Shown here one piece after another: positions 1 to 64,000 of a stretch of 64,000 bases of DNA. Positions within the stretch are counted from its first letter, which is position 1, and every line of letters begins with the position of its first letter. Below the pieces are notes generated by a model. It worked only from the letters and a program-made list of their open reading frames with translations. It did no database searches and was not told the origin of the DNA. Both the position numbers and the translations under genes were made by a program. The DNA lies in the NCBI RefSeq assembly GCF_002733835.1, contig NZ_NVWY01000009.1, forward strand, positions 1 through 64,000, written 5' to 3'. This stretch comes from Alcanivorax sp. (GTDB lineage Bacteria; Pseudomonadota; Gammaproteobacteria; Pseudomonadales; Alcanivoracaceae).

Positions 1-1001
1 CGCATGCGCTCGGCGGCTTCACCGTTATGAATCAAATCATCCGCCATCCGCACACCTTCCGCCAGTGTGCGGGTCACCCCGGACACATGGATCGCCGCGC
101 CGGCGTTCAGGGCCACCATGTCCGCGGCCTTGGCCGACACCGGCCCGGTGCGCTTGCCGAACGCATCCCGGATCAGCGCCAGCGACGCCTCGGGATCGGT
201 CACGTCCAGCCCCACCAGGGAATCTGACTCGATGCCCACGTCTTCCGGTGTGATCTGGAACTCCCGTACTTCACCATCCCGGAATTCCGCCACATGCGTG
301 CGCCCCGCCAGAGTGATCTCGTCCAGGCCATCATGGCCATGCACCACCATCACGTGCTCCGCGCCCAGGCGTCCCATGACTTCGGCCATGGGCCGGCAAA
401 GCCGGTCGGAGAAGACGCCGACCACCAGCCTCTGGACGGAGGCGGGATTGGTCATCGGGCCGAGAATATTGAACAGTGTGCGCATGCCCAGCTCCTTGCG
501 CGGGCCGATGGCGTATTTCATGGCGCTGTGATGGCCGGGAGCGAACATGAACCCCACTCCCACCGCGTCCACGCACTGGGCCACCTGCTCCGGGGTCAGG
601 TCAAGATCGATACCGGCGGCCTCCAGCAAGTCCGCGGAGCCGCTTTTGGAACTGACCGAGCGGCCACCGTGCTTGGCCACCCGGCAGCCGGCGGCGGCGG
701 CGACGAAGGCGCTGGCGGAGGATACATTGAACAGATTGGCACCATCACCGCCGGTACCGACGATATCCACCAGATGGCGGCGGTTCTCGATGGTCACCGG
801 TTTCACCAGCTCGCGCATCACCATGGCGGCACCGGTGATCTCGTCCAGGGATTCGCTCTTCATCCGCAACCCCACCAGGAAACCGCCGATCTGAGCGTCG
901 GTGGCACCGCCGGTCATGATCTGGCGCATTACTTCCCGCATTTCCTCGGTGGACAGATCGATATGCTCCACCACCCGCGCCAGCGCGTCCTGAATGTTCA
1001 T
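1..1001 (-). CDS. trpD: Anthranilate phosphoribosyltransferase TrpD (3' end cut by window edge)
   Basis: TrpD transfers phosphoribose from PRPP to anthranilate in the cytosol, the second step of tryptophan synthesis. The minus-strand frame is open from the ATG at 1001 to the window edge, giving 333 residues; the family is usually about 340-350, so only the last few residues are missing. Family motifs seen in translation include the glycine-rich PRPP/anthranilate segment DIVGTGGDG, the following [14 protein letters not shown] stretch, [15 protein letters not shown], and NILGPMTNP. The start lies 2 nt after the trpG stop, so it is the third gene of a trpE-trpG-trpD operon. Very confident on identity; the C-terminus is not visible. 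Confidence 0.96.
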
Positions 1002-1003
1002 TG

Positions 1004-1594
1004 TTATTGCCCCCCGTGCTCGAGAAAGTTCTTCAACATGGCGTGGCCATGCTCGGTCAGAATCGACTCTGGATGGAACTGCACCCCTTCCAGGGGCAGC
1101 TCTTTATGGCGCATGCCCATGATCTCTTCCATTTCGCCCTGCTCATTCTCGGTCCAGGCGGTGATTTCAAAACATTCGGGCAGTGTCTCCCGGGCCACCA
1201 CCAGGGAATGATAGCGAGTGGCGGTGAACGGGCTCGGCAGGCCGGCGAACACCCCCTGGCCGGTATGGTGCACCGACGAGGTCTTGCCGTGCATCACTTG
1301 CCCGGCACGCACCACCTCTCCACCGAACGCCTGCCCCAGGGACTGATGTCCCAGACAGACGCCGAGAATCGGCAGCTTGCCGGCGAAATGGCGAATCGCC
1401 TCCACGGAAATACCGGCCTCGTTGGGCGAGCAGGGCCCCGGCGAGATCATCAGCCGGTCGGCGCCCACCGCCTCCATGCCGGCCAGATCAATCTTGTCAT
1501 TACGATGCACCAGCACCTCGGCCCCCAGTTCCTGCAGGTACTGGACCAGGTTATAGGTGAAGCTGTCATAGTTATCGATCATCAAGACCCGCAT
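1004..1594 (-). CDS. trpG: Anthranilate synthase glutamine amidotransferase subunit TrpG
   Basis: A class I glutamine amidotransferase of 196 aa that supplies ammonia to TrpE for anthranilate formation. The nucleophile Cys80 sits in [12 protein letters not shown], and the catalytic His-Glu pair is in the late HPES motif. The oxyanion segment [11 protein letters not shown] is also typical. The start ATG overlaps the trpE stop by one base (TGATG), which implies translational coupling, and the stop is 2 nt from the trpD start. Some bacteria share this subunit with PabB for folate synthesis; the trpE-trpD context makes tryptophan synthesis the main role, but dual use cannot be excluded. Confidence 0.97.
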
Positions 1595-3084
1595 CAGCGT
1601 TCCCCCTCGTCCAGATTAAGCCCGCCCAGGGCCATGTTCACCGCGCGGAATACGGCACGGGCCTTGTTCATGGTCTCTTTCCATTCCAGATCGGGCTGGG
1701 AATCCGCCACCACGCCGCCGCCGGCCTGCACGTAAAGCCGGCCGTCCTTGACCACCGCGGTGCGGATGGCGATCGCCATGTCCATGTCGCCATCGAAGCC
1801 GATATAGCCCACGGCGCCGCCGTAGACACCGCGCTTGGTGGGTTCCAGTTCGTCGATGATTTCCATGGCGCGGATCTTCGGCGCGCCGCTCAGGGTGCCG
1901 GCGGGGAAAGTGGCCCGCAGCACGTCCAGCGGCCCCAGTTCCGGGCGCAGTTTGCCTTCCACATTGGAGACGATATGCATCACGTGGGAATAGCGCTCCA
2001 CCGCCATTTTCTCGGTCAGCTTCACCTCCCCTGGCTTGGCCACCCGGCCGACATCGTTGCGGCCCAGATCGATCAGCATCAGGTGTTCGGCCAGTTCCTT
2101 CGGATCCGCCAGCAGTTCCTCTTCCAATTCCCGGTCCCGCTCCGGAGTTTCCCCCCGTTTGCGGGTACCCGCGATGGGCCGCACGGTGACGGTATCGCCC
2201 TCGACCCGGGTGAGAATCTCCGGCGAGGAGCCGGCGATGTGAAAATCTTCCAGGTCCAGATAGAACATGTACGGGGAAGGGTTGAGATAGCGCAAAGCGC
2301 GATAAAGATCCATGGCCGGTGCCGGGAATTCACAGCTCATGCGCTGCGCTGGCACCACCTGCATCACATCTCCCGCCAGGATGTATTCACGAATCGTTTC
2401 CACCGCCTGGCCATGCCGGTCGCGGGGAAACTCAGAGACGAAATCCTCTTCTCCCACCGGTTCGCCATAGCGATGGTGGCCGGGCTCGGACAACGGCGCC
2501 CGCAGCTTCGCCTCCAGCTCGTCCAGACGGCGCAGCGCCCGGCCTTCGGCGTGGCTGTCCGCCGGGTCCACCTGCACGATCAGGAACAGGCTGCCGCGCA
2601 GGTTATCGAACACCACCACTTCCTCGGAGCGCATCAGCAGGATATCCGGTACGCCGAGCACATCCTCCCCCGGCGCCGGCCCCAGACGCGGCTCGAAGTA
2701 GCGCACGCTGTCGTAGCCGAAGTAGCCCACCAGACCACCGTTGAAACGGGGCAGACCGGGGATCTCCGGGGTGTTGTATTCCTGCCGGTAGGCCTCGATC
2801 CAGGCGATCGGATCCGGCACGTCCAACTGGCGCTCGCCGTCGGCATCGGTAATCAGAATGCGCTGGCCGTGGATGCGGATCACCTCCGCCGCTGGCAGGC
2901 CGATCATGGAATAGCGCCCCCAGCGCTCCCCGCCCTGCACGGATTCGAACAGGTAGCTGTAGGGCCCGGCGGCCAGTTTGCGATAGGCGGACAGCGGCGT
3001 GTCCAGATCCGCCAGCACTTCGCGTACCACCGGTACGCGGGTGTAACCCTGGCGGGCATACTCATCCAGATTTCGTGGTGACAT
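1594..3084 (-). CDS. trpE: Anthranilate synthase component I TrpE
   Basis: This 496-aa chorismate-using enzyme makes anthranilate from chorismate with ammonia from TrpG. The N-terminal domain carries LFES (residues 45-48), matching the LLES-type tryptophan feedback site, so allosteric inhibition by Trp is expected. The C-terminal chorismate-binding domain shows [25 protein letters not shown], the [16 protein letters not shown] stretch and the terminal [13 protein letters not shown]. It is the first gene of the operon. A leader peptide ending in Trp-Arg-Trp lies about 95 nt upstream, suggesting attenuation in addition to feedback inhibition. Confidence 0.97.
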
Positions 3085-3179
3085 GGTGGTCCCCGATCTT
3101 GATACAGACGACAGATTGTAGACGGAAATAAAACGCGAGGGGTGCCGCTATCGGCAGTAGAAGCGGCAAGCGAAGAGCG

Positions 3180-3242
3180 TCACCATCGCCAGGCGGCGAC
3201 GGAACGGGGCAGGAACTTGATTTGGAGGTCGGTGCGGCTCAC
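3180..3242 (-). CDS. trpL: trp leader peptide (20 aa, ends Trp-Arg-Trp)
   Basis: A 21-codon frame starts at GTG 3242 behind a clear Shine-Dalgarno AAGGA (3249-3253, 6-nt spacer) and ends with TGG CGA TGG TGA. Two tryptophan codons flanking one arginine codon directly before the stop is the classic arrangement of a trp attenuator leader. It lies between a plausible promoter (3276-3304) and trpE. Downstream, three short segments of the TGCCG/CGGCA type (about 3139-3168) can form alternative hairpins. The last one is followed within about 9 nt by a T-rich run, so the terminator is weaker than textbook cases. The peptide itself is probably non-functional; its translation would report Trp-tRNA supply. 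Confidence 0.75.
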   Translation of the reverse strand: MSRTDLQIKFLPRSVAAWRW

Positions 3243-3275
3243 CGGCTTTCCTTCGGCTTTTTGTATTGAGACCGG

Positions 3276-3304
3276 ATTCTAGGACGTGCTGGGCCGGGGC
3301 GCAA
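3276..3304 (-). promoter_or_regulatory. Candidate sigma70 promoter for trp leader and trpEGD
   Basis: On the minus strand a TTGCGC box (3299-3304) is separated by 17 bp from TAGAAT (3276-3281). The predicted transcription start near 3268-3270 is about 26 nt before the leader GTG at 3242, the right geometry for a short attenuator leader. The -35 box matches consensus only in its first half, so strength is uncertain. Confidence 0.5.
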
Positions 3305-3331
3305 CACGCCCTGGCGAATAGCGTGCCCGCC

Positions 3332-3411
3332 CTACTTCACCTGCTGTTTGCCCAGCTTGCGGGCCAGGGTGCGGCGATGCATGCCGAGCCGGCGCGCGGT
3401 TTCTGTAGGTT
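3332..3411 (-). pseudogene. Tail fragment of a RegA/PrrA/RoxR-type response regulator
   Basis: The last 24 or so codons before the TAG at 3332-3334 read TETARRLGMHRRTLARKLGK followed by QQVK. This is the Fis-type helix-turn-helix end of RegA/PrrA/ActR/RoxR response regulators, in which SETARRLxMHRRTLQRKL is typical. No receiver domain or upstream part of the gene is present. The frame is joined near 3405-3411 to a different reading frame that encodes the start of a TolC-like protein. It is a non-functional gene remnant, most simply left by a deletion that fused two genes. Confidence 0.7.
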
Positions 3412-3635
3412 TGGTTGATTTCCGAATGGCGGTGGCTGGCATCGATGGTCGGCAGCAGCGCGGCCCGCCCCTGTACCAGCGTTTCCTGATCCGCTTCCCA
3501 GGTCTGGCGGGCGGCGCGCCAGGTGCCGTCGTAGCTCCAGGCTGCGTTGGCGACTTCAGTAAGGTCAGCGGCCTGAACGGCACTGGCCAGTGAGGTAAGA
3601 AGAAGAACTAGGGGCGTTGCCGGGCTACGCTTCAT
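3400..3635 (-). pseudogene. 5' remnant of a TolC/OpmH-type outer membrane efflux gene
   Basis: An ATG at 3635 begins a signal peptide (MKRSPATPLVLLLTSLASAV then QAADL) followed by about 50 residues with the TolC-type start: DLTEVANAAW, then ETLVQGRAALLPTIDAS. After NQTY the homology stops and the frame runs into the response-regulator fragment in another frame. A full TolC is about 430-480 aa, so over 85% is missing. In Pseudomonas aeruginosa the tolC-like opmH gene sits divergently next to thiC, which is exactly this position, so the remnant marks the ancestral locus. A functional TolC, if present, must lie elsewhere in the genome. Confidence 0.75.
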
Positions 3636-3754
3636 TCTGGTGCACTCTTTTTGTGTGTCTGGTTAATCATTATGGTACTGGCAAGTACAGAAAATTAACA
3701 CCGCCTGTTTGGGCCAGTTCCGCGGTTGTTCGGCTGTTGGGCGCTGGCGTATAG

Positions 3755-6298
<2,544 letters not shown>

Positions 6299-6302
<4 letters not shown>

Positions 6303-6757
6303 GCCGCCGCGAGCGTTACCGGCTGGATTTTCGTGCGCTGATGACCCAGTGCGAGGAAAACTATGCGCGCCTGTTGCCCTTAATGAAGGCGTTGGGTGAG
6401 CGAGACAGCATGGCGGTGGACGTGGGACATGACCAGCATCCCCATACCCTGCAGATGCGTGTGCTGGAGCGTTCTCCCTACACCACCACGGTGCGTCTGG
6501 AAGATCAGGAATTGCTGGAAGCCTTGCCAGCGTCTCGGCTCACCGTGCGCATGTACCACGATGCGCGGCTGGCGGAAGTCACCGAAGCGCGTCCTTTCCG
6601 GCGGGTTAACGCCCGCTACGCCTACCCTAACCGCAACATGCATCAGCGCGACGAGAAGGTGCAGTGGAACCGGTTTCTGGCAGAGTGGCTGCGCCACCTC
6701 CATGACCACGGCCGCGACAGTGGCCAGGCCTGGCGCCAACAGGTCACTGGCAGTTGA
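6299..6757 (+). CDS. DUF1249 family protein
   Basis: A 152-aa protein starting at GTG 6299, which overlaps the nudF stop by 4 nt (GTGA). It matches the DUF1249 family found next to nudF and cpdA in many gammaproteobacteria. Recognisable parts are the N-terminal YxLDFRALMTQCEENYARL, the central VRMYHDARLAEV and the C-terminal QRDEKVQWNRFLAEWL. It has no signal peptide or membrane segment and is presumably cytosolic. The function of the family is unknown; the operon position suggests a housekeeping role tied to nucleotide metabolism, but that is inference. Confidence 0.88.
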
Positions 6758-6994
6758 GCAGATGGCGCTGTGAGTGCGTGGGTGCCTGCCACTCCCCGGA
6801 TACAGAAGCAACCCGCTCTGCGGTTTCTTCGTAGAGAAATGGTAACCAATTCCAGCTCTTGGATCTGTTTCCTAGAAAAGTGCCATCATCTTGGTTATAA
6901 GTGACGTTGAGGGCGGCCTTGCGGTACTGGGGAGTACAAGGAAGGGCCGTCAACGAGATATGGGACCATAATAACGGTTACGGGAGCGGGGATC

Positions 6995-7801
6995 TTGACG
7001 CAGCAGTTGCAGCCCCTTCGAGTCGTGCAGTTGTCAGACTGTCATTTGTTTGCCGATCCACAAGGCAAGCTGCTGGGTTTGAATACCCAGTTCAGTCTGG
7101 ACAAGGTGCTGGAGCTGATTCGCAAGGAACAACCCAATCCGGATTTGATTCTGGCCACCGGGGACCTGTCCCAGGATGCCTCCTACGAATCCTACGAGCG
7201 CCTGGATCGCGCTCTGTCCGGTTTCGATGTGCCGATTTACTGGCTTGAAGGCAATCACGACAAGCCTGCGCCCATGTTGCAGGCGCTGGCAGCCCACCGC
7301 GAAAAAATGAGTCCGTGCGTGCTGAATGTGGGCAACTGGACCATTGTCATGCTGGACTCCACCATTCCCGGCGAAGTGCCCGGCGAGCTATTCGACGAAG
7401 ACCTGAAATTTCTCGACACCGCCCTGCGGGATGCCATCGGTGAGCACCTGATGGTATGTCTGCACCATCACCCGGTCCCGATGGAATGCACCTGGCTGGA
7501 TACCCAGGTGGTAGGTAGCGCAGACAAGTTTTTTGAGGTCATCGACCGCCATGAGCGCATGCGAGCCATTATCTGGGGGCATGTGCACCAGGAGTATGAC
7601 GCGCACCGTAACGGGGTACGGATGATGGCGGTGCCCAGCACCTGCGTGCAGTTCAAGCCCAAGAGCGAAGACTTTGCGGTTGACGATGCCAATCCCGGTT
7701 ACCGTTGGCTGGATTTGCACCCGGATGGCCAGATCGACACGGGGGTGAGCCGGGTGGAAGGCATCACCTTCGAGGTGGATTTCACGGTCAAGGGCTACTG
7801 A
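6995..7801 (+). CDS. cpdA: 3',5'-cyclic-AMP phosphodiesterase CpdA
   Basis: A 268-aa metallophosphoesterase that hydrolyses cAMP and so tunes CRP-type regulation. The dimetal motifs appear in order: SDCHL (about residues 14-18), ATGDLSQD, EGNHD, LHHHP and GHVHQ. The start is TTG 6995 with a GGGAGCGGG Shine-Dalgarno about 8 nt upstream; no better start is nearby. A 237-bp gap separates it from the DUF1249 gene, so it may have its own promoter. The neighbours nudF, yqiA and parE match the Pseudomonas and Enterobacteria cluster. Confidence 0.95.
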   Translation: MTQQLQPLRVVQLSDCHLFADPQGKLLGLNTQFSLDKVLELIRKEQPNPDLILATGDLSQDASYESYERLDRALSGFDVPIYWLEGNHDKPAPMLQALAAHREKMSPCVLNVGNWTIVMLDSTIPGEVPGELFDEDLKFLDTALRDAIGEHLMVCLHHHPVPMECTWLDTQVVGSADKFFEVIDRHERMRAIIWGHVHQEYDAHRNGVRMMAVPSTCVQFKPKSEDFAVDDANPGYRWLDLHPDGQIDTGVSRVEGITFEVDFTVKGY

Positions 7802-7890
7802 ATCAGTTGATAGTTGAAAGTTGATAGTGGACAGTTTGCGGAGTCGTTGATGTTGTTTCGCTGTCAACGTTCAACTGTCTACTCTCAACG
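7802..7890. repeat. Intergenic repeat with inverted TTGATAG/TCAACTGTC arms
   Basis: Between cpdA and yqiA there is a run of related short units (AGTTGATAGTTGAAAGTTGA, then TAGTGGACAGTT) followed by their inverse (GTCAACGTTCAACTGTCTAC). The unit AGTTGATAGTGGACAGTT recurs in inverted form at 53803-53830, next to the palindrome at 53726-53775. It seems to be part of the same dispersed intergenic repeat family. It could fold into a hairpin; no function is known to me. Confidence 0.6.
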
Positions 7891-7899
7891 GGTTTTACC

Positions 7900-8490
7900 A
7901 TGGCTGTCCCCGAAACGTCTCTTCTCTATATCCACGGCTTCAATAGCTCCCCGGCTTCCCACAAGGCGGGGTTGTTGCGCTCGGTGTTCGAGCAGGCCGG
8001 TTGCCCGGAGCGGCTGATCGTGCCGGCGCTGCCGCCATCACCAAGGCTGGCCATGGCGGAGCTGGATGCGGCCATTGCCGGCGCCGGGCCGGTGGCGCTG
8101 CTGGGCTCGTCGCTGGGCGGTTTTTATGCCACCTGGCTGGCGGAACACCACGATCTGAAGGCCGCAATCGTAAATCCTGCGGTCAGACCGTGGCGACTAC
8201 TGGACAAATACACAGGTATCCAGCATAACTACCATACCGGCGAGGCCTACCAGTTCGATCCGGTCTGGCTGGAGCAGTTACGGCACTACGAAGTGGCAGA
8301 GATCACCCAGCCGGAAAGCCTGCTGTTGCTGACCCAAACCGGTGACGAAACCCTTAACTGGGAAGACGGCTGGGACTATTACGGTGACTGTCACCGCTAT
8401 TGTGGCTTGGGTGGCAGCCACGGCTTTGATAACTTTGACGCCTTCATACCGCTGATGCTGCGGTTTTGTGGGATTGAAATACACGCCTGA
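7900..8490 (+). CDS. yqiA: YqiA-type alpha/beta-hydrolase (esterase)
   Basis: A 196-aa small alpha/beta-hydrolase of the UPF0227/YqiA family. LLYIHGFNSSPASHKA opens the fold and GSSLGGFYA carries the nucleophile Ser. The late GGSHGFDNF supplies the catalytic His. Family members hydrolyse short acyl esters in vitro; the physiological substrate is unknown. Placement between cpdA and parE is conserved in gammaproteobacteria. A repeat-rich gap of 98 bp separates it from cpdA. Confidence 0.92.
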   Translation: MAVPETSLLYIHGFNSSPASHKAGLLRSVFEQAGCPERLIVPALPPSPRLAMAELDAAIAGAGPVALLGSSLGGFYATWLAEHHDLKAAIVNPAVRPWRLLDKYTGIQHNYHTGEAYQFDPVWLEQLRHYEVAEITQPESLLLLTQTGDETLNWEDGWDYYGDCHRYCGLGGSHGFDNFDAFIPLMLRFCGIEIHA

Positions 8491-8498
8491 TGCCCGAG

Positions 8499-8542
8499 GC
8501 CAGATGCCGGCCGTGTGATACATCATGCGCCCGGCATCTGGC
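8499..8542. repeat. Palindromic intergenic repeat (GGCATCTGGC family)
   Basis: Perfect 12-bp inverted arms GCCAGATGCCGG (8499-8510) and CCGGCATCTGGC (8531-8542) around a 20-nt loop, between yqiA and parE. The same GGCATCTGGCGTC word occurs at 47763-47775, and the related arms at 10462-10589 share GGCATCAGGCGTCC. This makes it a dispersed REP-like family in this genome. Confidence 0.65.
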
Positions 8543-8571
8543 GTCCTGCGTCTGGTGCTTCTGGAAAATCT

Positions 8572-10458
8572 ATGGCCAATAACTATACGTCCGAAAATAT
8601 TGAAGTGTTGTCGGGCCTGGACCCGGTGCGTAAGCGCCCGGGCATGTACACCGATACCTCCCGCCCCAACCATCTTGCCCAGGAAGTCATCGATAACTCG
8701 GTGGATGAAGCACTGGCCGGCCATGCCAAGTCGATCAAGGTCACCCTGCTCAAGGATGGCGGCGTGGAAGTGGAAGACGATGGCCGCGGCATGCCCGTGG
8801 ACATGCATCCGGTACAGAAAAAACCGGGTGTGGAAGTGATCCTGTCTACCCTGCACTCCGGGGGCAAGTTCTCCAATAACAACTACCAGTTTAGCGGCGG
8901 CCTGCACGGCGTTGGCGTGTCCGTGGTGAACGCGCTGTCCACCAAACTGGAGATTCTGGTCAAGCGCGATGGTCAGCTGCACCGCATGGAATTCGGTGAT
9001 GGCGAAAAGCGCAGCGATCTGGAAGTGATCGATACGGTTGGCAAGCGCAACACCGGCACCACCTTGCGCTTCTGGCCCGACGCCAAGTATTTCGATTCGC
9101 CGAAAATGTCGGTGACTCGCCTCAAGCACCTGTTGCGGGCCAAGGCGGTACTTTGCCCGGGCCTGCTGGTGACGCTGGATAACCAGCTCACCGGCGAGAG
9201 CGACGCCTGGCAATTCGATGATGGCCTGATCGAATACCTGCTGGAATCCAGCCGCGGCTGGGAGCGCGTACCGCAGGAGCCGTTCAACGGTTCCATGAGT
9301 GCGGAAACCGAGGCGGTGGACTGGGCGGTGACCTGGCTCCCGGAAGGCGGCGAGCTGATTCAGGAAGCCTATGTGAACCTGATCCCCACGGCCCAGGGCG
9401 GCACCCATGTGAATGGCCTGCGTTCCGGCTTGTTGGATGCCATGCGCGAGTTCTGTGAGTTTCGTAATCTTCTGCCCCGTGGGGTCAAGCTGACCCCGGA
9501 AGATATCTGGGACCGGGCAGCCTTCGTGCTCAGCGTGAAAATGCAGGATCCACAATTTGCCGGGCAAACCAAGGAACGGTTGAGTTCCCGCCAGACCGCA
9601 GCTTTTGTGTCTGGTGTAGTGAAGGATGCGTTCTCCCTGTGGCTGAACCAGCACACCGATGAAGCCGAAAAACTGGCGGACCTGTGCATCAATAACGCCC
9701 AGAAGCGTTTGCGCGCAGCCAAGAAAGTCACCCGGAAAAAAGTCACCAGCGGCCCGGCCTTGCCCGGCAAGCTGGCGGACTGCACCAGCGATGATCCGTC
9801 CCAGAGTGAAATTTTTCTGGTGGAAGGGGATTCGGCGGGTGGCAGCGCCAAGCAGGCCCGCGATCGGGTGTATCAGGCGATCATGCCCCTGCGCGGCAAG
9901 ATCATGAATACCTGGGAAGTGGATTCCAGCGAGGTGCTGGGTAGCCAGGAAATTCACGATATCGCCGTGGCCCTGGGCATCGAGCCCGGCAGCGATGATC
10001 TTGGCGGCCTGCGTTATGGCAAGGTCTGCATTCTTGCCGATGCGGACTCAGATGGTCTGCATATCGCCACGTTAATCTGTGCCTTGTTTCTGCGCCACTT
10101 CCCTGCACTGGTCAAAAGCGGCCATGTGTTCGTGGCCATGCCGCCGCTGTATCGCATCGATGTGGGCAAGGAAGTGTATTACGCCCTGGACAAGGAAGAG
10201 CGCGATGGCGTGCTGGACCGCATCAAGGCGGAGAAAAAACGCGGCAAGGTGAACGTGACCCGCTTCAAGGGGTTGGGTGAGATGAATCCGCTGCAATTGC
10301 GCGAAACCACCATGGCCCGCGACACCCGCCGCCTGGTGCGTCTGGATGTTTCCACCGATGACGGCACTCACCAGCTGATGGATATGCTGCTCAGCAAAAA
10401 GCGCGCATCCGACCGCAAGGGCTGGCTGGAAGAAAAAGGGAATCTGGCGGAAGTATAA
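8572..10458 (+). CDS. parE: DNA topoisomerase IV subunit B ParE
   Basis: ParE is the ATPase subunit of topoisomerase IV, which decatenates daughter chromosomes. The protein is 628 aa (E. coli ParE is 630). The GHKL ATPase domain shows EVIDNSVDEALAGH (catalytic Glu38, Asn42) and GGLHGVGVSVVNALS. The TOPRIM domain shows EGDSAGGSAKQARDR and DADSDGLHIATL. The start is ATG 8572; an upstream in-frame ATG at 8515 lies inside the palindromic repeat and is unlikely. parC follows after a 150-bp repeat-containing gap. Confidence 0.98.
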   Translation: MANNYTSENIEVLSGLDPVRKRPGMYTDTSRPNHLAQEVIDNSVDEALAGHAKSIKVTLLKDGGVEVEDDGRGMPVDMHPVQKKPGVEVILSTLHSGGKFSNNNYQFSGGLHGVGVSVVNALSTKLEILVKRDGQLHRMEFGDGEKRSDLEVIDTVGKRNTGTTLRFWPDAKYFDSPKMSVTRLKHLLRAKAVLCPGLLVTLDNQLTGESDAWQFDDGLIEYLLESSRGWERVPQEPFNGSMSAETEAVDWAVTWLPEGGELIQEAYVNLIPTAQGGTHVNGLRSGLLDAMREFCEFRNLLPRGVKLTPEDIWDRAAFVLSVKMQDPQFAGQTKERLSSRQTAAFVSGVVKDAFSLWLNQHTDEAEKLADLCINNAQKRLRAAKKVTRKKVTSGPALPGKLADCTSDDPSQSEIFLVEGDSAGGSAKQARDRVYQAIMPLRGKIMNTWEVDSSEVLGSQEIHDIAVALGIEPGSDDLGGLRYGKVCILADADSDGLHIATLICALFLRHFPALVKSGHVFVAMPPLYRIDVGKEVYYALDKEERDGVLDRIKAEKKRGKVNVTRFKGLGEMNPLQLRETTMARDTRRLVRLDVSTDDGTHQLMDMLLSKKRASDRKGWLEEKGNLAEV

Positions 10459-10461
10459 GGG

Positions 10462-10589
10462 TGCCGGACGCCGGATGCCGGAAGCCCGACGAAAACTAAC
10501 AAGACAAGACGACGCCTGAAAAGTCTCAGCCACACGCTTGCCGTTTGTTCGGCAATAAGCATTCGGCTTCAGGCATCAGGCGTCCAGCA
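10462..10589. repeat. Long imperfect inverted repeat between parE and parC
   Basis: Arms at 10462-10486 and 10565-10589 match in 22 of 25 positions when inverted. The right arm has GGCTTCAGGCATCAGGCGTC; the left has the complementary GACGCCGGATGCCGGAAGCC. The 78-nt interior shows no gene. It belongs with the 8499-8542 and 47759-47786 copies of the GGCATC/GACGCC repeat family. It fills nearly all of the gap between the two topoisomerase genes. Confidence 0.65.
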
Positions 10590-10608
10590 TACGAGCTAGC
10601 GAGTACCT

Positions 10609-12846
10609 ATGGCTGACGAATTTGAAAGTTTTCCGTTAAAGGAATACACCGAAAAAGCGTACCTGGATTATTCCATGTACGTGATTCTGGATCGGGCGTT
10701 ACCCAATATTGGTGACGGGCTGAAGCCAGTGCAGCGGCGTATCGTGTACGCCATGAGCGAGCTGGGCCTGAAGGCCTCATCCAAGTACAAGAAGTCCGCC
10801 CGTACGGTGGGTGATGTGCTGGGTAAGTATCACCCCCATGGTGACTCCGCCTGCTACGAAGCCATGGTGTTGATGGCGCAGCCGTTCAGTTACCGCTATC
10901 CGTTGGTGGATGGCCAGGGCAACTGGGGTAGCGCGGACGATCCGAAATCGTTTGCCGCCATGCGTTATACGGAATCCAAGTTGGCGCCGTATGCGGAAGT
11001 GCTGTTGTCCGAGCTGGGGCAGGGAACGGTGGAATGGTTGCCGAATTTCGATGGCACCATGGAGGAGCCCAAGCTGCTGCCGGCCCGGCTGCCCAATGTG
11101 TTGCTCAATGGCACCACTGGCATCGCCGTGGGCATGAGCACGGATATTCCGCCGCATAACCTGCGTGAAGTGGCCAATGCCTGCATTCATCTGCTGAAAG
11201 ATCCCGGTGCCTCGCTGGATGATTTGATGCAGTACATCAAGGGCCCGGACTTCCCCACCGAAGCGGAAGTGATCACCCCGATCAACGACATCATTCGCAT
11301 GTATGCCGAGGGCAAAGGCTCTCTGAAGCAGCGTGCGGTATACGAACGTGAAGATGGCGATATTGTAGTGACCGCGCTGCCGTATCAGGTATCCGGGGCC
11401 AAGGTGCTGGAACAAATCGCCGATCAGATGAACAAGAAAAAGCTGCCCATGGTCAGCGATCTGCGCGATGAATCCGACCATGAAAACCCGACCCGCCTGG
11501 TGATTACCCCGCGCTCCAACCGGGTGGATGTGGAACAGTTGATGAGTCACCTGTTCGCCAGCACCGACCTGGAAAAGAACTACCGGGTTAACCTGAACAT
11601 GATCGGCATTGATGGCCGGCCCCAGGTGAAAAGCCTGGACATGATTCTGAACGAGTGGTTGCAGTTCCGCATGGTCACGGTACGCCGTCGTCTGCAATTC
11701 CGTCTCGACAAGGTGCTGGAACGCCTGCACATCCTGGAAGGCCTGTTGGCGGCGTTCCTGAATATTGATGAAGTGATTCATATCATCCGTACTGAAGATG
11801 CCCCCAAGCCGGTATTGATGGAACGGTTTGGCATCAGCGACCGTCAGGCGGAAGCGATTCTGGAATTGAAGTTGCGCCATCTGGCGAAACTGGAAGAAAT
11901 GAAGATTCGCGGTGAGCAGGATGAGCTCAACGAAGAACGCGAATACCTGGAAACCACCCTGGGTTCCATGGCGAAAATGAAGAAGCTGGTAGCCAAAGAG
12001 CTGAAGGAAGACGCCGAGAAATACGGTGATGATCGCCGCTCGCCGCTGGTGGAGCGCGACGACGCCAAGGCCCTGGATGAGACCGACCTGCTCAGCGCCG
12101 ACCCGGTGACCGTGGTGCTGTCGGAAAAAGGCTGGGTGCGTGCCGCCAAGGGCCACGAAGTGGACGTGGAAGGGCTCAGTTACAAGGCCGGCGACAAGTA
12201 CAGGGCCAGCGCCAAAGGCAAATCCAACCAGCCAGTCTGCTTTATCGACAGCACCGGGCGGACCTATTCGTTGCCGGCGCATACGCTACCCAGTGCCCGG
12301 GGGCAGGGTGAGCCCCTGTCTGGCCGGGTGAATCCGCCTTCCGGCGCCAGCTTTATGGCGGCGGTGATGGGCAAGGACAAGGATGCCTACCTGATGAGCA
12401 CCGATGCCGGTTACGGTTTCGTGGTGCGCTATGCGGACTTGCTGGCGAACAAGAAAGCGGGCAAGACGGTGCTTAATGTTCCCAAGGGCGCGCGGGTGCT
12501 GCCGCCACAACCGATAGCCTCCACGGCGGATGATCGCATTGCGCTGGTTTCCAATGAAGGCCGGCTGTTGGTGTTCCCGGTCAGCGAGTTACCGGAAATG
12601 GTTCGCGGCAAGGGCAACAAGATGATGTCGATTCCGGGTGCGCGTGTGGCCGAGCGGGTGGAATTCGTGCAGGACGTTCAGGTGGTTGGCCCGGACGATG
12701 CCCTGACTCTCTACGCGGGCAAGCGTCATCTGACCCTGAAAGCCGGCGATCTTGAGCACTATTATGGCGAGCGGGGCCGTCGTGGGGCGAAGCTGCCGCG
12801 TGGGTTCCAGAATGTGGATGCCATGTCTGTGGAACGCAAGGGCTGA
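10609..12846 (+). CDS. parC: DNA topoisomerase IV subunit A ParC
   Basis: ParC is the DNA cleavage/religation subunit of topoisomerase IV. At 745 aa it fits the family. The catalytic Tyr120 lies in [15 protein letters not shown], the same number as in E. coli. The quinolone-resistance region reads [11 protein letters not shown] with Ser80 and Glu84, i.e. the wild-type, drug-sensitive residues. The C-terminal part (from about residue 500) forms the beta-pinwheel. A perfect terminator hairpin follows. Confidence 0.98.
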
Positions 12847-12866
12847 TCGTGCGGACATAGAACGGG

Positions 12867-12903
12867 AAAGGCCGGTAATGCAAAGGTGCTGCCGGCCTTT
12901 TTT
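12867..12903 (+). terminator. Intrinsic terminator after parC
   Basis: AAAGGCCGG (12867-12875) pairs perfectly with CCGGCCTTT (12892-12900), and the T-run extends to 12903. It lies 20 nt after the parC stop. Confidence 0.85.
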
Positions 12904-12998
12904 CTGTGTGTACACAAAGCAGGCTCGCAGTAAAAAGGTTCGCCGGGGCGGTGGTGCGGCGAGTGGATAGGGATTGGAGCTAACGAGGTTTGCGCGGA

Positions 12999-13889
12999 AT
13001 GCTGACGGGTATCATTGCCATTGTGCTGTTGTTGCTAAACACCTTGATTCTGATTGGTCCGATGCTGCTGGTGGCGCTGCTCAAACTGGTGCTGCCCGGT
13101 GCCAAAGCAAAACGCGCCTGTTCGGCCATGGTCATGGGGATTGCGGAGAGCTGGGCGGAGATCTGCAAGGGGATTTTTGCGCTGCTGACACCCACCCACT
13201 GGGATATTCGTGGGGTGGAATCCCTGCGCAAGGACACCTCCTATCTGGTGGTCAGTAACCATCAGTCCTGGGTGGATATCCCGGCGCTGGTGCAGACGTT
13301 TAATCGCAAGACACCGTACTTCAAGTTCTTTCTTAAAAAGGAACTGATCTGGGTGCCGTTTCTCGGGCTGGCTTTCTGGGCGCTGGATTACCCGTTCATG
13401 AAGCGTTACAGCAAGGCGTTTCTGAAAAAGAATCCGCACCTGAAAGGCCAGGATCTGGAAATCACCCGGCGAGCCTGCGAGAAATTTCAGGGTATCCCTG
13501 TCACGGTGGTGAATTTCCTGGAAGGGACCCGCTTTACCCCGGCCAAGCACGCTGCGCAGCAATCCCCTTACCGGCATTTGCTCAAGCCCAAGGCGGGTGG
13601 TGTGGCATTTGTACTGGCCGCGCTGGGGGATAATCTGGATGCGTTGCTGGATGTGACTGTGGTCTACCCGGACGGGAAGACCCCGGGGTTCTGGGATCTG
13701 CTCAGCGGCAAGGTGCAGAAAGTGATTGTTGACGTGCGCACCTGCCCGTTGGAGCCCCGCCTGTGGCGCAGCGATTATCAGGACGATCCGGTGTTCCGTG
13801 AAGAAATTCAGCAGTGGGTGAGCGAGTTATGGCAGCAGAAAGATACTCGGATTGAAGTGCTTCGTGGCGGGTGCCAGGATCGTCCGTAA
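12999..13889 (+). CDS. YihG-type 1-acylglycerol-3-phosphate acyltransferase family protein
   Basis: A 296-aa PlsC-superfamily acyltransferase closely resembling E. coli YihG. An N-terminal membrane segment (about residues 1-35) anchors it in the inner membrane. The catalytic HX4D motif is NHQSWVD; the substrate-binding motif is NFLEGTRFT; LGLAFWALDYPFMKRYSKAF is a YihG-type signature. Family members acylate lysophosphatidic acid or similar lipids. I prefer ATG 12999, 10 nt after a GAGG Shine-Dalgarno; TTG 12990 is too close to it. The exact acyl acceptor is not determined by sequence. Confidence 0.9.
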   Translation: MLTGIIAIVLLLLNTLILIGPMLLVALLKLVLPGAKAKRACSAMVMGIAESWAEICKGIFALLTPTHWDIRGVESLRKDTSYLVVSNHQSWVDIPALVQTFNRKTPYFKFFLKKELIWVPFLGLAFWALDYPFMKRYSKAFLKKNPHLKGQDLEITRRACEKFQGIPVTVVNFLEGTRFTPAKHAAQQSPYRHLLKPKAGGVAFVLAALGDNLDALLDVTVVYPDGKTPGFWDLLSGKVQKVIVDVRTCPLEPRLWRSDYQDDPVFREEIQQWVSELWQQKDTRIEVLRGGCQDRP

Positions 13890-13912
13890 CGGTAGGCGGT
13901 GGCATCTGTAGG

Positions 13913-13972
13913 CATTTGCCGGTCGGCTTTACCCGCGGGCACAGAGAGGCCGAAGGCCGTAAGCCGACAGTC
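13913..13972. repeat. GTCGGCTT/AAGCCGAC intergenic repeat
   Basis: GTCGGCTTTAC (13923-13933) is inverted by GTAAGCCGAC (13960-13969), preceded by a GTAGG word. Related copies are at 17050-17082 and 59653-59687. It lies between the acyltransferase and the convergent outer membrane protein gene and could act as a transcript-end hairpin. Confidence 0.55.
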
Positions 13973-14014
13973 CACCTTTCTGCTGGCGCCATCACCCCTG
14001 ATACCCTGAGTGTT

Positions 14015-14755
14015 TTAGAAACCCAGAGAGATGGCGACATAGGGGCCGCCCACGTCCAGGTCGGTATCCAGATTGTTCACGTCATCGAGCACGATATTCA
14101 TCTGGCTATACCCCAGTTCCAGCCCGAGCAGGTAGTCCGAGCGCCAGCCCACACGGGCGTTATAGTCGTTCATCTTGTTGCCGTCGTAGGCAATGGCGTT
14201 GAGTTCCGCCCCCACATAGACGCCGGGAACCGGAAGCTGTGCCCGGGCGCCTGCGTGCAGCATGGGCAAGGTTTCATCAATGCTCAGTGAGGTTTTCCCC
14301 GCCAGACTGTTCAGCCGGAGTTCTCCGTCCAGGCGGCGCAAAGTAAGGCCAAGATCCACTTTCACGGCATTGTTGAGAGGGCTGTAATAGAGAGTGCCGT
14401 CCAGCATCTCCAGGTCAAAGTCCGTGGCCACGCGAGTGTTGGCAACAAAATTTTGCCCATTGAATGTGAAGCTTCGGCTGATGAAATTGCTGGCGCTGTC
14501 AGACAGGTCGATATAACGCAGGCGCACATTGGGAACCAGCGGTACGGCGTGTTCCACCCCCAGGTAAAGCACGTTCTGGTCGGCCTTGTTGAAGCCCAGG
14601 TCATCCTGCACGTCGATGTTGGCGCCGCCGGAGGCCACGTTGCCTTCCAGTTCGGTATCCCAGGTATAGCCACCGCCATAGATCGCCACGCCGGGGGCTG
14701 CGTGGGCGAGGGGCGTGGCCAGTAGTGCGGTTACCAGCAAGCCGGCACGTTTCAT
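14015..14755 (-). CDS. TIGR04219-type outer membrane beta-barrel protein
   Basis: A 246-aa exported protein. A cleavable signal peptide (MKRAGLLVTALLATPLAHA) is followed by beta-strand-rich sequence ending in YVAISLGF, a typical outer-membrane C-terminus with terminal Phe. The GGYTWDTELEGNVASGG opening and alternating hydrophobic pattern match the TIGR04219 small barrel family. ATG 14755 is chosen because it starts the signal peptide directly; upstream in-frame sequence is not secretory. The function is unknown. It may be a small porin or structural barrel. Confidence 0.8.
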   Translation of the reverse strand: MKRAGLLVTALLATPLAHAAPGVAIYGGGYTWDTELEGNVASGGANIDVQDDLGFNKADQNVLYLGVEHAVPLVPNVRLRYIDLSDSASNFISRSFTFNGQNFVANTRVATDFDLEMLDGTLYYSPLNNAVKVDLGLTLRRLDGELRLNSLAGKTSLSIDETLPMLHAGARAQLPVPGVYVGAELNAIAYDGNKMNDYNARVGWRSDYLLGLELGYSQMNIVLDDVNNLDTDLDVGGPYVAISLGF

Positions 14756-14903
14756 GGGCTGTTCCTCATTGTTCTGGATTCGCCCCAGTATTGCAGCTGT
14801 GAGGGGTGGCACCAAGTGAAGGCGGAGTCTGTTATGATTGCGATCACACCGCGTTAACCGCTTGCCAGTGCCCCAGGGCGCTGCCTGAACCGATGATGAC
14901 CCT

Positions 14904-15428
14904 ATGTTTCTTGATGAAATGCCCGGCAAATTTCGTTATCCACAGCCGGAAGATGCCGAAGACAAAGCACTGCTGGCGGATATTCAGCGCAAGGGCTGGC
15001 ATCACTTTGCCGTCTCCGGTGGCGATGGCCAGCCGGGCTACACCTTCAGCGTGGGGCATTTCCTCAACCTGAACCACCCGGAACTGATAGTGGTGGGTCT
15101 GAAAGATGCGCTGGCCAGCAAACTGTTGGACAGCGCTGCCGTGCGCATTCGTGGTCTGAAGAAGCCCTACCAGCCCTACCGTCTGTATAACGACATTGCC
15201 GACGGCCTGGAAGTGATGTTTCTGCCGGTGGCGTTTCCGCACTACAAGGAATATCTGGGCTTTGCCAACTGGTTCTACCAGAGCCTGCCGGCGCCGTACC
15301 CGGCGCTGCAGATGGTCTGGCCGGATCCCAAAGGCGTGTTTCCCTGGCAGCCCGGTTACGACACCCGTTTTCACCGTGCCCAGCCGTTGCTGGGCAAGGC
15401 ACCGGCGTCACCGCTGGCCCAGCCTTAA
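14904..15428 (+). CDS. DUF4262 domain protein
   Basis: A 174-aa cytosolic protein matching DUF4262, with GWHHFAVSGGDGQPGYTFSV near the N-terminus and HPELIVVGLKDALASKLLD after it. The second half has YLGFANWFYQSLPAPYPALQ and VFPWQPGYD, also family-typical. The family is often found in accessory positions and has no established function. It is divergent from the beta-barrel gene, with 148 bp between starts. Confidence 0.82.
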   Translation: MFLDEMPGKFRYPQPEDAEDKALLADIQRKGWHHFAVSGGDGQPGYTFSVGHFLNLNHPELIVVGLKDALASKLLDSAAVRIRGLKKPYQPYRLYNDIADGLEVMFLPVAFPHYKEYLGFANWFYQSLPAPYPALQMVWPDPKGVFPWQPGYDTRFHRAQPLLGKAPASPLAQP

Positions 15429-15482
15429 TGGTTTTTGACGGCCCTGCCAGGGCGATCTGTTCATGGAGAAAGAGAGAACATC

Positions 15483-16022
15483 ATGGCGAATTCACTGCAG
15501 AAGCAATTGATGAAGGCGGGGCTGGCGGACGAGAAAAAAGCCCGCAAGGCCAAGCAGCAGAAGCGCGAGGATGTGAACAAGGCCAAGCGCGGTGAAATCG
15601 AGCTGGAAGATCCGGCGGATCGTGCCCGTCGCTTGCGTGAAGAAAAGGCCGAGGCGGATCGTCAGCGTGAAGCCCAGCGCAAGGCGGAGCGGGAAAAGAA
15701 AGAGATTGCCGCGCAGATCAAGCAGATGATTGAGCAAAGCCGGCTGGATCGTAACAACGGCGAGGTGGCGTTCCAGTTCGTGCAGAACAAGAAGATCAAG
15801 AAAGCCTATGTCACCGGCAAACAGCAGAAGCAGCTGGAACGCGGCCAGGTCGCCATTGTCGCTCTGGGTGAGAGCTTCGAGCTGGTGCCCACGGTGGTGG
15901 CGGAGAAAATTCGCCAACGGGATGAAGCGGCTGTGCTGTTGCTCAATGAACGCGGCAATGAAGCCGTGGATGAGGACGATCCCTACAAGGACTTCCCAAT
16001 TCCTGACGACCTTATGTGGTAA
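15483..16022 (+). CDS. DUF2058 family protein (YaiL-like)
   Basis: A 179-aa, highly charged protein. Residues 1-85 are Lys/Arg/Glu-rich and predicted to be a long helix or coiled coil (MANSLQKQLMKAGLADEKKA onward). The C-terminal part, with FQFVQNKKIKKAYVTGKQQK and DPYKDFPIPDDLMW, matches the DUF2058/YaiL family, which is thought to associate with nucleoprotein. ATG 15483 follows a GGAGAAAGAGAG-type Shine-Dalgarno. It follows the DUF4262 gene by 54 nt and may be co-transcribed. Confidence 0.88.
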   Translation: MANSLQKQLMKAGLADEKKARKAKQQKREDVNKAKRGEIELEDPADRARRLREEKAEADRQREAQRKAEREKKEIAAQIKQMIEQSRLDRNNGEVAFQFVQNKKIKKAYVTGKQQKQLERGQVAIVALGESFELVPTVVAEKIRQRDEAAVLLLNERGNEAVDEDDPYKDFPIPDDLMW

Positions 16023-16039
16023 GTGCTGCTACGAAGCTG

Positions 16040-16101
16040 CTGTAGGAGTTCCCTTCCAGGGGACGAACCTCGCACAGCGAGGCCATCGCCCGCAGGGCGA
16101 T
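16040..16101. repeat. REP-like cluster of three small hairpins
   Basis: Three consecutive perfect hairpins: CCCTTCCAGGG-type near 16051-16062, CCTCGC-aca-GCGAGG at 16068-16082, and ATCGCCC-gca-GGGCGAT at 16085-16101, preceded by TGTAGGAG. This resembles Pseudomonas-type TGTAGGAG REP repeats in layout. It sits between the DUF2058 and CvfB-like genes. Confidence 0.6.
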
Positions 16102-16181
16102 CAGGAAAACCAGAACGTAGCCGCTTGCGCAAAACGCTCATGTGAAGCGTGGTGCACTCTTCAACCAAACAGGCCAAACCC

Positions 16182-17027
16182 ATGACCGTATCCCCCAAAC
16201 TCGGCACTCGCCATTCCCTGGAAATTCTCAAGGTCATTCGCAATGGTTTGCTGCTGGATGGTGGCGACCTGGGTGAGGTGCTATTGCCGTCCCGGGAAGT
16301 GGAAGGCCAGACGCTGGGCCCCGGTGACAGTGTCATGGTTACGCTTTACAGCGATGGTGAAGGTCGGCCCATGGCCAGCCTGCGTACCCCGCGTGTGCAG
16401 CTTGGTCAGGTGGCTTCATTGAAGGTAGTGTCCACCAGCAAGGTGGGGGCGTTTGTGGATTGGGGCATGCCCAAGGACTTGCTGCTGCCGTTTGCCGAGC
16501 AGAAAGGGCCGGTGCGCGAAGAGAGCTGGGTGTTGGTGATGCTGACCACGGACCGGGAAGGGCGGCTGATGGTCAGTGCCCAGCTGGACCGTTTTCTGTC
16601 CGATACCTGTCAGGCGTATCAGCAGGGGGATGAGGTGTCGCTGGTGGCAGCGCACAGCACTGACCTGGGCTACAAGGTAGTGGTGGATGATCATGCCTGG
16701 GGCATGATTGCGGCCAGTGAACTGCGTGCGCCATTGCGCCTTGGGCAACGGGTGACCGGCTATGTGCAGCGCTTGCGTCAGGATCAGAAACTCAGCCTGT
16801 CCCTGAATGCGCCGGGGGCGGCGAAGAGTGATGGGCTCACGGAGCAGGTTCTGGCGGCGCTGGAAAAGGCCGGTGGCGAACTGCCTTTGGGTGACAAGAG
16901 TTCGCCGGAAGCCATTTTCCAGACTTTCCGCTGCAGCAAAAATGCGTTCAAGCAGGCCATTGGCGGCCTCTACAAGGCACGCCGGATTGTGATCGAGAAA
17001 GAGCGCATTTTTCTGTCTGACGTTTGA
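16182..17027 (+). CDS. CvfB/YitL-type S1 RNA-binding protein
   Basis: A 281-aa protein with tandem S1-type OB folds and a C-terminal winged helix, as in the CvfB/YitL family. S1-like segments are visible as KVVSTSKVGAFVDWGMPKDL and as the RLGQRVTGYVQRLRQDQKLS stretch. The C-terminal winged-helix part has SSPEAIFQTFRCSKNAFKQA and GGLYKARRI. It is probably a cytosolic RNA-binding protein; in Staphylococcus the homologue affects virulence gene expression. ATG 16182 fits the family start; a GTG at 16149 lies in the repeat-adjacent region. Confidence 0.87.
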   Translation: MTVSPKLGTRHSLEILKVIRNGLLLDGGDLGEVLLPSREVEGQTLGPGDSVMVTLYSDGEGRPMASLRTPRVQLGQVASLKVVSTSKVGAFVDWGMPKDLLLPFAEQKGPVREESWVLVMLTTDREGRLMVSAQLDRFLSDTCQAYQQGDEVSLVAAHSTDLGYKVVVDDHAWGMIAASELRAPLRLGQRVTGYVQRLRQDQKLSLSLNAPGAAKSDGLTEQVLAALEKAGGELPLGDKSSPEAIFQTFRCSKNAFKQAIGGLYKARRIVIEKERIFLSDV

Positions 17028-17049
17028 TCTTTGCAGGCTCCGTGATTCC

Positions 17050-17082
17050 GTAGGTCGGCTTGGGCGCAGCCGTAAGCTGACA
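17050..17082. repeat. GTAGGTCGGCTT intergenic repeat
   Basis: GTAGGTCGGCTTGGGCGCAG is followed by an AAGCTGAC arm; GTCGGCTT (17054-17061) and AAGCTGAC (17074-17081) are nearly perfect inverses. It is related to the copies at 13913-13972 and 59653-59687 and lies between two convergent genes. Confidence 0.6.
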
Positions 17083-17112
17083 CCCGCCTTCGCCAGGATT
17101 GCTAAACCGCAA

Positions 17113-19305
17113 TCAGAACCGGTAGTCCATTTTCAAACTATACTTGCGGGCATCCCCGTAGTATCCCCCGTTATAGAACCCCAGGTTGTTGAAGTATTTC
17201 TCGTCCGTCAGGTTGCTCACGTTGGCGCCCACCGACAGGGCGGGAGTCACCTGGTAGCGAGCCATCAGGTCCACCAGGGTGTAGCTTTCCTGAACAAACT
17301 TGTAGTCGGCGCTGGCCCCGGGGCGCGTCACGAATGCATAGGTCTTGTTCTGCCAGGATATCGCCGTGCCGATGGTCAGGCCGTTCAGGTCACCGCGAAA
17401 GCGGTACTGGGTGGACAGGCGGATCATGTCTTCCGGCGAAGTGGTGTTCAGCTCGTCGCCATCCGGGTCTTCGGTAATGCGGTAGGTGTAACCTGCCTGT
17501 ACCTGCCAGTCAGGCAGGATCTCGCCGGCGGCTTCCAGCTCGAAACCGTTGGTTTCGGCACCATCCACAGCTCGGTAGGCCACGGAGTTGGCTGGCCCGC
17601 CGGGAATAGGCTGACCGGTGGATTCAGCGAAGTTATCCTGATTGGTGCGGAAGACGGCGAGGGTGGTGTTCAGTCGGCCTTGGTTAAATTCGCTCTTTAA
17701 TCCCGCCTCGTAGCTGTTGCCTTCTTCCGGGTCGAGAATCTGGTTGTTGATGTCGCGCACGGTCTGCGGTTGAAAGATGCTGGTGTAGCTGGCGTACACG
17801 GAGTGGTGGTCGGTCAGGTCATAGACCAGTCCCAGGTAGGGCACGACTTCGCCGTTCTCCTGATAGGATTCGTCGTTCAGCGGTCCTTGCCAGTTAAATC
17901 CTGTGGTTTCCTGCTCCCAGTCCACTACCTGGCCGCCGGCAATAACCGCAAGTCGGTCGGTGGGTTTGAAACGGGCGGTGGCATACAGGCTGGTCTGGCG
18001 GGAGCTTTGGTCTTCCACCGTGTTGGGCTTATCCCAGGCGGGCTTGGGAATATTGCCGTTCCAGTTGAGCAGGTCAGGCACCACGTTATTGAAGTTAACC
18101 GGTGACTGGGCGGTGTAATCCCGCTCTGCGTCGGAGTGGCTGACGCCGACCACCAGTTCGTGCTGGCGGCCGAAGAGGGCGAAGGGGCCGTTGGCATAGA
18201 GGTCGAAGGTATCCTGGGTCTTGTCCTCCACGAAGCGGCCGGCCCATAGCGTCATGCCGCTGCCATCGCGGTTCAGCTGGCCACTACCGGCGGAGGATAG
18301 CTCGGCGTCATAGTTGTTCTGCTGGTTGGTGTAGGCAAACTTGCTGTACCAGCCGTTCTCGAACTGATGCTCCAGGTTCACAAAGACGGTTTGTGAATCC
18401 TGGGCCCAGCTGCTCCAGTCGGTGGCCGGGTTCAGGTCCCGGTCCAGATCGGCGATGCCGCCGTCGCTGTAGAACAACGGGATGCCGCCCCAGGTAGACC
18501 CCATGGGATCATAGTCCATGTAGTCCATGCCCACGGTGAGCAGGGTGTTGTCGAACAGGTCCGCTTCAATCACGCCGTAGAACACCTGCTTTTCGTTTTC
18601 GTAGTGATCCAGAAAAGACTCGCCCTGTTCGTAGGCGCTGACAAAGCGACCGCGCACCCGGCCATTCCTGGACAGTGACCCGCTGGCATCGAACTCGCCG
18701 CGGTAACCGTCCCAGCTGTTCAGCTCCGCACCCACCTGGCCGGTGAAGTCGCGGGTAGGTTTCTTGCGCACCAGGTTTACCGTGGCGGACGGGTTGCCGA
18801 TGCCATTGAGCAGGCCGCTGGCCCCGCGCAAGACTTCAATGCGGTCGTAGATGAAGGTATCGGACAGGGCCGCTTGTTTACCCAGGGTGTCGATGCGGGT
18901 AGACGGCATACCGTCGTAAAGAAAGTTGGTGATTTCAAAACCCCGGGCGAACAGTTGCTGGCGCTCGGTATCCTGGGATTTAACGGTGACACCAGGCGTG
19001 CGTTGCATCACTTCCGCCACGCTGTCGAGGTTGAAGTCGTCCATCTGCTGACGGGTAATCACGGAAACAGACTGCGGCGTTTCGCGGGGCGATAGCACCA
19101 TGCGGGTTGCGGTGTTGGTGGCAGTGGTACCGTATCGCTCCGAGCCTTCGGTGGTCATACTGGCATCGTGTTCGTCCACGCTGCTGGCGGTGACATCGAT
19201 ATTGCCCAGCGTATGCGCATCGCTGCTGCTGGCGGTTTCGGAATAGGCCGTGCCGGACACCAGTAGCAAGCTGGTCGCCAGAACGGAAAAACGCAAATCA
19301 GACAT
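17113..19305 (-). CDS. TonB-dependent siderophore receptor (FhuE/FpvA type)
   Basis: A 730-aa outer membrane receptor. A signal peptide (about residues 1-22) is followed by a plug domain with SPRETPQSVSVITRQQMDDF and RIEVLRGASGLLNGIGNPSA, typical of ferric-siderophore receptors such as FhuE and FpvA. The C-terminus ends YSLKMDYRF with terminal Phe. No FecI/FecR-type sigma pair is nearby, so it is probably under direct Fur control; a Fur-box-like site lies at 19412-19430. The start ATG 19305 follows a GGGGGAAAC Shine-Dalgarno region. The exact siderophore cannot be read from sequence. Confidence 0.93.
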   Translation of the reverse strand: MSDLRFSVLATSLLLVSGTAYSETASSSDAHTLGNIDVTASSVDEHDASMTTEGSERYGTTATNTATRMVLSPRETPQSVSVITRQQMDDFNLDSVAEVMQRTPGVTVKSQDTERQQLFARGFEITNFLYDGMPSTRIDTLGKQAALSDTFIYDRIEVLRGASGLLNGIGNPSATVNLVRKKPTRDFTGQVGAELNSWDGYRGEFDASGSLSRNGRVRGRFVSAYEQGESFLDHYENEKQVFYGVIEADLFDNTLLTVGMDYMDYDPMGSTWGGIPLFYSDGGIADLDRDLNPATDWSSWAQDSQTVFVNLEHQFENGWYSKFAYTNQQNNYDAELSSAGSGQLNRDGSGMTLWAGRFVEDKTQDTFDLYANGPFALFGRQHELVVGVSHSDAERDYTAQSPVNFNNVVPDLLNWNGNIPKPAWDKPNTVEDQSSRQTSLYATARFKPTDRLAVIAGGQVVDWEQETTGFNWQGPLNDESYQENGEVVPYLGLVYDLTDHHSVYASYTSIFQPQTVRDINNQILDPEEGNSYEAGLKSEFNQGRLNTTLAVFRTNQDNFAESTGQPIPGGPANSVAYRAVDGAETNGFELEAAGEILPDWQVQAGYTYRITEDPDGDELNTTSPEDMIRLSTQYRFRGDLNGLTIGTAISWQNKTYAFVTRPGASADYKFVQESYTLVDLMARYQVTPALSVGANVSNLTDEKYFNNLGFYNGGYYGDARKYSLKMDYRF

Positions 19306-19411
19306 GGTTTCCCCCGGAAATAATGAAATGCAGTGGCGGTGCACGCAGGTTGGCGGGCACCGGAGCATGTGATGGCTGGGGGATACCTGGCGAAAATCAC
19401 AGGCGGTGGAT

Positions 19412-19430
19412 GATAATGGTTTTCATTTGT
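19412..19430. promoter_or_regulatory. Candidate Fur box
   Basis: The 19-bp site starting GATAATGGTTTTCATT agrees with the Fur consensus GATAATGATAATCATTATC at 13 of 19 positions, with an intact GATAATG and TTTCATT core. It lies 107 bp upstream of the siderophore receptor start, in the divergent region shared with the UPF0126 gene. Confidence 0.6.
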
Positions 19431-19470
19431 AATTCAAGATGGCGACAAGAAATGCTGTGAGGCAAGGGCG

Positions 19471-20091
19471 ATGACGATGCTTTTAGCGCTGTATCTGATA
19501 GGTATTACGGCGGAAGCCATGACCGGCGCATTGGCGGCGGGGCGGCTGCGTATGGACTTGTTCGGGGTGGTGATGGTGGCCTGTGTGACCGCCATGGGGG
19601 GCGGTTCCATCCGCGATGTGCTGCTCGGGCATTATCCGCTGACCTGGGTGGCACACCCGGAATACCTGGGGCTGACAGCGGCGGCAGCGCTGGTCACTAC
19701 CTGGGTGGCTCCCTTGATGCAGCGTCTGCGCATGCTGTTTCTGGTGCTGGATGCGCTGGGGCTGATTGTCTTTACGGTGATCGGGGTGAAGGTGGCCCAG
19801 GGCATGGAGCTGGGTGCACCGGTGGCGGTCTTGTCCGGGTTGATTACCGGCATCTTTGGCGGGGTGATTCGTGATCTGCTGTGTAATCGCATGCCGCTGG
19901 TATTTCAGAAAGAACTGTACGCGGTGATTTCACTGGGGGCGGCCTGCCTGTACCTGTTGCTGCAATTCACCCCGTTGGGGGAAATGATCATCACCCTGGT
20001 GACACTGGCCAGTGGTTTCCTGATGCGCATGCTGGCGATTCGCTATGAATGGCACCTGCCCCGTTTTCAGTACAACGTCCCCGAACAGTAG
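19471..20091 (+). CDS. UPF0126/TRIC-type membrane protein (YicG/YadS-like)
   Basis: A 206-aa inner membrane protein with about seven hydrophobic helices arranged as two repeats. Each repeat carries the family's glycine-rich motif: GGGSIRDVLLG in the first half and GGVIRDLLC in the second. It belongs to the UPF0126 family (Gly_transporter domain), related to TRIC cation channels; the E. coli member YicG is reported as a glycine transporter. The substrate here is not known. It is divergent from the siderophore receptor, with the Fur-like site between them, but iron control of this gene is unproven. Confidence 0.9.
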   Translation: MTMLLALYLIGITAEAMTGALAAGRLRMDLFGVVMVACVTAMGGGSIRDVLLGHYPLTWVAHPEYLGLTAAAALVTTWVAPLMQRLRMLFLVLDALGLIVFTVIGVKVAQGMELGAPVAVLSGLITGIFGGVIRDLLCNRMPLVFQKELYAVISLGAACLYLLLQFTPLGEMIITLVTLASGFLMRMLAIRYEWHLPRFQYNVPEQ

Positions 20092-20111
20092 ACCCGGGTT
20101 GTGGTGTCGCT

Positions 20112-20387
20112 TCAGTGCCAGCGCAGGTCAACCGGTTCGCGGGTGGTGAAGCGGGCCAGGTGACTGTCGATAATTTCACGAAGGCGTTCCAGCTCATCGC
20201 TACTGGCCTGGCAGTGCAGGTGTAGTGCCTGGTCATCTGCACTCAACTCGCAGGTGCCGAAAGGAAAACGAATGGTGCCCTTGTGGTCGTCGAATTCGGT
20301 TTCCACCTTGTGGCTGAAATGTCGGCAGAGCTTCTTTAGATAGAGGGAGGCATGGCCGGTGGCCGCCAATCCATGGGCGTGTTTCAT
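20112..20387 (-). CDS. DUF2218 domain protein
   Basis: A 91-aa cytosolic protein of the DUF2218 family, with KLCRHFSHKVETEFDD and IRFPFGTCELSADDQALHLH. Family members are small His-rich proteins often found near metal or oxidative-stress regulators; the function is not established. It is transcribed divergently from a MarR regulator with two palindromic operator-like sites in the 90-bp gap, so it is very likely the regulator's main target. Confidence 0.87.
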   Translation of the reverse strand: MKHAHGLAATGHASLYLKKLCRHFSHKVETEFDDHKGTIRFPFGTCELSADDQALHLHCQASSDELERLREIIDSHLARFTTREPVDLRWH

Positions 20388-20408
20388 GGTGGTAACTCCT
20401 GTGCTTTA

Positions 20409-20453
20409 AGTTGATAATATCAACTATATTGCTATTTTGTTGACAGTGTCAAC
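20409..20453. promoter_or_regulatory. Two palindromic MarR operator candidates
   Basis: Site 1 (20409-20425) is AGTTGAT-aat-ATCAACT, perfect 7-bp arms. Site 2 (20439-20453) is GTTGACA-g-TGTCAAC, also perfect. They share GTTGA/TCAAC half-sites and are centred 29 bp apart, about three helical turns, on the same face of DNA. They lie between the divergent DUF2218 and MarR starts, so binding could repress both. Confidence 0.72.
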
Positions 20454-20477
20454 TAAAATGACAGTCGCGAGAACCTT

Positions 20478-20909
20478 ATGCCTGATGATATTTCCGTGCC
20501 TCTTGCCCAGGCGTTCACGGCCACGCTTAACCGACTGCGCGGGGCCATGCGTGAACCGCTGTCCGCGCTACCGGTGTCGCTGGGTCCACCGGATATCGGC
20601 TTGCTACAGTTTCTGCTGAATACGCCGGGGGCCACCCCCCAGTGCCTGGCGCGCCACCAGGCCCGTGACAAGGCGCAGCTCACTCGCAAGATCAAGACCC
20701 TGGAAGCACAGGGGCTGATACGCCGGGAAGCCGACCCGCATGATGGCCGCAAGGTGCGCTTGTTCCTGAGCGAGCAGGGGCAGGCCATGGCGGATGCCGC
20801 TGAGCAGGTTCGCCGGGCGGCGTTTGCCGAGCTTCTGCAAGGCTTGAGCCGCAGTGAGCAAGAGCAGTTGCTCGGGTTGTTGCAGAAATGTCAGCAGCCG
20901 CTTGAATGA
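20478..20909 (+). CDS. MarR-family transcriptional regulator
   Basis: A 143-aa winged-helix regulator. The DNA-binding part reads TPQCLARHQARDKAQLTRKI, followed by KTLEAQGLIRREADPHDGRK, with the DxR(K) wing motif typical of MarR. Helical ends form the dimer interface. It faces the DUF2218 gene across two GTTGA-type palindromes, the expected autoregulatory arrangement. The ligand is unknown. Confidence 0.92.
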   Translation: MPDDISVPLAQAFTATLNRLRGAMREPLSALPVSLGPPDIGLLQFLLNTPGATPQCLARHQARDKAQLTRKIKTLEAQGLIRREADPHDGRKVRLFLSEQGQAMADAAEQVRRAAFAELLQGLSRSEQEQLLGLLQKCQQPLE

Positions 20910-21021
20910 CCCCCTGCGCAAAGCGTGCACAAAGTGATGGCCGTCGCCTTTTTGCATGGGTAAGGTTTGCCATACTGTTCCCCTCTGAACAGGGATGATT
21001 GACGATAACCAAGGAGCAACT

Positions 21022-21594
21022 ATGAACGCTTTCCGTTTTGGCTTGATGGGCGCCTCTCTGTGCCTGGTCCTGAGTGCGCCGGCCCAGGCGTTTGATCTGA
21101 AATCCATGACCGACTCGGCCAACAAGGCGGTGAATGACGCGTCCGACAAGGCCAATGCCAGCGTGAGCCAGGCGAACGACGCGGCCACCAGTGCCATGGA
21201 CAGCGCCAACAGCAAGCTGGCGGTGACCGGTGAAGCGAAGGCATTGGTGGATTCTTTGTCCACCGACCTGGGGGTGACGCAGCAGCAGGCGGCAGGCGGT
21301 GCCGGCGCCTTGCTGGCCATGGCCCAGAACAACCTGTCGGGTGATCAGTTCAGCGGCATCATGAACAAGGTGCCGGGGCTGGATTCCCTGCTGGGTGGCG
21401 GCGGTGGCATGGCCTCTTCCGTGCTGGGCAACATCTCGACCCTGCAGGGTGTCTCCAAAGCCTTCAGCGCCCTGGGCCTGAGCCCGGAAATGATCTCCCA
21501 GTTTGCGCCGAAAATTCTCGGCTTCCTGGGCGGTGAAGGTGTTGGCGCGACCGCACTGAACAGCCTGAAGGGCCTGTGGGGGGTGGCCGGTTAA
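21022..21594 (+). CDS. DUF2780 exported protein
   Basis: A 190-aa secreted or periplasmic protein. The signal peptide (about residues 1-24, ending AQAFD) precedes an Ala/Ser/Asp-rich linker, then the DUF2780 domain with LGVTQQQAAGGAGALLAMAQ and GLGLSPEMISQF-like helices. A strong AAGGAG Shine-Dalgarno (21011-21016) decides ATG 21022. The function is unknown. A perfect 9-bp hairpin, GGCAGGCGG (21615-21623) with CCGCCTGCC (21641-21649), follows the stop and may end the transcript, though it lacks a T-run. Confidence 0.85.
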   Translation: MNAFRFGLMGASLCLVLSAPAQAFDLKSMTDSANKAVNDASDKANASVSQANDAATSAMDSANSKLAVTGEAKALVDSLSTDLGVTQQQAAGGAGALLAMAQNNLSGDQFSGIMNKVPGLDSLLGGGGGMASSVLGNISTLQGVSKAFSALGLSPEMISQFAPKILGFLGGEGVGATALNSLKGLWGVAG

Positions 21595-21661
21595 TGCCGT
21601 ATTGACGGCCTGTTGGCAGGCGGGATGCGATACTGTCGCTCCGCCTGCCCTAGAGTAATTC

Positions 21662-22705
21662 ATGGATTCATTGTCACAGGCCGTATTGGGTGCCTCCGTC
21701 GGGGGCGCTGTTCTCTCCCGCCCCCTGGGTCGCCGGGCTCTGCTCGGTGGCGCCTTGCTGGGCACCTTGCCCGATCTGGATGTACTGATTGATTACGGCG
21801 ATGCGGTGGCCAATTTCACCGAGCATCGCGGTTTCAGCCATTCCCTGCTGGTGTTGTTGCCGGTGTCGCTGGTGCTGGCCCTGTGCCTGTCCCGCTGGCA
21901 GACACAGATTCCGTTGCGACGCTGGTGGTTGTTCACCGGGCTGTGTTTGATCACGCACCCGCTGCTGGATGCGTTTACCACTTATGGCACCCAGTTGTTC
22001 TGGCCACTGGGTGACCCGGTGGCCATCAGCAGTGTCTTTATCATTGATCCGCTTTATACCCTGCCCATGTTGGTTGCCGTGATAGTGGCTCTGGCACGAC
22101 CGCCGGCAATGGCGGCACTGGCCACCGGGCTGACGCTGTCCTCCCTGTATCTATGCTGGAGCCTGGTGGCCCAGCAGTGGATGACACAGCGGGTGATGCC
22201 AACGCTGGCGCAACGGGGCTTGAGTGAGGCGCCACGTCTGGTGCAGCCCATGCCGTTTTCCACCCTGCTGTGGCGGGTGACGGTGCTGGGGGAACAGCAG
22301 AGACTGGAGATTGTCACCGGTGTGCTGGATAACGGCGATGCGCTGACAGTGGAAACCTTCCCCCGTTCGCCGCAGGACTATGCCGAGGCCATGCAGGTGC
22401 CGGCGGGCCGCAAGTTGGCCTGGTTCACCCGGGGGTTTATGGATGTGGACGCCGGGCCTGACCAGTTACTGGCCACGGATATTCGCTTGGGGGTGCCGGG
22501 GCTGCATCCCTTCCAGTTTGTGCTGGCGGAACAGGAAGACGGTGTCTGGAAGGCATTGCCCAGCCACAAGCTGCCGCGGCCCATGGCCAACCCGCAGGCC
22601 TGGCCGGCGCTGCTGGACCGGACCCTGGCCCGCCAACCGATTCTCTGCCTGACCACCCTGGAAGCCTTGCCGGCGGGTAGCCCCTGTCCATCGGTGATGC
22701 CCTAG
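21662..22705 (+). CDS. Membrane-bound metal-dependent hydrolase (DUF457/YfhO-like)
   Basis: A 347-aa inner membrane protein. The N-terminal half has several transmembrane helices with the metal-site motifs LPDLDVLIDYGD, HRGFSHSL and HPLLDAFTTYGTQ, typical of the DUF457 (COG1988) metal-dependent hydrolases. The C-terminal 130 residues are soluble, probably periplasmic. The substrate is unknown. The stop codon TAG (22703-22705) lies inside the left arm of an inverted-repeat element (22702-22865), so the natural C-terminus may have been altered by that insertion. Confidence 0.85.
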   Translation: MDSLSQAVLGASVGGAVLSRPLGRRALLGGALLGTLPDLDVLIDYGDAVANFTEHRGFSHSLLVLLPVSLVLALCLSRWQTQIPLRRWWLFTGLCLITHPLLDAFTTYGTQLFWPLGDPVAISSVFIIDPLYTLPMLVAVIVALARPPAMAALATGLTLSSLYLCWSLVAQQWMTQRVMPTLAQRGLSEAPRLVQPMPFSTLLWRVTVLGEQQRLEIVTGVLDNGDALTVETFPRSPQDYAEAMQVPAGRKLAWFTRGFMDVDAGPDQLLATDIRLGVPGLHPFQFVLAEQEDGVWKALPSHKLPRPMANPQAWPALLDRTLARQPILCLTTLEALPAGSPCPSVMP

Positions 22706-22865
22706 TGGGCTGCTTGCAAAATCAGGTAACAGTTCGCGTCGCCAAAGCGCCCAGCTCTGCGTTGGAAAAGTTTGAAATAAGCCCACTATTCCTGCTCTTT
22801 TCCGCCTAGATCTGAACGCTTTCGCTGTGCTCCTTTGTTACCGAGTTTCACAAGCAGCCCACTAG
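22702..22865. mobile_element. 164-bp MITE-like inverted-repeat element
   Basis: Perfect 15-bp terminal inverted repeats, CTAGTGGGCTGCTTG (22702-22716) and CAAGCAGCCCACTAG (22851-22865), extend inward imperfectly to a shared GGTAACA. The interior holds a second imperfect inverted pair (GCCAAAGCGCCCAGCTCTGC versus GCGAAAGCGTTCAGATCTAG). The whole unit could fold into one long hairpin. It has no coding capacity. Its CTAG ends supply the TAG stop of both flanking convergent genes. I see no clear target duplication. Confidence 0.65.
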
Positions 22866-24124
22866 CGGACGCCGGTATAGACCTCCTCGCGCCCGCCGGC
22901 ATGGCTGAATACCCATTGCCAAAGCTGAATGTCCCGGGCCTGAAAGGCGCCGGCGCAGGCATTGAGATAATAGCGCCACATGCGCTGGAAGCGTTGGTCG
23001 TAACGATCGGATAGCTGCGACCAGTGTGCGACGAAATGGCGATCCCAGGCGCGCAGGGTGCGGGCATAGTCCGGGCCGAAATTATGCAGATCCTCACAGA
23101 CAAACCAGTCCTCCGCGTTACGGGCAATCTGTGCGCAGGATGGCAGTTCACCATTGGGGAAGATGTATTTGTCGATCCAGGGATCGTGGCGGCTGGTGCT
23201 GGTATTAGTACCGATGGTATGCAGCAGCATCAACCCCCGGCGATGCAGCAGGTGGGCGCAGGTTTCCATGAAGGTGGCGTAATTGCGGCGCCCCACATGC
23301 TCGAACATGCCCACGGATACCACCCGGTCAAAACGACCTTGCAGCTTACGGTAATCCTCCAGGCGGATGTCGACGGGTAGAGACGCGCAGCGTTCCCGGG
23401 CCAGACTGGCCTGCTCCCGGGACAGGGTCACACCGCCGCCGGAGATCCTGTAGTGCCGGCAGGCATACTCCAGCAGGCCGCCCCAGCCGCAACCGATATC
23501 CAGCAGGGTCATGCCCGGTTTCAGATTGAGCTTGCGGCAGATCAGCTCCAGCTTGGCTTCCTGGGCCTGTGCCAGGGTCTCGGCGTCGCGCCAGTAACCG
23601 CAGCTGTAACTCATGGTGGGGTCGAGCATGGCCTCGAACAGGTCGTTACCCAGGTCGTAATGCTGGCGGGCTACCCGGGTGGAGCGATGCAGGCTTTGCC
23701 GGTTGAACAACCAGTGCCCCAGCCATTGCAGACCGCTCTGCAGCGGCGAATGGCTGACCCTGTTGGCGCCATGGGTCAGCAGGCGATGGAAGAATTCATC
23801 CAGCGCTTCGCAATCCCACCAAGCATCCATGTAGGACTCGCCCAGACCCAGGGAGCGTTGCAGGGCGATACGGGTCAGGGTGCGGGGGTGGTGGATCTGC
23901 ATGTCCCAGGGGCGGGAACCGTTGATACGCACATCGGCGGCTTCCAGCACATCCCGGACCCGGCCGGCCGGCCGGTCAGGCCACGGTACACATGGGGGGC
24001 CGCTGATTGGTGAATTGACTGCGGACGTTGCACGCTTGCCATCGGGTGCCTCCTTGCCAGTTTGCCGGTCTATGCAGGCGACTGCATGGCTGCCCTTGGG
24101 AGTTATAGCATGGTCCCCGGTCAT
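22862..24124 (-). CDS. cfa: Cyclopropane-fatty-acyl-phospholipid synthase (frame conflict at 5' end)
   Basis: Cfa methylates cis double bonds of membrane phospholipid acyl chains with S-adenosylmethionine. The body aligns closely with E. coli Cfa: INGSRPWDMQIHHP, LGLGESYMDAWWDCE, the SAM motif LDIGCGWGG, SVGMFEHVG, KYIFPNGELPS and YYLNACAGAFQARDIQLWQ with the catalytic Cys. The interval given starts at the in-frame ATG 24124, which has no clear Shine-Dalgarno. A much better start, ATG 24042 with AAGGAGG at 24049-24055 (6-nt spacer), is out of frame with the body. Between them is a (CCGG)4 tract at 23960-23975; five or two units would join the frames. The gene may be phase-variable or damaged. 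Confidence 0.88.
   Translation of the reverse strand: MTGDHAITPKGSHAVACIDRQTGKEAPDGKRATSAVNSPISGPPCVPWPDRPAGRVRDVLEAADVRINGSRPWDMQIHHPRTLTRIALQRSLGLGESYMDAWWDCEALDEFFHRLLTHGANRVSHSPLQSGLQWLGHWLFNRQSLHRSTRVARQHYDLGNDLFEAMLDPTMSYSCGYWRDAETLAQAQEAKLELICRKLNLKPGMTLLDIGCGWGGLLEYACRHYRISGGGVTLSREQASLARERCASLPVDIRLEDYRKLQGRFDRVVSVGMFEHVGRRNYATFMETCAHLLHRRGLMLLHTIGTNTSTSRHDPWIDKYIFPNGELPSCAQIARNAEDWFVCEDLHNFGPDYARTLRAWDRHFVAHWSQLSDRYDQRFQRMWRYYLNACAGAFQARDIQLWQWVFSHAGGREEVYTGVR
23960..23975. repeat. (CCGG)4 tetranucleotide tract in the cfa 5' region
   Basis: Four perfect CCGG units sit between the best-supported cfa start (ATG 24042) and the conserved coding body. Changing the copy number by one unit would shift the frame, and five units would fuse the strong start to the body. 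Tetranucleotide tracts at gene starts are known slipped-strand hot spots, but four units is short for high-rate switching. Confidence 0.6.
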
Positions 24125-24194
24125 GAAAAGTCGATGACCGCACAACGATTCCTATCGTCAAAGGTCCGCGCCCGCCTTTCAAGTCGGGGCTGAT

Positions 24195-25241
24195 TCAGGC
24201 CGGGTACAGGCTACCCATGGTGGCGGCCAGCGCCCGCTGGCAGGCCGCCGGAGTCAGCCCAGACCAACGCTTGAAAGAGCGGCGGAAGTTGGTGCTGTCG
24301 GTGAAGTTCAGCTGCCTCGCCACCTGTTCAGTGCTGTAGCCATGAAACTGTAACCAGTGAATGGCCTGATGCAGGCGCGCCTGATCGAGCAGTTGCTGGT
24401 AATGGCAGCCCTGGTCGCGCAAACGCCGCTTGAGGGTGGCCGGGCTGCACTGCAGCGGGTTGGCCAGCTGCTGCAAGGAAGGCGGGCTGGCCACGTTCTG
24501 CAGCAGCTGGCGATAAAGATACAACCGGAAACTGTCGCCGCCGGCCAGCGGGTCCAGCTGCGGCTGACACTGTTGTTTCGCTGCCCGCCAGGCAATGGTC
24601 GACGCGCCGGGCCAGGGGCTTTCCAGGTAGTGGCGCGGCAGGATCATGGCATCCAGCTGGCCATCAAAATAGAGGGTGTCGCCCAGGTGCACCTGGTATT
24701 GCTCCGGATAAGATGGCCGGGCATGGCGGAACTGGAAGGCCCAGGGCAGCCGCTCACCGCTGAGCCAGCGCGTTACTGACGCCAGCCCGGCCATGGCGGC
24801 CTCCACCACAAAACGATGCTCGCTGCCGTTGCCGCAACTGTCCAGCCAGTGCAGGCACAGGTGCCGGTCGGTGACCGTCAGGCGAGCGCCCAGCAGGGGA
24901 AACACCAGTTTGCTGAAACCGGTAAATACCTGCAGAGCATCGTGCAGGTTACCGGCATTGCCCAGCAGGGCACTGATGGCGCCGTAGTGCCCGGGAAACA
25001 GGCGCTGGCCATAACGGAAGCTCAGCTCCGGGTCAGGCAACAGTCGCCGGGCATTGTGGATTAGTTGCAGCCAGCCGTGCGGACTGAGCCTGGCTTCGCC
25101 GCTGAGAATTTGTTCCTGGAACAGGCCGGTGTGTCGCAACAGCCGGTTCAGGTCGATGCCTTGATCGTGGATCAGGTCAATCAATACCGCCGGCTGATGA
25201 TGCGCGGGGATGAAGGCCTGATCTGCCAGATAGCCGTTCAT
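24195..25241 (-). CDS. AraC-family transcriptional regulator (OruR-like)
   Basis: A 348-aa regulator with an N-terminal Arabinose_bd-type sensor domain (about residues 10-200) and a C-terminal AraC double helix-turn-helix. The second HTH shows STEQVARQLNFTDSTNFRRS followed by FKRWSGLTP, the usual AraC signature. The overall layout matches OruR/ArgR-like regulators of the QacR-unrelated AraC group in Pseudomonas. ATG 25241 overlaps the stop of the upstream GGDEF gene by 1 nt (TGATG), so the two are coupled. The ligand and targets are unknown. Confidence 0.88.
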   Translation of the reverse strand: MNGYLADQAFIPAHHQPAVLIDLIHDQGIDLNRLLRHTGLFQEQILSGEARLSPHGWLQLIHNARRLLPDPELSFRYGQRLFPGHYGAISALLGNAGNLHDALQVFTGFSKLVFPLLGARLTVTDRHLCLHWLDSCGNGSEHRFVVEAAMAGLASVTRWLSGERLPWAFQFRHARPSYPEQYQVHLGDTLYFDGQLDAMILPRHYLESPWPGASTIAWRAAKQQCQPQLDPLAGGDSFRLYLYRQLLQNVASPPSLQQLANPLQCSPATLKRRLRDQGCHYQQLLDQARLHQAIHWLQFHGYSTEQVARQLNFTDSTNFRRSFKRWSGLTPAACQRALAATMGSLYPA

Positions 25242-26143
25242 CAGGCGACCTGGGGCTGACCCGAGCGGGATTGCAGCAGGCAACGATTGGCGCGCTCGAT
25301 CAGGCTGTCCGCGCTGTCATGATGGGAGACGGCCAGGCCGGTGTGCACCGTTACCCTGTGGGTTTCGCCGCGTCGTGTCTTGAAGGCAAAGTGGTCGGCA
25401 GCCTGTTTCAGTTCCCGGCCCAGGTTCTCGGCAATCAGGCGTTCGGTGGCGGGCAGGACGACGGCAAAACGGTCGCCAGCATAGCGACACAGCAGATCCT
25501 TCTGGCGCAGGTTCAGGACCAGCAACTCGCTCAGTTCACGCAACAGCCGGTCGCCGTCGGCGCTGCCAAGCAGGCGGCGGCTGTGATCGAAGCAGTGCAG
25601 GTCAATCATGATCAGCGAAACCGGCTGTTGCGTATGCTGCAGCTCCAGCGCCAGTTGCTCGCGCAGGTAACGGGCATCGCTGAGCGGGGTCAGTGCATCG
25701 AAACTGCGGTGTTCACGGAAAATCCGTTCGCGCTTGAGCAGCTGCCGGTTGATGGCCTGCTGTTCCCGGTGCCAGTGATAGATGCCCAGTGTCAGCAGGA
25801 TCATGCCCAGCGGCATGGAGCCGGATTCCACCCAGTGGTCCCAGTGCACATGGGCGGGCAGCTGAATGAACTCGTCCAGCACGTCCTGCCAGTAGGAGAA
25901 AAAGATAAACGCCAGCCCACCACTGAGCAGCCGGGTGACCCAGCCGGCGGGGCGGCTGTTGAAGATAAAGACGGTCCACATCAGCGACAGCAGGGCCGCC
26001 CCGCCTTCTCCGGCAATATCCAGCCAGGCAATGTCCGCCGCCGGTTTTAGCGCGCCGACCGCCAGGTTCAGTATCAGTATGCACAGGCCGATCGCCACGA
26101 TGGCTGCGATGGACCAACGGTGCAGTGCTGTCATGTTTCCCAC
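25241..26143 (-). CDS. Membrane protein with a degenerate GGDEF domain
   Basis: A 300-aa protein. Residues about 10-125 contain four or so transmembrane helices; residues about 145-300 form a GGDEF-family domain. The active-site loop reads YAGDRFAVVLP, AGDRF (222-226) instead of GGDEF, and the usual DPLTGLxNRR is FDALTPLSDARYL. The catalytic Glu is replaced by Arg, so cyclase activity is doubtful; it may bind nucleotide or a partner. The start is GTG 26143, chosen for a GGAGG Shine-Dalgarno (26150-26154) 6 nt upstream. It is translationally coupled to the AraC regulator. Confidence 0.85.
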   Translation of the reverse strand: MGNMTALHRWSIAAIVAIGLCILILNLAVGALKPAADIAWLDIAGEGGAALLSLMWTVFIFNSRPAGWVTRLLSGGLAFIFFSYWQDVLDEFIQLPAHVHWDHWVESGSMPLGMILLTLGIYHWHREQQAINRQLLKRERIFREHRSFDALTPLSDARYLREQLALELQHTQQPVSLIMIDLHCFDHSRRLLGSADGDRLLRELSELLVLNLRQKDLLCRYAGDRFAVVLPATERLIAENLGRELKQAADHFAFKTRRGETHRVTVHTGLAVSHHDSADSLIERANRCLLQSRSGQPQVA

Positions 26144-26538
26144 GAATAACCTCCATTGTTTGCGCAGGGTATATCTGGTTGTCATGTCAGGGTGATGACA
26201 GCTGCTCCAGGCGAGGGGGCGAGCCTGCTGTGAGCATCTTCCCGGCAAGAACCACCACGCGATGGCAATGATCATGGCTCAGTGGCTTTTACCCTTGAGG
26301 GGGGTCAAATCAGCTCACGGGTATGGCATTTCCGGCGTTGAAAAAACGCGGCGGCCAGCGGGTCAGGGTTTTGCAGGTTTCCATGGATTCGGGGTGGGGT
26401 GCGATAGGATCACTCGTGACTCGGGATGTCCGTAAGTTATTGATTTGAAATGGCTGCAACGGTGACGCGTCACCGAACTGACATATTTCCCGCCTACGGT
26501 GCCCGGCACACGACATCACCGTTACAGGGGGAATCTCC
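26144..26538. other. 395-bp divergent intergenic region with a 12-bp palindrome
   Basis: This gap lies between the divergent GGDEF gene and the TonB-dependent receptor; I see no gene in it. A perfect palindrome GTGACGCGTCAC is at 26462-26473. Just after it, GCGTCAC-CGAA-CTGACAT (26467-26484) resembles a weak PHO box of two 7-bp direct repeats 11 bp apart; the second half matches CTGTCAT at 6 of 7. The receptor's Shine-Dalgarno AGGGGGA is at 26526-26532. Confidence 0.5.
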
Positions 26539-29019
26539 GTGGCTACACCCACTTTCCGATATCGCACGCTGGCGTTGGCCATCGGCCTGCTGTGCGGTTC
26601 CGTTCAGGCAGAAGAAGCGCAGACCGTACAGGGCAGCACCGAACACGTTACCGTGATTGGCCAGGCCGCCAGTCTCGACAAGTCACTGAAGGAAAAGCGC
26701 CGTTCCGACAGTATTTCCGATGTGGTCTCCGCCGATGGCGTGGCCCAGTTGCCGGATGCCAACGCCGCTGAGGCACTGCAGCGTATGCCGGGGGTGACCG
26801 TCGAGCGCGATCAGGGGGAAGGGCGTTATGTCACCGTGCGTGGCCTGGGCGCCGGTCTGAACGCGGTGTCCATCAACGGCTCCCTGCTGCCGTCTCCGGA
26901 AGGAGACACCCGCGCCGTGGCCATGGATGTGCTGCCGTCCGAACTGATCCAGTCCATGTCGGTGGTGAAGACGCTGACCCCGGACATGGATGCCAATTCC
27001 CTGGGCGGCACCATCGAAGTGCGCAGCCTGTCCGCGTTCGATCATGACGGCCCGTTCAATACTTTCTCCGCCAGTGGCAGCCATGACGACAACACCGGAG
27101 AGATCAGCCCGAAACTGTCCGGCGCCCTGTCACGAAAATTCAGCCTGGGTGACGGCACTGACAACTTTGGCGTGGCGCTGGCGGCCAGCTGGGAAGACCG
27201 GGATTTCGGTTCCGACAATGTGGAAACCGATGGCGGCTGGGACGACATCCGCGCCGGCACTCTGGAAGAAGTGCTGATGCGCAAGGCGGAGCTGAACCGC
27301 AAGCGTCAGGCGCTGGGCCTGAACTTCGACTTCAAGCCGGATGACATGACCTCCTTCTATCTGCGGACGCTTTATTCCAGCTTTGAAGACACGGAAAACG
27401 GCAACAATTCCCTGGTCGCCTTCGACCCGGTTGTCGGTGTGGGCGAAGACGGCACGGGCGAGGCGGAACTGGAATTCAAGAACCGCACCGAAACCCAGGA
27501 AATTCACTCCGTGGTACTGGGTGGCGAAAAACTGCTGGAGACCTGGACCCTCAACGGCCAGATCGGCTACAGCCATGCCTTTCAGGATACGCCCAACGAG
27601 GTGGAAGCCCTGTTCGTCGGTGGCCCTTTCAATGGCGCCTTCCACGACACCCGCAAGCCGATCCCGGCCATGGAGGCGGCGTACTACGATGCCAGCTCCT
27701 ACGAAATGGACGAGTTGAAGCGCGAAGATCAACTGACTACGGATACCGAGGTCAATCTCAAGCTCGACTTCGCACGTGACTACGTTCTGTCCGGTCATCC
27801 GTCACAACTCAAGTTCGGTACCAAGCTGAGCCGCCGCGAGAAAGACAATGATGTGGAGGTGGTGGAGTTTGATACCGGGGATCTGGCCAGCACCAGCCTG
27901 GAAGATTACCAGACCGAAGTGGATTACGGCTTGGCGCCGTTCGGTCCCGGCGCCAGCAACAGTGCCATCCGGGGAGCCTTGGCAGGCCTCAACGGCGAAC
28001 GCAACGAGGTCGATTCCCGCCTGGAAGATTTTGAAATGCGCGAGGACGTGAATGCGCTTTACGTGATGAACAGTATCGATATCGGCGACTGGCACCTGTT
28101 GGCCGGCTTGCGTTACGAAGGCACGTCCTTCGAGGCCGACGGGGTGCGCTACGACGATGCCAGCGGCGAGTGGAGCCCCAACCGCAGCGACAAGCAGGAC
28201 GACCATGTGCTGCCTGGGCTGCATGCCAACTACCGGCTGGACAGCGACACCCTGGTGCGGGCGGCGTTCACCCAGAGTGTGGTGCGGCCTTCCTTCGAAC
28301 AACTGGCGCCCTATGTCTATCTTGAAGACGATGACGGCGACCTGAAGGCGGAGTTTGGCAACCCGGAACTGGACCCGTTGAAATCCAGCAACCTGGATCT
28401 GGGCATCGAGCGCTATGTGGGCCGTGTCGGCCTGATGTCCGCCTATGTGTTCTACAAGGACATCAAGAACTACACCTATGCCACCGACCTGTCCGGTACC
28501 GGAGACTGGGCCGCCTATGACGAAGCCGTCACCTTTGCCAATGGCGACGAGGCCAGTATCTATGGTCTGGAACTGGCCTTCTCCCGCAAGTTTGGTCACT
28601 TCCTCACCGGCGCCAACCTGACCCTGAGTGACTCCGAAGCCAAGGTCGACGGCTATGACGGTGGCAACTACCTGAGCCGCGACATCGAGCTGCCATTGCA
28701 CTCCGAAACGGTGGCTAATCTGACTGTCGGCTGGGAGAACGAGCGTGTCAGCCTGCGCCTGGCAGGGAACTACAAATCCGGTTACCTGGAAGAGATCAGC
28801 TCGCTGGATGAGCCGCTGAAAGATCGCTACGCCGATGACTCCCTGTATCTGGACTTCAGCGCCAGGTACTACATGACCGACCAGCTGCAAGTAAACGTCG
28901 ACGCCCTCAACCTCACCGACGAGGTCTACTACGCCTACATCGGTAAAGAGCGGTTCAACGCCCAATACGAAGAGTATGGCCCGACCTTCAAGCTGGGTCT
29001 GACCTGGACCGGACTCTGA
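26539..29019 (+). CDS. TonB-dependent receptor, phytase-associated
   Basis: An 826-aa outer membrane receptor starting at GTG 26539 with a strong AGGGGGA Shine-Dalgarno (6-nt spacer). A signal peptide (about residues 1-24) precedes a plug with ISDVVSADGVAQLPDANAAE and LQRMPGVTVERDQGEGRYVT, the signature of the Xanthomonas/Caulobacter-type TonB receptors (TIGR01782). The barrel ends with FKLGLTWTGL. Directly downstream is a beta-propeller phytase, and then ExbB-ExbD-TonB. This pairing is known from Caulobacter and marine gammaproteobacteria, so import of phytate or its breakdown products is likely, by inference. Confidence 0.92.
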   Translation: MATPTFRYRTLALAIGLLCGSVQAEEAQTVQGSTEHVTVIGQAASLDKSLKEKRRSDSISDVVSADGVAQLPDANAAEALQRMPGVTVERDQGEGRYVTVRGLGAGLNAVSINGSLLPSPEGDTRAVAMDVLPSELIQSMSVVKTLTPDMDANSLGGTIEVRSLSAFDHDGPFNTFSASGSHDDNTGEISPKLSGALSRKFSLGDGTDNFGVALAASWEDRDFGSDNVETDGGWDDIRAGTLEEVLMRKAELNRKRQALGLNFDFKPDDMTSFYLRTLYSSFEDTENGNNSLVAFDPVVGVGEDGTGEAELEFKNRTETQEIHSVVLGGEKLLETWTLNGQIGYSHAFQDTPNEVEALFVGGPFNGAFHDTRKPIPAMEAAYYDASSYEMDELKREDQLTTDTEVNLKLDFARDYVLSGHPSQLKFGTKLSRREKDNDVEVVEFDTGDLASTSLEDYQTEVDYGLAPFGPGASNSAIRGALAGLNGERNEVDSRLEDFEMREDVNALYVMNSIDIGDWHLLAGLRYEGTSFEADGVRYDDASGEWSPNRSDKQDDHVLPGLHANYRLDSDTLVRAAFTQSVVRPSFEQLAPYVYLEDDDGDLKAEFGNPELDPLKSSNLDLGIERYVGRVGLMSAYVFYKDIKNYTYATDLSGTGDWAAYDEAVTFANGDEASIYGLELAFSRKFGHFLTGANLTLSDSEAKVDGYDGGNYLSRDIELPLHSETVANLTVGWENERVSLRLAGNYKSGYLEEISSLDEPLKDRYADDSLYLDFSARYYMTDQLQVNVDALNLTDEVYYAYIGKERFNAQYEEYGPTFKLGLTWTGL

Positions 29020-29045
29020 TCGGATAGCGATTTTTTCAGGCACCT

Positions 29046-29083
29046 CTTCCCGCACACGAGAAGGGCGGGAAGGGGCGTTTTTT
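29046..29083 (+). terminator. Hairpin with T-run between receptor and phytase genes
   Basis: CTTCCCGC (29046-29053) pairs with GCGGGAAG (29065-29072), followed by GGGCG and six T (29078-29083). It may partly terminate receptor transcripts and so lower phytase expression relative to the receptor. The spacing of the T-run from the stem (5 nt) is slightly long. Confidence 0.6.
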
Positions 29084-29108
29084 AAACCTTGTTTTGAGAG
29101 AGTTTTCT

Positions 29109-31064
29109 ATGTCGATGCTCAAGCCGCATGTTTGCTGTGCCGCCTTGTTGATGCTGGCCGTGTTGCCCTTGTCGGGCTGCGGCGATAAGGCGGAAGAATC
29201 CGCCCAGAAGAAAAACCACGCGCAAAGCGATGTGCTGATCGAACCCATGGCGCTGGAGGAAAACATCACCGCGGAGGCGGCCCAGTGGTTGCCATCCCTG
29301 TCGTTCCTGCCCACCGCCGAAATGCTGGTTAGCGATGAAATGAACGGGCTGTTCCTGCTGGACGATAACGGCAAGACGCTGGCGCACCTGCCCGGCGGGT
29401 TCGGTGCGGTGGATCATCGCAGTGATGAGCAGGGGCTGCTGGTGGCGCTGGTGGATGAAAATCGCCAACAGGCCCTGCTGGCTCGCCTGAACGGCGACAA
29501 CCTCAACTGGGAAAAGCGCCACCTGCCGCAGCCTGATTTCAAGATGGATGGACTTTGTCTGCACCGCGATGCCGGGAACAACGACTTCCTGTTCGTGGTG
29601 GGCGAGGAAGGCCTGGGGGAGCAATGGCTGGTGGCTGAAAACGGCCGGATTCTCAAGACACCCAGCAAGGTTCGCAACCTGAGCCTGCCGCCGCAAAGTG
29701 AATATTGTCAGGTGGATGATGGCGTTGAGCGTCTCTATGTAAACGAGGAAAACGTCGGGCTGTGGGTCTACCCGGCGCACCCGGAAGCGGACCTCAGCCG
29801 CGAACCGGTCAGTATCAAGGCGCCCTTCGGGGACATTGAGGGCGCAGCCGCCGCCATGGCGTTGTTGCCGGGCAGCGCTGTGCTGGCGCTGGATCCCAAA
29901 GCCGCGCGTCTGCATCGCTATTTGTACCGCGAGTCGGGCTGGCAGGCGCAGTCACCGCTGTCTCTGGGGGCGCTGGACGAACCGGAGCGGCTGGATGTGC
30001 GTCGCCAGGGTGACACGCTGGAATTGTTGATCCGTGACGATGCCGGTTTGTCCCGGGGCACGCTGGACTGGCAGCCGGACAGCCTGGATGCCCCCGCCGT
30101 GTTGCCGCAGTTGTCGGCCGCGGTCCAAACCGATCCGGTGCCCAGCCTGGGCGATGCCGCCGATGACCCGGCCATCTGGGTTCACCCGCAAGATCCCGGC
30201 AAGAGCCGGGTACTGGGCACCGACAAGCAGGGCGGTCTGGGCAGCTATGACCTGGCCGGCAAACAGGTGCAATACCTGCCAGTGGGCCGCATGAACAATG
30301 TGGATGTACGCAGCGGTTTTGCCCTGGGCGAGCGCACCGTGGATCTGGCAGCGGCCACGAATCGGGATCGCAATAGCATCCAGTATTTCGCCATTGATCG
30401 TGACAGCGGCGAGCTTACCGACCTGGGCGATAGCGCCACGCCGATGACGGAAATCTACGGTTTCTGCATGGCGAAGCAGGGAGAGGAAATTTATGCCATT
30501 GCCAACGACAAGGACGGCACCTTCATTCAGTACCGCCTGAGCGCCCCGCAGGGCGACATGCAGGCCGAAGAGGTACGCCGCTTCAAGGTGGACAGCCAGC
30601 CGGAAGGTTGTGTGGCTGACGATGCCGCCGGGCGCCTGTTCGTGGGCGAGGAAAATGCGGCGGTGTGGGCCCTGCCCCTGAACCCTGCCGAGGATGCCAC
30701 GCTGACGGAAGTCATCTCGGTAGAAGCGCCGTTGATCGAAGCGGATATCGAAGGTATTGCGATCTGGCGTCGCGGTGAGCGGAGCTATCTGGTGATTTCC
30801 AGCCAGGGCAACAACTCCTATGTGGTCACCGACGCCACGCCGCCCTACACGGTGCAGGGCGCTTTCCGCATCGGCCTCAATGCGCAGCGCGGCATTGATG
30901 GCGCCTCGGAAACCGATGGCCTGGAAGTGAGTGCCGCCAATTTCGGTGGTGCCTATGCCGAGGGGTTGCTGGTGGTGCAGGACGGTCGCAAGCGCATGCC
31001 CGAAGGCAACCAGAACTACAAATACGTGCCGTGGGGCGCGGTGCAAGAGGCGTTGGGTCTCTAG
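29109..31064 (+). CDS. Beta-propeller 3-phytase, two-domain lipoprotein
   Basis: A 651-aa phytase that should release phosphate from phytate. The N-terminus is a lipoprotein signal with lipobox LSGC (Cys24). The C-terminal half (about residues 330-650) is the catalytic propeller: DPVPSLGDAADDPAIWVHP, GTDKQGGLGSYDLAGKQVQY, MNNVDVRSGF and ANDKDGTFIQYRL. The N-terminal half is a second, diverged propeller-like domain, as in dual-domain marine phytases. ATG 29109 is preferred over TTG 29094. It lies between a TonB receptor and ExbB-ExbD-TonB genes. Confidence 0.93.
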   Translation: MSMLKPHVCCAALLMLAVLPLSGCGDKAEESAQKKNHAQSDVLIEPMALEENITAEAAQWLPSLSFLPTAEMLVSDEMNGLFLLDDNGKTLAHLPGGFGAVDHRSDEQGLLVALVDENRQQALLARLNGDNLNWEKRHLPQPDFKMDGLCLHRDAGNNDFLFVVGEEGLGEQWLVAENGRILKTPSKVRNLSLPPQSEYCQVDDGVERLYVNEENVGLWVYPAHPEADLSREPVSIKAPFGDIEGAAAAMALLPGSAVLALDPKAARLHRYLYRESGWQAQSPLSLGALDEPERLDVRRQGDTLELLIRDDAGLSRGTLDWQPDSLDAPAVLPQLSAAVQTDPVPSLGDAADDPAIWVHPQDPGKSRVLGTDKQGGLGSYDLAGKQVQYLPVGRMNNVDVRSGFALGERTVDLAAATNRDRNSIQYFAIDRDSGELTDLGDSATPMTEIYGFCMAKQGEEIYAIANDKDGTFIQYRLSAPQGDMQAEEVRRFKVDSQPEGCVADDAAGRLFVGEENAAVWALPLNPAEDATLTEVISVEAPLIEADIEGIAIWRRGERSYLVISSQGNNSYVVTDATPPYTVQGAFRIGLNAQRGIDGASETDGLEVSAANFGGAYAEGLLVVQDGRKRMPEGNQNYKYVPWGAVQEALGL

Positions 31065-31067
31065 GCG

Positions 31068-31093
31068 TCGGACCTCCGACGTCAGAGGTCCGA
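31068..31093. repeat. Perfect 9-bp hairpin after the phytase gene
   Basis: TCGGACCTC (31068-31076) and GAGGTCCGA (31085-31093) are perfect inverses with an 8-nt loop. There is no T-run, so termination is uncertain; it may instead stabilise the 3' end of the phytase mRNA. GCGTCGGACC also resembles the GACGCC repeat family. Confidence 0.5.
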
Positions 31094-31103
31094 TCGCTCA
31101 AGC

Positions 31104-31121
31104 ATGACATTTTTCTGACAT
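31104..31121 (+). promoter_or_regulatory. PHO-box-like direct repeat upstream of exbB
   Basis: ATGACAT (31104-31110), a TTTT spacer and CTGACAT (31115-31121) reproduce the PHO-box layout of two 7-bp repeats with a 4-bp AT spacer. The halves match the CTGTCAT consensus at 5 and 6 of 7. The site ends 24 nt before the exbB start, which leaves little room for a -10 box and leader; this weakens the call unless translation starts at a later ATG. Confidence 0.5.
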
Positions 31122-31145
31122 GGCAGTTTGATACAGGTATTCGAT

Positions 31146-31877
31146 ATGCATTCAACGATGAACGACATGACGATCTGGGGGCTGGTCAGCGACGCCAGTC
31201 TGGTGGTCCAGGCGGTCATGCTGGTGCTGGTGCTGGCGTCGGTGGGCAGCTGGTGTGTGATTGTGCTGCGCCATCTGGCCATGCGCCGCGGGGAAAAGCA
31301 CCAGAAACAGTTCCTGGCCACGTTCCGTGGTGAAGACAATCTGGACTCCCTGGCGCAACTGCCCGTGCCCGGCCATCGCCAGGCCGCCCTGCAAACCCTG
31401 TTCAATGCCGGTTATGCCGAATACCAGTTGTTGTACGGCGACTGGGACGCCAGCCCGGCCTCGGTGCAGGAAGGGGTGGAGCGGGTCATGCAGGGGGTGA
31501 TCTCGGAACAGGAAGCAGATCTGGAAGCGGGGCTTTCCTTCCTCGCCACGGTGGGGTCGGTGAGCCCCTATATCGGTTTGTTCGGCACCGTCTGGGGGAT
31601 CATGAATTCCTTTATCGGTTTGTCCCAGGTGCAGCAGGCCACCCTGTCCACGGTGGCCCCGGGCATCGCTGAGGCCCTGATCGCCACCGCCATCGGCCTG
31701 TTCGCGGCCATTCCTGCGGTAATTGCCTACAACCGCCTGTCCGCTCGCGGCCAGCGGTTGATCGCTGGCAGCTACGCTTTCGGTACGGAACTGCAGCAAC
31801 GCCTGCACCGGCTTCTGTACGGCAAGCGTAACGGCAGGCCACAGGAAGAGGGAGCGGGGCAGAGGAAAGCGTCATGA
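31146..31877 (+). CDS. ExbB/TolQ-type proton channel protein
   Basis: A 243-aa inner membrane protein of the MotA/TolQ/ExbB family that harvests the proton gradient for TonB. Three transmembrane segments are visible (about residues 16-38, 135-160, 170-190). Family motifs are FLATVGSVSPYIGLFGTVWG and IMNSFIGL with APGIAEALIATAIGLFAAIPA. It overlaps exbD by 4 nt. ATG 31146 is favoured; ATGs at 31158 and 31167 are possible. This is a dedicated energising unit for the phytate-linked receptor, not the cell-division Tol system, judging by tonB next door. Confidence 0.9.
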   Translation: MHSTMNDMTIWGLVSDASLVVQAVMLVLVLASVGSWCVIVLRHLAMRRGEKHQKQFLATFRGEDNLDSLAQLPVPGHRQAALQTLFNAGYAEYQLLYGDWDASPASVQEGVERVMQGVISEQEADLEAGLSFLATVGSVSPYIGLFGTVWGIMNSFIGLSQVQQATLSTVAPGIAEALIATAIGLFAAIPAVIAYNRLSARGQRLIAGSYAFGTELQQRLHRLLYGKRNGRPQEEGAGQRKAS

Positions 31878-32317
31878 AGCCCCCAGCTCACAAGCACCCG
31901 CAAAAGGCCGAAATGAATGTGGTGCCCTACATCGACGTGATGCTGGTGTTGCTGGTGATCTTCATGGTCACCGCGCCCATGCTCACCCAGGGCGTGACGA
32001 TCGAACTGCCCAAGGTGGAAGCCGAGGCGCTGCCCCAGGACAACGAGCAGAAAATTCTAACCCTGTCGGTCAAGAACGATGGCAGCTTTTACTGGAATCT
32101 GGGCGACGACCTGGATATCCGTGGCGAGACCGGCAACGCCGCTGACGTGGATGCCATGGTCGACCAGGTCGGTGCCATCGTGGCAGGCGAAGAGCGCGTG
32201 CAGGTGTATATCCGTGCCGATGAAGATGCGATGTACAGCATGGTGGTGGCGGGAATGGCGGCCCTGCAAAAGGCGGGGGTGACCCAGCTCGGGCTGATTA
32301 CCGAGGCGCCACAATGA
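31874..32317 (+). CDS. ExbD/TolR-type protein
   Basis: A 147-aa protein with a single N-terminal transmembrane helix and a periplasmic domain. The family motif MNVVPYIDVMLVLLVIFM contains the conserved proton-carrying Asp. The C-terminal YSMVVAGMAALQKAGVTQLG is also typical. It overlaps exbB and tonB by 4 nt each, so the three are one translationally coupled unit. TolR is closer in places than ExbD, but the partner tonB indicates a TonB function. Confidence 0.9.
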   Translation: MKPPAHKHPQKAEMNVVPYIDVMLVLLVIFMVTAPMLTQGVTIELPKVEAEALPQDNEQKILTLSVKNDGSFYWNLGDDLDIRGETGNAADVDAMVDQVGAIVAGEERVQVYIRADEDAMYSMVVAGMAALQKAGVTQLGLITEAPQ

Positions 32318-33054
32318 CCGCTGCTGTTTATCATTTGCCGGATGATGTGTCGGTGCAGCGCCGTCAGCGCTGGCTGGCGGTGGGCCTCAGTGTCCTGCTG
32401 CACGGTTTGCTGGCGCTGTTTCTGCTGGGCAACCGGATGTCGACACCGCCGCCACCCCCGCAGATCCAGACCCTGGAAACCCGGCTGATCACCCTGCCGC
32501 CGCCGCCCGAGAAGGTGCCGCCGGCGCCTGCACCGGAACCGGTGGTGGAAAAACCGAAACCGAAGCCCGAACCAAAACCCGAGCCGAAACCGAAAAAGGC
32601 GGATGTGGCCTGGGAGCGGCCTGAGCCGGAACCAAAGCCTGAACCGGACCCTGAGCCCGAACCGGAACCGGTGTCGGAGCTGGAAACACCGGCACGGCCA
32701 CAACAAGAAGTGGCGGAGACAGCGGCGGCGGAACCCGCGCCCCCGGCCTTTGTGCCGGAGCAGGTGGCGGCCAGTGATCTGCAGAGCAGCTACCGGCCAT
32801 TAAGCAAGGCGCCACCGGATTATCCACGCCGGGCCCTGATGCGCGATGTAGAAGGCGATTGCACCGTGACTTACACAGTCAACAAGGCGGGCAAGGTGGA
32901 AGAGCTGGCGGTGGTGAAAGGGGACTGCCACCCCTTGTTCGAGAGATCCTCTCTTGCGGCGGCACGGCAGTTTCGTTACAGCCCGCACAAGATTGATGGC
33001 AAGGCGGTGGCAGTAACCGGCGTGCGTAACACCTTTCACTACAAGCTGCGCTGA
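32314..33054 (+). CDS. tonB: TonB energy transducer
   Basis: A 246-aa protein with a single N-terminal transmembrane segment (about residues 22-40) and a long Pro/Lys/Glu-rich spacer (about residues 45-130, rich in PEPKPEP repeats) that spans the periplasm. The C-terminal TonB domain has PPDYPRRALMRDVEGDCTVT and AARQFRYSPHKIDGKAV, and ends HYKLR. It contacts the TonB box of outer membrane receptors. It is probably dedicated to the phytase-associated receptor encoded upstream, although it may serve other receptors. Confidence 0.92.
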   Translation: MTAAVYHLPDDVSVQRRQRWLAVGLSVLLHGLLALFLLGNRMSTPPPPPQIQTLETRLITLPPPPEKVPPAPAPEPVVEKPKPKPEPKPEPKPKKADVAWERPEPEPKPEPDPEPEPEPVSELETPARPQQEVAETAAAEPAPPAFVPEQVAASDLQSSYRPLSKAPPDYPRRALMRDVEGDCTVTYTVNKAGKVEELAVVKGDCHPLFERSSLAAARQFRYSPHKIDGKAVAVTGVRNTFHYKLR

Positions 33055-33142
33055 TCGCGCACCCTGCCACGCAGCAGGCTTCACGCAACAGGGCAAACGA
33101 TGAGCAGCCGAAAAGCGTGCGGTATTTACATCAGGAATAACC

Positions 33143-35104
33143 ATGAAAACACTGCGTCAACAACACGATGATTTTCACGAAGCACTGGAAGCCCAGGGTG
33201 ATATGTCGGTGAACCCGTCCGCCAATCCGTCGCTGAATGACGTGATTCGTCTGCGCCGGCGAGGCTTTCTGAAAGGCACGCTGGGGTTGGCCGCCACCGG
33301 CTTCCTGGGTGGGGCTCTGACAGCCTGTTCGTCCGACACCGGCAAGACCGCACCGGGCTTCAAGGGGATCCCCATCCAGACGGCCACGGATTTCGACACC
33401 GTGCGGGTGCCGCCGGGCTATACCGCCAGGCCGTTTTTCTCCTGGGGGGATGCGGTGCTGGCGCAGGCACCGGCCTGGCGGGCGGATGCCGGGAATGACT
33501 GGCGCGAGCAGCTTATGCAGGCTGGCCAGAACAACGATGGCATGCATTTCTTTCCGTTCCCGGGCAACCCTAACCGTCACGGCCTGCTGGTGGTCAACCA
33601 CGAGTATGTGAACCCCACCCTGCACCGGGACGGCTTCGAGGACGTCGATGGTAAACGGCCCCTGGCCCAGGTGCGCAAGGAACAGGCCGCCCATGGCGTC
33701 AGTGTGATCGAGATCCAGAAGGATGAGGCCGGACAGTGGCAGCGGGTGATGCCGTCGCGCTGGAATCGACGCATTTCCGGCCTCACCGAGATGGAAATCC
33801 GCGGCCCGCTGGCCGGTCATGGGCTGATGAAAACCGTGGCCGACCCGGATGGCAAGACCGTGATCGGCACCCTCAACAACTGTTCCATGGGCGTTACACC
33901 CTGGGGCACCTATCTGGCCTGCGAAGAAAACTGGCATGACTATTTCGTCAACCGGGATAGCGAGGATCAACGGGTGTCCCACCGCCGTTACGGTATTGGC
34001 GAGGGCGAACGGGCGGATAAATATGCCTGGAATACGGCGGAGCCGCGCTTCGATGCCACCTTTGATGAAACGCAAGCGTTCGGCGGTTATCTGCAAGAGC
34101 CCCATCGCTATGGCTGGGTGGTGGAAATCGACCCTTTCGACCCGGAATCCAACCCGATCAAGCGCACCGCCTTTGGCCGTTTCTGCCGCGAATGCTGCAC
34201 CGCCTCACTGGGTGAGGATGGCCGCCTGGCGTTTTACTCCGGCGATGATTCCCGTGGCGAATACCTGTACAAGTTTGTGCCGGAAGGTCGCTATATCGAG
34301 GGCGACCGGGAGCACAACCGTCACCTGCTCGACAGTGGCACCCTCTATGTGGCGCGTTTCGATGGCGATGGCAGCGGTGTTTGGCTGCCACTGGTGCACG
34401 GTGAAAACGGGCTGACAGACGCTAACGGCTTTGCCGATCAGGGTGAGGTACTGGTCAATGCCCGTGCCGCCGCCGACCGGCTGGGAGCGACGACTATGGA
34501 CCGCCCGGAGTGGGTGGCCGTGGACCCGAACAGTCGTGAGGTCTATGCCACTCTTACCAATAACTACAAGCGTGGCCACGCCCATCCCATTAATGCCGCC
34601 AATCCTCGCCACGACAATCATCATGGCCAGATCATTCGCTGGCGCGAACAAAACGCGGACCCCACCGCCACCCGGTTCACCTGGGATCTGTTTCTGCTCG
34701 CCGGCGAAGCGCAGGACAGCAGGGATGAAAACGGTAAGCTATTTCCCGATCATCTGACCGGCACTATCAATGGCGATCTCTTTTCCTCGCCGGACGGGCT
34801 GGCCTTTGACGCAAGCGGGCGGCTGTGGATCGAAACCGACTACGACGACCGGGATCCGTTGATGAAAAACATGGGCTGCAACCAGCTACTCTGTGCCGAC
34901 CCGCAAAGCCGGCAAGTACGCCGTTTTCTGGTAGGGCCCCGTGGTTGCGAAATCACCGGCATCACCTTCACTCCGGACCAGCGCACCCTGTGGGTCAACA
35001 TCCAGCACCCAAAAATCAGCTACCCGGCCAGCGACGGCACTACTCGCCCGCGCTCCACCACGGTGGTGATTAGCAAGGGTGATGGGGGAGTGGTGGGGAC
35101 ATGA
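33143..35104 (+). CDS. PhoX-family phosphatase (DUF839), Tat-exported
   Basis: A 653-aa phosphatase. A twin-arginine signal RRRGFLKG (residues 38-45) is followed by a hydrophobic stretch ending TACSS, so it is exported folded. The iron/calcium centre is suggested by NNCSMGVTPWGTYLACEENW, with the metal-ligand Cys in NNCS of the PhoX type, and by GRFCRECCTAS holding the conserved acidic ligand. Late motifs NNYKRG and SSPDGLAFDASGRLWIETD fit the family. The CRECC cluster is unusual. It follows tonB by 88 nt and completes an organic-phosphate scavenging island. Confidence 0.92.
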   Translation: MKTLRQQHDDFHEALEAQGDMSVNPSANPSLNDVIRLRRRGFLKGTLGLAATGFLGGALTACSSDTGKTAPGFKGIPIQTATDFDTVRVPPGYTARPFFSWGDAVLAQAPAWRADAGNDWREQLMQAGQNNDGMHFFPFPGNPNRHGLLVVNHEYVNPTLHRDGFEDVDGKRPLAQVRKEQAAHGVSVIEIQKDEAGQWQRVMPSRWNRRISGLTEMEIRGPLAGHGLMKTVADPDGKTVIGTLNNCSMGVTPWGTYLACEENWHDYFVNRDSEDQRVSHRRYGIGEGERADKYAWNTAEPRFDATFDETQAFGGYLQEPHRYGWVVEIDPFDPESNPIKRTAFGRFCRECCTASLGEDGRLAFYSGDDSRGEYLYKFVPEGRYIEGDREHNRHLLDSGTLYVARFDGDGSGVWLPLVHGENGLTDANGFADQGEVLVNARAAADRLGATTMDRPEWVAVDPNSREVYATLTNNYKRGHAHPINAANPRHDNHHGQIIRWREQNADPTATRFTWDLFLLAGEAQDSRDENGKLFPDHLTGTINGDLFSSPDGLAFDASGRLWIETDYDDRDPLMKNMGCNQLLCADPQSRQVRRFLVGPRGCEITGITFTPDQRTLWVNIQHPKISYPASDGTTRPRSTTVVISKGDGGVVGT

Positions 35105-35105
35105 A

Positions 35106-35258
35106 TTAATAATGAATCATGAATAATTAATAGTTCGCGAGATCGGTTTTGGGTATTTCAAACGCAAGAGGCCGCGCCCATCCTCCGGGCGCGGCCTCTT
35201 GCGTGTAACGACATCGCGTGACGCATAATCGCGTAGTTATTCATTATTAACTATCAAT
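35106..35258. repeat. Palindromic intergenic element with AT-rich inverted flanks (copy A)
   Basis: An 18-bp perfect stem, ACGCAAGAGGCCGCGCCC (35162-35179) and its inverse (35187-35204), sits between AT-rich flanks: TTAATAATGAAT...AATTAATAGTT on the left and AGTTATTCATTATTAACTAT on the right, which are inverted. The core GCAAGAGGCCGCGCCC recurs at 53731-53746. It lies between the convergent phoX and oxidoreductase genes and probably works as a bidirectional terminator. No coding sequence is seen. Confidence 0.75.
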
Positions 35259-35264
35259 TGCCTT

Positions 35265-36275
35265 TCACCCCCACCCCGCCAACACCAACTTGCCAATCGT
35301 TTGCCCGCTCTCCAGCCGCCGGTGGGCTTCTTTCAGGTTGGCGGCATTGATGGTGCCGAGCCCCTCACTGACGGTGCTCTGGATTTTGCCTTGATCCACC
35401 AGTGCGCTGAGTTGGGTGAGGATGTTGCCCTGGCGTTGCATGTCCGTGGCGAACATGGCGCGGGTGAACATGAATTCCCAGCTGAAACGGGCGCTTTTGG
35501 CTTTCAGGGGATTCAGGTCCAGGGGCGCGCGGGCATCGACAATGGCGCAGATGCCGCCGAACGGGGCCACGGCCTGGCAGGCCGTGGCCCAATAGTCGTC
35601 CAGATTCTGGGTGATGAAGATGCCATCAATCTGCGGGCAACCAATGGCTTCCAGCTGTGGTAGCAATGGCTTGCGGTAGTCCACCATGTGATGGGCGCCG
35701 AGGCTTTGGCACCAGTTGGCAGAGGTTTCCCGGCCTGCGGTGGCAATGACCTTGAGGCCAAAGTGGTGGGCGGCCAGCTGAATGGCGATGGAGCCCACGC
35801 CGCCGGCACCACCGATCACCAGCAAATTTTTCCCTTCACATTCACCGGGCTGAAAGCCGAGTTGATCTTCCAGAGCCTCCCATGCAGTGAGCGCTGTGAG
35901 TGGTAATGCGGCGGCCTCCTGCATGCCCAGACTGTCCGGTTTTTTTGCCACCAGGCGTTCGTCAACGCATTGATGCTGAGCGTTGCTGCCCTGGCGTTGC
36001 ACGGCGCCGGCGTACCAGACCCGATCGCCAGCCTGGAAGTTTTCCACTTCCGCGCCCACCGCTTCCACCACACCGGCGGCATCAAACCCCAGCACCCGGT
36101 AACCGGGTTGTTCCAGGGGGCGCTGGCGCAGTTTGGTGTCAATCGGATTGACGGAGACGGCCTGCACGGCCACCAGCAGATCCCGCGGGCCGGGTGCGGG
36201 CAGGTCCAGCTGGATGTCCTCCAGGGCGTGAACATCCTCGATGGCTCTGGGCTGGTTGAATCCAATGGCTTTCAT
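35265..36275 (-). CDS. Zinc-type alcohol dehydrogenase family / quinone oxidoreductase-like protein
   Basis: A 336-aa cytosolic medium-chain reductase of the TIGR02817 group. The substrate domain shows VQAVSVNPIDTKLR and VLGFDAAGVVEAVG; the NAD(P)H-binding Rossmann motif is LVIGGAGGVGSIAIQLA. The structural-zinc cysteines of classical ADHs are absent, so it is more like quinone oxidoreductases. ATG 36275 is the only start consistent with the conserved MKAIGF opening. It is divergent from the amidase (151 bp gap). The substrate is unknown. Confidence 0.9.
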   Translation of the reverse strand: MKAIGFNQPRAIEDVHALEDIQLDLPAPGPRDLLVAVQAVSVNPIDTKLRQRPLEQPGYRVLGFDAAGVVEAVGAEVENFQAGDRVWYAGAVQRQGSNAQHQCVDERLVAKKPDSLGMQEAAALPLTALTAWEALEDQLGFQPGECEGKNLLVIGGAGGVGSIAIQLAAHHFGLKVIATAGRETSANWCQSLGAHHMVDYRKPLLPQLEAIGCPQIDGIFITQNLDDYWATACQAVAPFGGICAIVDARAPLDLNPLKAKSARFSWEFMFTRAMFATDMQRQGNILTQLSALVDQGKIQSTVSEGLGTINAANLKEAHRRLESGQTIGKLVLAGWG

Positions 36276-36426
36276 GCAGGCTCCCTCACAGTTCGACAAC
36301 GTATTCCCACAAGTGCTGGTTGCCACGATTTGGCACACTTGGCTGGGCAGACTATGCCACAGTATGGCTTTATCGTCTGGCGGCAGATCATCGCCAGCGC
36401 TTCGGGACAGCAAAAGGGAGAGCACA

Positions 36427-37911
36427 ATGAAGTTTGAAGAATACCGCCGGTTTGATGCCATTGGGCTTGCCGATTTGGTGACACGGGGGGAGGTCACGGC
36501 GGCGGAATTACTGGAGCTGGCGATTGCCCGTGCCGAGGCGGTGAATCCGCAATTGAATGGTTTGATCATCCCGTTGTACGACATGGCCCGAAAACAGGCC
36601 ACGGGGCCCTTGAGCGGACCGCTGGCGGGTGTGCCCATGCTGGTAAAGGATCTGTTCCAGGAAATCGGCGGTGCGCCCAGCTATCAGGGTAATAAGGCGC
36701 GCAAGGCCAGCGATGTCCATGCACAACGAGATTCCACTCTGGTGGCGCGCTGGAAGCAGGGCGGGCTGGTCCCGTTTGGTCGTACCAATACCCCGGAGTT
36801 TGGCGCCAAGGGCATTACCGAGCCGGATTCGTTCGGGCCGGCACGCAACCCCTGGAACCCGGACCATACTCCCGGTGGCTCTTCCGGTGGCTCGGCAGCC
36901 ATGGTCGCTGCGGGCGTGGTCCCGGTGGCCGGCGCCAACGATGGCGGCGGCAGCATTCGGATTCCGGCTGCCTGCTGTGGCCTGTTCGGTCTCAAGCCGG
37001 GCCGTGGGCGCACCCCCTGGGGGCCGGAATTCACGGAGGCCATGCACGGGATCGCCGTTAACCACGTACTCACCCGTAGCGTCCGCGACAGCGCGCTGCT
37101 GCTGGATATTGCCCAGGGCGACGAGCGCGGCAGCCTGTTTCAGATTGCCCCGCCAAAGCAGGCTTACGCCCTGTCTGCGGCCAGCCGCCCAGGCAAATTA
37201 CGCATCGGCTTTTCCACCCGCTCGCCGCTGGGTACCGATGTGGATCCGGAAGCGATCCGGGCGGTGGAGAAAACCGTGGCGTTGTTGCGGGACCTGGGCC
37301 ACGAAGTGATTGATGCCGAGCCGCAGATGGACGCCAAACAGATGTGCATGGACTGGCTGTCGGTCTGGTTTGGTCAGTGTGCTGCCGAAGTGGATGAGGT
37401 GAAGGCTATTACCGGTTGCGGTGATGAAGGCTTCGAGTTGGATACCCTGGCCATTGCGGCTTTTGGTCGCGCCACCCCGGCCCATGAATACGTGAAGTGC
37501 CAGACCCGCTGGCAACAGTACATGATCGCCATGGATGCCTTCCTGGAGCAGTACGATTTCTGGCTCACCCCCACCCTGGCCATGCCCCCTGCAGCTATTG
37601 GTGCCATGGCGACGCCGCCGTGGCAGCAGACCGCGTTGAAGATGTTGCTCAAGGTGGGCGGGGAAAAACTGTTGATGAAAACCGGCATGATCGAGCAGAT
37701 GGCCATGGAGAATTTCAAATACATGCCCTTTACCCAGTTCGCCAACGTGACCGGGGTGCCGGCCATGTCTGTGCCCTTGCACTGGTGCCAGAACGGTTTG
37801 CCGCTGGGCTCCCAGTTTGTCGGTGGCCACGGCGATGAAGGCAAGCTGCTGGCGCTGGCCGCGCAGCTGGAAGCCGCGGCGCCCTGGTTTGATAAAACGC
37901 CGGACGCATGA
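36427..37911 (+). CDS. Amidase signature family hydrolase
   Basis: A 494-aa amidase with the Lys-cisSer-Ser triad. Lys74 lies in MLVKDLF, the cis-Ser in TPGGSSGGSAA (about residue 152) and the nucleophile Ser176 in NDGGGSIRIPA. The ACCGLFGLKPGRGR that follows is typical. It hydrolyses an unknown amide. It could act on fatty amides or peptides; it is not a GatA subunit because no gatB/C is present. It is divergent from the oxidoreductase. Confidence 0.92.
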   Translation: MKFEEYRRFDAIGLADLVTRGEVTAAELLELAIARAEAVNPQLNGLIIPLYDMARKQATGPLSGPLAGVPMLVKDLFQEIGGAPSYQGNKARKASDVHAQRDSTLVARWKQGGLVPFGRTNTPEFGAKGITEPDSFGPARNPWNPDHTPGGSSGGSAAMVAAGVVPVAGANDGGGSIRIPAACCGLFGLKPGRGRTPWGPEFTEAMHGIAVNHVLTRSVRDSALLLDIAQGDERGSLFQIAPPKQAYALSAASRPGKLRIGFSTRSPLGTDVDPEAIRAVEKTVALLRDLGHEVIDAEPQMDAKQMCMDWLSVWFGQCAAEVDEVKAITGCGDEGFELDTLAIAAFGRATPAHEYVKCQTRWQQYMIAMDAFLEQYDFWLTPTLAMPPAAIGAMATPPWQQTALKMLLKVGGEKLLMKTGMIEQMAMENFKYMPFTQFANVTGVPAMSVPLHWCQNGLPLGSQFVGGHGDEGKLLALAAQLEAAAPWFDKTPDA

Positions 37912-37942
37912 GGCCAGACGCCCGACGTTTGGAGGGGCGGTT

Positions 37943-38860
37943 TTAGACGTTCATGGCCGCCTGGGCCGCTGGCGATCGTGCCAGATAGTCCAGGGCTTGC
38001 TGGGTGTCGCCTTCATGGATCGGATGAAAGCGTGGGGAGACCCAACGCAACGTGGCCTTGAGCAAAAAACCAAAGGTGGGAACGTTCCGGGTCTGCTCGC
38101 CGACTTGTTGCAGCTGGATCAGCACCTGCGGAATCAGTTTGCGGCCTATCTTACGTGCGGCCTTGTCGGAATCCTGCCGGGCCAGGCTGCGCCCGCCTTC
38201 GGCAATGAAGTAAATGAACAGCGGGAAAACAATGGCCATCAGAGCCTGGCGGCTGACATAAAACCCAAGCTGGGTCTTGCACAGATGCTCGAACAGATCG
38301 TAGGCCACGGTGCGGTGTTCCACTTCTTCGGCCAGGTGCCATTTGAACAGATCCACCATGGTGGGGTCGCCGTTCTGCTCCCAGCTTTCGTTGTCCATGG
38401 CCCACTGCCCCAACACACCGGTGAAATGTTCGATGGCGGCGATGATGCCGACACGCATCACCAGCCAGTGTTTTTTGAACGGTTTGCGCTGCATCAGGGT
38501 GAGCCCGAACGGCGCATCGGCCAGCGCGGTGCCAAACAACCATTCCACTCGTTTCAGGAACGGCTCTACGCTGAGGCCGTGACGTTCCAGATACAGTTGT
38601 GCCTTGCTGTGGGCGCGAGAGTGCACCGCTTCCTGTCGGATGAAGCCCTGCACGTCGGCCAGAAGCTGTTCATCCTGGATCAGCGGCAGGGCCTGGTTGT
38701 ATACCCGACAGAACCACAGCTCGCCTTCCGGCAGCAACAGGTGAATACCGTTGATGATGTGAGTCGCAAAAGGATCATCGCGCAGCCAGTGCAACGGTGT
38801 CTGGTCAAAATCGAACTGTACCCGGCGCGCTTTCAGTTGGTGTCGAACAGTGGCATTCAT
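37943..38860 (-). CDS. Predicted metal-dependent hydrolase (PF10118)
   Basis: A 305-aa protein of the PF10118 family. The ferritin-like metal ligands can be seen in the helices LLLPEGELWFCRVYNQALP, FIRQEAVHSRAHSKAQ, AIEHFTGVLGQW and FKWHLAEEVEHRTVAYDLFE, giving the Glu/His clusters of a diiron site. The family is frequent in hydrocarbon- and lipid-degrading marine bacteria. The activity is not established. It lies 15 nt downstream of the hydrolase-SDR fusion gene on the same strand, so the two are probably one operon. Confidence 0.9.
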   Translation of the reverse strand: MNATVRHQLKARRVQFDFDQTPLHWLRDDPFATHIINGIHLLLPEGELWFCRVYNQALPLIQDEQLLADVQGFIRQEAVHSRAHSKAQLYLERHGLSVEPFLKRVEWLFGTALADAPFGLTLMQRKPFKKHWLVMRVGIIAAIEHFTGVLGQWAMDNESWEQNGDPTMVDLFKWHLAEEVEHRTVAYDLFEHLCKTQLGFYVSRQALMAIVFPLFIYFIAEGGRSLARQDSDKAARKIGRKLIPQVLIQLQQVGEQTRNVPTFGFLLKATLRWVSPRFHPIHEGDTQQALDYLARSPAAQAAMNV

Positions 38861-38875
38861 GGTGTCCGGTCTCCG

Positions 38876-40621
38876 TCAGGGGGTCAGGTCAATGCGTGCA
38901 ACGCGGCGTGACAGTGAAGGGGCGAAGCGGCTGAGCAAGCGTGTGCTCCAGGCTTCCGCCCCGACCAGTGACAGGGCCGGGTTGTTGAGTACTGCCTTGA
39001 GGATGGCGTCGGCCACATCGTCCGGTGAAAAATTACGACGTTTGTAGAGCGCATCGGCCTTGGCGCGTTTCTCGGCTTGTTCTTCTTCGCTGGCGCCGGC
39101 ATAGACGGTGGCGTTGGCAATGCCGGTGGCAACAAAGCCAGGGCAGATGGCGGTGACGCCGATATCGTGCTCGGCCAATTCAGCACGCAGGCACTCGCTC
39201 AGCATGTGCACCGCTGCCTTGCTGGTGGAGTAGGCGGCCAGTTTGCGATTGGGGGCAAAGGCGGCGGCGGAGGCCACGTTAATAATGTGGCCGTGGCGAT
39301 GGCCGTCGATCATCTGCTGGGCGAACAGACGCGAGCCGTGAATCACGCCCCACAGGTTCACTTTCAGCAGGCGATCCCATTCCTTGACGCTGGTATCCAA
39401 CACTCCGCCAGCCATACCGATGCCGGCGTTGTTGATCACAATGTCGGCGCCACCCAGTTCCTTGGCGACCCAGTTGGCCAGGCGTTGCATGGCCTGGGCC
39501 GAGCCCACGTCGACTTTGCGAGACCAGGCAACGGCACCCAATTCCCGAGCCTTGGCTGCGGTGCCTTCGGCGCTGTCTTCATCAATGTCCACACAGACCA
39601 GGTCCGCGCCTTGCGCAGCGAAGCGCAGGGCGGTGGCGCGGCCGATACCGGAACCGGCGCCGGTGACGACCGCCGTTTTTCCATTCAGGGGGAGTGCGCT
39701 GCGGGCCGGGCGTACGCGGGCATGCTGCAGGGCGCCGCTCATGGTGCCTTTCTCTACGCCGCTGACGAATTCGTGAATCCAGTCGGCAATGCGTTCCGGG
39801 TGGCTGAGGGGGACCCAGTGGTTGGCGTTGATGTCGCGGCGGTAGAGTTCTTCTACCCAGAGATGCAGGTCTTCAAATAGCTGGGTGCCCACATAATTGT
39901 CGCGGGTGGGCACGATCAATTGGACCGGGCAATTGGCGTAGCGCTTTTCCGGGTTGATCAGCTTGTTACGAAAATTGGCCCGGTAGAGCTGCACGCCGAA
40001 TTTGCCGTCTTTGCCCTGGGTGGGGTTGGCGTCGGGTTCGGCGACATTTTCCCGGTGCTTCAGATATTGCGGCCAGAGTTTGTCGAGGCCGCCCTGCCAG
40101 GCGCTGGGGGCGAGCACGGGAAGATGAAAGAAACCGATATACCAGGAGCTGAGTACCTGCTTGAAGACTTTCGCCTTGGCGGAGGCGGACAGGTTCAGGG
40201 TGCGTTCGCGCATCCAGTGGCCCATGTGGTCCAGGCAGGGGCCGGAAATCGTGGTGTAGGACAGAATGCGCGATTTCAGCGGCTCGCTGGTGACCGATTC
40301 CCAGCTTTGAATGGAGCCCCAGTCGTGGCCCACCAGATGAAATCCCCGGCCGGGGATCAGGGTATCCACCACCGCGAGCAGGTCGGCGGACAGCAGCTTC
40401 ATGCGGTAGTCCGCTTGCGCTCGGGGTGCCTGGGAGGCGCCGGCGCCCCGCACATCATAGAGGATTACAAAGTAGTGTTTGGCCAGCTGCTGCGCCACCG
40501 GTTGCCACACGCTGTGGTTGTCCGGGTAGCCGTGCACCAGCACCACGGGCGTCTTTTTGGGGTCGCCGAGGGTGTAGGCCTGGAGTGAAATGCCCTGGCT
40601 GTTGACGGTGGTGGGGGTCAT
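38876..40621 (-). CDS. Alpha/beta-hydrolase fused to a short-chain dehydrogenase
   Basis: A 581-aa bifunctional protein. Residues about 1-290 are an alpha/beta-hydrolase of the epoxide-hydrolase type: VVLVHGYPDN and the nucleophile elbow LVGHDWGS (Asp100). Residues about 310-581 are an SDR: VVTGAGSGIGRATAL (320-330), NNAGIG and the catalytic YSTSK. An AGGAG Shine-Dalgarno 5 nt before ATG 40621 fixes the start. The same two-domain arrangement occurs in Pseudomonas and Mycobacterium. The PF10118 gene follows, suggesting a joint role in lipid or hydrocarbon breakdown (inference). Confidence 0.92.
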   Translation of the reverse strand: MTPTTVNSQGISLQAYTLGDPKKTPVVLVHGYPDNHSVWQPVAQQLAKHYFVILYDVRGAGASQAPRAQADYRMKLLSADLLAVVDTLIPGRGFHLVGHDWGSIQSWESVTSEPLKSRILSYTTISGPCLDHMGHWMRERTLNLSASAKAKVFKQVLSSWYIGFFHLPVLAPSAWQGGLDKLWPQYLKHRENVAEPDANPTQGKDGKFGVQLYRANFRNKLINPEKRYANCPVQLIVPTRDNYVGTQLFEDLHLWVEELYRRDINANHWVPLSHPERIADWIHEFVSGVEKGTMSGALQHARVRPARSALPLNGKTAVVTGAGSGIGRATALRFAAQGADLVCVDIDEDSAEGTAAKARELGAVAWSRKVDVGSAQAMQRLANWVAKELGGADIVINNAGIGMAGGVLDTSVKEWDRLLKVNLWGVIHGSRLFAQQMIDGHRHGHIINVASAAAFAPNRKLAAYSTSKAAVHMLSECLRAELAEHDIGVTAICPGFVATGIANATVYAGASEEEQAEKRAKADALYKRRNFSPDDVADAILKAVLNNPALSLVGAEAWSTRLLSRFAPSLSRRVARIDLTP

Positions 40622-40813
40622 GTTGGCTCCTGAAAACATGGCGACGCGATATCTGGACAACGTCAAGATAATCGAATGTATCAGTGCTCAATGTAACGGT
40701 CAATGTGCTCGTTGTGGCAGCAAATACCGGGCAGTCAGTCTCACCGGCCAAGGGTCTCTGACGATGAGGTGGGAAGGGAAAGGGGGCGGTGGGGAATAAG
40801 GGGGGAGCGAGAA

Positions 40814-40835
40814 ACGGCGGCCCGAAGGCCGCCGT
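40814..40835 (-). terminator. UUCG-loop terminator of the OB-fold gene
   Basis: On the minus strand ACGGCGGCC, loop TTCG and GGCCGCCGT form a 9-bp hairpin followed by TTTCTC. The extra-stable UUCG loop is typical. It ends the minus-strand gene at 40865. Confidence 0.75.
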
Positions 40836-40864
40836 CAACAAGGTCGGAGCAGGGGATCAGTGTA

Positions 40865-41230
40865 TCAGTTGCTGATCGTCGCGCTCGGGCTGTTGGTGCT
40901 TGTGCCTTTCACTGAGTGCACCTTCTTCACATCCACCACGCTGCGGCCGTCGTCGTGATCCACTTCACCGGTAAAGGAAAGTTGGGTGCCGGCTTTCAGC
41001 GGGCGGTCAGCGGTCAGGTCATCATCGAGCTCGACTTCGAATTGGCCTTTGCGATCACGAAGCAAATAACGCTCATCGCCCAGCGCTTGAACCACTTCAC
41101 CGTCCATGCGTACTTCAGTGCCTTCCTTGATGCCCTGATTAATGGCGGCGCTGTCGGTGGTGATGGTGTCGCCGGCGGTCACGGTGGCGGTGGCGCCCAG
41201 CAGTACAGATGCAAGAATCAATTTTTTCAT
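40865..41230 (-). CDS. YgiW/YdeI-type periplasmic OB-fold (BOF) protein
   Basis: A 121-aa protein with a signal peptide (MKKLILASVLLGATATVTAG) and a single OB fold of the NirD/YgiW family: GTEVRMDGEVVQALGDERYL, then LRDRKGQFEVELDDDL and VDVKKVHSV. Homologues are periplasmic stress-tolerance proteins in E. coli. It stands alone with its own terminator. Start ATG 41230 has an AGGAGGATGAC-type Shine-Dalgarno. Confidence 0.88.
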   Translation of the reverse strand: MKKLILASVLLGATATVTAGDTITTDSAAINQGIKEGTEVRMDGEVVQALGDERYLLRDRKGQFEVELDDDLTADRPLKAGTQLSFTGEVDHDDGRSVVDVKKVHSVKGTSTNSPSATISN

Positions 41231-41389
41231 GAGTCATCCTCCTTGGTTGATGTCTCAGGGGATTAGTGGGGCGATGGGGGCAGGTCGTTCCTGATGTTTG
41301 TAAAAGCTCGGTTAAAGCCTCTGCATAACGCTGCGTTTTGCGAGCTGGCTCACAGGTTTGGAAGAAGAGACGGGCATCGGTGGCCTGGG

Positions 41390-42358
41390 CTACTGGGGGT
41401 GGCTATTGAAGGTGTGCCAGAACAGGCAGGGTTGCACCGCGGTGTTTGCAAGGGCGAGAAACGCCGCGAAGGCTTTGCCGGTATAGGTATTTTCCAGGGT
41501 GAGGCCACTGTGGGCGGCGGCATTCACGGCCTGGATGCTGGCGGCGGTGGGGTGGCCGTAACCCGTACCCAGGTAGTTGTCATGCCATTGCAGAAAACTG
41601 CTATCGAATTGTTCCCGGGGCAGCCCCAGCTGTTGCCAGCATTGCCGGGCCATGCGAATGACCAGCCGGGCATTGCATACCGAGAACGGGCCGAGGTGGT
41701 CCTGGGCTACCTGCACGGCATGGATGCGGGCATTCAATCCGCTGAGCTGGTTGCCCACCAGCAACCCGGCCACGGTAGCGCCGGAACCGGCAGCGACCAC
41801 AATGTCGGAGGGCGCCGGGCAGAGGCTGTCGTTGATTTGCTGTTCGAGTTCCAGCATGGCGTTGGCATAGCCAAGGGAGGCCAACGGGTTGGAGCAGCCG
41901 GCATACAGAAAGTAGTGGTCGCGGCGAAGTCGTCCCGGGTGCAGGTACCAGCCCAGTGCGGCCCGCAGCAGGCTGTTGCGATCGTGCAGCTGGGCGCCGG
42001 CCTGTTGCATGCGCTGGCGGTTCTGGTGAACCACGGGAGCATCCGGCTGCGGGAAGGTGAAAATCTCACAGCCCAGTTGTTCCTGCTCACAGAGTAAGGC
42101 GGTGGCCAGCCCGGCGTTGGTGCCGGTGGCTCCCAGGGTGACGACGCGCTTTATAGGCCGTTGGCGAATCTCGCCCAGTACCCACTCCAGTTTACGCAGT
42201 TTGTTGCCGCCGTACGGGTGGGCGCTGATGTCATCGCGTTTCACCCAGCAGAGCGACCCCAGTGCTGGCAGCGGTTCCACCGGGGTGGGCAGGTCGCACA
42301 GGGCAACGGGGGCAAGGCTGGCGAGGTGCGCAAACCGGCTGAGCAACGGCCAGGTCAT
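41390..42358 (-). CDS. D-cysteine desulfhydrase / ACC deaminase-like PLP enzyme
   Basis: A 322-aa fold-type II PLP enzyme. The PLP lysine is in DDISAHPYGGNKLRKLEWVL; GATGTNAGLATALL binds the phosphate loop; VAAGSGATVAGLLVG is the later glycine motif. It matches 1-aminocyclopropane-1-carboxylate deaminase/D-cysteine desulfhydrase. The ATG 42358 overlaps the stop of the upstream gene by 1 nt (TGATG), so the two are coupled. Substrate choice among D-Cys, D-Ser and ACC cannot be settled by eye. Confidence 0.88.
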   Translation of the reverse strand: MTWPLLSRFAHLASLAPVALCDLPTPVEPLPALGSLCWVKRDDISAHPYGGNKLRKLEWVLGEIRQRPIKRVVTLGATGTNAGLATALLCEQEQLGCEIFTFPQPDAPVVHQNRQRMQQAGAQLHDRNSLLRAALGWYLHPGRLRRDHYFLYAGCSNPLASLGYANAMLELEQQINDSLCPAPSDIVVAAGSGATVAGLLVGNQLSGLNARIHAVQVAQDHLGPFSVCNARLVIRMARQCWQQLGLPREQFDSSFLQWHDNYLGTGYGHPTAASIQAVNAAAHSGLTLENTYTGKAFAAFLALANTAVQPCLFWHTFNSHPQ

Positions 42359-43638
42359 CAGGCGCCGTTGCCCTGGGGAAGAGGGGGCCACCAGTCGGCA
42401 AGGGCACCATTATCCCACACCGCCAGGTCACCAAACTGCAGCAGCACGAATTCGCTTTGCGTGGGCCGAAAGAACAGTTGGTCGTCTATCTGCAGGGCGG
42501 TGTCCGGGCTGCCGTTGTACATCATCTGGTTGGTGCTCACACCGTACACCGGGTTGGCCTGGATTCCCGGCGGGGAAACCGGCTCGGCCTTCCAGTAGCC
42601 GCCGTAAATAAAATAGGTGCGCCGACGGTTGGCATCCCAGCCTTGCCAGAGTTCACCCAGCGGTAGTGGCCCAGGCAGGGTGAGGCCGTCCAGTTGTTTG
42701 ATCACCGGGGCGGCGATAAAGGCGGCGGGCTGGAAGTCTTTCAATAGTGGCAGGTCGAAATCGCTGGCCTTGACCAGGCAGGAGCCGGCACTGAGTTCGT
42801 TGACCACGGTGGTGTTGTCGTAGAGTGCCACCGTGGGGCTGCCGGCGCCGTTAAAGCACAATGTCTGTTGCTGGTAGGCGGGGTTCAGCTGATACAGCCT
42901 GTCGATATAGCGTTGGTAGAGGGCTTCGGTTTCCCGGTGGCCCTCTTCGGCGCTCTGGATAAAGGCGGGCAATTTCCCCACGTGGGCATCGTAGCCCATG
43001 AAGCCGCTGAAACGCAGTTGCTCAGGATGGGCCTCGATCAGCGAGATCATGGCGTCCAGTTGTTGCGGGTCGTTGAGGCCTCCCCGGTGCAGGCCCACGT
43101 CAATTTCGATATTGATATTGAGTCGTCTGCCGTGTTCGCGGGCCAGTGCCAGGTACTGCTCAAGGCGGGCTGAAGAATCAATCAACCACTGCAATTGCTG
43201 GTCTGGATCGAAGGGGTGGGTCTCGCCCAGCTCGGTGTAGAAACGACGGGCGGCCTGGATGGGCATGGGTTTGCCCAGCAGCATATCTGCGCCGGGCTCG
43301 GCATCGGCCAGGGCATTCATGAAGGGTTGATGGAAAACCATCACTCGCTGGCTGCCGGTGTGGGTCATGACTTCCTGAATCAGCGGCACGCTGGGCAGGG
43401 ATTTCGCCACGATGCGCAATTGGCAATGGCTGGGCAGCAGGCCGACCAGTGTCTGGCAGTTGGCTATCAGCCGCTGACGGTCAATGAGCATCAGCGGGCG
43501 GCCGGGGCCCTGTTGTTTCAGGGTATCGTTCAGCGACTGGAAGTAGGCATTATGGGCCGCCCCACGATTGTCCGGCCGCAGCCACCAGCCACCCGCAGCA
43601 AGCGCGACTGCGCCAAAAAGAAAATGACGTCGTTTCAT
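42358..43638 (-). CDS. DSD1/alanine-racemase-type PLP enzyme with export signal
   Basis: A 426-aa fold-type III PLP enzyme related to D-threonine aldolase and D-serine deaminase (alanine racemase N-terminal domain). The PLP Lys lies in RIVAKSLPSVP. Later motifs are IEIDVGLHRGGL and FSGFMGYDAHVG. The N-terminus MKRRHFLFGAVALAAGGWW looks like a Tat-type or anchored export signal, unusual for this family. It is coupled to the D-cysteine desulfhydrase-like gene, suggesting joint D-amino-acid metabolism, with one partner outside the cytosol. Confidence 0.85.
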   Translation of the reverse strand: MKRRHFLFGAVALAAGGWWLRPDNRGAAHNAYFQSLNDTLKQQGPGRPLMLIDRQRLIANCQTLVGLLPSHCQLRIVAKSLPSVPLIQEVMTHTGSQRVMVFHQPFMNALADAEPGADMLLGKPMPIQAARRFYTELGETHPFDPDQQLQWLIDSSARLEQYLALAREHGRRLNINIEIDVGLHRGGLNDPQQLDAMISLIEAHPEQLRFSGFMGYDAHVGKLPAFIQSAEEGHRETEALYQRYIDRLYQLNPAYQQQTLCFNGAGSPTVALYDNTTVVNELSAGSCLVKASDFDLPLLKDFQPAAFIAAPVIKQLDGLTLPGPLPLGELWQGWDANRRRTYFIYGGYWKAEPVSPPGIQANPVYGVSTNQMMYNGSPDTALQIDDQLFFRPTQSEFVLLQFGDLAVWDNGALADWWPPLPQGNGA

Positions 43639-43710
43639 AAGCGATAACCGATCAAGAGTGCGTAGGCCGCAAGGGCCAGCTAAGCCTTTGCGACATGGCC
43701 GATTTCTACC

Positions 43711-45069
43711 CTATAAAAACAGGCGCTGCAGATGCGGGTTCAACATCCGCCCCTGTGGGTCCAGTTCTTTGCGCACGGCCTGGAAACGGTCAAAGGCCGG
43801 ATACAGTTCGGCCAGTTCCTTGCGTCCCAGGTTATGAATCTTGCCCCAGTGAGGGCGACCGGCGTAGCGACGCAGAATGGGTTCTACCACGTCGAAAAGC
43901 GGCTGGTAGTCCTGTTCAAAGTATTGGTGTATCGACAGGCTGGCGCCGGGCTGCTGATGGAACATGGACAGCAGGTTGTCGTCGGCGGCGACGTAACGGA
44001 ATTCAATGGGGAAGAACACGTTGATGTCATGCTCGCGAATGGCGGCGCAGACTTCTTCCAGGCAAGCGATGCCTTGTTCCGCCGGTACCGTGTATTCCAT
44101 TTCGTTGAAACGCACGGTGCGGTGATTGGCAAAGACTTTGTTGGCCGGGCCCACATAACGGCTGTCTTCCACAAACAGGGTGGACAGCTTCTGCAGGGTG
44201 GGGGTGAGCCAGCCGGCCTGCATGGCCAGTTTGGAGACCATTTCCAGCAGCTCGTTGTCGTCGGCACGGGTGAGGCTGTCCTGGGGATCCGTGGTGATCT
44301 CCATGGTCTTGACGATGGCCTGATCGCCCAGCGGGAAGGCGAAGAATTCGATGTGGCGGAAATTGTTTTTTTCCTTCTCCACAAAATCCATGGCCTCACG
44401 AAGCGGCAAGGTCCAGGTGTGTTCTTCCAGCCGGAAGGCCGGTTCGTGGCGAAAACCGATTTCGGTGACCACACCCAGGGCGCCCACGTTACAGCAGGCA
44501 GCGAGAAAGGTGTCGCCATCGGTGGCGGTTAATTCCAGCGCTTCGCCGTCGGGGGTGATCAGGCGCAAGGAATCCACTTGCCCGGACAGGCTTTGCAGGC
44601 CCAGCCCGGTGCCGTGGGTGCTGGTGGCAATGGCTCCGGCCAGGGATTGCAGGTTGATGTCCGGTTCATTGGTAAAACTGTAGCCCTGTTCGTAGGCCAT
44701 GGCACTGGCCATGGCCAGCCGGGTGCCGCCACCGTAACGGAATACGTTGCCGTCAGTGCCACGCAGTCCGGCCATGGGCTCCAGGGAGATCAGGGTGTCG
44801 TCGGTGGGCACGATGCCACTGAAAGAGTGGCTGCCGCCGAAAGCCCGCAGGATGCCGGTGCTGTTGCGCATGGTGTTGCGCACCACGTTTTCATCGGTGG
44901 CGTACACCAGTTGTCGAGGGCTGGCGCTCTGGTTACCGGACCAGTTTTGCCAGGCGGGCGCGTTGCCGGTGCTGGCGAGCAGTTGGCCGGGGCCCATTGA
45001 GCCCAGGGCGCCGGTGGCGGCCAGGGATTTCAGGAAAGCACGGCGATTCAGTGACGAAAAAGCGGACAT
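43711..45069 (-). CDS. D-arabinono-1,4-lactone oxidase family FAD enzyme, Tat-exported
   Basis: A 452-aa FAD-linked oxidase. The signal NRRAFLKSLAATGALG (residues about 8-23) is a Tat signal. The FAD domain has AFGGSHSFSGI, the place of the GSGHS-type covalent-FAD histidine, and NLQSLAGAIATSTHGTGLG. The C-terminal RPHWGKIHNL is the ALO-family HWGK motif. It probably oxidises a sugar lactone or alcohol in the periplasm. ATG 45069 is chosen because the signal peptide begins there. The upstream gene ubiD is separated by 91 bp. Confidence 0.88.
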   Translation of the reverse strand: MSAFSSLNRRAFLKSLAATGALGSMGPGQLLASTGNAPAWQNWSGNQSASPRQLVYATDENVVRNTMRNSTGILRAFGGSHSFSGIVPTDDTLISLEPMAGLRGTDGNVFRYGGGTRLAMASAMAYEQGYSFTNEPDINLQSLAGAIATSTHGTGLGLQSLSGQVDSLRLITPDGEALELTATDGDTFLAACCNVGALGVVTEIGFRHEPAFRLEEHTWTLPLREAMDFVEKEKNNFRHIEFFAFPLGDQAIVKTMEITTDPQDSLTRADDNELLEMVSKLAMQAGWLTPTLQKLSTLFVEDSRYVGPANKVFANHRTVRFNEMEYTVPAEQGIACLEEVCAAIREHDINVFFPIEFRYVAADDNLLSMFHQQPGASLSIHQYFEQDYQPLFDVVEPILRRYAGRPHWGKIHNLGRKELAELYPAFDRFQAVRKELDPQGRMLNPHLQRLFL

Positions 45070-45160
45070 GGGCGACCTTGTTATCTTTGTTTTGTACGAT
45101 CGTACCACATTTGTGTTTGGGCGCCACTGTTGTGATGTGATGCGGCGCCCACCCCGGGGG

Positions 45161-46636
45161 TTATTCCGGGGTATCGATACCCAGAGATGACCACATCTCG
45201 TCCACCCGGGCTTTCACCGCCGGGTCCATGGCGATGGCGCGGCCCCACTCGCGGGTGGTTTCACCGGCCCACTTGCTGGTGGCATCCATGCCCATCTTGG
45301 AGCCCAGCCCGGCCACTGGAGAAGCGAAGTCCAGATAGTCGATGGGGGTGTTTTCGATCATCACGGTATCGCGGGCCGGGTCCATGCGGGTGGTCATGGC
45401 CCAGATCACGTCTTTCCAGTCGCGGGCGTTGACGTCGTCATCGCAGACAATCACGAACTTGGTGTACATGAACTGGCGCAGGAAGGACCACACCCCCATC
45501 ATTACCCGCTTGGCGTGGCCCGGGTACTGCTTCTTCATGGTCACCACCGCCATGCGGTAGGAGCAGCCTTCCGGGGGCAGGTAGAAATCCACAATTTCCG
45601 GGAACTGTTTTTTCAGGATCGGCACGAAGATTTCGTTCATGGCCACGCCCAGCACTGCCGGCTCATCCGGTGGCCGGCCGGTGTAGGTGCTGTGATAGAT
45701 CGGGTCGCGGCGGTGGGTGATGCGTTCCACCGTGAACACCGGGAAACGTTCCACTTCGTTGTAATACCCGGTGTGGTCGCCGAAGGGGCCTTCGTCTGCC
45801 ATGTCGTCCGGGTAGAGGTAGCCCTCTAAAACAAATTCGGCGCTGGCGGGCACTTGCAGGTCATTGCCGATACATTTTACCAGCTCGGTCTTGGAGCCCC
45901 GCAGCAAACCGGCAAAGGCATATTCGCTGAGGGTATCGGGAACCGGGGTCACCGCGCCGAGAATGGTGGCAGGATCGGCGCCCAACGCCACGCTCACCGG
46001 GAATGGCTCGCCGGGATGCTGTTGCTGCCATTCCTGAAAATCCAGCGCGCCGCCCCGGTGGCTAAGCCAGCGCATGATCAGCTTGTTGCGGCCAATCAGC
46101 TGTTGGCGGTAGATGCCCAGGTTCTGGCGTTCCTTGTTGGGGCCGCGGGTGATCACCAGCGGCCAGGTCACCAGGGGGCCGGCATCATCGGGCCAGCAGG
46201 TCTGGATGGGCAGCTTGTACAGGTCTACTTCATCGCCTTCCAGCACCTTTTCCTGGCAGGGGCCGGAGTTGGACACCTTGGGGCTCATGCTCAGGACCTT
46301 GCGGAATACCGGCAGTTTTTCCCAGGCATCGCGAAAGCCCTTGGGCGGCTCCGGTTCCTTGAGGAAGGCCAGCAGTTCGCCCAGCTCACGCAACTCCGCC
46401 ACTGAGTCGCGGCCCATGCCCAGCGCGACTCGGCGCTCGGTGCCGAACAGGTTGCCCAGCACCGGGGTGCCAAAGCCCACCGGGTTTTCAAACAGCAGGG
46501 CGGGCCCGCCGGCGCGCAGGGTGCGGTCGCAGATTTCGGTCATTTCCAGATTCGGGTCCACCGGAACGGTGATGCGCTTGAGTTCGCCAAGTTGTTCCAG
46601 CTGGCTGATGAAGTCTCGAAGATCGCGGTATTTCAT
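45161..46636 (-). CDS. ubiD: 4-hydroxy-3-polyprenylbenzoate decarboxylase UbiD
   Basis: UbiD decarboxylates the prenylated ring in ubiquinone biosynthesis using prenylated FMN from UbiX. The protein is 491 aa (E. coli UbiD 497). Landmarks include [48 protein letters not shown] and [23 protein letters not shown] 46636 is the conserved start; the longer upstream frame is not conserved. It is monocistronic as far as can be seen. Confidence 0.95.
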
Positions 46637-46809
46637 GACGTTCCTTGTTGATCCGGTAACCGAACGGGGTGTGCGGCGAGTATAGCAGGCTGGCGGGGCG
46701 CTACGAGTGACGCTCAATGGGCCAGGATAAGGCTGAAAATCGGGTCTGCTGAACGTGAGCCGTGTGGAGCGTGAACATTCTCTCCCGGTGATTGAAGCGA
46801 AAAGCGGGT

Positions 46810-47745
46810 TCAGGCGCGGGACCAGGGAAAGGTCTGGACGTCGTCAATGCGGCCATGGCTTTGCTGTGCCATCAGTAGCCGCTCTACGCCCATGGCTACG
46901 CCGCTGCAGGCGGGCAGGCCGGCGTCCATGGCGTCGAGCAAGAAAGGATCCGCGGCCATGGGGTTCAATCCATGCCTGGTACGCAGGATATTGTCCTGCT
47001 CGAAGCGTTGGCGTTGTTCGTCCGGGTCGGTGAGTTCCTGATAGCCGTTGGCCAGTTCCAGGCTGCGGTAATAAATCTCGAATCGGCGGGCGAGCAAGGC
47101 GCCGTCTTTGTCTTTATGGGTTTGCGCCAGTGCGGCGGCCCAGCCGGGGAAGTCAGTGACCACAGAGAGCTGTTCGGCGGGCAGGGCAGCTTCCACTTTG
47201 GTGACCATCAGGTAGTCCACGGCGGCGGTTTTGCTCAGCCCTGGCGGTGCGCCATGGTATTGCGCGCAGGCCACCAGTTCCGCGTCACTGGCGGTGAGCG
47301 GATCAAGCCGGGTGACCTGCAGGAACAGTTCGCGAAAGGAGTAAGTCTGCGAGGGCGTGTCGCAAAAGAGTTTGGCAAACAGCGCCAGGCATTCGTCCAC
47401 CAGATCCTTGAGCGAAAAGCCCGGCCGATACCATTCCAGCATGGTGAACTCCGGGTTGTGTCGCCCGCCGGCCTCACCATCCCGGAACGCCTTGCAGATC
47501 TGGTAGATCGGCCCGCTGCCGGCGGCCAGCAGTCGTTTCATGTGGTATTCGGGGGAGCTCTGCAGGTAGCCGTAACCCGCCACCGGGATGCACTGGATGT
47601 GCAGGTCGCTGACGCCGTGGCGGGCCAGTTGCGGGGTGTCCACTTCCAGCACGTTGCGGGCATCAAAAAAGGCGCGCACTGTGCGTAGCAGCTCAGCGCG
47701 CGCTTTCATGGCCTCCAGAGAGGCGGTGGGCTGCCAGTCATGCAT
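46810..47745 (-). CDS. epmA: Elongation factor P-(R)-beta-lysine ligase EpmA
   Basis: EpmA, a lysyl-tRNA-synthetase paralogue without an anticodon domain, attaches (R)-beta-lysine to Lys34 of EF-P. This copy is 311 aa. Class II motifs: [17 protein letters not shown], motif 2 [20 protein letters not shown], and motif 3 [13 protein letters not shown] give ATG 47745, matching homologue starts at the HDWQPTASL segment; an in-frame ATG at 47766 lies inside a GGCATCTGGC repeat. The gene is just downstream of efp on the same strand, with epmB divergent from efp, so the whole modification set is together. Confidence 0.94.
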
Positions 47746-47758
47746 TGGGGTATGCTCG

Positions 47759-47786
47759 TCAGGCATCTGGCGTCAGGCGTCTAGCT
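47759..47786. repeat. GGCATCTGGCGTC repeat copy
   Basis: The stretch GTCAGGCATCTGGCGTCAGG, continuing with CGTCTAGC, shares the GGCATC/GGCGTC words with the copies at 8499-8542 and 10565-10589. It covers the gap between efp and epmA. Confidence 0.55.
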
Positions 47787-48350
47787 TTTAATCCGACCCA
47801 CGTAATCGCCGGTCCGGGTGTCCACTTTGACGATTTCACCGGTCTGCACGAACAGCGGAACGCGCACGACTGCACCGGTGCTCAGGGTGGCGGGTTTGCC
47901 ACCGGTGCCAGCGGTGTCGCCTTTCAGGCCCGGGTCGGTTTCGGTGATTTCCAGCTCCACGAAATTGGGCGGGCTCACGGACAGTGGCTCACCGTTGTAG
48001 AGGGTCACCTCGCAGATGTCTTCTTCCTTGAGCCATTGCTTGGCGTCGGCCACAGCCGCTTCGTCGGCTTGCTTCTGCTCGAAGGAAGTCTGGTCCATGA
48101 AGTGCCAGAATTCACCGTCGTTGAAGATGTACTGCATGGGGACGTCCATCACGTCGGCGCCTTCCAGGGAGTCGCCGGACTTGAAGGTGCGCTCCCAGAC
48201 CTTGCCGTTACGCAGGTTGCGCAGCTTCACGCGGTTGAATGCCTGGCCTTTGCCCGGCTTGACGAATTCGTTTTCGATGATGGAGCAGGGGTCGCCATCG
48301 AGCATGACTTTCAAGCCAGACTTGAATTCACTGGTAGAATAGTTGGCCAT
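47781..48350 (-). CDS. efp: Elongation factor P
   Basis: EF-P (189 aa) rescues ribosomes stalled at polyproline. The three beta-domains are complete. The loop [11 protein letters not shown] carries Lys34, the residue that EpmA and EpmB modify. The C-terminus shows [20 protein letters not shown]. The start is ATG 48350. epmB begins 24 bp away in the opposite direction and epmA follows downstream, so substrate and both enzymes are together. TonB in this window has a proline-rich spacer of the kind that needs EF-P. Confidence 0.97.
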
Positions 48351-48374
48351 AAATAATGTTCCAAAGGTTGATGT

Positions 48375-49403
48375 ATGGCATTGGAAAGGCTGGCAATGAT
48401 AACGCAGGAAGCGGCCGGTTGGGAGTTGCCGGACTGGCAGCGCCAGCAGGCCGACCTGATTACCGACCCGGCGGAGCTGTTTGCGCAGCTGGGACTGGCC
48501 CCGCAGGATCTGCCCGCCAGCCTGGCGGCGGCAGGCGATTTTCCCTTGCGGGTGCCGCGTCGCTACGTGGACCTGATCGAGCGGGGCAACCCGAATGACC
48601 CGCTGTTGCGGCAAGTGCTCAGCGCGCCTGAGGAGCGCCAGCTCCAGCAGGGATACAGTGCTGACCCGCTGGAGGAAGCCGAGCACACGGCGGTGCCGGG
48701 CCTGTTGCATAAGTACCATGGGCGGGCACTGCTGGTAGTCACCGGGGCGTGCGCGGTGCATTGCCGTTACTGCTTTCGGCGGCACTTTCCTTACCAGACA
48801 CATCTAAGCGGCAAGCGCTGGGAGCAGGCACTGGAATGGCTGGCGGCGCGGCCGGATATTAATGAGGTGATTCTCAGTGGCGGCGATCCGCTGACCCTGA
48901 ACAATCGGCGCCTTGAGCAACTGCTGGAAGCCCTGGCAGGCATCCCCCACCTGCGCCGGTTACGCATCCATAGCCGGACTCCGGTGGTGATTCCCGAGCG
49001 GCTGGACGCGGGCTTGAGAGCATTGCTGACCGATGACCGCTGGCAAACCGTGCTGGTGCTGCATGCCAACCACCCGCGTGAAATCAGCCCGGCCCTGGCG
49101 GCGCGTTGCCGCGATTGGCGTGGTGCGGGTATCACCCTGTTGAACCAGAGTGTGCTGCTGGCCGGGGTGAATGACAGGGGGGAAACGCTGGCGGATTTAT
49201 CCGATGCCCTTTTTACTGCGGGAGTGTTGCCTTATTACCTGCATCAGCTGGATGCAGTGCAGGGAGCAGCCCATTTTGCCGTGCCCGATGCCATTGCCCG
49301 GGAGCTGCATGCGGACTTGCGTGCGCGCCTGCCCGGCTTTCTGGTGCCAAGGCTGACTCGGGAAGAGCCGGGAGAGCCCGCTAAAACGGTGCTGGCCGGT
49401 TAA
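48375..49403 (+). CDS. epmB: EF-P beta-lysylation protein EpmB (lysine 2,3-aminomutase family)
   Basis: EpmB is a radical-SAM, PLP-dependent 2,3-aminomutase that makes (R)-beta-lysine for EF-P modification. The protein is 342 aa. The radical-SAM cysteines are Cys126, Cys130 and Cys133 in [30 protein letters not shown] is also typical. ATG 48375 has an AAAGG Shine-Dalgarno. It is divergent from efp. It lacks the extra N-terminal region of catabolic lysine 2,3-aminomutases, fitting the EpmB type. Confidence 0.94.
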
Positions 49404-49559
49404 GAGGCGCGGTCCGCAAGCCCTTTCTGAGGAATGTGGCACAGCGTTTACAGAATTGTAGCGGTATCGTAAAGTCGTGTGACACAGGACGCATAAATAA
49501 CAAGAACTAATACCAAATAACTAGGTAGCCTGGATGCCGCCAAGATAAGGATTATCTTC

Positions 49560-51320
49560 ATGGAGCAACCAGCCCAGACAGTGCGATTGAAACTGCCCGA
49601 GCAGGATTTGCCGCACCTGACACTTGGCGCTGATCAGCCGAAGAAGCTGGAGCAGTGGGTGGAGTCTCTTCCGATCATGAATATGGGAGAAACGGCTCGA
49701 CAGCTGTACCAGTTTATTCAAGAGCTTAATCGGCTGCAGATTGATTCCAAACTCCGCTTTCAGTTACTGGAAGTCGTGCGCCCGTCTATTCTTCATGTCA
49801 GCGATTCGCTGCAAAAACACTATCTGAATCAGTCCCTGGTGCTGCCCGAGAAGGCTCGCCGCGTGGCCAGTCTCGCCCAGGCCCTGCAGGGGCATCTGGC
49901 GAACGGGTACAAGCTGGTGGCGGTGCGTGGCATTCGCAAGGTCAAGGACAAGGCTGTTCGGCGAGCGGTGACTACCGCTATCCATCGGGCGGTGACGGCC
50001 CTGGGCGATACACTGCTGCGCTGTTATCAACTCTATTTCCCCAGCCCCCGTCATTTGTGGCTGGAGCTGCACCAGCTGTTCCTGCTGGCTGAACTCCACG
50101 GGATCAGCGCGACTCCGGTGGTGGATGGTGAAGTCGAAAGCAGTATCCAGTCCGCCTACGCCCGTTGCCTGTTGCTGGCCACGGCGAAACCCAATCAGTT
50201 GCGTCAGCAGGAGCTGGCGGGCATCTACAAGGCGGCGTTTGCCTGGGCGCCGCTGATCGAGATCAGCACAGCCAGTGATGATGACGACCTGTTTGTCTTT
50301 GACCTGCAGGCCGACCGGCCGCCGATTTACCGTACCCATGCCTCCCAGGCATCGCAAAGCTGGCGTTACATTGATTCCACCCGTCTGGTGGAGGCCATAA
50401 CCGCCTGGCTGAGAGCTCCCGGTGACAGCGAACTGGTTGTGCCCAAGAGTCTCAATGAGGGTCTGCTTACCCACCTGCAGCAGGTCTGGGGTGCGCTGAC
50501 CGAGCGGGCGTTCAAGCGCATGCCGGAAAGCGGCGAAATTGAGTTGTGCTTTGGTCTGGTGGGGGTGCACTACTTCCTGTCCGGCAAGGTGGCTTTTGAA
50601 ACCATGGTGGAGCGCGGCAGCCTTTCCGTGCTGAGTGCCGAAGAAGAGCACAACCCTTTCCTGGCGAACATTCAGAAGAGCAACAAGCAGAAACAGCAGA
50701 ACGCAGACCCCTGGGCAACGGCCTATCAATCGGATTATGTCGGCGAGACCATTGAAATGGGTGCGCCGGGCAGTCAGCGCTCGGAAGGCACTCTGCCAGT
50801 GAGTTATCACTGCCAGAAAGTGAACGCGAGCCCGGGGGGCTATTGCCTGTCGTGGCAGGGAAATACGCCAAGCCTGATGCGCACCGGTGAATTGCTGGCC
50901 CTGCGCGATCACCCCAATAGCCAGTGGTCCCTGGCCGTGGTGCGCTGGGTGACGCAGTTGCCGAACCATGGTGCCCGTTTTGGTGTGGAGTTACTGGCGC
51001 CAGGCGGACGTCCGGTGGCGGCACGGGCCCTGCGCAAGCAGGGGCTCGACAGTGATTTCATGCGCGGTGTGGTGTTGCCCGAGCTGGCTGCTGTGGGGCA
51101 GCCCGCTACCCTGTTGTTGCCCACGGTGGGCTTCAATGAAGGCGTCAAGGTGGAGCTGGTGGAAGCCGGCGAGCCGCGCCGGGTGCAATTGCTGCGCCGT
51201 ACCCAGGGTGCGTCCGGGTTCAGCCAGTATCCCTTTCGGGATATGGCGACGCCGGCACCGACTCAATCCCCGGAAGGCGGGGATGATGATGCGCTGGATT
51301 CGATCTGGTCCAGCCTGTAG
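49560..51320 (+). CDS. PA4958-type c-di-GMP effector (FimW-like, PilZ-related C-terminus)
   Basis: A 586-aa cytosolic protein with no membrane segment. It lies directly before fimX and serB, the order PA4958-fimX-serB of P. aeruginosa, where the PA4958 product (FimW) is described as a c-di-GMP effector of type IV pilus assembly. The N-terminal half is helical (LPEKARRVASLAQALQGHLA and neighbours). A C-terminal PilZ-like beta-barrel is suggested by residues about 415-560: LPVSYHCQKVNASPGGYCLS and NHGARFGVELLAPGGRP. The classical RXXXR of PilZ is not clear. Identification rests on synteny plus general fold; moderate confidence. Confidence 0.7.
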   Translation: MEQPAQTVRLKLPEQDLPHLTLGADQPKKLEQWVESLPIMNMGETARQLYQFIQELNRLQIDSKLRFQLLEVVRPSILHVSDSLQKHYLNQSLVLPEKARRVASLAQALQGHLANGYKLVAVRGIRKVKDKAVRRAVTTAIHRAVTALGDTLLRCYQLYFPSPRHLWLELHQLFLLAELHGISATPVVDGEVESSIQSAYARCLLLATAKPNQLRQQELAGIYKAAFAWAPLIEISTASDDDDLFVFDLQADRPPIYRTHASQASQSWRYIDSTRLVEAITAWLRAPGDSELVVPKSLNEGLLTHLQQVWGALTERAFKRMPESGEIELCFGLVGVHYFLSGKVAFETMVERGSLSVLSAEEEHNPFLANIQKSNKQKQQNADPWATAYQSDYVGETIEMGAPGSQRSEGTLPVSYHCQKVNASPGGYCLSWQGNTPSLMRTGELLALRDHPNSQWSLAVVRWVTQLPNHGARFGVELLAPGGRPVAARALRKQGLDSDFMRGVVLPELAAVGQPATLLLPTVGFNEGVKVELVEAGEPRRVQLLRRTQGASGFSQYPFRDMATPAPTQSPEGGDDDALDSIWSSL

Positions 51321-51577
51321 AAGTTGATGACGAACTAGGAAAAATGTCATTTGCGATTCGTCGTTCACAGGCTGCCGATTAGCCGCCTGTTAGAATAACA
51401 AAAAGTATCGTTGCGGCGAGGACGCCGCGAAACGTATGTGTCTCCATTTTGCCGTAACTTTTCATTAGGGGGCCTGGCCGTCGCGTAATGGCTGCAGGCC
51501 GGTGTTTTCGGCACATTCCCTTTGATGGTTGCCAAGACAGGGTAGTCAGGCACAATGGTGGGCCGTAAGAAAAGTGC

Positions 51578-53665
51578 ATGAGTCATCGCCCCATGAGTTA
51601 CGCCCTCGATAATTTACGTCTTCTGATCGCCCATGATTCCCAGGATGAGGCTGAGCAGCTGATGAACGCCCTGCGTAATGCCGGTCGTGCGACCCGGGCG
51701 CAGCTGGCGCTGGGTGAGGATGACCTGTTACGGGCCTTGAAAGGTGGCGCGTGGGAATTGATGCTGTGCCGCCCGACCTTCGGCGACAGCAGTTTTGAAA
51801 GCGTCATGGCGCACCTTAATCGCCTGGGCAAGGCGATCCCGGTGATTCTTCTCGAAGACAATTTCACCCCCGATACCATCAAGGCCGGCATGTCACTGGG
51901 GGCCCGTGGTGTGGTGCCCAACGATGATCGCGAGCTGCTGTCGTTGATGGTGGACCGGGTCATCGAGTTCCTGCGTCTTCGCAAGGAGCTGCAGCACTCC
52001 GAAATTGTGCGCCACGATGCGGAGAAGCGTCTGTCTTTGCTGATGGACCAGAGCCGTGATGCGATTGCCTATGTGCTTGATGGCATGCACATCCACGCGA
52101 ATGACAATTACGTGGAAATGTTCGGTTATGAAAGCGCTGACGACCTGGCCGGGGTGCCGATCATGGATATGGTGTCGGCCTCGGACCATGCCAAGTTGAA
52201 GCAGCTGTTGCGCAGCCGTGCCCAGGACGAAAGCCAGACCCACGAGCTGGAATGCAAGGGCGTTAATACCGAGGGTAGCGAGTTCGATGCCACTTTCACC
52301 TTTTCGGCCAGCACTTACGATGGCGAAGCCTGCACCCAGATCGTGATTCGCGCCGCTGGCGTGAATGAGAGTGAGATGGAAGAGCGGCTTCAGGAAATGA
52401 GCCAGAAAGATCAGGTCACAGGACTGTTCAGCCGCAGCTGGTTTATGGATCGGGTGGATGAAAGTGTGGCCCAGGCCGCCAACGAAGGGCGCCTGTCCAC
52501 CGTGCTCTATCTGCGTCTGGATGACTTTGAGCACCATCAGTCGGGTCTGGGAATTGATGGCGCGGATGAGATTCTGAAAAGCGTGGCCGAATGGCTGCGT
52601 GCCGAGGTGGGCGAGGCTCATCTGGCCAAGGTAGATGGCGAGGATTTTGCCGTTCTGCAACCGGTGGCCGATATGGATGAGGCCGCAGAACTGGCAGAGA
52701 GATTGCGTGCCGGCATTGAAACCCTGATGCCGGAAGTGGCCGCCAAGACCGTGCATATCACCGCCAGTGTGGGGGTGTCGTTTGTGCGCGAAGACGCCCG
52801 CAGCAGCCAGGACACGCTGACCACGGCGCTAAAATGTTGTAATCAGGCGCAACGGGAAAATGCCGGTAAGGGCAATGCCATCAAAGTGCACGATCCCATG
52901 GATGATGTGGCCGCCGGGTCTTCCGAGGCGGTGGCCATGCAGGTGCGTCAGGCCTTGGAGCAGGGCGCTTTCAACCTGCGTTACCAGCCGCTGATGAGCC
53001 TGGAAGACGAAACGGACCATGCCTTTGAGGTGTTCGTGAACCTGCCGCAGAAGCAGGGGGAGGCCATGGAGGCAAAAGAGTTTATGACGGTGGCAGCGGA
53101 TCAGGGCCTGGTGGGCAAGATTGACCGCTGGGTGGTCCTCAATGCCATGCGCGCTGCGGCTGCCTTCAGCGAACCGGTCAGTCTGGTGCTGAACCTGAAT
53201 GGCGCCTCCCTGGCGGATGCGTCGCTGGCTGACTGGCTCGGCAAGGCCATGCGTGCGGCCAAGATGGACGGGGCACGGGTCACGTTCCAGTTCAGTGAAG
53301 GCGACGCGGCCACGTACCTGAAGCAGGCTGGTGCCTTTGCCGAGAAAGTGAAAGCGCTGGGGTGTGGTATTTCCATCAGCCGTTTCGGCGGTGGGCTGGA
53401 TCCGTTCAAGTTGTTCCAGCATATCCCGGCCACCATGGTGAAATTCGAAGGCTCTTTCACCCAGGAGCTGTCCAAGGCCGAAGGCCGCGAGCGCCTCACG
53501 TCGATCATCAAGCAGGTGAAAGAAGGCAACCGCAAGACGGTAGTGGGCTTTGTGGAGTCGGCCGCACAGATGCAGGCATTATGGACACTGGGAGGCGTGG
53601 ATTATTTGCAGGGCTATTACCTGCAGGCGCCGATGGACAAGCTGGAAATCCCGGACGCAGCTTAA
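51578..53665 (+). CDS. fimX: FimX-like REC-PAS-GGDEF-EAL c-di-GMP effector
   Basis: A 695-aa protein with a receiver-like domain (about 10-130, lacking a clear phospho-Asp signature), PAS (about 145-260), GGDEF (about 275-435) and EAL (about 450-690). The GGDEF loop is DGEDF (353-357) and the EAL motif is EVF (484-486), both degenerate, as in P. aeruginosa FimX (691 aa), which binds c-di-GMP without turning it over. FimX controls polar pilus assembly with PilZ and PilB. serB follows convergently. Start ATG 51578; ATG 51593 is an alternative. Confidence 0.88.
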   Translation: MSHRPMSYALDNLRLLIAHDSQDEAEQLMNALRNAGRATRAQLALGEDDLLRALKGGAWELMLCRPTFGDSSFESVMAHLNRLGKAIPVILLEDNFTPDTIKAGMSLGARGVVPNDDRELLSLMVDRVIEFLRLRKELQHSEIVRHDAEKRLSLLMDQSRDAIAYVLDGMHIHANDNYVEMFGYESADDLAGVPIMDMVSASDHAKLKQLLRSRAQDESQTHELECKGVNTEGSEFDATFTFSASTYDGEACTQIVIRAAGVNESEMEERLQEMSQKDQVTGLFSRSWFMDRVDESVAQAANEGRLSTVLYLRLDDFEHHQSGLGIDGADEILKSVAEWLRAEVGEAHLAKVDGEDFAVLQPVADMDEAAELAERLRAGIETLMPEVAAKTVHITASVGVSFVREDARSSQDTLTTALKCCNQAQRENAGKGNAIKVHDPMDDVAAGSSEAVAMQVRQALEQGAFNLRYQPLMSLEDETDHAFEVFVNLPQKQGEAMEAKEFMTVAADQGLVGKIDRWVVLNAMRAAAAFSEPVSLVLNLNGASLADASLADWLGKAMRAAKMDGARVTFQFSEGDAATYLKQAGAFAEKVKALGCGISISRFGGGLDPFKLFQHIPATMVKFEGSFTQELSKAEGRERLTSIIKQVKEGNRKTVVGFVESAAQMQALWTLGGVDYLQGYYLQAPMDKLEIPDAA

Positions 53666-53669
53666 GAGT

Positions 53670-53826
53670 CATTAATAGTTAATAATGAATAATTAATAGT
53701 TGCGCGAAGCAACTCTTTGCCGCCTGAAACGCAAGAGGCCGCGCCCAAAGGTTTGGGCGCGGCCTCTTGCGTTTCAATGAACTGCCAGCCTCGTCCGTGA
53801 CGCTGTCAACTGTCCACTATCAACTG
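53670..53826. repeat. Palindromic intergenic element with AT-rich flank (copy B)
   Basis: A perfect 24-bp inverted repeat (53726-53749 and 53752-53775) with only a GG loop contains the same core GCAAGAGGCCGCGCCC as copy A at 35162-35204. The left flank repeats AATAATGAATAATTAATAGT, also found in copy A. The right flank TCAACTGTCCACTATCAACT is the inverse of the unit at 7802-7890. It lies between convergent fimX and serB and probably terminates both. Confidence 0.78.
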
Positions 53827-55062
53827 TCAATTACTCTTCAGCAGCTCCGCCTGATCCTTGTCCCGCACACCGATGAGATAAAGAATGCCGTCCAGCCCCA
53901 GGGTAGAGATGGCTTGTTCCGCATTCTGTTTGACCAGCGGTTTGGCGCGGAAGGCGATACCCAGGCCGGCTTCACCGAGCATGGGCAGGTCGTTGGCGCC
54001 GTCACCTACGGCGATGACCTGTTCCAGGCTGATGCCTTCCTGGGTCGCAATGTCTTTCAGCAGGTCGGCTTTGCGCTGGCCGTTGACGATCTGGCCGACA
54101 ACCCGGCCAGTGACCTGGCCATTCTCGATTTCCAGTTCGTTGGCATGGACATAATCAATGCCCAGCAGCTGCTGTAACCATTGCCCAAACCAGGTGAACC
54201 CCCCGGAAAGAATGGCGGTGCGATAGCCCAGCGCACGCAGGGTCGAGATCAACCGTTCGGCGCCTTCGGTGAGTTGGATGCGCTCGCGCACCCGCTCCAG
54301 GGCGCCTTCGTCCAGGCCTTTCAGTAGCGCCACACGAGCCTTGAAGCTTTCGTTGAAATCCAGCTCGCCACGCATGGCCTGCTCGGTAATGTCTGCCACC
54401 TGTTCGCCGACACCGGCTTCAGTGGCCAGCTCGTCGATAACTTCGGAACGGATCAGGGTGGAGTCCATATCGAACACCACCAGGCGACGGTTGCGTCGAT
54501 AGGCGCTATCGCGCTGGAACGCGATGTCCAGATTGCGTTCGTTGGCGATATTCAGGAAGGCGGCACGCATGGCCTCGCCGTCTTGGGGCTCGCCGCGCAC
54601 GGAAATTTCGATACAGGCGCGGCTGTCCTGATTGAGCGCCTCGCCTTCCAGATGTACGCGCCCGGACAGCCGGGCAATGCTGTCGATGTTGAGTCCGTTG
54701 TCAGCCACGGTGGTGGTCACATCGGCCAGCTGCTCGGCGGTGATCTTGCGCGCCAGCAGGGTAATGATGTGGCGGTCCTTGCCCTGGCCGGCTACCCACT
54801 CTTCGTAGCGGTCTTCGTCGATGGGCCGGAAGCGCACATTGATGTTCAGCTTGTGTGCTTCGAACAGCAGGTCTTTGAGTACCGATGAGGATTCCGCATC
54901 CGGCGGGGTTTCTACCAGTATGCCCAGTGACAGGGTGTCGTGGATAACGGCCTGGCCGATATCCAGAACATTGAGCCGGTAACGGGCAAGAATGCCCGTG
55001 AAGGCGGCGGTCAGGCCGGGCCGGTCATTACCAGATACCTGGATCAGAATGATCTCGCGCAC
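53827..55062 (-). CDS. serB: Phosphoserine phosphatase SerB
   Basis: SerB makes L-serine from phosphoserine. At 411 aa it has tandem ACT-type N-terminal domains (about residues 1-180) and a HAD domain with nucleophile Asp198 in VVFDMDSTLI, then ILSGGFTWF and GDGANDLPML. The long form with two ACT domains is usual for Pseudomonas relatives. The start is GTG 55062. The convergent neighbour is fimX; the divergent one is the AhpA-like gene, as in Pseudomonas. Confidence 0.96.
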   Translation of the reverse strand: MREIILIQVSGNDRPGLTAAFTGILARYRLNVLDIGQAVIHDTLSLGILVETPPDAESSSVLKDLLFEAHKLNINVRFRPIDEDRYEEWVAGQGKDRHIITLLARKITAEQLADVTTTVADNGLNIDSIARLSGRVHLEGEALNQDSRACIEISVRGEPQDGEAMRAAFLNIANERNLDIAFQRDSAYRRNRRLVVFDMDSTLIRSEVIDELATEAGVGEQVADITEQAMRGELDFNESFKARVALLKGLDEGALERVRERIQLTEGAERLISTLRALGYRTAILSGGFTWFGQWLQQLLGIDYVHANELEIENGQVTGRVVGQIVNGQRKADLLKDIATQEGISLEQVIAVGDGANDLPMLGEAGLGIAFRAKPLVKQNAEQAISTLGLDGILYLIGVRDKDQAELLKSN

Positions 55063-55305
55063 GCGTGGGCTCCCAGTTGCAGAAGATAAAAAGTGCCAGA
55101 AGGTAAAAAAGCGTTAGATCGTCGGCGCTATCTTTGCCCCGAAACGGCGTAAGAGTAGCAGAAATGGTGGCTTGAGAGGCAGGTTCTTGTGCCTGGCCAG
55201 GTTCCCCAACGACAGGCGACTACGCCAATTGGGTCAAGTCCTGCCTGGCCGGGCGCGGTATACTGCGCCGCAGTCTCAACGGTCAAGAATACGGAAAGCA
55301 AAGTT

Positions 55306-56496
55306 ATGTCACTGTGGGAGCAATGGCGGCCATGGATCCGGCAGCAGCGGAGCCTGCTGCGCGAGCTGATTCTTATGCTGTTGGCCATGCTGGTGGTCGG
55401 CGTCTATTTCCTTGAGCACTTTTCTGCCGGCCTGGAGCAGGAGCGTAAAGTGCAGCTGCAAGCGTTGGCGCAGCAAACAGCTCGCCGTGCGGCGGAAGCG
55501 TTGGCCAGTGAGGACTCCATCAGCATTAATCTGATTGGGCGGGAAACTGTACAGCTGAAACCGGTGCTGGGCATTCGCTTCGAGGATACCTCCGGGGAGC
55601 AGGTCGGCGCCGCAGGGGAAAAGGCTTCCCCCTTGCGAGTGACCGTGCCGGCAGCGCTCCCCGATGGTGAGCTGGCGGGCACTCTGACCTTGCTGGGTGA
55701 CAATACGTTGCTGCCGCGCAAACAGATCGAAGCGGGTTTTGTGCTGGCGGTGCTGTGCCTGTTGTTGTTACGAGTGGCGGCTGCGCTGATACAGCAGCGC
55801 CTGCAGCCGCCCGCGCAGGATGAGCCTGATGTATCCGCCCCGAGGGTGCCCCAGGAGTCGCCACATCATGATGCGCCGTTCCCGCCGATAGTCCGCTCGC
55901 CTGTGCCGGACGGCGCAGAGATGCAGGCCCAGTTACGCCTCAGCATTGTGAACTTCGCGCATATCCGGCAGCGCTACACGGAAGAGGCGTTGAAAGAGGT
56001 GCTGGCGGAGTACCAGCAGTTGCTGGATCAAGTGGCGGCACTGTATGACGGCCACCAGGGGCCGGTGATTGGTGAGCAGGCGGGGTTGTATTTCTATCAG
56101 GGGCCGGCATCACGCGCCGCGTTTTCCGCCCTGTGTGCTGGCCTGCTGTTCCTGAGAGTGGTGCGGCTGCTGGCGCCGCAGCGCAAACAGGCGGGCAAGA
56201 TCTCTTTGGAATTCAAGGCATTGGTGACGGCGGACCCGGATCAGGAAGAAGCCTGGGCCCTGTGTGTGGCGGGTGTGCCGGGGCGTCTCAATGTGCCTGA
56301 CAGCCAGCTGACCGTGGCCGAGCTGGATGTGAAAGCGCTATACCAGCCAGAGAAAGCCCAGGTGGTTTGTGCGGGTGACCACCGGGTGCGTTTGCAGCCG
56401 GTGGAACAGTTGGCCCACCGTTACCAGGCGCTGTTACGCACTCAGGCGGAGACCTTGCTGTCCGATGACGGAGGCAGGGTCGAGCCCAGCAGGTAG
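55306..56496 (+). CDS. AhpA/YtjB-type membrane protein
   Basis: A 396-aa inner membrane protein. One transmembrane helix lies at about residues 18-36, a periplasmic domain follows (about 37-140), and a second helix at about 145-165 leads to a cytosolic domain rich in charged residues. It resembles the YtjB/AhpA family encoded divergently next to serB in gammaproteobacteria (PA4961 in Pseudomonas). The C-terminal domain may resemble an adenylate-cyclase-type fold, but catalytic residues are not obvious. Function unknown. Its 3' end overlaps the convergent ATP-grasp gene by 55 nt. Confidence 0.8.
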   Translation: MSLWEQWRPWIRQQRSLLRELILMLLAMLVVGVYFLEHFSAGLEQERKVQLQALAQQTARRAAEALASEDSISINLIGRETVQLKPVLGIRFEDTSGEQVGAAGEKASPLRVTVPAALPDGELAGTLTLLGDNTLLPRKQIEAGFVLAVLCLLLLRVAAALIQQRLQPPAQDEPDVSAPRVPQESPHHDAPFPPIVRSPVPDGAEMQAQLRLSIVNFAHIRQRYTEEALKEVLAEYQQLLDQVAALYDGHQGPVIGEQAGLYFYQGPASRAAFSALCAGLLFLRVVRLLAPQRKQAGKISLEFKALVTADPDQEEAWALCVAGVPGRLNVPDSQLTVAELDVKALYQPEKAQVVCAGDHRVRLQPVEQLAHRYQALLRTQAETLLSDDGGRVEPSR

Positions 56497-57236
56497 TTGT
56501 GCATGGCCTGTTGCACGTCCCTGTTCAGGGCGGCGATGCCGGTGTTCCCGAACAGGCGATTGAATTCCAGAATGTAGGGATGGCCATCCACCATGGCCAC
56601 GTCGAACCCGGCGTGGTTGATGTTCAGATAACGGGCCAGCCCTTCCACCAGTGACAGTGCGTTGCCTGGCACCGGCAGGTCGGTGCGCACCCGGCCACCC
56701 TGGCTGACGTTATTGAGAAAGCCGGAACCCTCCCGCCAGTAGCTGGCCACCACGCTGTCTCCGACCACGACAATGCGCAGGTCGCGCACGATGGGCAGTA
56801 ATTTCTGTACGTACAGAACGGTTTCGCGGGCGGCATAGTCCTGTAACTGTTGCCGGTTTTCGATCAGGTAGACACCCATGCCCTGGCTGGAGCGCACCGA
56901 CTTGGCCACAAACGGAAAGCGCCATTGATCGAGAATCTGGCCGATGCCGTATTTGTCCGATGAGGTGATCAGGGTTTCGGGCACATGGTCCGGGCAGGCC
57001 GTTTGCAGGGCGCGAGTCATCTCCACCTTGTCGTGACCCAGGTGGTAACTGCACAGGCTGGGAAAAATCGGCCGCTTGAGCACGTAATGCAGGCTGTTGA
57101 TCTGCCAGTAACCGGGGAATAGCAGCCAGTCCGCCGCCGCGAGTTCGTCGCGGTGCTGATGCATATGCTCCGGTTTGATATAACGCACACCGGGGAGCCC
57201 GAGGGTGCGGAAAGGATCGAAAGTAATCAGTTTCAC
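56442..57236 (-). CDS. ATP-grasp domain protein (RimK-like)
   Basis: A 264-aa ATP-grasp ligase. Visible elements are FVAKSVRSSQGMGVYLIEN (ATP-binding loop), VQKLLPIVRDLRIVVVGDSV and the metal-binding end GFDVAMVDGHPYILEFNRLF. It resembles RimK and glutathione-synthase-type enzymes that form a peptide or amide bond; the substrate is unknown. The convergent overlap with the AhpA-like gene (56442-56496) is unusual, and the last 18 residues lie inside it. Confidence 0.88.
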   Translation of the reverse strand: MKLITFDPFRTLGLPGVRYIKPEHMHQHRDELAAADWLLFPGYWQINSLHYVLKRPIFPSLCSYHLGHDKVEMTRALQTACPDHVPETLITSSDKYGIGQILDQWRFPFVAKSVRSSQGMGVYLIENRQQLQDYAARETVLYVQKLLPIVRDLRIVVVGDSVVASYWREGSGFLNNVSQGGRVRTDLPVPGNALSLVEGLARYLNINHAGFDVAMVDGHPYILEFNRLFGNTGIAALNRDVQQAMHNYLLGSTLPPSSDSKVSA

Positions 57237-57375
57237 TATAGGGATTCCGACCGAGGTTCGCTTTTTTAATCGCCTTTGACCGGCTGGTCAAGCGTCTTTG
57301 TCGTTATTCGCCCTTGGCAGGTGGGGGCGCGCCCGCTAGCCTTGCCCGACTATAAATACGATTGGGAGAGCTGTC

Positions 57376-58140
57376 GTGACGATGCCGACACTGGAAAGTG
57401 ATCTGGTTCTGGTGAACAACACCGAATCAGTGATGGAAATTACCCTGAACCGCCCGGATAAACTGAATGCGCTGACCAGTGCCATGTACCGGGATTTGGT
57501 CAAGCTGCTGGCCACTGCAGAGCAGAGTGATGATATTCACGTGGTGCTGTTCAGAGGGGAAGGCAAGTCCTTCAGTGCCGGTAACGACCTGGTGGATTTC
57601 CTGAATGCCAAGCCCGGTGAAGCGGGGGAGGCTGCCCATTTCATTCAGGCCATCCACGATTTCCCCAAGGTTGTCGTTGCGGCCGTGCAGGGCAACGCGG
57701 TTGGTGTGGGCACTACCATGCTGTTGCACATGGACCTGGTGGTGGCCTCCGAGGATGCCAAGCTGATCACGCCGTTTGTGGACCTGGGCGCCGTACCGGA
57801 AGCGGGTTCCGCCAAGCTGCTGCCAGCCTGGATCGGCTATCAGCGCGCAGCGCGCATGCTGCTGCTTGGTGAACCGATGCTGGCCGCAGAAGCGCTGGAA
57901 ATCGGGCTGCTGGCCAAGGTTGTGGCGCGTGAAGAGCTGGACGCGACGGCACGCAATCTGGCGGCGACACTGGCGAAAAAACCGCCTCGTGCCCTGCAGG
58001 CGAGCAAGCGGCTGATGCGTGAGTCCATCAACAAGCCTTTGCACCAGGTGGTGAAAGAAGACCTGGCACTGTTCGGGGAAATGCTCCAGGGCGACGAAGC
58101 CAAGGCGGTGATCGCGGCCATGGTGAGTAAGAGCAAGTAA
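57376..58140 (+). CDS. Enoyl-CoA hydratase/isomerase family protein
   Basis: A 254-aa crotonase-fold enzyme for beta-oxidation or related acyl-CoA chemistry. The oxyanion-hole segments are FSAGNDLVDFL and AVQGNAVGVGTTMLLHMDLV. The LGAVPEAGSAKLLPAWIGYQ and ARMLLLGEPMLAAEALEIGL stretches are typical. It starts at GTG 57376 behind a GGGAG Shine-Dalgarno; ATG 57382 is an alternative. The exact substrate is not determined; the second catalytic Glu lies in VPEAGSA. Confidence 0.9.
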   Translation: MTMPTLESDLVLVNNTESVMEITLNRPDKLNALTSAMYRDLVKLLATAEQSDDIHVVLFRGEGKSFSAGNDLVDFLNAKPGEAGEAAHFIQAIHDFPKVVVAAVQGNAVGVGTTMLLHMDLVVASEDAKLITPFVDLGAVPEAGSAKLLPAWIGYQRAARMLLLGEPMLAAEALEIGLLAKVVAREELDATARNLAATLAKKPPRALQASKRLMRESINKPLHQVVKEDLALFGEMLQGDEAKAVIAAMVSKSK

Positions 58141-58397
58141 AGGCAGCTGCGAGCTACCAGCTTCGAGCTGCGAGGCGCGGGTTGGGGTATCAGGTGCTGA
58201 GAGGTTGGTGTTCGCGTTCGAGCGCGGGGTGCGGTCAATCCTGGTATCTGTGTTCGTAGGGTGGAAATTGGCGTGAGCCAATCTCCGCCATTCAGCCCTG
58301 CAGTTTGTTCTTGAATGCGGCTCCGGTGCGCGGTCACTGCATCGCCGTAACAGCAGCCCTTTCCCGCGTCTCGTCGCTCGAGGCTAGTGGCTCGGAG
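58141..58397. other. 257-bp intergenic region with GAGCTNC-type words
   Basis: No gene is seen. The sequence has scattered GAGCTACC, GAGCTGCGAG and GGCTCGGAGCTAC words like degenerate copies of the AGCTACG heptamer array at 58899-58982, plus GTAGGGTGGAAATTGGCGTG with an inverted CCAATCTCCGCC arm near 58256-58290, another hairpin-like repeat. It separates the enoyl-CoA hydratase from the convergent flavodoxin gene. Confidence 0.5.
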
Positions 58398-58859
58398 CTA
58401 CAACACCCCCGCATCCAGTCCCGCCGCCAGATACATTCCCAGTTCTTCCACTTCGGCCTCGAAGTTGTCCTGCCATTCCCCTTTGAGTACTTGTGGGTCC
58501 TGTACCCAGTTCCAGCGTAACCCGGTGACAATGGTTTCCACTGCCCGGCGGGTGCCGGTACCGTCATGGCCGGCGCGAATGTACAGGGCGCAGGGCAGGC
58601 CCTGTTTCTCTTCCAGTATGGCGTAGTAAGTGCGGTCAAAAAAGTCTTTCAACGCACCGCTCATATAGCCCAGATTCTCGGTGGTGCCGAGCAGGATGGC
58701 ATCACAGGCCATCACATCTTCAGGGCCGGCTTCCAGTGGTGCCTTCACGGTGACCGAGACGTTTTCGATATCCTCGTGCCCGGCGCCACGGGCGGCGGCA
58801 TCGCGGAGTTTTTGCGTATTCGGTGACGGGGCGTGGGCGACGATCAGCAGGTTTTTCAT
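58398..58859 (-). CDS. Flavodoxin-family protein
   Basis: A 153-aa flavodoxin-like FMN protein (NADPH-dependent FMN reductase type). The FMN phosphate loop is AHAPSPNTQKLRDA, followed by ILLGTTENLGYMSGALKDFF. ATG 58859 begins MKNLLIVAHAP. It probably carries electrons or reduces quinones. It lies between two repeat-rich gaps; the heptamer array begins about 40 bp upstream of its start. Confidence 0.88.
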   Translation of the reverse strand: MKNLLIVAHAPSPNTQKLRDAAARGAGHEDIENVSVTVKAPLEAGPEDVMACDAILLGTTENLGYMSGALKDFFDRTYYAILEEKQGLPCALYIRAGHDGTGTRRAVETIVTGLRWNWVQDPQVLKGEWQDNFEAEVEELGMYLAAGLDAGVL

Positions 58860-59190
58860 GGTCTCGCAATTCAACGCGGTTGATGGAGTCAGCATATCAG
58901 CTACGAGCTACGAGCTACGAGCTACGAGCTACGAGCTACGAGCTACGAGCTACGAGCTACGAGCTACGAGCTACGAGCTACGCAAATTAGATAGGGAGGG
59001 TCGAAAAGTTCATTATGATTTGGGTTTCTTTGTAGGGGGTCAATAGCTGTACCGTTTGCGTCTGGTGAGGTGGGTAAATGTCGTTATATTGCTTCTTTCG
59101 CGAAAGACTCGAACCGGGTACCTGTATTTTTATGTGCTTGTCCTTGTAAGCTAGAAACTCGTAGCTGTTAGCTGATTTTCGGGGTGTTTT
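58860..59190. other. 331-bp intergenic region with a heptamer array
   Basis: Apart from the AGCTACG array at 58899-58982 I see no gene. After the array the DNA is AT-richer than the surroundings (about 58983-59190) and ends with CTCGTAGCTGTTAGCTGA (59149-59166), a degenerate heptamer echo. Confidence 0.55.
58899..58982. repeat. Perfect tandem array of AGCTACG, 12 copies
   Basis: Twelve identical 7-bp units (84 bp), without any mismatch, lie 40 bp upstream of the flavodoxin start. Each unit contains AGCT. The array reads through as a 7-residue repeat in protein frames, but no real gene covers it. Perfect identity suggests recent expansion by replication slippage. Confidence 0.9.
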
Positions 59191-59619
59191 TTGGATAACG
59201 AATCCATCGTTTACGGTTGCATCAAGCATTTGCCATTTGGCAATTTGCAGGAGCGCAAGACCAGCTGTTTTCAGAACCGTAAAGCCATTCGGCAATTGCC
59301 GCAGGCGGATGAGTGGCCGTTCCTGTGCCGGGAGATGTTTTCCGTACCCGGCGATGACTTGATGGGCGGCACCTTTCAGACCCAGGTGATTCATTTCGGC
59401 ATGTCTTACCGGGCGGTGGAGTATGAGTGGGAACACTGGATCGCCAAGTTCGAGTCTCTGCTTAAAAATATGTACTGGGTGAATGCGGTGGTGCATCTGG
59501 AAACCGAATTGTCCGGGTTTCATACCTTCGTGTGGGACAGCGCCGATGTGTACCACGAACCCTCTGACGCCCCTCTGCGAGTACGTTGTGAATGGGCCCG
59601 TGAAGGGGCTATCGCCTGA
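59191..59619 (+). CDS. Hypothetical protein, no recognised family
   Basis: A 142-aa frame starting at TTG 59191 after a GGGGTG-type Shine-Dalgarno. It is rich in aromatic residues, with WPFLCREMFSVPGDDLMGGT, VIHFGMSYRAVEYEWEHWIA and HLETELSGFHTFVWDSADVY. It has no signal peptide or membrane helix. I do not recognise it. The amino acid composition looks like a real, folded protein, but no homology can be claimed. It lies between two repeat-containing gaps. Confidence 0.6.
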   Translation: MDNESIVYGCIKHLPFGNLQERKTSCFQNRKAIRQLPQADEWPFLCREMFSVPGDDLMGGTFQTQVIHFGMSYRAVEYEWEHWIAKFESLLKNMYWVNAVVHLETELSGFHTFVWDSADVYHEPSDAPLRVRCEWAREGAIA

Positions 59620-59652
59620 GTTTTTCCCCCGTGCTGTAACGGCTCGGTTAAA

Positions 59653-59687
59653 TGTCGGATTACGCCATTAGGCTAATCCGACCTACG
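59653..59687. repeat. GTCGGATTA/TAATCCGAC hairpin repeat
   Basis: GTCGGATTA (59654-59662) and TAATCCGAC (59674-59682) are perfect 9-bp inverses, with an inner GCC-atta-GGC pair, followed by CTACGTAAAAA. It is a well-known type of intergenic repeat in gammaproteobacteria and a variant of the copies at 13913-13972 and 17050-17082. Confidence 0.7.
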
Positions 59688-59790
59688 TAAAAACCCCTCC
59701 TCATTTGCTGTTATTTTCCCTTCTCTGTGATTGCATTCTTATCCCCTTGCGGCATAGTCGAGAGAGACGATTATAAAAAAGGTGAGGATG

Positions 59791-60699
59791 ATGGCTCTCG
59801 ATTATTCGTTGCTTGATGTATTCGCGGGTGCACCCTTTCAGGGCACCCAGGTTCCGGTGGTTACACTGGATGCGGCCAACAGTAGTGACTCCAGCAAAAC
59901 GGCCATTGCCGGTGAGTTTCAGCAAACCGAAACGGTGTTTATCGAGCCGGGCAACAGCGCTTCGCCAGTGACGGTGTTCAATAGCAAAGGCCGGCAATTA
60001 TTTGGTGCCCATACCATTCTGGCCGCCTCCTATGTGGCCTATGAAATGGGAATGACAAAGGATGAGGGCGAATTTGCTTCGTTTCTGCTTAGGCAAAACG
60101 AACAATGGATTGAGAGCTTTATTGATAAGGGTGATAGCCGCTCGCCGGGGGCCATTCAGTTTGCCCGGGTGCTGACTCCGACCATTGACCGCTACACCCC
60201 GGAAATTCCCCGTCTGGCCGCGGCGCTGAATATTGACGAAAAACACATTTCTTTCAGCAAGTACAAACCGATGGTGGTCAGTGTGGACAAGCCAACGTTG
60301 ATCGTGCCCTTTACCAAACCGGAGCACGTGCTGGCGGCCAGTCTGAATGCGGACCGTTGGTCCGACTTGTTCGGCGGTGTGTACACCTCGGAGTTGTTTC
60401 TGTTCGCCCCGGGCAGCATTACCGGGTTTACGGAGTTCCACGGGCGTTTGTTGAATCCTTCATTACGCCGCGATGCCTTTCCCCCCATTGGCGCCGTGAT
60501 GCCGGAGTTTATTGCTTACCTGGCAGAGCAGGGCGAGACCGCGCCGGGGACCCATACGCTGTCGATAGACCGGGGCAGTCATGAGACGCGCAAGAGTATT
60601 CTGCATGCGGAGTTCGACAAGCGCCCGGGTAAGGAAGTGCGTTGCCGCATTGGTGGCAACGTGATCAAGATGGGGACAGGATCACTGTTGTATTCGTGA
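59791..60699 (+). CDS. PhzF-family protein (phenazine biosynthesis-like isomerase fold)
   Basis: A 302-aa protein with the two-domain diaminopimelate-epimerase-like fold of PhzF. The catalytic Glu is in QQTETVFIEP and the second-domain anchor is LFGAHTILAASYVA. The start is probably ATG 59791, with AAAAGG plus GAGG upstream; GTG 59782 and ATG 59788 are also possible. No other phenazine genes are nearby, so a phenazine role is unlikely; family members act as isomerases or have unknown functions. Confidence 0.86.
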   Translation: MALDYSLLDVFAGAPFQGTQVPVVTLDAANSSDSSKTAIAGEFQQTETVFIEPGNSASPVTVFNSKGRQLFGAHTILAASYVAYEMGMTKDEGEFASFLLRQNEQWIESFIDKGDSRSPGAIQFARVLTPTIDRYTPEIPRLAAALNIDEKHISFSKYKPMVVSVDKPTLIVPFTKPEHVLAASLNADRWSDLFGGVYTSELFLFAPGSITGFTEFHGRLLNPSLRRDAFPPIGAVMPEFIAYLAEQGETAPGTHTLSIDRGSHETRKSILHAEFDKRPGKEVRCRIGGNVIKMGTGSLLYS

Positions 60700-60706
60700 C
60701 CCTAAG

Positions 60707-60820
60707 CTAATCGTTACCCGAGCGATTTTTTAGATAGACGATGAATGCCACGGTGGCGATGACGCTAAGGAAAACGACGAAGGCCGTGATAAGTTGGTCG
60801 AGAGTCAGGTTATTGAGCAT
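60707..60820 (-). CDS. Small single-pass membrane protein (37 aa)
   Basis: A 37-residue frame starts at ATG 60820 behind AAGGG (spacer about 7) and encodes MLNNLTLDQLITAFVVFLSV followed by IATVAFIVYLK and a short charged tail. One clear transmembrane helix spans about residues 12-31. Its small size and position, 7 nt from the convergent PhzF stop, leave some doubt, but the Shine-Dalgarno and the compact helix support a real small protein. Function unknown. Confidence 0.55.
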   Translation of the reverse strand: MLNNLTLDQLITAFVVFLSVIATVAFIVYLKNRSGND

Positions 60821-60950
60821 GTGGGTTCCCTTGTGGAGTCGTCGGCCCTGAGAATCGTTAAAGTATGGCAGCGCAAGCGGTGCCTGCAACGTTCACGTCA
60901 CACCCCTTCCGCAATGGGAGGGGGTGTGGGTTTCCCTGTCCCGTTCGATC

Positions 60951-62015
60951 TTATCCAATCGCGCAAAGTGCCGATCGGGTTTTGTCCCAGCCCAGGCAGC
61001 CATCGGTAATGGACAGGCCGTACTGAAGCGGCTTGTCCTGCCCCTGCCGGCCCTCATGGAGATGGCTTTCCAGCATCACCCCGGCGATAGCCGTTTGCCC
61101 CTGAGTTCGCTGCTGTAGCAGATCCTGTAATACCGCGGGCTGGCGCAGCGGATCCTTGCCGCTGTTGGCGTGGCTGCAGTCCACGATCAGTCGCGGGTTG
61201 CAGCCCTTGGCCTCCAGTGCAGCGGCGGCAGCTTGCACGCTGGCGGCATCGTAGTTGGGGCCGTCGTGGCCGCCGCGCAGCACCAGGTGGGTGTCCGGGT
61301 TGCCGGCGGTTTGCAGCAGTGCGCTATGGCCATGCTCATCCATGCCCAGATGCGTGTGTGGGTGAATGGCAGCCCCCATGGCGTCGCAGGCCACGCCGAT
61401 ACTGCCATCGGTACCATTCTTGAACCCCACCGGCAGGGGCAGGCCGCTGACCATTTCCCGGTGAATCTGCGATTCCGTGGTGCGTGCGCCGATGGCCGCC
61501 CAACTCAGCAGGTCGCCCAGGTAATCGGCGGCCATGGGGTGCAGTAGCTCGGTGGCGAGTGGCAAACCCAGCCGGGCCAGATCCAGCAGCAGGTGGCGAG
61601 ACACATTCAACCCGGTGGCAATGTCGTTGCTGCCGTCCAGATGCGGGTCGTAGAGCATGCCTTTCCAGCCCACGGTGGTACGGGGCTTTTCCACGTAGGC
61701 GCGCATGACGATGAAGATTTTATCGTCCAGCTGCGCACCCAACTCGGCCAGGCGGTGGCCGTATTCCAGGGCGGATTTGGGATCGTGAAGGGAGCAGGGC
61801 CCGGTGATCACCAACAGGCGCGGATCCTCGCCATTAAGGATATTGCGAATGGTCTGTCGGTGCTGTTCGATCTGTGTCGCCAGTGGGCCATCAACCGGCA
61901 GCCGCTCACGCAGCACCGTGGGGGAGGGCAGCGGCAGGCTGCGTCGTGGCGAAGCCTGATGGTGGTGGAGTCGGCTGTCGGTGTTCTCTGTCTGTTGGCT
62001 GTTTACCTGTTGCAT
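60951..62015 (-). CDS. 3-deoxy-7-phosphoheptulonate (DAHP) synthase, class I
   Basis: DAHP synthase joins erythrose-4-phosphate and PEP, the first step of the shikimate pathway. The 354-aa protein shows the class I (AroF/G/H) motifs VITGPCSLHDPKSALEYG, RAYVEKPRTTVGWKGMLYDP and LIVDCSHANSGKDP. Which aromatic acid inhibits the enzyme cannot be told by eye. Start ATG 62015 has an AAGGGAAGATC Shine-Dalgarno. Upstream lie a small ORF, an intrinsic terminator and an aromatic-rich leader peptide, which strongly suggests attenuation by Tyr/Trp/Phe. Confidence 0.94.
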   Translation of the reverse strand: MQQVNSQQTENTDSRLHHHQASPRRSLPLPSPTVLRERLPVDGPLATQIEQHRQTIRNILNGEDPRLLVITGPCSLHDPKSALEYGHRLAELGAQLDDKIFIVMRAYVEKPRTTVGWKGMLYDPHLDGSNDIATGLNVSRHLLLDLARLGLPLATELLHPMAADYLGDLLSWAAIGARTTESQIHREMVSGLPLPVGFKNGTDGSIGVACDAMGAAIHPHTHLGMDEHGHSALLQTAGNPDTHLVLRGGHDGPNYDAASVQAAAAALEAKGCNPRLIVDCSHANSGKDPLRQPAVLQDLLQQRTQGQTAIAGVMLESHLHEGRQGQDKPLQYGLSITDGCLGWDKTRSALCAIG

Positions 62016-62040
62016 GATCTTCCCTTAATACTGCGGCGCG

Positions 62041-62139
62041 TTATCGTCGCGCGTGATTCGTCGATCGTTGTGTGGCGGTGCGCTGACGTAGCCAGCGGCT
62101 AAATCGGGTGGTCAGGCGGTTCAGTCGATAGCGATACAT
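62041..62139 (-). CDS. Small upstream ORF, 32 aa, before the DAHP synthase
   Basis: An ATG at 62139 with an AGGGA Shine-Dalgarno (spacer about 7) starts a 32-residue frame beginning MYRYRLNRLTTRFSRWLRQR. It contains Tyr2, Tyr4, Phe13 and Trp16, and about one third Arg. It ends 25 nt before the DAHP synthase start, after the terminator hairpin. It could couple translation to the synthase or act as a second leader; it could also be chance. Confidence 0.5.
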   Translation of the reverse strand: MYRYRLNRLTTRFSRWLRQRTATQRSTNHARR

Positions 62140-62180
62140 GGTGTTGTCCCTGTGTTGCATTTGTCTGTTTGTCTGGGCAA

Positions 62181-62214
62181 TAAAAAACCCCGGGCGGGTT
62201 ACCGGCCGGGGTTT
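62181..62214 (-). terminator. Attenuator terminator of the DAHP synthase leader
   Basis: On the minus strand AAACCCCGGCCGG, loop TAAC and CCGCCCGGGGTTT form a stem with 12 of 13 pairs, followed by a run of six T (complement of 62182-62187). It lies 46 nt after the leader stop, ideal for attenuation. Confidence 0.85.
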
Positions 62215-62242
62215 CATGTATTCGGCAGGCGTCCCTTAACGG

Positions 62243-62269
62243 GCGCGCCTGAGTGTCGGTCAGGCGCGC
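62243..62269 (-). promoter_or_regulatory. Pause/antiterminator hairpin of the attenuator
   Basis: GCGCGCCTGA and TCAGGCGCGC form a perfect 10-bp stem with a 7-nt loop that spans the leader stop codon. The TCAGGCGCGCCC strand can instead pair with the downstream GGGACGCCTG, the switch expected in attenuation. Confidence 0.7.
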
Positions 62270-62373
62270 GAGCGGCTAAACCAATACCCGTAATAAGACG
62301 CAGCAGACACCGCCATACCGGCCACTGGGCCAGTCAGGGTGCGTGTGTTGAGCTGTGCTGCGTGCATGGTCAT
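62260..62373 (-). CDS. Aromatic leader peptide of the DAHP synthase gene
   Basis: A 37-codon frame (ATG 62373; ATG 62367 has the better AAGAGA spacing) encodes MTMHAAQLNTRTLTGPVAGM, then AVSAASYYGYWFSRSRA. Near its end Tyr-Tyr-Gly-Tyr-Trp-Phe occurs within six codons, all three aromatic amino acids together. The stop lies in the first stem, and a terminator follows before the DAHP synthase gene. Ribosome stalling at any of these codons would favour readthrough, so the gene would respond to total aromatic amino acid supply. Confidence 0.8.
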   Translation of the reverse strand: MTMHAAQLNTRTLTGPVAGMAVSAASYYGYWFSRSRA

Positions 62374-62586
62374 GTCTCTTGAATTCGCTTCATTGAAGGT
62401 CAAAGAGTAGCGGCAGCGCGGGAAGGGTGCAAGAGGCTGGAACCACGCCGCACGATAGCCGGTGGCTATTTCTGGATGCGGGTAGCGCTTTCGGGGCCGC
62501 CGCAAGCACGCGCAGCAGGACGATCCGGTATTTAGCCTGGTGCATGCAGCGTGAAGCGTGCTGCAGCCGCAGAGCGGCAAAAAAAA

Positions 62587-62604
62587 CGCCCACCGAAGTG
62601 GGCG
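62587..62604 (-). terminator. Intrinsic terminator of the lipoprotein gene
   Basis: On the minus strand CGCCCAC, loop TTCG and GTGGGCG form a 7-bp hairpin followed by eight T (complement of 62579-62586). It ends the gene at 62653. Confidence 0.9.
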
Positions 62605-62652
62605 AGGAAGGTGGAGACAATCCACATTTAAGACAAGACGGAGAAAACAGAA

Positions 62653-63273
62653 TCAGAAAATGTTGGAATCCTTGATCGCGTCGGTAATGGTTTTGGCATA
62701 GTGGTCCGCGCCTTTTTCCAGCCCCTTGAAGCCGCCGGTGTTGAAGCTGACGGTCTTGCCGGTCCAGACAATGGCTTTCTGGTCCACGTCCCACAGCTCC
62801 AGGCGAGCGGTATAGATGTCTTCGTTGACATAGAAGTCCGGGCTGTAAACCTGCGGAGTCATGGTCATGCCGGCACTGGCTGGAATGGCCACGCCTGGGT
62901 CGCCTTTGACCTCGGTGGTTTGTGTGGTCAGGTCTTCCAGGTGGATCGCCAGAGCACTGTCAAAACCGTTGTCCTTCATGCGCTTGGCCAGGTAGTCCAG
63001 GCTTTTGCCTTCGACGCCCTTGTCACCGTAAACGGTGTAGGCGGCGGTGGCTTTTATGCCCATGGTGGCAAACTTGGCGACAATGGCATCTTCCAGATGC
63101 TCACGCAGTTCATGATCGACCAGCACGCCAACCACCAGGGATTGGTATGGGCCTTTGGGTGTGGCCTGGGAGCCGGTTTCAGCGCTGATGACTTTGGTGT
63201 CGTGATAGCCGCTGGCACAGGCTGTGAGCAGTACGCTGAACAGGGCCAACAGGGTCAATTGCAGTTTTTTCAT
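62653..63273 (-). CDS. Predicted lipoprotein, unknown family
   Basis: A 206-aa lipoprotein with signal MKKLQLTLLALFSVLLTACASG and lipobox LTAC. The mature part has SLVVGVLVDHELREHLEDAI and ARLELWDVDQKAIVWTGKTV and seems to be a single alpha/beta domain, somewhat like DUF4136-type lipoproteins. ATG 63273 is preferred, with an AAGAGG Shine-Dalgarno. It lies just downstream of a DUF1302 gene but behind that gene's terminator. Function unknown. Confidence 0.82.
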   Translation of the reverse strand: MKKLQLTLLALFSVLLTACASGYHDTKVISAETGSQATPKGPYQSLVVGVLVDHELREHLEDAIVAKFATMGIKATAAYTVYGDKGVEGKSLDYLAKRMKDNGFDSALAIHLEDLTTQTTEVKGDPGVAIPASAGMTMTPQVYSPDFYVNEDIYTARLELWDVDQKAIVWTGKTVSFNTGGFKGLEKGADHYAKTITDAIKDSNIF

Positions 63274-63291
63274 GGTTTCCATCCTCTTGAG

Positions 63292-63312
63292 AAAAGCCGG
63301 CCGTGGCCGGCT
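63292..63312 (-). terminator. Intrinsic terminator of the DUF1302 gene
   Basis: On the minus strand AGCCGGCC, loop AC and GGCCGGCT form a perfect 8-bp hairpin followed by four T. It lies 14 nt after the DUF1302 stop and before the lipoprotein start. Confidence 0.75.
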
Positions 63313-63326
63313 GTTTCACTATCCGT

Positions 63327-64000
63327 TTAGAAGTTGTAGGTGGTGCTCAGGGACAGGTAATCCCGGTCTTCGACCACGCTGTACTCTTCATCGTTGTAGG
63401 TTGTGTAGGACAGGTTGGCGCTGAGTTGCTTGTAGGCCATGCCCAGGCTCACGCCGACGGTACGGGCATCTTCCTGCATCGCATCATCGCTGGAATAACC
63501 CTCAACACCGTGATTGAAGGTCAGGCCAGGGGTCAATGAGACCGCGCCGATGGCGTTGGCGTAGGTGGAGGTCAGGCTCAGCTGATAGCCCCAGCTGAAG
63601 TCGGTGACATAACCGTCTTCTCCCAGTTCGCCGACACCAAAGTTGGTGTGGCGACGGAAGCGCATCTGGTCCTGCTTGGGTAGATCAGGAATAAATTCCG
63701 AGCCCACCTGCATGGAAACGACGGTTTTCTGCGCGCCCATCAACTTGGGGATGATGGTGGTGAAGGCCAGCTCGGCACGCTGAATGTCAAACTCCTCAAA
63801 GCCGTGTACTTCGCTGCCGGAGTTGTAGACGTAGTCGATGGTGCCCTGCGGAATGGTCGCGAACCCGGAAGCTGCCGCAGCGGGAATGCCGTTGGCTTCC
63901 AGTACGCGAGCCGTGGTCAGGTCAGGGGTATTGATCTGTATCGGCATGTCCGGCAGGTAGCTCAGGTTCAGCGCCAGGTTGCCCACGCCTTCAAAGGTCT
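63327..64000 (-). CDS. DUF1302 family protein (5' end beyond window)
   Basis: At least 224 residues of the C-terminal part of a DUF1302 protein. The frame is open to the right edge; the family is about 550-650 aa, so most of the gene is outside. The barrel-like end reads YAGDRDYLSLSTTYNF-type (actual VVEDRDYLSLSTTYNF), and NLALNLSYLPDMPIQINTPD is typical. DUF1302 proteins are outer-membrane-associated and usually paired with DUF1329 proteins in lipid or hydrophobic-compound handling, which fits a hydrocarbon-linked organism. Confidence 0.85.
   Translation of the reverse strand, partial: TFEGVGNLALNLSYLPDMPIQINTPDLTTARVLEANGIPAAAASGFATIPQGTIDYVYNSGSEVHGFEEFDIQRAELAFTTIIPKLMGAQKTVVSMQVGSEFIPDLPKQDQMRFRRHTNFGVGELGEDGYVTDFSWGYQLSLTSTYANAIGAVSLTPGLTFNHGVEGYSSDDAMQEDARTVGVSLGMAYKQLSANLSYTTYNDEEYSVVEDRDYLSLSTTYNF

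Follow-up and report, generated by a model that had tools for sequence, protein, structure and literature searches.

Two small aromatic-rich open reading frames upstream of a DAHP synthase gene in Alcanivorax: a likely attenuator leader matching Rfam family P15 and a candidate second leader

Introduction

DAHP synthase (DAHPS) catalyzes the first step in the synthesis of aromatic amino acids. In the his leader of E. coli, stems A:B, C:D, and E:F alternate with stems B:C and D:E; this stem logic would be common to that attenuator and to the leader described here (leader 1); the regulatory codons differ. In the ilvGMEDA and thrABC leaders, codons of several related regulatory amino acids are held in one leader, as they are here, although these systems serve other pathways and have a single leader. 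A preliminary description of the present locus had set it apart from single-amino-acid attenuators, a contrast that was overstated because such multi-amino-acid leaders are known.

For DAHPS itself, the aroR leader of aroF in C. glutamicum contains aromatic codons and acts by transcription attenuation (PMC4046766, PMC11802643). As presented in the passages on aroR, this system resembles leader 1 in having an aromatic leader peptide before a DAHPS gene and in acting by transcription attenuation. Compared by description, it differs in that its run is Phe-Tyr-Phe, with no Trp, and answers Phe and not Tyr, and the same passages mention no second leader, in contrast to the two leaders found here. 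On this analogy, aroR would be the nearest functional parallel, and it cautions against assuming combined sensing. For aroF of Shewanella and E. coli, a table in PMC2659441 lists an “Attenuator sensing tyr-tRNA” (predicted), which, as tabulated, differs from leader 1 in sensing a single amino acid and in being the structure of another gene region. Two leader peptides, ermBL and ermBL2, have been described for ermB (PMC8274638). As portrayed in the relevant part of that paper, ermB likewise has two leader ORFs before one gene, but it is antibiotic induced and translational, with no amino acid sensing. Multivalent leaders (ilv, thr) and two-leader systems (ermB) are already known kinds.

Rfam entry RF00627 is titled “Pseudomonas sRNA P15,” and P15 is named among the sRNAs detected by Livny et al. 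in the pertinent section of PMC2375449. In the accessible main text of PMC2965389, the terms P15, DAHP, and “aromatic” do not occur. A leader with all three aromatic amino acids, a tandem repeat of such a leader in a second leader, amino acid attenuation in tandem at two levels of one gene's expression, and a cis role of P15 were not found in the open literature, most subscription papers being outside the scope of the search.

Results

Leader 1 and the DAHP synthase gene

The window (the whole stretch of 64,000 nucleotides analyzed, from an Alcanivorax sp. contig) contained on its minus strand a class I DAHPS gene preceded by two small ORFs, termed leader 1 and leader 2 (Table 1). The predicted DAHPS scored 448 bits against TIGR00034 (aroFGH), for which the cut-off is 173, and also matched the Tyr-sensitive and Phe-sensitive enzymes of E. 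coli and other solved DAHPS. Three PF00793 hits and no PF01474 hit were found in the window's own genome. The second PF00793 hit (L184) was another aroFGH-type DAHPS, upstream of which no aromatic leader was seen when the sequence was read by eye, and the third, with 283 amino acids, was taken for KdsA by its length.

Table 1. Features of the DAHP synthase leader region in window coordinates
Feature	Position	Strand	Basis
Promoter candidate: -35 TTGCAC (62432-62427), 17-nt spacer, -10 TACTCT (62409-62404)	62404..62432	minus	by eye
Leader 1 ORF, ...SYYGYWFSRSRA stop	62260..62373	minus	ORF reading; Phe, Tyr, and Trp in P15-retrieved relatives
Match to Rfam RF00627 (P15), full length	62187..62302	minus	56.3 bits, E = 6.2e-11
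Arm A, GGGTATTGG, over Gly-Tyr-Trp codons	62281..62289	minus	A:B, 93.2% of cells paired (alignment A2)
Arm B, GCGCGCCTGA, contains stop codon	62260..62269	minus	B:C, 81.1% paired, 4 cells double-changed
Arm C, TCAGGCGCGCCC	62241..62252	minus	B:C and C:D counts (C:D, 95.2% paired)
Arm D, GGGACGCCTGCC	62224..62235	minus	C:D and D:E counts (D:E, 93.6% paired)
Terminator E (62213-62202):F (62197-62186)	62186..62213	minus	E:F, 95.1% paired
Leader 2 ORF, MYRYRLNRLTTRFSRWLRQRTATQRSTNHARR, preceded by CAGGGACAACACC	62041..62139	minus	core conserved; ATG and SD-like site
Leader 2 core, CGATTTAGC (Arg-Phe-Ser)	62098..62106	minus	conservation in P15-retrieved loci
DAHP synthase, class I (aroFGH type)	60951..62015	minus	PF00793, 266.9 bits; TIGR00034, 448 bits

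Leader 1 begins either at ATG 62373 (37 codons) or at ATG 62367 (35 codons) and ends with TGA at 62262-62260. The predicted peptide is MTMHAAQLNTRTLTGPVAGMAVSAASYYGYWFSRSRA, with the C-terminal end YYGYWFSRSRA. A search of the whole window in all six frames for hexapeptides with at least five aromatic residues, including Phe, Tyr, and Trp, gave a single hit, in leader 1, compared to a chance expectation of 0.15 per shuffle (mean of 20 dinucleotide shuffles). The leader peptides gave no Pfam family above the cut-off. Leader 1 looks like a switch sensing aromatic supply.

The preliminary description had reported a leader of 35 to 37 codons with a terminal Tyr/Trp/Phe run, a leader stop codon inside a perfect 10-bp stem, and a strong terminator 46 nt further on, before the DAHPS gene. 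These coordinates were rechecked and were correct: GCGCGCCTGA (62269-62260) pairs with TCAGGCGCGC (62252-62243) in a perfect 10-bp stem, and the distance from the leader 1 stop to the terminator arm, which starts at 62213, is 46 nt, with the gene following at 62015-60951. The terminator hairpin (62213-62186) ends in a six-U run, and the U run reaches 62182. Another strong terminator (window 62604-62579, minus strand; stem CGCCCAC/GTGGGCG, T8) was observed between the upstream gene (ORF 63282-62653) and the leader promoter.

A strict promoter scan of positions 61500 to 63000 on both strands listed no promoter, including upstream of leader 1, and the -35/-10 score of the window's own candidate (3.74) was not above the shuffled mean. 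Across loci, the mean best promoter score upstream of leader 1 was 4.55, versus 3.88 for shuffled sequences (n = 165), and the best-scoring site lay at a similar place in most of the 17 examples inspected, with 24 to 30 nt between the -10 element and the ATG. A promoter between the terminator and the gene had been named beforehand as the finding that would make the leader irrelevant; the stretch following the terminator showed no promoter signal (mean best score, 3.94 versus 4.04 shuffled; n = 152), and an internal promoter for DAHPS was rejected as a candidate.

Relationship to P15 and distribution

The match of the leader 1 region to P15 covered the full length of the family at a score below the gathering score of 70, whereas Pseudomonas members of P15 score far above that cut-off. 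Within the window's own genome, P15 matched at leader 1 only. Read in frame, the Rfam consensus of P15 gives SYYFGYWLSHWRA followed by a stop, as in a leader 1-type peptide, and the full-length match, the gene context, and the peptide end all agree with common descent with Pseudomonas P15. The family is entered in Rfam as an sRNA gene; here it is interpreted as a putative attenuator leader of DAHPS. Both this identity and leader 2 were overlooked in the preliminary description. Other Rfam matches in the leader region were all below their own gathering scores, and His_leader (RF00514) reached 18.9 bits at the locus, compared to a gathering score of 49.

P15 matches were accepted at E values up to 0.001 in genome searches run with strict filters, under which weak members may be lost. 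At the family level, 37 of 46 genomes had a match, and these were all the sampled members of three of its eight genera. The order sample gave 42 matching genomes among 390 (one false on inspection), and the class sample gave 7 among 369 (two false). The gathering score was exceeded in 8 of the 46 family genomes and in 20 of the 390 order genomes. Matches at L060/G404, L189, and L191 were dropped on inspection as false or chance matches. The class sample contributed two new true cases (L187 and L188), both with leader 1 and DAHPS downstream and both from one family outside the window's order; beyond the named groups, this was the only family in the class sample in which an outside match was found.

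When the genome collection was scanned by exact pattern for the cores of both leaders in tandem, at least 120 stretches were retrieved. Among the matches listed, 113 of 120 had DAHPS no more than 400 nt downstream; 5 of 120 (L082, L096, L097, L120, and L143) were too near a contig edge to judge, and 2 of 120 (L078 and L112) were without DAHPS and were dropped. Named genera among the matches listed included Pseudomonas, Stutzerimonas, Halomonas, Chromohalobacter, Halotalea, Denitrificimonas, and Alloalcanivorax. The Halomonas group below refers to family f37, which its named relatives suggest to be Halomonadaceae. One record titled “Pantoea sp. Ap-967” (L144) carried a putida-type double leader and DAHPS, and this title is probably a misnomer.

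Conservation of leader 1 and its codons

The P15-retrieved set comprised 63 loci, with the window's own locus counted in, and DAHPS was found downstream in 62 of them. Phe, Tyr, and Trp were all present in each of the 62 leaders with DAHPS downstream. The Tyr-Trp-Phe triad was found in 61 of 62 leaders, the exception being L026, with Phe-Trp-Phe after Tyr-Tyr-Gly; L026 is absent from the 61-row codon tables because the script required Tyr-Trp. The three positions before the conserved Gly were aromatic in 51, 53, and 59 of the 61 leaders, with swaps between Tyr and Phe and with both codons of each residue in use. Because Phe and Tyr replace each other ahead of the core and their codons vary at synonymous sites, it is the encoded amino acids themselves that are under selection.

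The core TAT TGG TTT AGC, part of which is covered by arm A, was fixed even at silent sites (59, 61, 58, and 58 of 61 leaders). Within the DAHPS genes of the whole set, TTT made up 38 of 623 Phe codons and TAT made up 134 of 967 Tyr codons. Amino acid sensing alone does not account for the silent-site fixity of this core. Codon fixity was taken from P15-retrieved loci only, because the 113 pattern-retrieved DAHPS loci contain both cores by construction. At L208, the leader 1 run was rearranged to FWYGYF, without the TATTGGTTT core, and thus the three amino acids survived loss of the nucleotide core. Conservation of the aromatic run and of the stems in relatives, which the preliminary description had put forward as the check to be made, was found for both.

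The string TTTAGC was common to both leaders (window 62284-62273 and 62106-62098, with the same cores in relatives) and was fixed at its silent sites. In both leaders, it places a UAG in the -1 frame directly after the Phe codon.

Alternative RNA structures in leader 1

The leader RNA folded with a z score of -2.87 relative to shuffled sequences, 2 of 200 of which folded equally well. The minimum free energy structure consisted of A:B, C:D, and E:F and the centroid structure consisted of B:C and E:F, so that the competing stems are real on paper. Pairing of the arms was counted on alignment A2, which contained 60 of 112 candidate leaders chosen for diversity, with the Halomonas group (because of its length) and short segments left out (Table 1). 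Changes on both sides of a pair were found in 23 cells of E:F (0 of 500 shuffles as high), in 4 cells of B:C (0 of 500), in 1 cell of A:B (41 of 500), and in no cell of C:D. Four double-changed cells were found in D:E (3 of 500 shuffles), the pairs of which were defined after the sequences had been inspected, with a bias towards the result. One D:E pair was A-U in 33 of the 60 rows, G-U in 21, G-C in 3, U-A in 1, and unpaired in 2.

A terminator was located by script in 156 unique loci out of 169. When arms were swapped between loci, E:F alone was clearly better than swapped (135 of 156), and the test was weak for A:B (97 of 155), B:C (81 of 156), and C:D (91 of 156). The locus's own E was better for D:E in 65 of 156 cases, i.e., no better than a swapped E, and, against shuffled D, the D:E duplex energy showed no advantage (mean z = 0.009; n = 156). 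For the Halomonas group, D and E motifs were found in 14 of 15 leaders and could be paired by 5 to 7 bp in a motif search that favors pairing, and own D:E pairs were slightly better than swapped pairs (-7.4 versus -6.8).

The pair counts fit a his-type switch, in which A:B, C:D, and E:F alternate with B:C and D:E, as the best model, with the antiterminator D:E as its weakest link. In static folding, the terminator persisted even with a ribosome placed on Trp, and the switch must therefore depend on timing. The earlier proposal of a DAHPS attenuator has good support in the conserved leader, in DAHPS downstream in 62 of 63 loci, and in the structure counts; the putative antiterminator D:E of the present model failed the energy and swap tests.

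A second small ORF before DAHP synthase

Leader 2 sits between the terminator and DAHPS; it begins MYRYRLNRLTTRFSRW... and holds Tyr, Phe, and Trp. Examples of leader 2 are MNRYYRNYRYDWRFSS..., MNYATYYRYDTCTAWRFS..., and ...YYGYWRFSELRS.... Where the leader 1 stop and DAHPS were 180 nt or more apart, 41 of 46 P15-retrieved loci had its core (CGATTTA or CTATTTAGC), compared to 0 of 15 with less room (<180 nt), which indicates that leader 2 is an optional module. The five roomy loci without the core were L009, L014, L023, L024, and L028, and L014 has N at that place. The core was the search key for the 41 leader 2 loci, and CGATTTA occurred in 52 of 8200 shuffled stretches.

An in-frame ATG with an SD-like site, open to the core, was found in 41 of 41 P15-retrieved loci and in 108 of 108 unique pattern-retrieved loci among the matches listed, under a lenient SD test (AGG, GGA, or GAG in ten bases). 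The leader 2 peptide contained Phe, Tyr, and Trp in 41 of 41 P15-retrieved loci and in 107 of 108 pattern-retrieved loci among the matches listed. Frame 0 was open over 30 codons around the core in 38 of 41 loci, compared to 15 and 3 of 41 for the other frames, and, among the pattern matches listed, in 108 of 108, compared to 9 and 0 of 108. Among 3971 Arg codons counted across the set's DAHPS genes, CGA, the codon conserved in leader 2, occurred 127 times. The leader 2 stop lay 24 to 48 nt before the DAHPS start in the inspected core-bearing loci of Alcanivorax, Alloalcanivorax, and Pseudomonas; in the Halomonas group, 8 of 10 loci had it overlapping the DAHPS start or no more than 5 nt away. 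Judging by its position and frame, leader 2 may control or couple DAHPS translation, and leaders 1 and 2 probably constitute a tandem aromatic sensor.

A covariance model (R1) built from the leader 2 region alone and run on the 390 genomes of the order hit 19 of them, with one weak hit without DAHPS; the hit at L210 was dropped on inspection as false or chance. P15 had missed four of the R1 genomes, one of them with the L208 locus. In each of the four, DAHPS lay downstream, and a hairpin resembling a terminator was seen by eye on the upstream side. At three of these loci, an entire aromatic leader 1 was present within the stretch searched, and the tail of one was seen at L206 in the stretch inspected.

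Further features were associated with particular lineages. Between the leader 2 stop and the DAHPS start, Pseudomonas sequences had mean fold z scores of -2.53 (n = 74) and -1.54 (n = 43) relative to mononucleotide shuffles, and against the same kind of shuffles no better fold was found in Alcanivorax (z = +0.71; n = 12) or the Halomonas group (z = +1.37; n = 7). A hairpin beside the ribosome site was observed by eye in this stretch in Pseudomonas, with arms that seem to change together (for example, at L099 and L126). At the end of leader 2, CGA-ACA (Arg-Thr), 3 to 4 codons before the stop, was fixed in 75 of 75 sequences of one Pseudomonas group, and the other Pseudomonas group had CGA in 40 of 43 and ACA in 37 of 43. 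Starting at the leader 2 core, 72 nt could be aligned without gaps between P. fluorescens/putida-type sequences and the Halomonas group (L053 to L062, L032 to L036, and relatives) in alignment A1, which held 46 of 83 sequences chosen for diversity; fixed bases included TCGG, GCCRCCTCCG, and GGTGGC. By eye, GCCRCCTCC is a candidate for an anti-Shine-Dalgarno role. For the 3' part of leader 2, a candidate pseudoknot (CGGTCGG..GCCACC.CCGACCG..GGTGGC) was rejected, with no double-changed pair and with one pair broken in 30 of 46 rows.

Discussion

Leader 1 (P15) is, with considerable confidence, a ribosome-mediated transcription attenuator of DAHPS, and leader 2 likeliest gates or couples translation. 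The regulatory codons of leader 1 would be the Phe/Tyr run and the Gly-Tyr-Trp-Phe that follows it. On a ribosome-free leader, A:B, C:D, and the terminator E:F would form and transcription would end; a ribosome at the stop codon would mask A and B, C:D and E:F would form, and transcription would again end. A ribosome that stalls at a codon for Tyr, Trp, or Phe would mask A alone, and B could then pair with C; D, thereby released, would bind the upper part of E and disrupt the terminator. Lack of any single aromatic amino acid would in this way lead to more flux into the common pathway, from which we infer combined sensing of Tyr, Trp, and Phe by leader 1. Readthrough transcripts would carry leader 2, ending at or shortly before the DAHPS start, and its likeliest job would be the gating or coupling of DAHPS translation.

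Several other readings of leader 1 were weighed against a combined attenuator. Attenuation may occur with only one amino acid, such as Phe or Trp, counting in the cell and the rest being passive, given that the stall position relative to B differs among the codons and that, in the passages on aroR, the Phe-Tyr-Phe of the C. glutamicum leader answers Phe and not Tyr availability (PMC11802643). This is an unlikely reading, although one with some weight, and against it stand the Tyr-Trp-Phe triad in 61 of 62 leaders, the presence of all three residues in 62 of 62, and the retention of all three in the rearranged run of L208. The great constancy of the GYWFS core would suit a TnaC-like arrest peptide sensing a free amino acid instead of tRNA charging; that core is constant in nucleotides too, beyond its residues, and the C terminus differs in the Halomonas group and the order differs in L208, all of which make an arrest peptide improbable. 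That P15 is mainly a trans-acting small RNA with a secondary ORF is implied by its Rfam listing as “Pseudomonas sRNA P15” and its naming by Livny et al. (PMC2375449, in the section cited above), and a terminated leader would resemble an sRNA, but a main role in trans is very improbable, given that 62 of 63 P15-retrieved loci are followed by DAHPS and that the encoded aromatics are under selection; P15 may have a side role in trans. Least credible was a constitutive terminator with DAHPS transcribed from an internal promoter and the leader irrelevant. The strict scan, empty on both strands, did not single out the upstream promoter, and the window's own -35/-10 score was ordinary, but promoter scores across loci exceeded those of shuffled sequences upstream of leader 1 (4.55 versus 3.88; n = 165) and not after the terminator (3.94 versus 4.04; n = 152).

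Leader 2 may not be a sensor at all, its conserved stretch being an RNA element within the ORF or the ORF merely coupling translation, and this reading has a little less than an even chance. Many codons after the core were fixed at silent sites in 75 Pseudomonas-type sequences (a group picked by the TCGG..CA motif), and the 72-nt stretch aligned without gaps between Pseudomonas and the Halomonas group, both of which favor this reading. Alcanivorax and the other Pseudomonas type are without the 3' element, yet the ATG, the frame, the aromatics, and the core were kept in them. We propose only tentatively, at somewhat under even confidence, that the two leaders form a two-stage aromatic checkpoint on one mRNA, in which leader 1, through its Tyr, Trp, and Phe codons, would decide on transcription past the terminator and leader 2, which contains these three amino acids as well, on DAHPS translation, conserved from Alcanivorax through Pseudomonas to the Halomonas group.

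On the reading of leader 1 as an attenuator, an Rfam family listed as a small RNA gains a concrete, testable cis role. The proposal is that one RNA matches entry into the shikimate pathway to all three of its end products. If leader 2 is a second sensor, a single gene would be under tandem amino acid attenuation at two levels.
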